23,921 nt of DNA from a virus, in the IMG/VR virus record IMGVR_UViG_3300031951_001194, positions 1 to 23,921 of that record; one strand, 5' to 3'. Positions 1 through 23,921 of the stretch are shown one piece after another; within the stretch, counting starts at the first letter, position 1; each line of letters starts with the position of its first letter. The notes under the pieces are model-generated. The model was not told the DNA's origin, ran no database searches, and saw only the letters and a program-made list of their open reading frames with translations. The translations under genes were made by a program, and so were the position numbers.

Positions 1-608
1 AAGGTGACACGGGTTGCCTGCCACGAAGCAGACTTGGAATTAAACCCTACGCCAGCAGCATAAGCGCTCTGAAGATCTGCATACATTGGGTGCGTCAGAC
101 GTTGCTTGATGGCGTAGAGAAAGTCGGCAGCTAGTTGCTGCGTCTGGGATACAATAAGAACTCTAAAGTTAGGATTCCTACATACCTGCCAAGTGACGTA
201 GTCCACAGTGATCGTGATGGACTTGGCGTGGTTTGGCGGGATATTTATCAGGACGCGGTTTGCTGCAAGTCCTGGCTCAAACTTCATACTGGGGTGTAGC
301 CACCCAGGTTCTCTGCCTTCGATGACATCTACGATGTTCTGCTGATGGGGGAAGGTCTTGCTATGGAGAAAGTTCTGGCGGAACTCTGCGAAGGTCAGGT
401 CGTGAGCATCGCCAGAGGCGAACTGTTTATCCTTGAGACCTAGGCGGGTTCGATCTACCTTATCTGCAAATATCTTATCTGTGCGGCGGTAATACTCATA
501 AGTCTTAATGGACTTGCCAGCAGAGGCAGTAGCCGCCTCAACCGTCATACCTTCTGCTACAGCGCCGAGGATAATTCTCTTGGCGATGTCTGCTGAGTTC
601 TCAGCCAT
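1..608 (-). CDS. terL: Terminase large subunit, 5' part (runs off left edge)
   Basis: This partial gene encodes the motor ATPase that packages DNA into the capsid. Translation from the ATG at 608 gives about 202 residues with no stop before the window edge. The N-terminus (about residues 1-45) looks like a small helix-turn-helix segment, including AGKSIKTYEYYRR. It is followed by a typical terminase ATPase start with a Walker A-like INIPPNHAKS stretch and then a hydrophobic strand, VLIVSQT. An AGGAG ribosome site lies 4-5 bases before the ATG. The nuclease domain is missing because it lies outside the window. The gene points away from the early operon, so on a circular map it probably leads into the structural genes that end at the right side of this window. 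Assignment as terminase is by motif recognition. Confidence 0.85.
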   Translation of the reverse strand, partial: MAENSADIAKRIILGAVAEGMTVEAATASAGKSIKTYEYYRRTDKIFADKVDRTRLGLKDKQFASGDAHDLTFAEFRQNFLHSKTFPHQQNIVDVIEGREPGWLHPSMKFEPGLAANRVLINIPPNHAKSITITVDYVTWQVCRNPNFRVLIVSQTQQLAADFLYAIKQRLTHPMYADLQSAYAAGVGFNSKSASWQATRVT

Positions 609-717
609 TAGTCTCCTAGGACCGGCTGGGCCGGAAGTGATTTTATTTAGCGGGCTGAGTAATTTAGCGGATCTAGGTATTAGATAGACCCCACCCGACT
701 AAAAGGCACCGCCAGGA

Positions 718-828
718 TCGGGCTTGACGCCCGAGGGAGCTACAGCGAACTGAGGGGTAAGTCAGTACTCGGCCTAGGGGCCTCGTAAGAGGCAACCGTA
801 CGGGTCGCGAAGGTCTTCCCCGCTTCGC
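718..828. other. Cluster of three hairpins, possible structured leader
   Basis: Three perfect short stems occur in about 110 bases: TCGGGC/GCCCGA around a 5-base loop (718-734), GCCTC/GAGGC around a GTAA tetraloop (780-793), and GCGAAG/CTTCGC around a 10-base loop (807-828). On the minus strand they would sit in the 5' leader of terL. I do not recognise a known RNA family here, and no tRNA hallmarks were found. Confidence 0.4.
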
Positions 829-880
829 TCCCCTACTATATACTAAGGCAGGAAATTTAACGCATTTCCCGTTTTATTTC

Positions 881-896
881 TGTGATGTCTATCACA
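881..896. promoter_or_regulatory. CRP/GlxR-type operator palindrome
   Basis: TGTGATGTCTATCACA is a perfect TGTGA-N6-TCACA palindrome, the consensus of CRP-family regulators including actinobacterial CRP and GlxR. It lies in the non-coding region upstream of both terL and the early operon. No CRP-like gene is visible in the window, so a host regulator would have to bind it. Matching a consensus once is suggestive only. Confidence 0.5.
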
Positions 897-902
897 CTGG
901 TA

Positions 903-939
903 AAAGTGCTGGTCAGAGGCCACTTTCGGCCTTCACTTT
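903..939. other. Two-part hairpin
   Basis: AAAGTG (903-908) pairs with CACTTT (934-939), and inside it AGGCC (917-921) pairs with GGCCT (928-932) around a 6-base loop. An AT-rich palindrome, CAAATATTTG, follows at 942-951. The T-run expected of a strong intrinsic terminator is absent, so the role is open. Confidence 0.35.
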
Positions 940-1049
940 AGCAAATATTTGTTGTTGGGGATTATAGATGTATGCGCACAAAAATTCGGTATGATGGGGT
1001 AGTGCCTAGCCCTGCGCGGTGACCCCCTACCCCCTGCCCTGCCCTGCGC

Positions 1050-1086
1050 GGGGGAGATAGCGGGGAGATATGGGGGAAAGTGGGGG
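1050..1086 (+). other. G-quadruplex motif
   Basis: Four G runs of 5, 4, 5 and 5 bases (1050-1054, 1062-1065, 1072-1076, 1082-1086) are separated by loops of 7, 6 and 5 bases. This meets the usual intramolecular quadruplex pattern. A C-rich stretch (1022-1048) lies immediately upstream and could compete by forming a hairpin. The word GGGGAGATA occurs twice within it. Confidence 0.55.
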
Positions 1087-1341
1087 CGGTGACTCTACTA
1101 TCGGCGGGGAAAGGTTAAACAATCGGCAAGCCTTAGCCCTCATCATCTGCCCTCGTTGTCTGCCCTGATCTGCCTGACCCTGACCCCTTGACCCTGCGCC
1201 CATTGGATCACCCTCGCCGTCTAGCTCTACAAGTTCTCAGGAATCTCTCAAGTTACTAAGACGGGCGAGCCGGTAACTTACCAATGAGTAACAAGATCGC
1301 CCGCAGATTGGCCACAGATAAAAGCTAGGCGCCTGCCTGTT

Positions 1342-1365
1342 GTATGGGGGAGGCTGTGGTATCTT
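1342..1365 (+). promoter_or_regulatory. Early promoter P1 (extended -10 type)
   Basis: GTATGGGGGAG (1342-1352), two bases, then TGTGGTA (1355-1361) recurs with identical spacing at 3294-3313. The sequence TGG-TATCTT fits an extended -10 element (TGn-TAnnnT) with no good -35 box. It lies about 40 bases before the first early gene. A TTGGG/CCCAA hairpin (1373-1387) follows in the predicted leader. Confidence 0.55.
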
Positions 1366-1404
1366 TTACCTATTGGGAAACACCCAAAAGAAAGAGGGAA
1401 AGAA

Positions 1405-1626
1405 ATGGCCACATATCACGGCTTAATCAAAGTTAGTTGCATCGCTTGTGAATGGACAACTACTAACGATGAAACTATGGAAATGCTCAACGATCAAGAC
1501 GGCATCTGTCCACAATGTGAAAAGCAATTCTTCAAATGGGAAAATGAAGACGGCTCTATTGTTGTTTCATTGACTCAAAACATAGACGGATTGCACACCT
1601 ACGACAACTTAACAATGAGAGGCTAA
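1405..1626 (+). CDS. Small zinc-ribbon-like protein
   Basis: This 73-residue protein of unknown function is the first gene of the early plus-strand operon. It carries two Cys pairs, C-x2-C near residues 12-15 (SCIACEW) and near residues 35-38 (GICPQCEK), the layout of a small zinc ribbon. The rest is acidic and polar, with no signal peptide or membrane segment. An AGAGGGAAAGAA ribosome-site region precedes the ATG, and the same purine-rich leader recurs before the genes at 2324 and 2936. It ends four bases before the next start, so the pair is probably translated together. Nucleic acid or protein binding through zinc is inference. Confidence 0.75.
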   Translation: MATYHGLIKVSCIACEWTTTNDETMEMLNDQDGICPQCEKQFFKWENEDGSIVVSLTQNIDGLHTYDNLTMRG

Positions 1627-1630
1627 TGAA

Positions 1631-2251
1631 ATGACAACAGAAACCTGTCTTATTTGTTTTGATGATTACCTCACAGAAAACACAAAAGACCACCAATGTC
1701 CTGAGTTTTGGTCTTGTGGTGCTTGTGGTGAATCTTGCGAGATTGAAGATGGAATAGTGTCTCTCAATCAAGGTTTCAAAGAGTTCACACATAAAGCCGA
1801 ACTATGCCCCGCGCAGGATGAAATAGAAAACCCAAACCTTCCCCGCACTTGCGCCGATTTCGTTTCACATCCTCACATCGTGGAGCAGAAAATCTATTCA
1901 ATGAGTGGCGAATACAAAGAAACACGCAAGGGTGGCTGTTATGTCTGCCAAATGGCTTTAGCATCAGAAGAGCAAGGAACAACAGAAATAGCGCGATCTT
2001 TGTTCGATATTGGAATCTCTTGCGATGTGCATCAGACGGGCGGTTTTACTATGTGTGTCTATATCAAAACTGGCGAACACTCTTTCATATATGCAAATGA
2101 AGAGGGATTTGGGATCTACGAAAACGACGAAGATTACGAACCAGAAAGCATCTATTTTGGCGACGATTTCAAAAATCAAAAGCCATCAGAAAAGGCACAA
2201 AAGATCGCAGAAACAATGAAAGCAAAAAACCTGCAAGCATTGGAGATTTAA
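1631..2251 (+). CDS. Cys-rich phage protein of unknown function
   Basis: The 206-residue protein has a Cys-rich N-terminus (C-x2-C at residues 6-9, then Cys 23, 29 and 32 in SCGACGESC) and another Cys pair near the middle (GGCYVCQM). These suggest one or two zinc sites. The C-terminal half (about 115-206) is acidic, with alternating hydrophobic strands (GGFTMCVYI) and a charged helical tail rich in Lys and Glu. I do not recognise the family. It follows the first early gene closely, and both it and the gene at 2324 begin Met-Thr-Thr. Some reading frames on both strands inside it are open but look like shadows. Confidence 0.7.
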   Translation: MTTETCLICFDDYLTENTKDHQCPEFWSCGACGESCEIEDGIVSLNQGFKEFTHKAELCPAQDEIENPNLPRTCADFVSHPHIVEQKIYSMSGEYKETRKGGCYVCQMALASEEQGTTEIARSLFDIGISCDVHQTGGFTMCVYIKTGEHSFIYANEEGFGIYENDEDYEPESIYFGDDFKNQKPSEKAQKIAETMKAKNLQALEI

Positions 2252-2258
2252 GACCGAA

Positions 2259-2297
2259 ACGCCTTCGGGCGTCGTGGCGTAATTCGTCACCTGACGA
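2259..2297 (+). other. Two intergenic hairpins, one with a UUCG loop
   Basis: ACGCC-TTCG-GGCGT (2259-2272) is a stem with the very stable UUCG tetraloop. TCGTC-ACCT-GACGA (2284-2297) follows. Both sit in the 72-base gap between early genes, just before the shared leader CAGAAACTA plus a purine-rich ribosome site. No T-run follows, so RNA processing or stability is more likely than termination. Confidence 0.45.
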
Positions 2298-2323
2298 GGT
2301 CAGAAACTAGAAAGAGGAAAGAA

Positions 2324-2710
2324 ATGACAACAGCAACAATGAGCAAGAAAGAACAAAAGCAGGCCGACTATGACTACGCAAAGAAACAACTTTTAGAGTA
2401 TTACGTCAACGAGGGCGACACTGTTTACACTGTTTTGAGATCTGTTTCTTCTAGCGGTATGAGTCGCACCATCTCCCTCAAAGTGGCAAGAAATGGAAAG
2501 ATCCTAGACCTTACATACTTTGCCTCCGTTGTTTTGGGGTGGCCATTGGTGGAGAAGAATGGATCCCGCGCCCTGCGCGTCGGTGGCTGTGGGATGGATA
2601 TGGGCTTTCACACTGTCTACAGCCTCGCATCTGCCCTCTTTCGTGATAAGTATGAGGGACAGCCTGACAAAGTAGACGCAGGCTACTCATTGAGTCAGGC
2701 GTGGGCATAA
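2324..2710 (+). CDS. Conserved phage hypothetical protein (GCGMDMGFH family)
   Basis: This 128-residue protein belongs to a hypothetical family that I recall from many actinobacteriophages and other tailed phages. Its hallmarks are the strings VLRSVSSSGMSRTISL (about residues 38-53), GGCGMDMGFHTVYSLA (about 87-102) and the C-terminal DAGYSLSQAWA. The N-terminus is a charged helix. No catalytic residues can be named with confidence, although the conserved Ser-Gly-Met-Ser-Arg and Cys-Gly-Met-Asp segments suggest an active or binding site. It has a good AGAGGAAAG ribosome site, and its stop codon directly abuts the next ATG. Confidence 0.8.
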   Translation: MTTATMSKKEQKQADYDYAKKQLLEYYVNEGDTVYTVLRSVSSSGMSRTISLKVARNGKILDLTYFASVVLGWPLVEKNGSRALRVGGCGMDMGFHTVYSLASALFRDKYEGQPDKVDAGYSLSQAWA

Positions 2711-2854
2711 ATGAAACTCAACAAAAGAGGGAAAAGAGTGCGGGCGGTCTTGATCCTTGCGGGCGTTGTCTTCATCTTGTGGGCATCGGGGCGCATATGG
2801 TGGACAGACGAGGGCTACTGTTTCGGATCTATGACGGCCTGCGTCGGCTTATAG
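2711..2854 (+). CDS. Small single-span membrane protein
   Basis: The ATG immediately follows the stop of the upstream gene, and the 47-residue product has a basic N-terminus (MKLNKRGKRVR), one hydrophobic segment (about residues 12-25) and a short tail with two Cys. A longer frame in this area (2701-2907) lacks sensible protein features, so I prefer this one. There is no clear ribosome site, which points to translational coupling. Function is unknown. Confidence 0.6.
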   Translation: MKLNKRGKRVRAVLILAGVVFILWASGRIWWTDEGYCFGSMTACVGL

Positions 2855-2872
2855 CGTGGAGGCGTACTGTCT

Positions 2873-2890
2873 CGCAGGGGAAACCCTGCG
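2873..2890 (+). other. Intergenic hairpin with GAAA tetraloop
   Basis: CGCAGGG-GAAA-CCCTGCG is a perfect 7-bp stem closed by a GNRA tetraloop. It lies in the 81-base gap before the gene at 2936 and is followed, as at 2259-2297, by a GGCAGAAACTA leader and a purine-rich ribosome site. There is no T-run. Confidence 0.5.
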
Positions 2891-2935
2891 GGGCGGTCTG
2901 TCGCTAGGCAGAAACTACAAGAAAAGAGGCAAGAA

Positions 2936-3073
2936 ATGAAACAATGCAAAAACTGTGAGAGTGTTGAATTGGTATTTAGTGGCGTAGACGCCTTTCTTTT
3001 GGGCGTACCTACGGAGACTTTCTGCTATCCCTGCGCCAATCAAGAGGCACAAAAGGGGGCGGTCATATGCTAA
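2936..3073 (+). CDS. Small CxxC/CxxC protein
   Basis: The 45-residue product has C-x2-C at residues 4-7 (QCKNC) and C-x2-C at residues 30-33 (FCYPC), which is the arrangement of a minimal zinc ribbon. The start is supported by an AAAAGAGGCAAG ribosome site and by the leader shared with 1405 and 2324. The stop codon overlaps the next start (ATGCTAA). Function is unknown. The gene is short, but its Cys pattern and tight packing argue that it is real. Confidence 0.65.
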   Translation: MKQCKNCESVELVFSGVDAFLLGVPTETFCYPCANQEAQKGAVIC

Positions 3074-3267
3074 AAGAGAGGCTAGAGCTACGGGCTACCC
3101 GTGACGGAAATGCGATCATAGGCTCATTTTATCGCGTAACGGCGTGGAGGGGAGAAGATTATCTAGGGGAGGGGATCTATTCCGGCTATACGAAAGCCGA
3201 AAGTCTGCGGCTAGCGCGTGAGAGCGTGAAAGAGAGAGGAGGTCTAGGGATATTTGCTAACGCTTAG
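3067..3267 (+). CDS. Small early protein of unknown function
   Basis: The 66-residue protein overlaps the previous gene by seven bases. It is basic and soluble, with a likely beta-strand part (AIIGSFYRVTAWRGEDYLGE) followed by a helix with many Arg, Glu and Lys (ESLRLARESVKER). AAGGGGGCGG upstream can serve as the ribosome site. It is the last gene before the second early promoter. I do not recognise the family. Confidence 0.6.
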   Translation: MLKERLELRATRDGNAIIGSFYRVTAWRGEDYLGEGIYSGYTKAESLRLARESVKERGGLGIFANA

Positions 3268-3293
3268 AGGCGAGCTATCGCACTCTTTCCGAC

Positions 3294-3317
3294 GTATGGG
3301 GGAGAGTGTGGTAGCCT
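3294..3317 (+). promoter_or_regulatory. Early promoter P2 (extended -10 type)
   Basis: GTATGGGGGAG (3294-3304), two bases, then TGTGGTA (3307-3313) repeats the architecture at 1342-1361. TGG-TAGCCT fits TGn-TAnnnT. A CCTAA-TGG-TTAGG hairpin (3321-3333) follows, and the next ATG is about 50 bases downstream. The repeat of a 20-base pattern in two intergenic gaps is the main evidence. Confidence 0.55.
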
Positions 3318-3363
3318 GTTCCTAATGGTTAGGGCAGGGCTTAACGGATGAAAGAGAGAGAAA

Positions 3364-3528
3364 ATGCAACTTCAAGAGATAGATACATTGCAAGACCTAA
3401 AGGTATGGGTGGAGGAGAATATGCCCAATGCGGAGGTCTATGAAGATATGTACGGCACAATCACTATTCGCACCAACCTGGGTGCGTCAATGGGTGGATA
3501 CTTATTCGAAAGAGGTGAGGCGCTATGA
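3364..3528 (+). CDS. Small acidic early protein
   Basis: This 54-residue protein is the first gene after promoter P2, with a GAAAGAGAGAG ribosome-site region. It has an acidic helix (QEIDTLQDLKVWVEENMP) followed by strands (GTITIRTNL) and ends in an ATGA overlap with the next gene. No family is recognised. The overlap chain with its neighbours supports expression. Confidence 0.6.
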   Translation: MQLQEIDTLQDLKVWVEENMPNAEVYEDMYGTITIRTNLGASMGGYLFERGEAL

Positions 3529-3704
3529 GTAATGCCTACGTCGTTTATGTAAGTGAGTACGAGGACAAGACAGAAGATCACAAGCCTATTGTTTATTCGG
3601 TAGAGATCTTTTCGGAGGATGAGGAGAGAGAAATCTCTTATGCAAGAGGCTGTGCGTCAATAGCTGACGCCGCTTATGATGCCTTTAAGGGGATAGAACT
3701 ATGA
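3525..3704 (+). CDS. Small acidic early protein
   Basis: The 59-residue protein overlaps both neighbours by four bases (ATGA), as expected for coupled translation. It starts with a strand-like AYVVYVSEYED segment, is rich in Asp and Glu in the middle, and ends in a helix with ASIADAAYDAF. The overall pattern of strand, acidic stretch and helix resembles small phage proteins of unknown role. Confidence 0.6.
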   Translation: MSNAYVVYVSEYEDKTEDHKPIVYSVEIFSEDEEREISYARGCASIADAAYDAFKGIEL

Positions 3705-3826
3705 ATGAGTGCGTATATTGTGAGGGCGTAGCCGATTTTCAATGGCTAGACGGGGGCTGGTATGTATGTACCGGCTGCATCAAAGAGGGACAGACCGATA
3801 CTGAGGCAGAAGAGGGAGTGGCATAA
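3701..3826 (+). CDS. Minimal zinc-knuckle-like protein
   Basis: The 41-residue product has C-x2-C at residues 4-7 (ECVYC) and C-x2-C at residues 23-26 (VCTGC), with aromatic residues between them (FQWLDGGWYV) and an acidic tail. It is joined to both neighbours by ATGA and TAATG overlaps. The spacing fits a single zinc site. It is one of several such mini-proteins in this operon. Confidence 0.6.
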   Translation: MNECVYCEGVADFQWLDGGWYVCTGCIKEGQTDTEAEEGVA

Positions 3827-3993
3827 TGAATAAAGAGTATCTAATCGCTAAGGCAGACCTATGCAAGGATCTAGCCATTGAACAGCTAACCAATGGAGAT
3901 AATGAAGAGGGCGTCAAAAATCTTAAGCGGATGATACGGGCGCTAGAGGAGATCAACCTCATTAACTACCTAGAAGAGAGAAGAGGATTATGA
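3826..3993 (+). CDS. Small helical early protein
   Basis: The 55-residue protein is almost entirely predicted helix with alternating charges (about residues 26-53, including KNLKRMIRALEEINL). The start overlaps the previous stop (TAATG) and the stop overlaps the next start (ATGA). No family is recognised. Protein-protein interaction through the amphipathic helix is a guess. Confidence 0.55.
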   Translation: MNKEYLIAKADLCKDLAIEQLTNGDNEEGVKNLKRMIRALEEINLINYLEERRGL

Positions 3994-4238
3994 CTAGTTT
4001 CCATCCTAAAGAATATGATCTTATCAACCTATATGAGGTCACTGATGAGCAGGGTGTAGCCCTGTGGGGCGGTAACAATGAGGGTGAGGCTGTCCTTTGG
4101 TGGCTTAAAGGGGATCAGACTGGCCGAATTTTGGTATCTGCCTGGGATAGTGACGAGGAGGATGCCTATATGATCGGTAGAGCTATAGATATCACCGATA
4201 TTGTGAGGCAGACCTATGAATACTACGGGTTAGACTAA
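3990..4238 (+). CDS. Small acidic early protein
   Basis: This 82-residue acidic protein has many Trp and Gly residues in its first half (VALWGGNNEGEAVLWWLKG) and a charged C-terminus. The pattern ILVSAWDSDEEDAYMIGRAIDITD suggests a small alpha/beta fold. It is linked by overlaps on both sides. An AGAAGAGAGAAGAGG stretch precedes the ATG as ribosome site. Function is unknown. Confidence 0.65.
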   Translation: MTSFHPKEYDLINLYEVTDEQGVALWGGNNEGEAVLWWLKGDQTGRILVSAWDSDEEDAYMIGRAIDITDIVRQTYEYYGLD

Positions 4239-4327
4239 TGACTTTTAGCCTAGGAATACTAGCAATTCTGCTGGTAACATATGTACTTATAGTAATGGAG
4301 GACAAGTTTAATGACGGAGATCGCTAG
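4238..4327 (+). CDS. Very small membrane protein
   Basis: The 29-residue frame overlaps the preceding stop by one base (TAATG) and contains one hydrophobic segment (LGILAILLVTYVLIVM) followed by a short acidic tail. Coupled position and clear membrane character support it. Its 3' end carries the GGAGGA ribosome site of the next gene. A similar 28-residue membrane protein lies at 12034-12120 on the other strand. Confidence 0.5.
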   Translation: MTFSLGILAILLVTYVLIVMEDKFNDGDR

Positions 4328-4610
4328 AAGGATAAAGACGGCCAAGCGTGGCGCAGTACGTCAACGAAATTACCGGCGAGCAAGGGATAGGGCAATGACT
4401 CGCCTAGCTACTGCTTACCCTGAAACATACAAAGAACTGCTCGAACAGGAGAAAATTGTAGATGAACAGATGGGTAAGAAATGGCTTGATATTGACGGCA
4501 GCACTGACCAGTATATGGATCCTGACTCCGATACATCACCTGCGGGTGGAGGAGAGGGCGACAAAGCCAGCTCCAGTGCAGACCAAAGCAACGATGGAGG
4601 AGAAGCGTGA
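4311..4610 (+). CDS. Basic-to-acidic phage protein of unknown function
   Basis: The 99-residue protein starts with a strongly basic helix (residues 1-30, RIKTAKRGAVRQRNYRRARD) followed by TRLATAYPETYKELLEQEK. It ends in a disordered acidic Ser/Gly tail (about 65-99). The first part resembles small DNA-associated phage proteins that I have seen near methylase genes, but I cannot name a family. A GGAGGA ribosome site lies 8-10 bases upstream. Its last 149 bases are also read in another frame as the start of the gene at 4462, and the low-complexity tail is just the type of sequence that tolerates overprinting. Confidence 0.7.
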   Translation: MTEIARRIKTAKRGAVRQRNYRRARDRAMTRLATAYPETYKELLEQEKIVDEQMGKKWLDIDGSTDQYMDPDSDTSPAGGGEGDKASSSADQSNDGGEA

Positions 4611-4881
4611 AAATAAAGCACTTATCGTTAGTTACCTCCGCGCCCTCGGTTACGATGGGAAGCAAAGAAGTTGTGCCGTCACCCTATGGACCCGTGAGAG
4701 CAGGCTTGACCACCTCGCCGATAACCCAAGATCAACGGCTTTCGGAATTGCTCAGCTCCTTAGAGAGCGTAGTAGAAAACCTGAACTACAAATCCTTCAC
4801 GCTATACGATATGTTGAACACCGCTATCGAGGAAATTTCTGCAGTGCTCTCCAACACTCAGACCGAAGAGGGTGGTACTGA
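4462..4881 (+). CDS. Membrane-anchored lytic-transglycosylase-like protein (fully overprinted)
   Basis: The 139-residue product has a basic N-terminus and one membrane segment (about 8-24), a short linker, then a lysozyme/SLT-like domain (about 55-139). Seen motifs are LWTRES with the candidate catalytic Glu79, STAFGIAQ (about 91-98), a YVEHRY helix and the C-terminal DRRGWY. This is the pattern of small phage peptidoglycan-cleaving proteins of the SLT type. GGAG lies about ten bases before the ATG. The whole gene is overprinted: 4462-4610 shares bases with the gene at 4311 and 4607-4881 with the gene at 4607. Its stop overlaps the methylase ATG (TGATG). A role in cell-wall opening is inference. 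Confidence 0.7.
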   Translation: MNRWVRNGLILTAALTSIWILTPIHHLRVEERATKPAPVQTKATMEEKRENKALIVSYLRALGYDGKQRSCAVTLWTRESRLDHLADNPRSTAFGIAQLLRERSRKPELQILHAIRYVEHRYRGNFCSALQHSDRRGWY

Positions 4882-4897
4882 TGCTGACGGGAGTTAG
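4607..4897 (+). CDS. Small helical protein overlapping the SLT-like gene
   Basis: The 96-residue frame begins at a GTG that overlaps the upstream stop (GTGA) and has an excellent GGAGGAG ribosome site four bases before it. The N-terminal third is Ser/Pro-rich (SKEVVPSPYGPVRAG). The rest is a leucine-rich amphipathic helix region (about 45-83, LSELLSSLESVVENLNY) and an acidic tail. Almost all of it lies inside the SLT-like gene in a different frame. The ribosome site, the coupling and the protein-like composition argue that it is translated. Homology is not recognised, so a chance open frame remains possible. Confidence 0.5.
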   Translation: MKIKHLSLVTSAPSVTMGSKEVVPSPYGPVRAGLTTSPITQDQRLSELLSSLESVVENLNYKSFTLYDMLNTAIEEISAVLSNTQTEEGGTDADGS

Positions 4898-5600
4898 TTT
4901 ATTTGCTGGAGTCGGAGGCTTCGACTTGGCTATGCAACGTCAAGGAGTTAAGGTCGTAGCTAGCGTAGAGATAGATAAGAAATGCAACGAGGTGCTGGCA
5001 AAGCACTTCCCTGAAGCAACACAATTTACAGATGTAACTACAGTAAAGGGAGAGGATTTAATAAATGCAGGATTTAATCCAAGCAAAGGAATTATTACAG
5101 GAGGATTTCCCTGCCAAGACCTCTCAGTCGCTGGCAAAAGGGCTGGTCTTGCTGGCGAAAGAAGCGGGTTATTTTGGGAGATTGCAAGAATTGTGGACGA
5201 AACGCAAACCGAATACTTCGTTATCGAAAACGTCCCTGGTCTGCTATCCAGTAACAACGGAGCAGATTTTGGAGTCGTCATCGGGACGATGGCAGACCTC
5301 GGGTATTCTCTTGGATGGAGGGTGCTTGATGCTCAACACTTTGGAGTACCCCAGCGAAGGCGTCGTGTCTTCATCGTTGGGCGACGTTCTACTAGCGAAG
5401 GCGTTGCCGAAATACTCTTTAAGTCAGAAGGCTTGCGAAGGGATCCTTCGGAGAGCAAGCAAGCGCGGCAAGAAACTACCGGAAGCGTTGGAGAAAGCTT
5501 TGGTCAGACAGGTTTCGCAAAGTACAGCCCAGGAGTAACCACATTAACTGCCACCTCATACAAAAGACCTGAAGACAATGTTGTGGTTCACAAAGAGTAG
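4881..5600 (+). CDS. C5-cytosine DNA methyltransferase, N-terminal part
   Basis: This part carries the catalytic half of a Dcm-type enzyme that methylates cytosine C5 using S-adenosylmethionine. Visible motifs are I (FAGVGGF, residues 8-14), IV (GFPCQDLSVAGKR, catalytic Cys78), VI (ENV, 116-118) and VIII (QRRRRVFIVG, 158-167), followed by part of the variable target-recognition region. I chose the ATG at 4881 (TGATG overlap). A GTG at 4872 is in frame. The frame ends at a TAG at 5598 just where the protein should continue, and motifs IX-X are found in the +1 frame (5578-6078). Joining the two gives about 400 residues, a normal length. The break may be a natural frameshift, a mutation or a sequence error. 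Confidence 0.85.
   Translation: MLTGVSLFAGVGGFDLAMQRQGVKVVASVEIDKKCNEVLAKHFPEATQFTDVTTVKGEDLINAGFNPSKGIITGGFPCQDLSVAGKRAGLAGERSGLFWEIARIVDETQTEYFVIENVPGLLSSNNGADFGVVIGTMADLGYSLGWRVLDAQHFGVPQRRRRVFIVGRRSTSEGVAEILFKSEGLRRDPSESKQARQETTGSVGESFGQTGFAKYSPGVTTLTATSYKRPEDNVVVHKE
5065..5538 (+). CDS. Possible overprinted protein inside the methyltransferase gene
   Basis: An alternative frame of 157 codons lies wholly within the methylase gene. Its C-terminal half reads SLGDVLLAKALPKYSLSQ, then KACEGILRRASKRGKKLPE. From memory this closely resembles a phage hypothetical family with LSPKACAGILRRAEKRGKKLP, often found beside or within phage cytosine methylase genes. The codons of methylase motif VIII and the following linker read in +1 give this sequence, so the two families may be related by overprinting. 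The N-terminal part has no recognisable features, and no strong ribosome site was found at the chosen ATG. It could also be a shadow frame. Confidence 0.35.
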   Translation: MQDLIQAKELLQEDFPAKTSQSLAKGLVLLAKEAGYFGRLQELWTKRKPNTSLSKTSLVCYPVTTEQILESSSGRWQTSGILLDGGCLMLNTLEYPSEGVVSSSLGDVLLAKALPKYSLSQKACEGILRRASKRGKKLPEALEKALVRQVSQSTAQE

Positions 5601-6078
5601 ACGGGCGCAGAATGTGGATGACTATGAAACTTGGGTCCAGGGGGGGGTAATGCCTACACTAAACGCTTTTGATAATGGCGACATCCGAACTACTATTTTA
5701 GTAGGTTGCTTTGAACTATGGGATTTCCCAACTGAATCGGTAGCACCAGCAATGACTAGTAGAAGGGCAAGAGATTTGATTAAGTATGAAGAACCGATAG
5801 TCTTTTACGGGAACAGAGTTGCCGATATTAGAATCCAGGATAACAAAGTAAATACTTTACAAGCCCGTATGGGAACAGGTGGAAATAATATGCCGTTAGT
5901 AGCTGAACCAAGCGCTTATGTACGCCGCTTAACGCCGGTAGAGTGTGAGAGATTACAGGGATTTCCTGATGACTGGACAGAAGGACAGTCAGACTCTCAA
6001 CGATACAAGCAGATGGGAAACGCGGTAGCTGTACCAGTAGTTGAGTGGATTATTCAGGGTATATCTGATACACTCTGA
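5578..6078 (+). CDS. C5-cytosine DNA methyltransferase, C-terminal part
   Basis: This 166-residue frame holds the rest of the methyltransferase. It contains the end of the target-recognition region (RRAQNVDDYETWVQGG, MPTLNAFDNGD) and motifs IX and X near the C-terminus (RRLTPVECERLQGFPDDW, YKQMGNAVAVPVVEWI). The frame is open from 5548, and the junction with the N-terminal part fits best around 5592-5600, where skipping one base joins His-Lys to Ser-Arg-Arg. A run of eight G (5640-5647) lies downstream but is in frame on both sides. Independent translation from 5578 is possible, but without the catalytic part it would be inactive alone. Confidence 0.8.
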   Translation: MLWFTKSRRAQNVDDYETWVQGGVMPTLNAFDNGDIRTTILVGCFELWDFPTESVAPAMTSRRARDLIKYEEPIVFYGNRVADIRIQDNKVNTLQARMGTGGNNMPLVAEPSAYVRRLTPVECERLQGFPDDWTEGQSDSQRYKQMGNAVAVPVVEWIIQGISDTL

Positions 6079-6085
6079 ACCGCCC

Positions 6086-6134
6086 TCCTTTCGAAGGACT
6101 AGCCCTCACTGTTAACCTCTTTCCAGTGGGGGTT
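6086..6134. terminator. Hairpins between convergent operons, possible two-way terminator
   Basis: TCCTT-TCG-AAGGA (6086-6098) is followed by an 11-bp stem (6101-6111 with 6124-6134, including G-T pairs) around a 12-base loop. The stem sits 22 bases after the methylase stop and 6 bases after the stop of the minus-strand FmdB-like gene. Only a weak T-rich stretch follows, so termination is likely but not certain. Confidence 0.5.
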
Positions 6135-6140
6135 AGTGCT

Positions 6141-6311
6141 TTATCCGCCGTTACTATAGAACCCTGGACCCTTAAAGGTGATAGCAGGAGAGGACCATAC
6201 ACGGGTCATAGAATTATGACAGTCAGTGCAGACGGGTTCAAGGACCTGAGCGTGGATAGACTGCTCGATTTCTCTAGTGCTACCGCACTCACATTTGAAA
6301 GCGTAGATCAT
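6141..6311 (-). CDS. FmdB-family zinc ribbon protein
   Basis: The 56-residue protein matches the FmdB-type zinc ribbon family: the start IYAFKCECGS, a second pair VCTDCH (Cys28 and Cys31) and the ending SSPAITFKGPGFYSNGG, which is characteristic. The four Cys (7, 9, 28, 31) form the zinc site. It starts with an ATGA overlap with the stop of the gene at 6308-6691 and is the last gene of the replication operon. FmdB-like proteins are common in actinobacteria and their phages, with a presumed regulatory role that is not well established. An apparent plus-strand frame here (6126-6341) is a shadow. Confidence 0.85.
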   Translation of the reverse strand: MIYAFKCECGSTREIEQSIHAQVLEPVCTDCHNSMTRVWSSPAITFKGPGFYSNGG

Positions 6312-6691
6312 AACTTTACTGCCTCTTCTATATCTAGGTAACCTACTAACTTGTAAACCTTATTCTTATTCTCAAACTCGGTAGTCACTGGCATCACTTG
6401 TGTATACCATTTAGGTTCAGGCAGATCCATAAGATCAAAAGAATAGATACCAAGCGGAGTGGAGTTAATGTAGTACGGGATAAGATCTCGCTCTGCTGCC
6501 TGAGTGATGAGCTTGCGGTATTTAATCTCTTCGATAAGCAGGGTTTGGTAATGAGTCTGCCTACACTTAAGTTCAATATAGTGAGCAGCCTTCTCACTGG
6601 TGCAGTCATAAGTATCATACATCCCTGGACTCTTAACCAAGTCAGGGTAGAGACTGCCTTTGAGGTAGTTAAATAACTCTTCTTCTTTCAC
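6308..6691 (-). CDS. PD-(D/E)XK-like phage protein, putative nuclease
   Basis: The 127-residue protein has a core of YDTYDCTSEKAAHYIELKCR (about 25-44), with Asp26/Asp29 and Glu40-x-Lys42. This is the spacing of a PD-(D/E)XK nuclease active site. The stretch TLLIEEIKYRKLI and the strand YYINSTPLGIYSFDL follow. I recall similar small proteins in other phages with IELKCR and YINSTP motifs, mostly annotated as hypothetical. The GTG start overlaps the stop of the sigma-like gene (GTGA). A nuclease role is inferred from motif layout alone. Confidence 0.65.
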   Translation of the reverse strand: MKEEELFNYLKGSLYPDLVKSPGMYDTYDCTSEKAAHYIELKCRQTHYQTLLIEEIKYRKLITQAAERDLIPYYINSTPLGIYSFDLMDLPEPKWYTQVMPVTTEFENKNKVYKLVGYLDIEEAVKL

Positions 6692-7320
6692 CGGAAGGGT
6701 GTCTCCCCACCTAATTCTTCTTGCAGTCTACGCAGTGAGTTGGTACACCTACGATCAGCAGTAGATACTGCACACTCTAGGTACTGCGCTATCTGCTGCA
6801 GAGTAGCGTTCTCATAGTGGCGCATACGTAATACAGCCTGATCCTGCTGGTCTAGTTTGAGAAAACACTTCTTAATATCTATCAGGCTGATGAGTAGGTT
6901 GCCACCTTCTGCTGGGCTAGATGATCCGCGTGGCTGACCATCGTTAATCATCTCCTGCACTTGCTCTAATACTGTGCCATCTATGACTGATGCAATAACA
7001 AATGGCAGTAGCTGACCAAGGGTAAAGGTCTGGTAATAAACCTCATCGTTGATCTGATAGCCAGACTTGTTAGCCTTCTCCTTGCGTGCATAGCGTTCAA
7101 CTGCACGCTTCATCTGCCAAGCGATACGACTTTGGTTATGTTCTAATTGCTTAGGATCTTCAACACTCATCTGCTCAGTGATGTAGGCGTTACGCGTAAC
7201 AGCCCACGCTATACACTCCTGAGTAACATCTTCTCGCTCTACCCAATGCTTGTAGCGCCGGTGGACTGCATAAGCAACCGATGGCGCTAACTCATAGACA
7301 ATAGGGTGGAGTTCACTCAT
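6688..7320 (-). CDS. Sigma-factor-like DNA-binding protein
   Basis: The 210-residue protein has a sigma region 2-like N-terminus (EREDVTQECIAWAV, about 28-41) and a sigma region 4-like helix-turn-helix at the C-terminus (about 155-205: LDQQDQAVLRMRHYENATLQQIAQYL). The middle is variable. Such proteins in phages act as sigma-like factors or transcription regulators, here perhaps for the late genes. I chose the ATG at 7320 (overlap with the upstream stop). An upstream TTG is less likely. A specific promoter target cannot be read from the sequence. Confidence 0.7.
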   Translation of the reverse strand: MSELHPIVYELAPSVAYAVHRRYKHWVEREDVTQECIAWAVTRNAYITEQMSVEDPKQLEHNQSRIAWQMKRAVERYARKEKANKSGYQINDEVYYQTFTLGQLLPFVIASVIDGTVLEQVQEMINDGQPRGSSSPAEGGNLLISLIDIKKCFLKLDQQDQAVLRMRHYENATLQQIAQYLECAVSTADRRCTNSLRRLQEELGGETPFR

Positions 7321-7696
7321 CAGGCCACGTCTCGTCAAGGACCATCATTGCAATAGCAGAATAGTTAAGTAGATCCAGGAATGAATCACGCAAGGACTCG
7401 TTGCTAGGCTGCACGCCTGAGTCAAGAAGGTTATTGATGCGAGCTATCTTATCCCACATACGTACACGCAGACCATTAAGTGCTCCACCTGGTGAGTGAG
7501 CAATATTCTTTGGGCCGTAGTCGTGATGCTTACGAATGAGTAGGTTACCTGCGGTATCCATAATGCGCCAGACATCTGTAACAAACTCTGGATCTACCTT
7601 GTCTCGATAGGTCGTATCAAGATAGTCTCGGTTGCCGTATCCACTTCTAGGATCTGGAAGCCCATATGCTGTATAGTCTGTAGAATCATCTGCCAT
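7313..7696 (-). CDS. DUF1599/Nmad1-type nucleotide-modification-associated protein
   Basis: The 127-residue protein shows the motifs RKHHDYGPKNIA (about 56-67), LRVRMWDKIARINNLL (about 76-91) and a C-terminal SFLDLLNYSAIAMMVL. This is the pattern of the DUF1599 family (nucleotide modification associated domain 1) found in many phages. The acidic and histidine residues in the helices are thought to bind metal, as in all-alpha nucleotide pyrophosphohydrolases, but the reaction here is unproven. It lies between the primase and the sigma-like gene, consistent with nucleotide metabolism during replication. Confidence 0.75.
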   Translation of the reverse strand: MADDSTDYTAYGLPDPRSGYGNRDYLDTTYRDKVDPEFVTDVWRIMDTAGNLLIRKHHDYGPKNIAHSPGGALNGLRVRMWDKIARINNLLDSGVQPSNESLRDSFLDLLNYSAIAMMVLDETWPDE

Positions 7697-7702
7697 TCTT
7701 CT

Positions 7703-8356
7703 TTACTCACCCTTCGATTCACCTACTAACAAAGCCCGCGTAGCGTCTGCTCCGTGTGCTAGGTAGTAGTCATTGATGTCCATACCTGGTGGTAGTGTAA
7801 CAATAGTTGAGTTCAATATCTCATTGGCGACACGCTTGGCAAAGTCAGCGCCAGGGTTGGACCCATCTTCCTTAATATCATTATCGCCTACTACAAAGAC
7901 AGTGTCATAGCCAGTAAATAGCTTGGGAAAGTGTGGCTTCCAAGACTGTACTCCTGGGACACCCACTGCTGGGATACCCAGCATCCCGCTAGTAACGACT
8001 GCATCTAGTTCACCCTCGCAGACAACTATGTAAGGGGACATCTTCAACACATCTGCAACATTGTAAAGGTGTGCCTTCTGCCCAGTAGGTGAGCCATACT
8101 TAGGCTTGCCATCATCTAGGCGTCTAAACTTAAAGCCTACGCAACTGCCACCGGCGGTGATGTAAGGGATAGAGATCCATCCTTCATACATCTCGTGACC
8201 ATTCATCGCATCAGTTACTGTGCCTAGTTCAAAGCGAGCAGCTACTGTCTCAGATATCCCACGTTCGTCTAGCGCGACTAGAGTTTCCGGACTTACCTCT
8301 TGGGCGTATCGCTGCGCCGCTTCCAGTAGCAATTTCGACTGCGCGTTTGAGGCCAT
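7703..8356 (-). CDS. DNA primase, Toprim part
   Basis: The 217-residue protein contains a Toprim catalytic fold: the acidic motif VVCEGELDAV (about 112-121) and the metal-binding GDNDIKEDG (about 157-165). It is preceded by the primase-core-like segment with WISIPYI and KFRRLDDGKPKY. It lacks the zinc finger, which is encoded by the partly overlapping gene at 8250-8627 in another frame. GGAG seven bases before the ATG at 8356 supports separate translation. The 107-base overlap of the two open frames also allows a +1 shift that would give a joined primase of normal order. It synthesises RNA primers with the helicase-like ATPase at 9425-10279. Confidence 0.85.
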   Translation of the reverse strand: MASNAQSKLLLEAAQRYAQEVSPETLVALDERGISETVAARFELGTVTDAMNGHEMYEGWISIPYITAGGSCVGFKFRRLDDGKPKYGSPTGQKAHLYNVADVLKMSPYIVVCEGELDAVVTSGMLGIPAVGVPGVQSWKPHFPKLFTGYDTVFVVGDNDIKEDGSNPGADFAKRVANEILNSTIVTLPPGMDINDYYLAHGADATRALLVGESKGE

Positions 8357-8627
8357 CCTTAAACTCCAAGTTCTCTATGATGCAGACAATACTCACTGCA
8401 TTACCACCCTTACCGCAGGTATGGCAGAAATATAAATTGTTATACGTATTTATTACAGCAGACCTACGAGTATCACTATGCAGACAACACTTAACTGATA
8501 CATCCTGTCCTTCTCGTACTTCCCCACCGAAGTAGGAGACGATAGGACCTATGGGGACTGAGTTTGCATCAGTGGAACGGGAACTCCCGCGACCTTTACC
8601 CAGCCTTGACCAATCTTGTGTTGACAT
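8250..8627 (-). CDS. DNA primase, CHC2 zinc-finger part
   Basis: The 125-residue product carries the primase zinc-binding domain: C-x2-H at 47-50 (KCCLH) and C-x2-C at 68-71 (FCHTC), then GKGGNAVSIV and an ENLEFKDGLKRAVEIA helix typical of DnaG-type primases. GGAGG lies six bases before the ATG. The tail after about residue 95 is Arg- and Ser-rich and is read in the same bases as the start of the Toprim gene. The two parts together equal one primase, either as two subunits or as a frameshift product. Confidence 0.85.
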   Translation of the reverse strand: MSTQDWSRLGKGRGSSRSTDANSVPIGPIVSYFGGEVREGQDVSVKCCLHSDTRRSAVINTYNNLYFCHTCGKGGNAVSIVCIIENLEFKDGLKRAVEIATGSGAAIRPRGKSGNSSRARRTWDI

Positions 8628-8722
8628 TCACATCCTCCGCACTTCTCGTGCCAGTGTGTGGCACGCTTCAGATGGTTGAGTGAGTTCTCCTCACCTGCCT
8701 TAAGACAGTTCTCGCAGATCAT
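8549..8722 (-). CDS. Small zinc-binding protein overlapping the primase start
   Basis: This 57-residue frame begins with an ATGA overlap at the end of the resolvase-like gene and contains C-x2-C at 3-6 (ICENC), histidines at 17, 23 and 25, and the cluster KCGGCECQH (Cys28, 31, 33). The layout is that of a small treble-clef or HNH-like zinc site. It overlaps the primase zinc-finger gene by 79 bases in another frame and contains that gene's ribosome site. Function is unknown. Confidence 0.6.
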   Translation of the reverse strand: MICENCLKAGEENSLNHLKRATHWHEKCGGCECQHKIGQGWVKVAGVPVPLMQTQSP

Positions 8723-9222
8723 ATCTTCGTTGCCCTCTTCTTAGGAGCAGGCTTCTCAGCAACGTACTCTTCTACTGCTTCTTCAGCATCAGCTTCTGCG
8801 ATTGCTTCTTCTAGCGCATCAGGAATAAGTATCTCTGATGTAGTGATTTGACCTTCCGGAACTGGCATCTTCTTCTCCTTTAACCATTGTGTTAGATCCT
8901 GGATTACCCAAGCCTTATCTATACCAGAGTTGCGACGCTTAACTACAACATAATGCAGTGGCACTTCCCCAATACCACGAGCCTTAGCGTAGTTAAGCGC
9001 CTCAACTTCTGCTTGCCTCCAGAACTCCGGCAAGTCTAGTCTCGCCGTGTTCTTGAGTTCTAGTATGTATGTCTGTCCCGCGATAACACATACTAAATCA
9101 CCTTCGTCATCTTTACCCGCTAGACGTAAGCGGTCAGCTACTTGACCCATAGATCGTAGCAACTTCATAACATCTACCTCAAAGGCAGCGCCCTTAGCCT
9201 TATTGTACTTGGGGTTGCTCAT
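8719..9222 (-). CDS. Holliday-junction-resolvase-like PD-(D/E)XK nuclease
   Basis: The 167-residue protein has an N-terminal nuclease core: Glu15 in GAAFEVDVMKLL, Asp42 in DDEGDLVCV, and the Glu55-Leu-Lys57 motif in YILELKNTA. This is the E...D...ExK arrangement of phage RecB-like resolvases and VRR-type nucleases. The remainder (about 120-167) is an acidic then basic, probably disordered tail ending KKRATKI. It lies between a small coiled protein and the primase and probably resolves or trims branched DNA during replication or packaging. It overlaps the upstream gene by 23 bases. Confidence 0.8.
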   Translation of the reverse strand: MSNPKYNKAKGAAFEVDVMKLLRSMGQVADRLRLAGKDDEGDLVCVIAGQTYILELKNTARLDLPEFWRQAEVEALNYAKARGIGEVPLHYVVVKRRNSGIDKAWVIQDLTQWLKEKKMPVPEGQITTSEILIPDALEEAIAEADAEEAVEEYVAEKPAPKKRATKI

Positions 9223-9412
9223 CTACCAGTACAACCTTGTTGATCTTATAGATCACATTGCCTTCTTCATCTTTGACTAACTCGACAACTCCAGACTGAA
9301 GCAGAGCACCAACGAAGTTGGTTAGATCTACCTTGATTGCATCAACGTCTGTACGTAGCGCTTCAATCTTAATATTATCTCGGTACTTATTTGATAAACT
9401 TTCTTCAGCCAT
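9200..9412 (-). CDS. Small helical replication-operon protein
   Basis: The 70-residue protein is acidic. Its first half is a heptad-like helix (IEALRTDVDAIKVDLTNFV) and its second half is strand-forming (VVELVKDEEGNVIYKINKVV). It sits between the ATPase and the resolvase-like nuclease. An assembly or accessory role in the replisome is possible, but no family is recognised. Confidence 0.65.
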   Translation of the reverse strand: MAEESLSNKYRDNIKIEALRTDVDAIKVDLTNFVGALLQSGVVELVKDEEGNVIYKINKVVLVDEQPQVQ

Positions 9413-9424
9413 TTGATTCCCTAT

Positions 9425-10279
9425 CTATTGTTGGACTATGTAGTCGCCTTGATATCCATTTACTACATCATTTCTTAGCATAACACCCCAGGCATTTTTA
9501 TCAGAGATCTGACAAGCAGCATAGTTTACGAACAGTGTTACGTAATCCTTACCATCTGCAGCGTGTGGCCCAAAGCGGTTCTTGACTGCAGCTACCTTCA
9601 ACTCACCATTAGTTGGGTCATAACCCAGCGTTAGGATCAACGCCGGAAGCTGACTTACCTTGCCGTGAATGGAACGTCTAGCAGGTGGCATAGATGGTGA
9701 TCCATACTCACTCTGCTCAGATACGTGGTGTAGCACAAGTACGCAGGCTTCAGTCTTACGTGCCATATCGTGCAACTCCATCATTATCGCACGTAAGCCA
9801 GCCCACTCATTGTCAGTCTCTGCTGCCACATTCATTAAGTTATCTATGACAATCAACTCTGGAGCGTGACCATAGAGTTCCACATATGCTCTGATCTCTA
9901 ACTCAATATCATCTAGTGATGGTGATGAATCAAAGACCCATTTAATATGTTCTAGTTTGCCAAAGTGTTTGTCGTAGTAGTGCTTGTTGTTAGATAGGTT
10001 TGACTCTACTGATACCTGGGAGTGACCAGATGCAGCAGATGCTGCTCTCATCATCACAGTTGTAGTGTCTGTATCTGCTGAAAAGAAAAGAGTTGGCACG
10101 TTTGCCTTCATCGCATAGATAAGAGCAAACATAGACTTACCAGCGTTAGGAGCTGCAGCCACCATACAGACTTGTCCTCGCCGGAACTTGATCTGCTTGT
10201 ATGCTAGCCCCTGCCACACGTCAGGAAGAGGTGTTGCTTTGGTAAGCACCCCACTCCAAGCGCGTGATAAGTCAAGCAA
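9425..10279 (-). CDS. RecA/DnaB-like replicative ATPase (AAA_25 type)
   Basis: This is a 284-residue P-loop ATPase. The Walker A motif is APNAGKS (about 43-49), a Walker B-like strand LIVIDNL lies near residue 142, and a motor-like LVLHHVSE segment follows. The order fits DnaB-like/RecA-like helicase domains of the AAA_25 group. The N-terminal helicase domain of full DnaB is lacking. It starts at a TTG overlapping the WhiB stop by eight bases, with GGGGAAGG upstream. It probably works with the primase at 7703-8627, either as helicase or as a recombination ATPase. Confidence 0.8.
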   Translation of the reverse strand: MLDLSRAWSGVLTKATPLPDVWQGLAYKQIKFRRGQVCMVAAAPNAGKSMFALIYAMKANVPTLFFSADTDTTTVMMRAASAASGHSQVSVESNLSNNKHYYDKHFGKLEHIKWVFDSSPSLDDIELEIRAYVELYGHAPELIVIDNLMNVAAETDNEWAGLRAIMMELHDMARKTEACVLVLHHVSEQSEYGSPSMPPARRSIHGKVSQLPALILTLGYDPTNGELKVAAVKNRFGPHAADGKDYVTLFVNYAACQISDKNAWGVMLRNDVVNGYQGDYIVQQ

Positions 10280-10538
10280 TGCCTTCCCCCTTTAATGTTA
10301 TACGTCGTTTACGTCTGATTAGCCTGCGTTCACCTTCAGCGACGCCTCCCCAAATGCCGTGACTTTCATTCTGTATTCCCCACTCAGCACACTCTGCTTG
10401 ATGTGGACACCTTCTACAAATTGATTTAGCCATAACCATCTCGGTACTATTAGAACCTCCAGCTACCTTTTCAGGAAACCAGAAGTCGCCACCGACTGTC
10501 GCGCAAGCAGGATTCTCATAGAACCTTGGCTCGCGCAC
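10272..10538 (-). CDS. WhiB-family iron-sulfur transcription regulator
   Basis: The 88-residue protein has the four WhiB cysteines (Cys12, then Cys41-x2-Cys44-x5-Cys50 in ICRRCPHQAEC), the GIWGG turn (61-65) and a basic C-terminus (RRLIRRKRR) for DNA contact. WhiB proteins bind a 4Fe-4S cluster and usually act with the main sigma factor of actinobacteria. The family is essentially limited to actinobacteria and their phages, so this is the best host marker in the window. Phage WhiB genes are known from mycobacteriophages. The start is a GTG. Confidence 0.9.
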   Translation of the reverse strand: MREPRFYENPACATVGGDFWFPEKVAGGSNSTEMVMAKSICRRCPHQAECAEWGIQNESHGIWGGVAEGERRLIRRKRRITLKGEGIA

Positions 10539-10541
10539 CGA

Positions 10542-10919
10542 TCATCGGATCCAGATAGTTTCGCACTTGTCTGTCGCACCCTTTGGTGCAGCACACATAT
10601 ATCCATTCCAAGGTCCACGAGCTGAAGTGCCTGAACGTAGAGCCATCACACCGTGACGACAAGTTTGTGCTCCGTCTGTTGCAGGAGCAGCAACTGGTGT
10701 TGCGTTAAATGCCTGAGCGATTGATGCAACTGTTGGTGCAGAGGCAGCGACTGCTCCACCTGATAGTTCATTACCAGTAGCGCGAATATTGAGTGCGTTC
10801 ATAGCAAGATCTGCTAGTCCCGCTTCTAGTTCTGACACTGATGCAGCGTACAGATTGATGAGTGTTCCGTCGGCTAACTTGTAGTTCACCTGGAACTTAG
10901 TTGTATCGGGTGCTGACAT
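10542..10919 (-). CDS. Zinc-ribbon-tailed phage protein, possible ssDNA-associated
   Basis: The 125-residue protein has an N-terminal strand/helix part (YKLADGTLINLYAASVSELE), an Ala-rich linker (about 52-84) and a C-terminal Cys/His site: CRHGVMALRSG, then GPWNGYMCAAPKGATDKCETIW. This C-terminal module is common in actinophage proteins encoded beside recombination nucleases and SSB genes. It directly follows the RecB-like nuclease (stop and start adjacent). Its exact role is unknown. Confidence 0.65.
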   Translation of the reverse strand: MSAPDTTKFQVNYKLADGTLINLYAASVSELEAGLADLAMNALNIRATGNELSGGAVAASAPTVASIAQAFNATPVAAPATDGAQTCRHGVMALRSGTSARGPWNGYMCAAPKGATDKCETIWIR

Positions 10920-11876
10920 TTATTTTCCTCCACTTGGTTTGATGTTTAATCTTGCTGTCTCTAATCCAATACTTACTGGGACATAACCAATAAGTTCTTT
11001 TACCTTTTCTTTGTCAACTGTCTCACGACCTTTAACCTTTGTCCAACTGATTTCAATACCACTGGCTGTAACACCAACGGTTCCTTCGAAAGAACTTTTG
11101 ATTGAATCTCTTTGCGTTTCTAGCTCTTTGATCTTTGCATCTAATTGTAGAAAGTGCAAGGCGTTCTTGTCAACTTGCTCGTCCTCAATAACTATTTCAC
11201 TAAGGACGATATGTTCTTTTTTTAAGCCAACGCAACCCATCTCACCTGATGCGTCGTAGTACTGACAGTAATGCTTGCAGAAAGATTCGTCCTTTTCAGG
11301 CTCTGGAGCACTCTCCATCCTCTTGATCTCAGTTAACCACTCCATTGCTTCTAGTGCAACATCTTCATCGTAGGGTTCTGAGTGAACCTTTACATCCTTC
11401 TCAGCACCGTCACGAGCTATAGCAACTAGGTTGACAGTGTTGACTGTGTGACCATTCTGCGTTAATAGATAGCCATAGATCTGTACCTGCCAACGCTGTT
11501 GCTTTGATGGGAAGTAGGAAAGGTTCTTAACCTTGCTTGTCTTCCAGTCAATGACTGCGCCGGTGCTAGGTATAAATAAATCTACGTGTGCTTTCATATC
11601 ACCGTGTGCTACTGCAGCTTCAACTAGGTAATCTTTACCATCTGGATCTATGTGTCCGATTGCCTCTTCGATTGCTGCGTGAATGGCAGTACCCATAATT
11701 GCTGCGAGCTTTGATTGGTTATCATTAGTCTCAGGTTGACTGTTCAATCGGTACCAGACTTTACGACGGCAACCACCAATCTCTGATGGACCTACCTGTG
11801 TCTGAGTACTGCGATCACGAGAGGCATCCTTAGCGTGGAGCACTGTTAATAGCAGTTCCTTGGGATCTGTAATCAT
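10920..11876 (-). CDS. RecB/Cas4-like PD-(D/E)XK exonuclease
   Basis: This 318-residue nuclease has the order seen in Cas4/RecB-like enzymes: an N-terminal Cys36 (GGCRRKVWYRL), GTAIH with His66, Asp99 (AHVDLF), Asp110-x-Lys112 (VIDWK) and the Q-x3-Y motif (132-136). A C-terminal cluster, Cys200, Cys204 and Cys215, follows. With Cys36 the latter could hold an iron-sulfur cluster. It probably processes DNA ends for recombination. The helix from about 230 to 265 is coiled-coil like. The ATG overlaps the upstream stop (ATGA). Confidence 0.85.
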   Translation of the reverse strand: MITDPKELLLTVLHAKDASRDRSTQTQVGPSEIGGCRRKVWYRLNSQPETNDNQSKLAAIMGTAIHAAIEEAIGHIDPDGKDYLVEAAVAHGDMKAHVDLFIPSTGAVIDWKTSKVKNLSYFPSKQQRWQVQIYGYLLTQNGHTVNTVNLVAIARDGAEKDVKVHSEPYDEDVALEAMEWLTEIKRMESAPEPEKDESFCKHYCQYYDASGEMGCVGLKKEHIVLSEIVIEDEQVDKNALHFLQLDAKIKELETQRDSIKSSFEGTVGVTASGIEISWTKVKGRETVDKEKVKELIGYVPVSIGLETARLNIKPSGGK

Positions 11877-12034
11877 TGCGGGTTCCTTACAATAAATGCA
11901 GCACCTGGATAGTTGGCTGCTTCTAACTGTTGTGCTATCTGTTCACGAAGTTCTATCTCCATAAAGACTGGCGCTGCTGATCTGCGACCAGATTGTATTG
12001 CTTCCTCTAACGCATACTTCAGTGTCTTATCCAT
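11873..12034 (-). CDS. Small helical protein of unknown function
   Basis: The 53-residue protein overlaps its neighbours by TAATG and ATGA. It is mainly helix with alternating charges (MEIELREQIAQQLEAANYP). No family is recognised. Operon position links it to the replication genes. Confidence 0.55.
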   Translation of the reverse strand: MDKTLKYALEEAIQSGRRSAAPVFMEIELREQIAQQLEAANYPGAAFIVRNPQ

Positions 12035-12120
12035 TATCGCCTATCTCTGTACTGTAGAAAAGCATCTAAGGCATAAGCTCCGACGAAGCCAAAGAGTAAT
12101 CCAAAGAAAAATTCAAGCAT
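12034..12120 (-). CDS. Very small membrane protein
   Basis: The 28-residue frame has one hydrophobic segment (FFFGLLFGFVGAYALDAFL) and a basic end. A GGATAGGAAG purine stretch precedes the ATG and the stop overlaps the next ATG by one base. It lies between the protease-like gene and the replication genes. Confidence 0.5.
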   Translation of the reverse strand: MLEFFFGLLFGFVGAYALDAFLQYRDRR

Positions 12121-12124
12121 CTTC

Positions 12125-12679
12125 CTATCCCTTCTGTTGAGTAACTAATTGAATCGGAGGACAGGTATTCACGTCAAGTACCGACGCGATCTTTATTGCC
12201 TTCTCTGCTACTACCTTAGACATAAGCAAGGACTTGTAGGAGTTAGGCTTGAGTGAGTAGAGATAGCCAAGAGCAAATGCTCCACCACTACCTGCTGTAA
12301 AGAGTCCACGTTCGCTGGCGTTAAATGATAGATCTGATCCGATAGAAAACAACATCCCATCGAAGGCAACAAGGTAGGCAAAGTTAGCTTCCTTATCGGA
12401 TGCGTCGTATCCATTATCCTTAAAGGCAGCGTAGATGCTAGGCAGTACCTTCTTGCCCATCCACTCCACCGGATCGTAGTTCTTATACGTTGGTGGTTTC
12501 CAATTAAACGCGAGGATATCTCCAGGTCGTGAGTCGCCCGTGATACCTAGCAGGTAGTCACCCACGCTTACGATCTTGGGTGTCTGAGTAGATATGATGC
12601 GCTGATCGTTATCGGTGATCTGCGAATCAGCAGCCATCACTACGAAGTCAGGTCCTTGGATACCTACCAGAGTTGTCAT
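12125..12679 (-). CDS. Proteasome-beta/HslV-like Ntn hydrolase
   Basis: The 184-residue protein begins MTTLVGI and shows the hallmarks of an N-terminal-nucleophile hydrolase. Removing Met exposes a catalytic Thr. It is followed by Asp18 in MAADSQ, Lys35 in TPKIVSV (near the usual Lys33) and the GSGG turn (130-133, with Ser131 near the usual Ser129). Length and motif order match proteasome beta subunits and HslV. Phages rarely encode this. It may be self-assembling or act alone on a capsid or regulatory protein. No ATPase partner is adjacent. The promoter lies so close that the mRNA appears leaderless. Confidence 0.8.
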   Translation of the reverse strand: MTTLVGIQGPDFVVMAADSQITDNDQRIISTQTPKIVSVGDYLLGITGDSRPGDILAFNWKPPTYKNYDPVEWMGKKVLPSIYAAFKDNGYDASDKEANFAYLVAFDGMLFSIGSDLSFNASERGLFTAGSGGAFALGYLYSLKPNSYKSLLMSKVVAEKAIKIASVLDVNTCPPIQLVTQQKG

Positions 12680-12685
12680 TGGCAG

Positions 12686-12691
12686 ATCATA
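12686..12691 (-). promoter_or_regulatory. -10 box of a leaderless promoter for the protease operon
   Basis: On the minus strand TATGAT ends six bases before the ATG of the gene at 12679, so transcription should start at or next to the A of ATG. No ribosome site is present in the gap. Leaderless mRNAs are common in actinobacteria. The -35 region is poor. Confidence 0.5.
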
Positions 12692-12698
12692 TCACGGC

Positions 12699-12712
12699 GT
12701 GTCGCAAGACAC
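12699..12712. other. Hairpin between divergent promoters
   Basis: GTGTC-GCAA-GACAC is a perfect stem with a GNRA loop, located between the two opposing -10 boxes. It could be an operator or an RNA element. Confidence 0.35.
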
Positions 12713-12732
12713 ACTTTTGGCAGATAGGCGTG

Positions 12733-12738
12733 TATAAT
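12733..12738 (+). promoter_or_regulatory. -10 box (TATAAT) for the divergent island
   Basis: A perfect TATAAT precedes the plus-strand genes at 12804 and 13048. Transcription would start near 12745, giving a leader of about 60 bases that contains the CGGCCC/GGGCCG hairpin at 12765-12781. The -35 is not clear. Confidence 0.55.
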
Positions 12739-12764
12739 ATGAGCCGTAGGCGAATAACAGTAGG

Positions 12765-12781
12765 CGGCCCTAGACGGGCCG
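12765..12781 (+). other. Leader hairpin of the divergent island
   Basis: CGGCCC-TAGAC-GGGCCG forms a 6-bp GC stem in the leader of the gene at 12804, just before its GGAGG ribosome site (12790-12794). It could shield or position the ribosome site. Confidence 0.4.
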
Positions 12782-12803
12782 AGGAGTATGGAGGCCCGAC
12801 AGT

Positions 12804-13073
12804 ATGCTGCTCCGTCTACTCTCCCTGCAGAAATTCATAGGCAGAAACAGATCCTACAATGGCCTTCCTAAGCCCTTTGGAGCCGATCTCAGGGGTTTAG
12901 GCCCCGTCCACGCCTGTACCTGTGGCTGTACCGTATTCAACATTATGGCAGCCTTTGAGGATTATGACATAGCTTGGTGGCACCTCGACGGAACCTGTGC
13001 CAACTGCGGGAATCTGCTCACAATTCCCTGCCCTGTGGATAACCCTGATGGACCACAAACTAACGAATATTAA
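12804..13073 (+). CDS. Cys-rich phage protein (zinc-binding)
   Basis: The 89-residue protein has a variable basic N-terminus, then ACTCGCTVFNIMAAF (about 37-51), a WWHLDGTCANCG segment with a second Cys pair (about 59-70) and a Pro-rich tail. This order, C-x-C-x-C then C-x2-C, looks like a zinc-binding phage protein seen in actinobacteriophages with similar HAC-CGC and C-CG motifs. GGAGG is nine bases before the ATG. It is oriented against the surrounding genes and is followed by an overlapping HNH endonuclease gene. Confidence 0.7.
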   Translation: MLLRLLSLQKFIGRNRSYNGLPKPFGADLRGLGPVHACTCGCTVFNIMAAFEDYDIAWWHLDGTCANCGNLLTIPCPVDNPDGPQTNEY

Positions 13074-13398
13074 TGAAGAAGCCAGGACTGGTCTATGCTC
13101 AGTCTGTGGTCCCACCAAGATTAAACTCAGAGATAAGAACCGACCCCTTCGTGGCAGGTATCGGTGCAAGGCAGTCTATAAACGTAACATCATCAAGAGC
13201 CAGTACCCATACGCAGTCCACAAGAAGGAATCCTGTGAGCACTGTGGCTTCATACCAGTCCACGTCAGCCAGCTTGACGTTGACCACATTGACGGGGATA
13301 GATGGAACAACGACCCGACTAATTTACAGACGCTCTGTTCTAACTGTCACCGCTTAAAGACACACTTGCATAACGACAACGACTCTGGTATTTTTTAA
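13048..13398 (+). CDS. HNH homing-type endonuclease
   Basis: This 116-residue protein has an N-terminal CSVCG pair (17-20), a central SCEHCG (63-66) and the HNH motif LDVDHIDGD (His80), Asn92 (DPTNLQTL) and CSNCH (97-101). The Cys pairs hold the structural zinc of the beta-beta-alpha metal fold. An ATG at 12997 gives a longer frame, but homologous sequence begins near MDHKLTN, so I chose 13048. It overlaps the upstream gene by 26 bases and ends before a clear terminator. HNH genes in phages cut DNA in homing or packaging. This one lies in an inverted island between two operons. Confidence 0.8.
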   Translation: MDHKLTNINEEARTGLCSVCGPTKIKLRDKNRPLRGRYRCKAVYKRNIIKSQYPYAVHKKESCEHCGFIPVHVSQLDVDHIDGDRWNNDPTNLQTLCSNCHRLKTHLHNDNDSGIF

Positions 13399-13436
13399 CA
13401 GAAGCGGGGAAACCAAGTACCCGCGAGTGCTGGACA

Positions 13437-13480
13437 AAACCCTTACAGTCTTCGCGGCCTGTAGGGGTTTCGTTCTTTTC
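13437..13480 (+). terminator. Rho-independent terminator of the divergent island
   Basis: AAACCCTTACAG pairs with CTGTAGGGGTTT (12 bp, one G-T pair) around a 10-base loop and is followed by CGTTCTTTTC, a T-rich tail, on the plus strand. It lies about 40 bases after the HNH stop. Confidence 0.8.
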
Positions 13481-13486
13481 TGGCAT

Positions 13487-13531
13487 AAAAAAAAGAAGCC
13501 CCCCACCCAGGATTTCTCCTGGACAGGGGGC
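13487..13531 (-). terminator. Strong rho-independent terminator of the late operon
   Basis: On the minus strand GCCCCC, TGT, CCAGGA, GAAA loop, TCCTGG, GTG, GGGGGC forms a long GC stem with a tetraloop and is followed by TTC and eight T. It stands 25 bases after the last late gene (13556). Together with the opposite terminator it insulates the two units. Confidence 0.85.
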
Positions 13532-13555
13532 CATTGCCTCGCGCTTATGGGCTAA

Positions 13556-13747
13556 TTACTTAGCTCCACGTCCAAACTCTGTTGCCTTTGGGTCTAGTGC
13601 CTTGAGCAGTGGACCTGCGATAGCAGCGATACCTGCTGTTGCTAAAGCCTTTGGATCTGTAACTCCGGCAAGGTATAGCGCAATTACTGACGCTACTCCT
13701 GCGCGGAGGTATGTTGATGCGATAGCGATCAATTTCTCTTTGTTCAT
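13556..13747 (-). CDS. Small membrane protein, possible holin
   Basis: The 63-residue protein has two hydrophobic stretches (about 12-27 and 33-48: AGVASVIALYLAGV, ALATAGIAAIAGPLL) and a charged C-terminus. AAGGAG lies six bases before the ATG. Its position right after the endolysin gene fits a holin-like lysis protein, but sequence evidence alone cannot separate a holin from another small membrane protein. It is the last gene of the late operon. Confidence 0.6.
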   Translation of the reverse strand: MNKEKLIAIASTYLRAGVASVIALYLAGVTDPKALATAGIAAIAGPLLKALDPKATEFGRGAK

Positions 13748-13756
13748 TTTATCTCC

Positions 13757-14269
13757 TTAGGATTTGAATACTGGCTTACCAAAACCAACGACAGCCACAG
13801 GTTGTGACTTACGTAGTTTGGAGCCATTCTTCTTTTTGTAAGCGCGTACCTTCAGGCATACTTGCCCTCCGTTACGCTGGTCACCCTTCTTATCTGGGGC
13901 TGTGTTGCCTTCGATACAGGTGACTGTGCCATCGCCGTTATCTTTAACGACAATGCCAACGTGTGAGATTCTGTCAACGCCATCTGATGGGAAATCAAAG
14001 AACACGATATCTCCTGGCAATGGAATTGCCTCTTCTGCCTTCTCCCATTGGTCCTTCTTGATGAAGGCAGTTGCTCCTGCTGGTGTGTATACACAGTTAG
14101 GGATCTTTAGACCTACCTGATTAGCACACCAGTTTACGAATGATCCACACCAAGGTTGGAAGTTAGCCTTAGTAAAGGCTCCATACTTTGTTTCATTATC
14201 TTTAGGACCTTCAATAGTTCCTACTTCTGCTCTAGCAGTTTCAATAAACTTTTTACGCTGGCTCATCAT
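13757..14269 (-). CDS. Endolysin with CHAP domain
   Basis: The 170-residue protein has the CHAP amidase/peptidase motifs: catalytic Cys41 in QPWCGSFVNWC, His103 in ISHVGIVV, and a GDIVFF strand before the His. It has a basic C-terminal tail (KKKNGSKLRKSQ) that may bind the wall. There is no signal peptide, so export through a holin is expected, matching the small membrane proteins next to it. The start overlaps the preceding gene (ATGATGAG). Confidence 0.8.
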   Translation of the reverse strand: MMSQRKKFIETARAEVGTIEGPKDNETKYGAFTKANFQPWCGSFVNWCANQVGLKIPNCVYTPAGATAFIKKDQWEKAEEAIPLPGDIVFFDFPSDGVDRISHVGIVVKDNGDGTVTCIEGNTAPDKKGDQRNGGQVCLKVRAYKKKNGSKLRKSQPVAVVGFGKPVFKS

Positions 14270-14528
14270 CTTCCTTCTTTGGTTTGTCTTTTAATCCATT
14301 ACCTGCAAGTACTGCTCCTAGGCTTCCTGTAAGAAATACAGTGAGCGTAGTAAGTAGTTCGATAAAGGCTCTGTCGTTTGGTGCTTGGTCACCCAATGGT
14401 TGTGTTACAAATATCAATGCCCAAAGGATTCCAAATACTGAGCCTAGAAATACCACACCTAGTATTGCTCCAATAAAAACAACAAGTCTTGCCTTAAGTT
14501 GTTCGTTGGTAAATCTTTGTCTAGCCAT
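14253..14528 (-). CDS. Two-span membrane protein (lysis-associated)
   Basis: The 91-residue product starts at an ATG with GGAGG nine bases upstream and has two membrane segments (about 15-40 and 55-80) separated by a short polar loop, with an acidic end (KKEDDEPA). An ATG further upstream gives a longer frame with no ribosome site. It overlaps the endolysin start and the lipoprotein gene, so it is probably part of the lysis cassette and is a holin candidate. Confidence 0.7.
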   Translation of the reverse strand: MARQRFTNEQLKARLVVFIGAILGVVFLGSVFGILWALIFVTQPLGDQAPNDRAFIELLTTLTVFLTGSLGAVLAGNGLKDKPKKEDDEPA

Positions 14529-14706
14529 TGAAGGTGTCCTCCGGAAAAATATCTTTTGTACAAGCACCTGTTGCAATACACTGAGGCGGGTTACATTCTG
14601 GATTATCCCAGTTATCATATTCCTGACAAGGATATCTAACCCAGCCCTGATAGCTACAACCGCTAAGAGTTATTGCGAGTAAGAAGGATGCGATAAATCT
14701 CTTCAA
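14521..14706 (-). CDS. Small phage lipoprotein
   Basis: The 61-residue protein has a signal peptide (MKRFIASFLLAITLSGC) with a lipobox LSGC, so Cys17 should be lipidated. The mature part contains YPCQEYDNWDNPECNPPQC, with three or more Cys likely to form disulfides. I recall a family of small phage lipoproteins with RYPCQ and CNPPxC strings in cyanophages and other aquatic phages. Role is unknown, possibly lysis or exclusion. The start is a TTG with GGAG seven bases before it. Confidence 0.75.
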   Translation of the reverse strand: MKRFIASFLLAITLSGCSYQGWVRYPCQEYDNWDNPECNPPQCIATGACTKDIFPEDTFNG

Positions 14707-14866
14707 CTTGTCGCTCCAATCTGTTTACCGAATCTTTAACACTTGAACCACCGTTAGGTTTAAGTTCATTGAGGTAGTGTTTGACTAGCCACCTGACTCC
14801 GCCAGCGAATCCGCCAACTATTGTAATTACTGCTACTGCTACCGTTGCATAGTCTTGTGCTTGCAT
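14663..14866 (-). CDS. Membrane-anchored coiled-coil protein
   Basis: The 67-residue protein has one membrane segment (about 7-27: ATVAVAVITIVGGFAGGVRW) and a heptad-like tail (SVNRLERQVEEIYRILL). This layout is typical of small phage holin-related or gp40-type membrane proteins. It starts with a TAATG overlap at the end of the large structural gene and overlaps the lipoprotein gene by 44 bases. Confidence 0.65.
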   Translation of the reverse strand: MQAQDYATVAVAVITIVGGFAGGVRWLVKHYLNELKPNGGSSVKDSVNRLERQVEEIYRILLTRNNS

Positions 14867-16773
14867 TAGACCGTCCGAATCGTGACTAGAAGTGTGCCGC
14901 CAAAGCCAGAAAATCTCTTATCCTCTGGAGTCTTGTTGATGAAGTCCATCTCTTCGATGATGCCAAGGTATGACTCACCGGTTCTAAAGTCCTGAACGCG
15001 GATAGTGTCACCAACATTTTCAACCTGCTCAAGTTGAGACATACGAGCATAGGCAGATCCTTCATAGCCTACTTCGTTGCTGAACTTATCGCTCTCGTGG
15101 TCATAGCAGAAGACTGGGTATTGGATCAGGCGCTGACGTGGAACTGCAGGTAGTGACTTCAACTGATAACCAGTAAATAGAGGTCCCTTAGCAGCATTGC
15201 TGGTTGAGCGAGTCATAGTAAACTTAAAGCCAAGATACTCTTGTGCAGTAGTTGGGTAGTTTACGTTAATCTCAGGCACGCTCTCACCTTGTGAGAAGAT
15301 ACCAATAGCGTATTCAGTATCGGTCGAATCAATAGATTGGATAGTGATACCGCCATTAGTTGTATCAACGCGAGCTTGTAGCAGTTTGTAGATCTTAGTT
15401 TCAAGTGTGTTATAGCGGATGTAACCGGTACGTAAGTATCCACTTGGTACTAGAGTCGTTGTAGATTCAGCCCACACATTGTTTCCAGTACTAAATGCTA
15501 CTCGGTCTGAGTTGCCAAAGAAGGCAACCTGAGATGCAGTTGCGCTGGTCCCAGCAGCAACAAGATCCCAAGCCCAAGGAAAATACAGAGCATTAGCAAT
15601 AACAGTCGTAGATAAATCAGTGCGTACCAGACCTGCTTCACCATCTACAAGGGTTGCAATGTAGGCATAACTATCTTTGAAAGCAATAGCAGTACAAGCG
15701 GCATCTCTAAAGAGCAATGGCCCATACTGGATATCTCCAGTCGCATCAGATACACCAACTCTAAAACCCAGATTGGTTGCAAGGATGGCGTAAGTACCAA
15801 GGTATACATCAAAGTCGTTGATGCGTTCACCACTTGGCATATCAATAATAACAGTGGGTGTTTCTAGCGTTGGGAAACCTAAAGCGTTAGGATTTGTAGC
15901 ATCCAAGCTAATCTTAAAGACAGATGATGAAGTTCCATTTGGATCATAGCCTGAGATGTAGATGGCCTGTGGTCCTTCTGAGATACTTGACCATACCCAG
16001 TTAGCGTTTGGATGGGTAAAGAGTGCAGTAGGTAATCCTGTAGAAGAAGACCTTGTAGCATCTAGTTCATAGATAGCAGGACCGATGGCAGCGATAAGGC
16101 GCTGTTTTACATAGCGGATTGTGGCGCGAGTAACAGTAGCATTATAGATTTCAGCATCGGCAGGTGTAGCACCGACTGAACCTTTGTGAACGTGGGTGCC
16201 GTTAATAAAGTAATAACTAGTGCCATTAGTAGTAAGGCTATAAATAGTTGATGGGGTGCCAGCTTGGGTAATAGTTGTAGAAGCACCAGCGCTAGTAATC
16301 TTCTTGAGTGCAGATCCATCTGTTACAAAGATACAGTCATTGGTGCCATCATTGACGCCGATCATCTGAGCAGGAGCAGCTCCAGTATAAAAACTGGCAG
16401 TATCGTTGAGTAGTGTTGCCTGTCCTCTAGTCCAGACATCTATTCCTTTAGACTCTGTATACTGAAAGCGCAGAGACTCTTCTTGAATAGGCTCAAAATA
16501 CTTAATCCCCGCTCCTAAGTGGAACGAGGATTGAGATCTAACCCACCAGCCGGTGAGCGTCTGCTCACCAGGTTCACGCGTCTGGTCAATCTGTTGCTTA
16601 CGATACTGCGCTGTTACTCGACGATAAGGTTGCTCATCGGATGCGGCAAGAAAGAACGGAAGAGCAGCAAAGGCTACATCGTAGGCTGGTCCAGTTGGAG
16701 TATACGAAGTAGATCCTGCAGGGTTGGAGAGTACGTAGGGTATTCCCTCGGTGATGTCGTCGCCGTATGGCAC
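14866..16773 (-). CDS. Large structural protein, probable tail protein
   Basis: This 635-residue protein is beta-rich with many short repeats of strand and turn, no membrane segments and no enzyme motifs. The N-terminal part has RSQSSFHLGAGIKYFEP (about 83-99) and the C-terminal part (FRTGESYLGIIEEMDFI) fits a viral structural protein. Repeated patterns of strand-turn such as FVTDGSALKKITS and NNVWAEST suggest a propeller or sandwich fold. Place in the operon, after the fibre genes and before lysis, points to a tail-tip or baseplate protein. Confidence 0.65.
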   Translation of the reverse strand: MPYGDDITEGIPYVLSNPAGSTSYTPTGPAYDVAFAALPFFLAASDEQPYRRVTAQYRKQQIDQTREPGEQTLTGWWVRSQSSFHLGAGIKYFEPIQEESLRFQYTESKGIDVWTRGQATLLNDTASFYTGAAPAQMIGVNDGTNDCIFVTDGSALKKITSAGASTTITQAGTPSTIYSLTTNGTSYYFINGTHVHKGSVGATPADAEIYNATVTRATIRYVKQRLIAAIGPAIYELDATRSSSTGLPTALFTHPNANWVWSSISEGPQAIYISGYDPNGTSSSVFKISLDATNPNALGFPTLETPTVIIDMPSGERINDFDVYLGTYAILATNLGFRVGVSDATGDIQYGPLLFRDAACTAIAFKDSYAYIATLVDGEAGLVRTDLSTTVIANALYFPWAWDLVAAGTSATASQVAFFGNSDRVAFSTGNNVWAESTTTLVPSGYLRTGYIRYNTLETKIYKLLQARVDTTNGGITIQSIDSTDTEYAIGIFSQGESVPEINVNYPTTAQEYLGFKFTMTRSTSNAAKGPLFTGYQLKSLPAVPRQRLIQYPVFCYDHESDKFSNEVGYEGSAYARMSQLEQVENVGDTIRVQDFRTGESYLGIIEEMDFINKTPEDKRFSGFGGTLLVTIRTV

Positions 16774-16782
16774 TGTGACTCC

Positions 16783-17013
16783 TTAGTTGTTTGTAAGTGC
16801 TGCGATCTCTTCACCTGATAGGCCAAGAGCCTGGAGCTTTGCCTGAGCAGATAGTTTGGCATCTGCCTTAGCTGCTTCTTGAGCATCACGCTCTGCCTTT
16901 TCAATAGCAGCAGCCTGTGCATCTACTGCACGCTGCTCGATCTCTTCTGGGGTTAGGTCAATATATGATGACGTTCCCTTTGCTATATCTACTACAAGTT
17001 TCTTATCAGTCAT
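16783..17013 (-). CDS. Small tail-assembly-like protein
   Basis: The 76-residue product starts at the ATG overlapping the upstream stop (ATGACTGA). It has a short strand N-terminus and a long Ala/Glu/Lys helix (about 24-60: QRAVDAQAAAIEKAERDAQ) with a C-terminal LSGEEIAALTNN. The long charged helix after a fibre-associated gene resembles tail fibre chaperones and assembly proteins. Confidence 0.65.
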   Translation of the reverse strand: MTDKKLVVDIAKGTSSYIDLTPEEIEQRAVDAQAAAIEKAERDAQEAAKADAKLSAQAKLQALGLSGEEIAALTNN

Positions 17014-17338
17014 TTGTGATTGCCTTCCAGTCGGTTGTTTCTTCATCCCATACATACATCAAGCCATCTGTTGGGTAGGCAACAGGTGCCTGCCACTGTG
17101 CGTTCTCATCCAAATTCCACGATGGGAATGGCTGAGGTGCGCGGAACCAGTCATTTGTTGGGTCATAGTGGAACCCAACTCCTGCGTAATTTTTTCTTAT
17201 ATTCCCGTTGTAACTGGTCTTTACCCAGGTACCGCCGAGTGATTTCATAAAGGCTTCGCCTTCATCTGGCTCGCTGTTATTGCCAACGAGTACACGGAGA
17301 ACAATGTTGTTCTCGTCAATCTCTGCCCAATGTGACAT
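17006..17338 (-). CDS. Tail-associated phage protein (AEIDxNNIVxRV family)
   Basis: The 110-residue protein starts SHWAEIDENNIVLRVLV and contains GGTWVKTSYNGNIRKNYAGVG (about 36-56), PFPSWNLDENAQWQAP and a YVWDEETTDW end. This is a common family in cyanophages, pelagiphages and other aquatic phages, probably in tail fibre assembly or structure. It lies directly after the large polyglycine fibre gene. Its two-domain pattern is well conserved, so the identification as a phage tail protein is fairly safe. Confidence 0.75.
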   Translation of the reverse strand: MSHWAEIDENNIVLRVLVGNNSEPDEGEAFMKSLGGTWVKTSYNGNIRKNYAGVGFHYDPTNDWFRAPQPFPSWNLDENAQWQAPVAYPTDGLMYVWDEETTDWKAITND

Positions 17339-17349
17339 TCTATTTCTCC

Positions 17350-18699
17350 TTATGCTATTGGATATCTAATAATTACTATGCCTGAACCGCCTGAGCCGCC
17401 AGCACCATAAGCGCTAGTATAAGTACCAGCACCGCCACCACCACCAAGATTTGCAGTTCCGTTTCCACCTGTTCCATTTGTAGTTGTGGCAGCATTACCA
17501 CCGCCACCTGTTCCACCCGTACCACCACCGAATGTTCCACCACCGCCAGAGTAGGTTCCTGCACCACCGCCACCAGCATAAGTTACAGATGCTCCTGAAT
17601 ATGAATTAGCAGATCCATTACCACCATTACCACCAACAGTAGAAGAACCGCTAGCGCCTACTGCGCTAGCTCCACCACCACCGCCACCGCCGTAAGCACC
17701 TGATGAGTTAGATGCAATGCCACCGTTATTACCCTGACCTGATGGAGAAGCACTACCAGCAGTGTTGTTAGAGTTACCACCACCACCAGCACCACCACCA
17801 GAGCCACCATTGCCTGCTGCTATTGATTGAGCGTGTGCTCCACCAAAACCACCACCTGTTGATGTTATAGAACTAAATATGCTATCTGAACCAACAAGAC
17901 CTCTGTTAGCAGCACCTGATGCGCCACCTGCACCACCTGCACCAATAGTTACTGGATAGGTTGTGGTCGTAACAGCATTGCCAGTAGAGGCACGGAATCC
18001 ACCAGCACCACCACCACCGCCAGCACCTGCTCCCGCACCACCGCCACCAGCAACTACTAATACATCACAGGTAAGTCCTACTTGTGGCACAAAGTTGCCT
18101 GATGTAAGAAATGTGTGAGTCCAATAGGTACCATCATTGGAAACGATATTGCCACCTGTAGCCTTGGGTGCAAGGACAGGGGTTGTGCCAAGGGCAGCTA
18201 CGCCGTACAAGGAGAAGGTTGATCCTGCTGCAAAAGACCCACCTGATAAATCAATTAGGATGTTAGTAATTGCAGCAGAGTTATTCCATAGCGTTGCTTG
18301 CATTTGGTTATAGGAAAGGGTTGTATTGTTTTCAGATACTGAATCAGATGAAAACGACTTAGCGTTTGAACCCCTGTAGTTTGGAATATAAATCTCACCG
18401 TTGCCAAAGGTATTAGCAGTAAAGTCTGCACCTGGCATAACGCAAGAACCACCACGTGATGTGTTACCTGAGGTGAATGATGATGCAGCCGAACCGTTGC
18501 CAGACAAAATTCTGTCTGAGTAACCTGATGTAGTTGAGTTAAACGTTAGGTTCATATTCTGACCACCATTGGCAGTCGAACGTGCTGATACAACAATCTT
18601 CAAATCGGTGTAACCGCTAGTAGGCAGGTTGTCGAAAGTTACCGAGGCTGCGCTTTGGGTAAGGGCGATTGTTTCCAAAAGAATATAATTGTTTGGCAT
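17350..18699 (-). CDS. Tail fibre with polyglycine C-terminal domain (copy B)
   Basis: The 449-residue protein has an N-terminal beta domain (1-175) ending STFSLYGV, a bridging segment with YWTHTF (about 192-197) and DVLVVAGGGG (about 212-221), then a glycine-rich domain (about 215-440) full of GGGGAG and GGSG runs. It ends in GGSGIVIIRY. The glycine-rich module is known from tail fibres and adhesins of phages and is thought to form polyglycine-II helices at the receptor-binding tip. The neighbour at 18715-20055 has the same architecture, and the gene at 20055-20633 has only the N-terminal domain. Confidence 0.75.
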   Translation of the reverse strand: MPNNYILLETIALTQSAASVTFDNLPTSGYTDLKIVVSARSTANGGQNMNLTFNSTTSGYSDRILSGNGSAASSFTSGNTSRGGSCVMPGADFTANTFGNGEIYIPNYRGSNAKSFSSDSVSENNTTLSYNQMQATLWNNSAAITNILIDLSGGSFAAGSTFSLYGVAALGTTPVLAPKATGGNIVSNDGTYWTHTFLTSGNFVPQVGLTCDVLVVAGGGGAGAGAGGGGGAGGFRASTGNAVTTTTYPVTIGAGGAGGASGAANRGLVGSDSIFSSITSTGGGFGGAHAQSIAAGNGGSGGGAGGGGNSNNTAGSASPSGQGNNGGIASNSSGAYGGGGGGGASAVGASGSSTVGGNGGNGSANSYSGASVTYAGGGGAGTYSGGGGTFGGGTGGTGGGGNAATTTNGTGGNGTANLGGGGGAGTYTSAYGAGGSGGSGIVIIRYPIA

Positions 18700-18714
18700 T
18701 ATTTAATCTCCCTA

Positions 18715-20055
18715 TTATTTCGCATAACGAACTATGACTACGCCTGAACCGCCTGAACCAGACAGTGCGCTACCATTTCGAGCACCACCACCACCTGAAC
18801 CTGTTGTGACTTGCCCATTACCACCAGCAACAGATTGCAAACCACCTATGCCACCGCCACCTATACCACCAGCGCCAGCAGCATTATAGCCACCACCACC
18901 GCCGCCACCAGCAAGGTAATAAGCACCAGAAGAATTAAAGCCAACTCCTGTTACGGCGCCAATCTCATTGATAAACGTGGATGTAACGCCTGCTCCACCA
19001 TTTCCACCTGTATCGGCACCGTTAGTTGCATTACCGCCAACTGCACCCATACCACCACCGCCACCGCCACCGTTACCGGAGCCAGAAGATGATCCAGTTC
19101 CACCGTTAAATCCTTGAGAACCTGTGCCAACTAGTAAAGAAGAGGAGCCTGCTCCACCCATACCGCCACCACCACAACCGCCGTTTTGACCAGCAAGGCT
19201 TGCACCACCTGTAAACCAGCCACCGCCACCACCGCCTACTGATGCAGTAAGTGCTGCAAATTGTGAGTTTGTACCGTTGCTTGTCGCACCACCAGATGTG
19301 GTTCCCGCACCACCTGCTCCAACAGTGACTGTGTAATTTGTGGCAGTTAGTGACTGTGAGGTGTGTGTAAGTACGCCACCTGCACCACCACCACCTGCGT
19401 TAAAGTTACCACCTGAGCCACCACCTGCAACAACTAAAATGTCACAAGACAAAGATTGCTTAGGGATAAAGGCACCTGTTGCACCGAAGGTGTGGTACCA
19501 GTATTGTGAATCCTCTGTGATGATACCGCCAGTTGCTTTGGCAGCTCCTTGATCGGCATTTGCTATGCCGTAGAGTGTAAAAGTAGAATTTGCGCCAATA
19601 GATGCACCACTAATAGGCAACACTGTAATTGAGTTAATAGCAGCAGTACTGCGCCAAAGACCAACAGCTGCTTCAACTGTAGAAGATACAGCTGGAGTAT
19701 TGCGAATTAAAACTGTTTTATTAGTTGTAGTGTTTGAATAATTTTGTATCTGAGCAATTCCCATTGCTCTAGTCCCGACTGGTACTTGGGCAGCATAGCC
19801 AAGGAATCCAATAATCGCTGCATTTGATGCTCTTAAAGAACCAGCTGCCGATCCCGTACCGTATAACGCTGTATAAGAATAGTTGGTTGAAGTATCGCCA
19901 TTAAATTGCAGGGTAATAGAACCATTTGCTACAGCAGTTGTAGCGTCAGCTACTAAGATTAAGTCAGTGTATCCACTTGGAATAGAAGTGAAAGTAACGG
20001 AAGCAACAGTTGTGCTGATTGTTTTAGTATCGAGTGCGACGTATGTGTTTGGCAT
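18715..20055 (-). CDS. Tail fibre with polyglycine C-terminal domain (copy A)
   Basis: The 446-residue protein starts PNTYVALDTKTIS and is built like the gene at 17350: N-terminal domain ending STFTLYGIA (about 158-166), YWYHTF, DILVVAGGG, then a long glycine-rich stretch and the end GGSGVVIVRY. Together the two form a tandem duplication with diverged receptor-binding parts. The ATG overlaps the previous stop (TAATG). Variation in the glycine domain is expected to change receptor specificity, which is inference. Confidence 0.75.
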   Translation of the reverse strand: MPNTYVALDTKTISTTVASVTFTSIPSGYTDLILVADATTAVANGSITLQFNGDTSTNYSYTALYGTGSAAGSLRASNAAIIGFLGYAAQVPVGTRAMGIAQIQNYSNTTTNKTVLIRNTPAVSSTVEAAVGLWRSTAAINSITVLPISGASIGANSTFTLYGIANADQGAAKATGGIITEDSQYWYHTFGATGAFIPKQSLSCDILVVAGGGSGGNFNAGGGGAGGVLTHTSQSLTATNYTVTVGAGGAGTTSGGATSNGTNSQFAALTASVGGGGGGWFTGGASLAGQNGGCGGGGMGGAGSSSLLVGTGSQGFNGGTGSSSGSGNGGGGGGGMGAVGGNATNGADTGGNGGAGVTSTFINEIGAVTGVGFNSSGAYYLAGGGGGGGYNAAGAGGIGGGGIGGLQSVAGGNGQVTTGSGGGGARNGSALSGSGGSGVVIVRYAK

Positions 20056-20633
20056 TATTTCACCCCGTATAATGTGAATTGAGTGTACTGAGTAAAGTTT
20101 CCATTACTTGGCGTAAACGTAAAAGAATTAATAGCATTTGTTGAATAGTATCCACCAGATGATAGTTGCACTTCTCCACCATATCCAGCGATTGTTCCAT
20201 TGATATCAACGCCAGCAAGACTGCGAATAGTTTTATTTTTTGATACGTTAGCGTAATCTAGTGCATCAATAATAAAAACACCGAAAGCGCCTGATACGGT
20301 AGTTCCTAGTTTGAAGCTAAGGTTAATTGATGTCTGTGATGAAACACCACTTGCGCTTGCTCCCGTTCCATCTCCAGTAAGAATATGTGCTGAATAGTTA
20401 CTACCCGTATCGCCGTTTATTCTCATAGTCATTTGGTCATTACCATAAGTTCCACGAGATGATTGACCAACAGCCCTAACCTGCAAATGCTTATAGGTGT
20501 TTGGAATACCAGCAAAGGTGATACTTGAAACAGAGGTAGCACCTACCGTAATAGTACTCAAAGCATCATAGGCACCTTGTGGCTGCCATAGGTTGGCAGA
20601 CATTGCTGAAGCCATAATTCCTAGAATTGGCAT
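20055..20633 (-). CDS. Short fibre paralogue without polyglycine domain
   Basis: The 192-residue product (ATG at 20633 overlapping the upstream stop) has a 30-residue N-terminal helix and then the same beta domain as the two fibres: SVSSITFAGIP, YKHLQVRAVG, MRINGDTGSNYSAHIL and the ending FTLYGV. It lacks the glycine-rich part. An upstream start would add 22 residues without support. It probably forms a fibre knob or a short capping subunit. Confidence 0.7.
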   Translation of the reverse strand: MPILGIMASAMSANLWQPQGAYDALSTITVGATSVSSITFAGIPNTYKHLQVRAVGQSSRGTYGNDQMTMRINGDTGSNYSAHILTGDGTGASASGVSSQTSINLSFKLGTTVSGAFGVFIIDALDYANVSKNKTIRSLAGVDINGTIAGYGGEVQLSSGGYYSTNAINSFTFTPSNGNFTQYTQFTLYGVK

Positions 20634-21478
20634 TAAACGATGTCTCCAATCAAGGTCCAAGTATCGGTTGCTACCTTCACCAGCGTAGCCGCAGACCACT
20701 GTACACGCAGTTTGGTGCCAGTACCGTTTACAGTAACGCCAGTGTCACCGGCAACTGTTACCTGTCCTGCACCTATTGCTTGAATATTGATCTGTGCTCC
20801 AACTGCATAGGCAACCGAAGCATTAGTTGGCACTGTCAGTGTGATAGCAGAAGCATTAGATAGAGTTACCAACTTGCCATTGTCTGCAAGGACTGGAGTA
20901 TAAGTAGTTCCAGTCTGTGCATTAAGGGTAAGGTTGATAATTGATGTGCCGATAGTGGCACCATTAATTGTCGGGCTAGTTAAAGTTTTGTTAGTAAGAG
21001 TATCTGTAGTCGCCTTACCTACCAAGGTATCGGTTGCAGCAGGTAGCGTAAGGGTTGTAGTACCAGCTACTGCAGTTGCCTGCACTGTGGTAGTTCCAGA
21101 AGTTGATCCGCTAAATCCAAAGGATGCTACAGGTGAGGCATTGTTACGGAAGAAGATCAAGTCAGATGAGGTCAGTACGTGCTTGACGGATGCTCCAGCA
21201 GTATGTGATAAACCAGATACTCCAGCAGTTCCTGTTCCAGCCTGTCCTCGACTGATTGTTAGTGTGTCACCAGATACTTGCGTGACGAAGACAATCTCTT
21301 CGTTGACCGTATCTGCATCTAGTGCAACGGTGAAGATGTCTACGTTACCACCGGCTAAGGTAATACCACCCATTAGGGCTGTAGCGGTACCCGTTGCCAC
21401 TGTCATAGTAGTAGCAGTTGTGTTGATGCTACCAGCCAGCGTTGTCTCAACGCTAATAGAAGAATACTGTCTAGTCAT
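20633..21478 (-). CDS. Tail fibre protein with beta-rich C-terminal domain
   Basis: The 281-residue protein has an N-terminal strand-rich part (ETTLAGSINTTATTMTVA, FVTQVSGDTLTISRGQAGTG), a repeat-like middle (TDTLTNKTLTSPTINGA) and a C-terminal 105-residue domain ending VATDTWTLIGDIV. The C-terminal domain is closely similar to the one at the end of the collagen-like gene (23455-23921), with shared ITLTVP, GAGQV and LIGDIV or LIVGDIV strings. It is soluble with no enzyme motifs. TAATG joins it to the next gene. Confidence 0.75.
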   Translation of the reverse strand: MTRQYSSISVETTLAGSINTTATTMTVATGTATALMGGITLAGGNVDIFTVALDADTVNEEIVFVTQVSGDTLTISRGQAGTGTAGVSGLSHTAGASVKHVLTSSDLIFFRNNASPVASFGFSGSTSGTTTVQATAVAGTTTLTLPAATDTLVGKATTDTLTNKTLTSPTINGATIGTSIINLTLNAQTGTTYTPVLADNGKLVTLSNASAITLTVPTNASVAYAVGAQINIQAIGAGQVTVAGDTGVTVNGTGTKLRVQWSAATLVKVATDTWTLIGDIV

Positions 21479-21487
21479 TTATCTGCC

Positions 21488-22384
21488 TTACTTTGTATAG
21501 TGGATACGGATGGGGAACTTATCTTGAAGTTTAAGCGCTTCGTCATTGAGTCTTTGTTGATATAGAGCATAGATATAACGAGATGAAGCAACGCCTGCTG
21601 TGCTTGGAATCTTTGTATCGTTAAGATCAGCCTCTGCTGAACTCAGGTTAATACGACCAGCATCTACATATGAGAGCAACTTGTAACAGGCTCCGAGGAT
21701 TACTACCTCAACTGATGAACTAGGTAACCCTGTTACATCTGCATAATCGTCTGTGTTGTTATCTAAAGTATTAGGAGTAGTTGTGTAGTAGACCTGTACT
21801 GTTCGTCCAGGTTGGATATTCTCATAGATATTTACTGTGTTTGTTGTATTAAACGTTGCAATGTTTGCCATTGGGTCTGCACGCCAACGGTTGATAGGTA
21901 GCCATTCAAGGCTTGAACCTGTTGTCTGCCAAGACATATAAAGGATTGATTCGACATCATCTGGCAGGGTATATGTTGTCTGGCTTGCATTAAAGGTAAA
22001 GGTAGTTGAGGCAACTGACCAGAGCTTAGGATACAGGCTATTGATTACATCGTTGATAGCCTTCTTAATCATTGATCGTGGAAAGGTTGGACTAAGAGTT
22101 ACTTGAGCATATTGTGCGTGAGGTGAGGCTGGTGTGTTCTGGTAGCCTCGGCCAAATCCTGGAGCTGCATTAAGCGTGCTGCTTGCTTGGCTAAAGTTAT
22201 CAATCCAGATCAGTTCGTCATCAATTTCAATGATGCCTTTGGCTAGGTTAGAACTTGAGCCGATAGTTATAGCAGTAGCAGTAGATGATATAGCACTATT
22301 GAGATAGGTTATTCTATCTTGGCGCAGGGTATAACCTGCTAAAGATGAGCGAACCTCATCTATCATATCGCTAAGTGTTGGCAT
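21488..22384 (-). CDS. Phage structural protein, probable tail/connector
   Basis: The 298-residue protein starts with a helix (SDMIDEVRSSL) and a beta sandwich-like middle (ITIGSSSNLAKGIIEIDDELIW, FTFNASQTTYTLP), and ends in a helical region (SSRYIYALYQQRLNDEALKL). The pattern with a DDELIWID turn and a GFGRGYQNTPAS motif is common in phage tail or connector proteins. No enzyme motif is seen. It lies between glycosyltransferase and fibre genes, so I call it structural with low resolution. Confidence 0.6.
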   Translation of the reverse strand: MPTLSDMIDEVRSSLAGYTLRQDRITYLNSAISSTATAITIGSSSNLAKGIIEIDDELIWIDNFSQASSTLNAAPGFGRGYQNTPASPHAQYAQVTLSPTFPRSMIKKAINDVINSLYPKLWSVASTTFTFNASQTTYTLPDDVESILYMSWQTTGSSLEWLPINRWRADPMANIATFNTTNTVNIYENIQPGRTVQVYYTTTPNTLDNNTDDYADVTGLPSSSVEVVILGACYKLLSYVDAGRINLSSAEADLNDTKIPSTAGVASSRYIYALYQQRLNDEALKLQDKFPIRIHYTK

Positions 22385-23445
22385 TATTTCCTCTCATACC
22401 AGCCATCTCCCCATAGAGTCAGCAGTCTTGCAAAGTATTGCTCGTATTGTGGTGCAATAGCATCTAATGAATACAACGCTACTGCTCTCTTATGTATTGC
22501 TACTGGGTCTAAGTCCTTGACCCATTCTGTTGCTACTGCAAACTCCATTGCATTTCTGCAACGGTATCCAGTAACTCCATTTGGGTTAGTCTCAGTGAAG
22601 GCTCCCCAGTCCGTAGTAATGGTTGGAGTTCCGCAGGCTTGCGCCTCGATCACCACATTACCAAAAGGTTCTATGTAAAGCGTTGGAGCAAATAGGGCAA
22701 TAGCACCGCCCATTAACTTTGCTCGTTCTTCCGGACCAACAGGTCCTACCCATTCACCATATTCAATCTTTGGGTTATTGCCTGGGCCTGCCATAATCAA
22801 CTTAACGCCTAGCTCTTTACAGACGTGTTGTGCTACAACTAAACCTTTACGATCTACCATACGTCCTACGTATAGGTAGTAGTCTTCTTTCTTCTCCTGT
22901 AGCGGGAACATCTCTGGCTCTAAGTAACCAGGAATTACCGCATCATAGAAGTTACCATCTACCAGCGTAGGGTTCTTAAACATTGCATAGATGCTGTGCA
23001 TCCAAGCGTAAGACTCAAAAACCTTGTACTGGCTAAAGACTCCACCATAACCAACACCAAACTCTACGCTCATATAGTCTGGGTAAGCATCTGCAATAGG
23101 CTTCTGTGAATAGCCACCGATAAGACAGATAAAGTCTTTCTTCTGCAGGCGCTTGCCTAGTTGAATAATTGCGTTACTGTTAAAGATCTGCCAATGCGGT
23201 AGTGCATTATCAAAGGCAGCTTCTGTGTAGTGCTTACCATCGAGTGCTTCATCCTGCTGTTCTTTAGTGATGCAGGTAATTAACTCATCGCAAGGCGCTT
23301 CGTTATCTTCTCCAGCATAAAGATAGACCGTATGGCCTAGGTTCTTCATCATTATACAAAAGCGCCTTACCTTTTCAGTATAGGCACAGTTGACGTAATC
23401 TTTAGTTGTTTGTGTATGTGGCAGGCTTATGACGTGGAATCTCAT
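22384..23445 (-). CDS. Glycosyltransferase (GT4-like)
   Basis: The 353-residue protein is a GT-B fold glycosyltransferase. The C-terminal domain shows YLYVGRMVDRKG (about 191-202) and the E-x7-E nucleotide-sugar motif, Glu260 and Glu268 in IEPFGNVVIEAQACGTP, with a GAFTETN strand after it. The N-terminal domain is less conserved. It uses a nucleotide sugar donor; the acceptor is unknown. Its place among tail-fibre genes suggests that it glycosylates the fibres or a host surface polymer, while modification of phage DNA bases is another possibility. The stop overlaps the start of the next gene. Confidence 0.8.
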   Translation of the reverse strand: MRFHVISLPHTQTTKDYVNCAYTEKVRRFCIMMKNLGHTVYLYAGEDNEAPCDELITCITKEQQDEALDGKHYTEAAFDNALPHWQIFNSNAIIQLGKRLQKKDFICLIGGYSQKPIADAYPDYMSVEFGVGYGGVFSQYKVFESYAWMHSIYAMFKNPTLVDGNFYDAVIPGYLEPEMFPLQEKKEDYYLYVGRMVDRKGLVVAQHVCKELGVKLIMAGPGNNPKIEYGEWVGPVGPEERAKLMGGAIALFAPTLYIEPFGNVVIEAQACGTPTITTDWGAFTETNPNGVTGYRCRNAMEFAVATEWVKDLDPVAIHKRAVALYSLDAIAPQYEQYFARLLTLWGDGWYERK

Positions 23446-23454
23446 AGTGCGAGA

Positions 23455-23921
23455 TTATACTATGTCCCCAACGATCAAGAAGGTGTTGCTGGCCGTACAG
23501 ATCACTGTGGCGGCAGACTTATTAGTTCTCAACTTGGGAGCAGTTGTTGTGGCACCAGTTGAAAGGATAGTTACTCCAGCACCCTGAGCAAAGCTCACCT
23601 GACCTGCTCCATATTGAACTATATGGATCTGGTCATTAGCGCTAAAGACTGATGGTGGCACTGTAAGTGTGATAGCAGCAGCGTTATTAAGAGTAACGAT
23701 ATCGCTGAGATCGCCAATAACAAGTGTGTAAGAAGTACCAGTCTGGGTATTAAACCCTGCGATGTTACCAACACCAGTAGCGCCAGTTGGTCCAGTAGGA
23801 CCAGTTAAACCTGTTGGTCCTGTAGGACCTGTAGCACCAGCAGGTCCAGTAGCACCTGTTAATCCCGTAGGTCCAGTAGGGCCGATGTCACCCGTAGCAC
23901 CGATAGGGCCTGTAACACCAG
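23455..23921 (-). CDS. Collagen-like tail fibre, C-terminal part (cut by window edge)
   Basis: The frame runs off the right edge, so the N-terminus is missing. The visible N-terminal part consists of about 16 Gly-X-Y triplets of the type [10 protein letters not shown] and [10 protein letters not shown], the collagen-like triple helix. It is followed by a 100-residue beta domain ([31 protein letters not shown]) ending LIVGDIV, a close relative of the C-terminal domain at 20633-21478. Collagen-like phage fibres form trimeric shafts. A GTG in the middle of the frame is not a real start. Confidence 0.8.

Follow-up and report, generated by a model that had tools for sequence, protein, structure and literature searches.

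Proteasome-like proteins in phages

AAH and PPH are group I proteasome-like proteins spread by phages; their function is unknown, no AAA+ partner has been found for them, and no Actinobacteria-specific phage carrying AAH was found (Fuchs et al., 2021, PMC8665760). Phage proteins of this kind are collected in PHROG 1040, which covers Moorella phage MTATph1, Geobacillus virus E3, Actinomycetia phage DSL-LC01 (a predicted actinophage from a lake; PMC10611076) and large Salmonella and E. coli phages. There are 197 phage records, mostly of Salmonella and E. coli phages (the listed examples are about 112-114 kb), that contain a relative of the Moorella phage protein; the annotation reads HslV peptidase or putative proteasome. 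Solved cellular structures of the same general type include HslV (ClpQ) and BPH, the beta-proteobacterial proteasome homologue (PDB 5ovs/5ovu), which assembles as a heptameric double ring and has no known ATPase.

We describe here a protein of this kind encoded in a viral sequence of 23,921 nucleotides (IMG/VR record IMGVR_UViG_3300031951_001194, hereafter the window). Because the kind is already known (PHROG 1040; Fuchs et al., 2021), the protein represents a new clade and its fold is not new. Although the enzyme is of a known kind, its start mode is unusually well recorded by evolution. To our knowledge, the new elements are its abundance in a phage group, its conserved and apparently leaderless position at the head of an operon, and the repeated capture of its start with displaced AUC/AUA starts, for which the literature was not searched specifically.

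Family assignment and predicted fold

The gene and its predicted active-site codons are listed below, with the Thr that follows the initiator Met counted as residue 1.

12128..12679, minus strand: coding sequence of the Ntn hydrolase, 184 aa, stop codon at 12125-12127; assigned by Pfam, PHROG and predicted fold
12674..12676, minus strand: Thr1 codon, predicted nucleophile once Met is removed; invariant in 44 distinct close-set proteins and in the 43-row alignment
12626..12628, minus strand: Asp17 codon, invariant
12575..12577, minus strand: codon of the predicted catalytic Lys, Lys34 by count; invariant in 168 distinct proteins
12536..12538, minus strand: Gly47 codon, predicted oxyanion hole; invariant in 168 distinct proteins
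12281..12292, minus strand: GSGG motif, residues 129-132; conserved in 164/168 to 168/168 proteins per position

The ORF opens with ATG-ACA-ACT, and position 12691, the upper end of the interval first assigned to it, is the first base of an upstream TATGAT box and not part of the coding sequence. In single-sequence searches the ORF matched PF00227 at 30.2 bits (gathering score 22.4, E = 4.4e-7), in an alignment spanning residues 2-44 only, and PHROG 1040, 'peptidase HslV family', with E = 6.9e-22. The whole length was covered by a profile search, in which a profile of 43 relatives matched HslV and BPH chains with E about 1e-13. The window protein resembles HslV in fold, GSGG region and active site, but its scores in the NCBIfam equivalog tests (26.5 bits against a cut-off of 137, and 25 bits against 157.75) lie far below the thresholds, so we reject both HslV and archaeal proteasome beta as its identity.

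An AlphaFold2 model built on an alignment of 43 diverse relatives reached pLDDT 93.8 and pTM 0.88 (with 11 close sequences only, pLDDT was 37.9). Foldseek placed this model closest to BPH among solved structures (5ovs, TM 0.77), followed by HslV and proteasome beta, all with probability 1.00, and its best matches in BFVD were other phage HslV-like proteins. The predicted structure is thus the alpha-beta-beta-alpha Ntn proteasome fold, so that the structural mismatch named as a refutation of the original prediction did not occur. It contains helices H1 and H2 and has no H5 at its C-terminus. This agrees with the compact group I described by Fuchs et al. (2021, PMC8665760) and excludes PPH: PPH is about 140 aa long and misses H2, whereas the window protein has 184 aa and an H2 helix at residues 70-88. 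BPH shares the compact subunit without H5; it is a cellular enzyme, only about 20% identical, and has a long acidic pore loop where the modelled H1-H2 loop of the window protein (residues 59-69, WKPPTYKNYDP) is short and not acidic.

Conservation of the active site points the same way. Lys34, which lies one residue after the canonical Lys33, is invariant across 168 distinct proteins, as are Gly47 and Asp168. Thr1 and Asp17 were partly required by the search expression in that set, and the unbiased evidence for them comes from the close set, whose search patterns left out the active site: the whole catalytic set is kept in 44/44 distinct full-length proteins (57 loci). The original prediction had named a proteasome-beta/HslV-like protease from an MTT start, a Lys near position 33, GSGG and other sequence features. 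All of these are present, and Pfam, PHROG, the predicted fold and the invariant residues agree that the ORF encodes a genuine proteasome/HslV-type Ntn hydrolase. Peptidase activity itself is a prediction from sequence and model, and we consider it very probable.

A viral clade and its probable hosts

A scan of IMG/VR with patterns that left the active site out yielded 57 close loci, and a wider scan gave at least 523 relatives, of which 80 were retained. The gene is under strong purifying selection as judged from sequence comparison (median dN/dS 0.12 in 32 usable pairs). In a tree that carries long-branch warnings on its distant rows, the window protein belongs to a viral clade with good support (100/99) that is separate from DSL-LC01, ct2KA10 and an actinobacterial/Moorella group; Amycolatopsis and Streptomyces proteins, presumed here to be AAH, also fall outside this clade in the same tree. 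Like the PHROG 1040 phage proteins, it belongs to a family found in tailed phages, has no propeptide (those that were read start with MT) and has the same catalytic residues. Unlike them, it forms a distinct clade, is at most about 35-39% identical to any annotated phage protein, and is encoded at what appears to be a leaderless operon head.

We considered a cellular origin and set it aside. A scan of the genomes of 84,980 species with two degenerate patterns gave no cellular relative, and a profile search of 396 Actinomycetota genomes gave no member of the clade; the latter returned only an Amycolatopsis protein already in the profile and weak partial matches, some of them probably proteasome beta.

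WhiB-family genes are a hallmark of actinobacteria and their phages, and the one in this operon indicates an actinobacterial host. The virus family carrying the Ntn gene probably infects lake or freshwater actinobacteria. A large and abundant proteasome-like clade would thereby be placed in phages of such hosts, a gap stated by Fuchs et al. (2021). In DSL-LC01, the annotated phage closest to the window, a WhiB-family gene directly follows the HslV-like gene (L059:15001-15954); in the window a few genes stand between the Ntn gene and WhiB, which is further down the same operon.

Gene neighbourhood and possible function

The Ntn gene opens a series of replication genes in the same orientation, which comprises a PD-(D/E)XK exonuclease, a gp49-like gene, WhiB, a DnaB-like helicase, a split primase and a sigma-like gene. 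The mapped neighbours are as follows.

10920..11876, minus strand: PD-(D/E)XK / Cas4-like exonuclease, downstream of the Ntn gene in the same operon
10272..10538, minus strand: WhiB-family regulator, pointing to an actinobacterial host
9425..10279, minus strand: DnaB-like helicase
7703..8627, minus strand: split primase (CHC2 zinc ribbon ORF 8250-8627 and Toprim ORF 7703-8356)
6688..7338, minus strand: sigma-70 region 4 protein
12804..13073, plus strand: divergent small cysteine-rich ORF, start uncertain; syntenic in relatives
12997..13398, plus strand: HNH endonuclease (PF01844/PF13392)
13497..13532, minus strand: strong predicted intrinsic terminator at the end of the lysis/structural unit, upstream of the early region

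Across the 57 close loci, gene order and orientation do not change within the reach of each contig: lysis genes, a divergent pair of HNH gene and small ORF (in most loci), then the Ntn gene and the replication genes. The proposed position at the head of a replication operon therefore holds, with exceptions in one lineage (L106, L131) and in L134, where the Ntn gene lies behind a helicase gene. The two ORFs of the primase overlap, and their order, CHC2 then Toprim, is unchanged in relatives.

It had also been noted that no ATPase partner is adjacent, and the comparison extends this. An HslU/ClpX-type AAA gene was found neither next to the Ntn gene nor elsewhere in the window nor in related contigs (about 34-43 kb); in 18 related records AAA_2 (the HslU/ClpX type) gave no match, and those of the window clade had no AAA match. 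Weak PF00004 (AAA) matches occurred in more distant records only, namely in L131, at the helicase-like gene adjoining the Ntn gene, and in ct2KA10-type phages. The lack of HslU is a further difference from HslV.

The explanation that we favour, and hold to be likely as a whole, is that of a competent Ntn hydrolase of the compact group I type, encoded at a leaderless operon head and acting early as an ATPase-independent peptidase. The protein has no propeptide, and since its second residue is small, removal of the initiator Met would expose Thr1. An extended -10 promoter would start transcription at the A of the ATG and give a leaderless mRNA heading the early replication operon, probably under the control of a regulator bound at an adjacent GTGTC/GACAC site. 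By analogy with BPH, the closest solved structure, the subunits would most likely form a homo-oligomeric ring; assembly like that of BPH or HslV is somewhat favoured, the window protein being known here from a monomer model. The enzyme would then cleave unfolded or specific proteins early in infection without a dedicated ATPase. Early expression is the firmer part of this scheme and quite probable, and a role in host takeover or protein turnover is offered tentatively. The fixed early position in the operon makes the role testable.

An ATPase might also be supplied by the host. If the peptidase depended on a host unfoldase, of the Clp family or a proteasomal ATPase, for the targeted degradation of host or phage regulators, it would work as HslV and the proteasome do, and the early operon position and the lack of an unfoldase brought by the phage suit such a takeover. 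Against it, we identified no host-interaction feature, and no unfoldase is known for group I homologues such as BPH (PMC8665760); we regard this reading as unlikely. Work inside the host proteasome, raised in the original prediction, is likewise unlikely, because the subunit is of the self-sufficient group I type.

Less probable again is a non-proteolytic use of the fold, either as a ligase or as an anti-defence binding protein. The proteasome-like family does include the ligase connectase and uncharacterised members (PMC8665760), but the full catalytic set of the window clade is invariant, its architecture is compact and HslV/BPH-like, and its model has H1 and H2 and lacks the insertion of connectase.

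A probable leaderless start at the head of the operon

A TANNNT motif about 12 bp upstream of the start is the signature of leaderless genes, which are common in Actinobacteria (PMC3160421), and leaderless promoters have been predicted for mycobacteriophages (PMC4351075). Three elements lie upstream of the Ntn gene.

12686..12694, minus strand: extended -10 box TGA-TATGAT; TANNNT at this spacing in 136/152 distinct contexts
12699..12712, minus strand: inverted repeat GTGTC-TTGC-GACAC, putative operator; the GACACGC part is the most conserved
12733..12738, plus strand: TATAAT facing the other way, putative divergent promoter read from the sequence; the ATATTGTA stretch is conserved in relatives

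In the window, exactly six bases lie between TATGAT (12691-12686) and the ATG; the first T of the box is at -12, and a TGA precedes the box; with no Shine-Dalgarno sequence, this is the arrangement of a leaderless gene. A TANNNT motif lies 6-9 nt before the Ntn start in 71/71 distinct upstream sequences of the first set, as against 1/373 control starts, taken from ten further genes in these genomes; for seven of the ten, nearly every copy has Shine-Dalgarno-like words. In 19/71 Ntn contexts there are purine-rich words that overlap the box or lie upstream of it, and a conserved Shine-Dalgarno sequence is absent. In the wider set the motif is kept in 136 of 152 distinct contexts, at 6 nt in 81, 7 nt in 31, 8 nt in 21 and 9 nt in 3. 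These 136 contexts start with ATG (124) or GTG (12), and 81 of them have the TGN extension of the -10 box.

GACACGC is present in 131/136 leaderless contexts and the left arm GTGTC in 115/136; GACACGC is usually one half of a GTGTC...GACAC inverted repeat. Since its distance from the -10 box varies from 7 to 15 bases, the site resembles an operator more than a -35 element.

The original prediction had proposed a leaderless transcript from the box alone, and every comparative test (the 136/152 contexts, the 1/373 controls and the insertion cases described below) favours a start at the ATG. We are confident that the mRNA is leaderless, with a predicted 5' end at the A of the ATG. Leaders of 1-3 nt may occur in some relatives such as L107, because their box lies 8 nt from the start and lacks TGN. 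A leadered transcript from an upstream promoter, with TATGAT standing before the ATG by coincidence, could draw on a second box on the same strand (TATTAT, 12739-12734, about 48-50 nt upstream). We find it very improbable in view of the spacing kept in 136/152 contexts, the absence of a conserved Shine-Dalgarno sequence, the equal spacing of 12/12 inserted ORFs and the Shine-Dalgarno-like sequence that most displaced copies have. The Cluster O mycobacteriophage leaderless promoters concern different genes, and the passage on them (PMC4351075) does not describe repeated ORF capture at a leaderless start.

The proposal that the enzyme cleaves prohead proteins is weakened to the point of being the least probable reading: although no Peptidase_S78 was found in 11 related records and one 41.6-kb relative has head genes with no other protease among the proteins scanned, many phages need no such protease, and in the close set the gene heads the early replication module under its own promoter, far from the major head protein, terminase and tail genes, with a strong terminator separating it from the structural/lysis module.

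ORFs inserted at the Ntn start

Among the 152 contexts, 16 have no box before the Ntn gene: 12 are insertion cases, not all of them independent, and four are other arrangements (L106, L131, L134 and the DSL-LC01-like phage L141). In 12/12 insertion cases the leaderless position is occupied by the start of an additional ORF, whose ATG has a -10 box 6-7 nt upstream and whose end lies at the Ntn gene or just within it; the Ntn gene is displaced and has no -10 box. Judged by their motifs, the HNH nucleases among the inserted ORFs belong to at least two kinds, and the other inserts are a 51-aa ORF and a 19-aa ORF, a diversity that implies that capture happened several times.

None of the 12 displaced copies starts with ATG; the start codons are ATC (8), ATA (1), TTG (2) and GTG (1), directly followed by the Thr codon, and most copies have a GGAG/GAGG-like sequence 6-8 nt upstream. 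The ATC/ATA starts are at L040:8001, L051:7028, L228:2998, L232:2280, L240:2998, L244:2998, L247:2998, L253:2998 and L265:2998. An earlier start is excluded in L051, where an in-frame stop lies two codons upstream. Compared with their nearest leaderless relatives, displaced copies have dN/dS of 0.02-0.16 and, being under purifying selection, are presumably translated. ATC/ATA starts are found in 9/12 displaced and 0/136 leaderless contexts (Fisher p 3e-12, ignoring relatedness), a contrast that supports both the leaderless normal form and a need for Thr at position 1.

Two other explanations of the insertions were rejected. The first, an intron, gave no Rfam match in L040, and the insert is taken up by its ORF, which is in another frame; the second, a frameshift fusion of the inserted ORF to Ntn, conflicts with the stop in the Ntn frame of L051 and would leave Thr1 buried.

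On balance, we think it probable that the leaderless start is a slot that foreign ORFs capture repeatedly, after which the displaced Ntn gene would naturally use near-cognate AUC/AUA, mostly with a newly acquired Shine-Dalgarno-like sequence, perhaps restoring the low dose of the leaderless original and still keeping Thr at position 1. One gene thus offers an evolutionary test of leaderless initiation, its leaderless form using AUG/GUG only and its displaced form mostly AUC/AUA, and the contrast is relevant to the influence of the initiation mode on the choice of start codon.

Other features of the window

A C-5 cytosine methyltransferase (4872-6078, plus strand) is split into two ORFs in different frames, with the N part at 4872-5600 and the C part at 5578-6078. 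Its parts are also found in separate ORFs, of different lengths, in L003, L004, L026, L043, L048 and L050; because this recurs in relatives, the split is probably no error.

Positions 680-1400, about 700 bases without ORFs of at least 60 aa, contain G-rich CCCTGCCCTGCGCGG-like repeats and sit between a region open at the window edge and a block of plus-strand genes.

A glycosyltransferase gene starting at 23445 on the minus strand has TATAAT eight bases before its ATG, and its relatives in L004 and L018 have TATACT 7 and 6 bases before the start. Judged from these motifs, it is a possible second leaderless gene.
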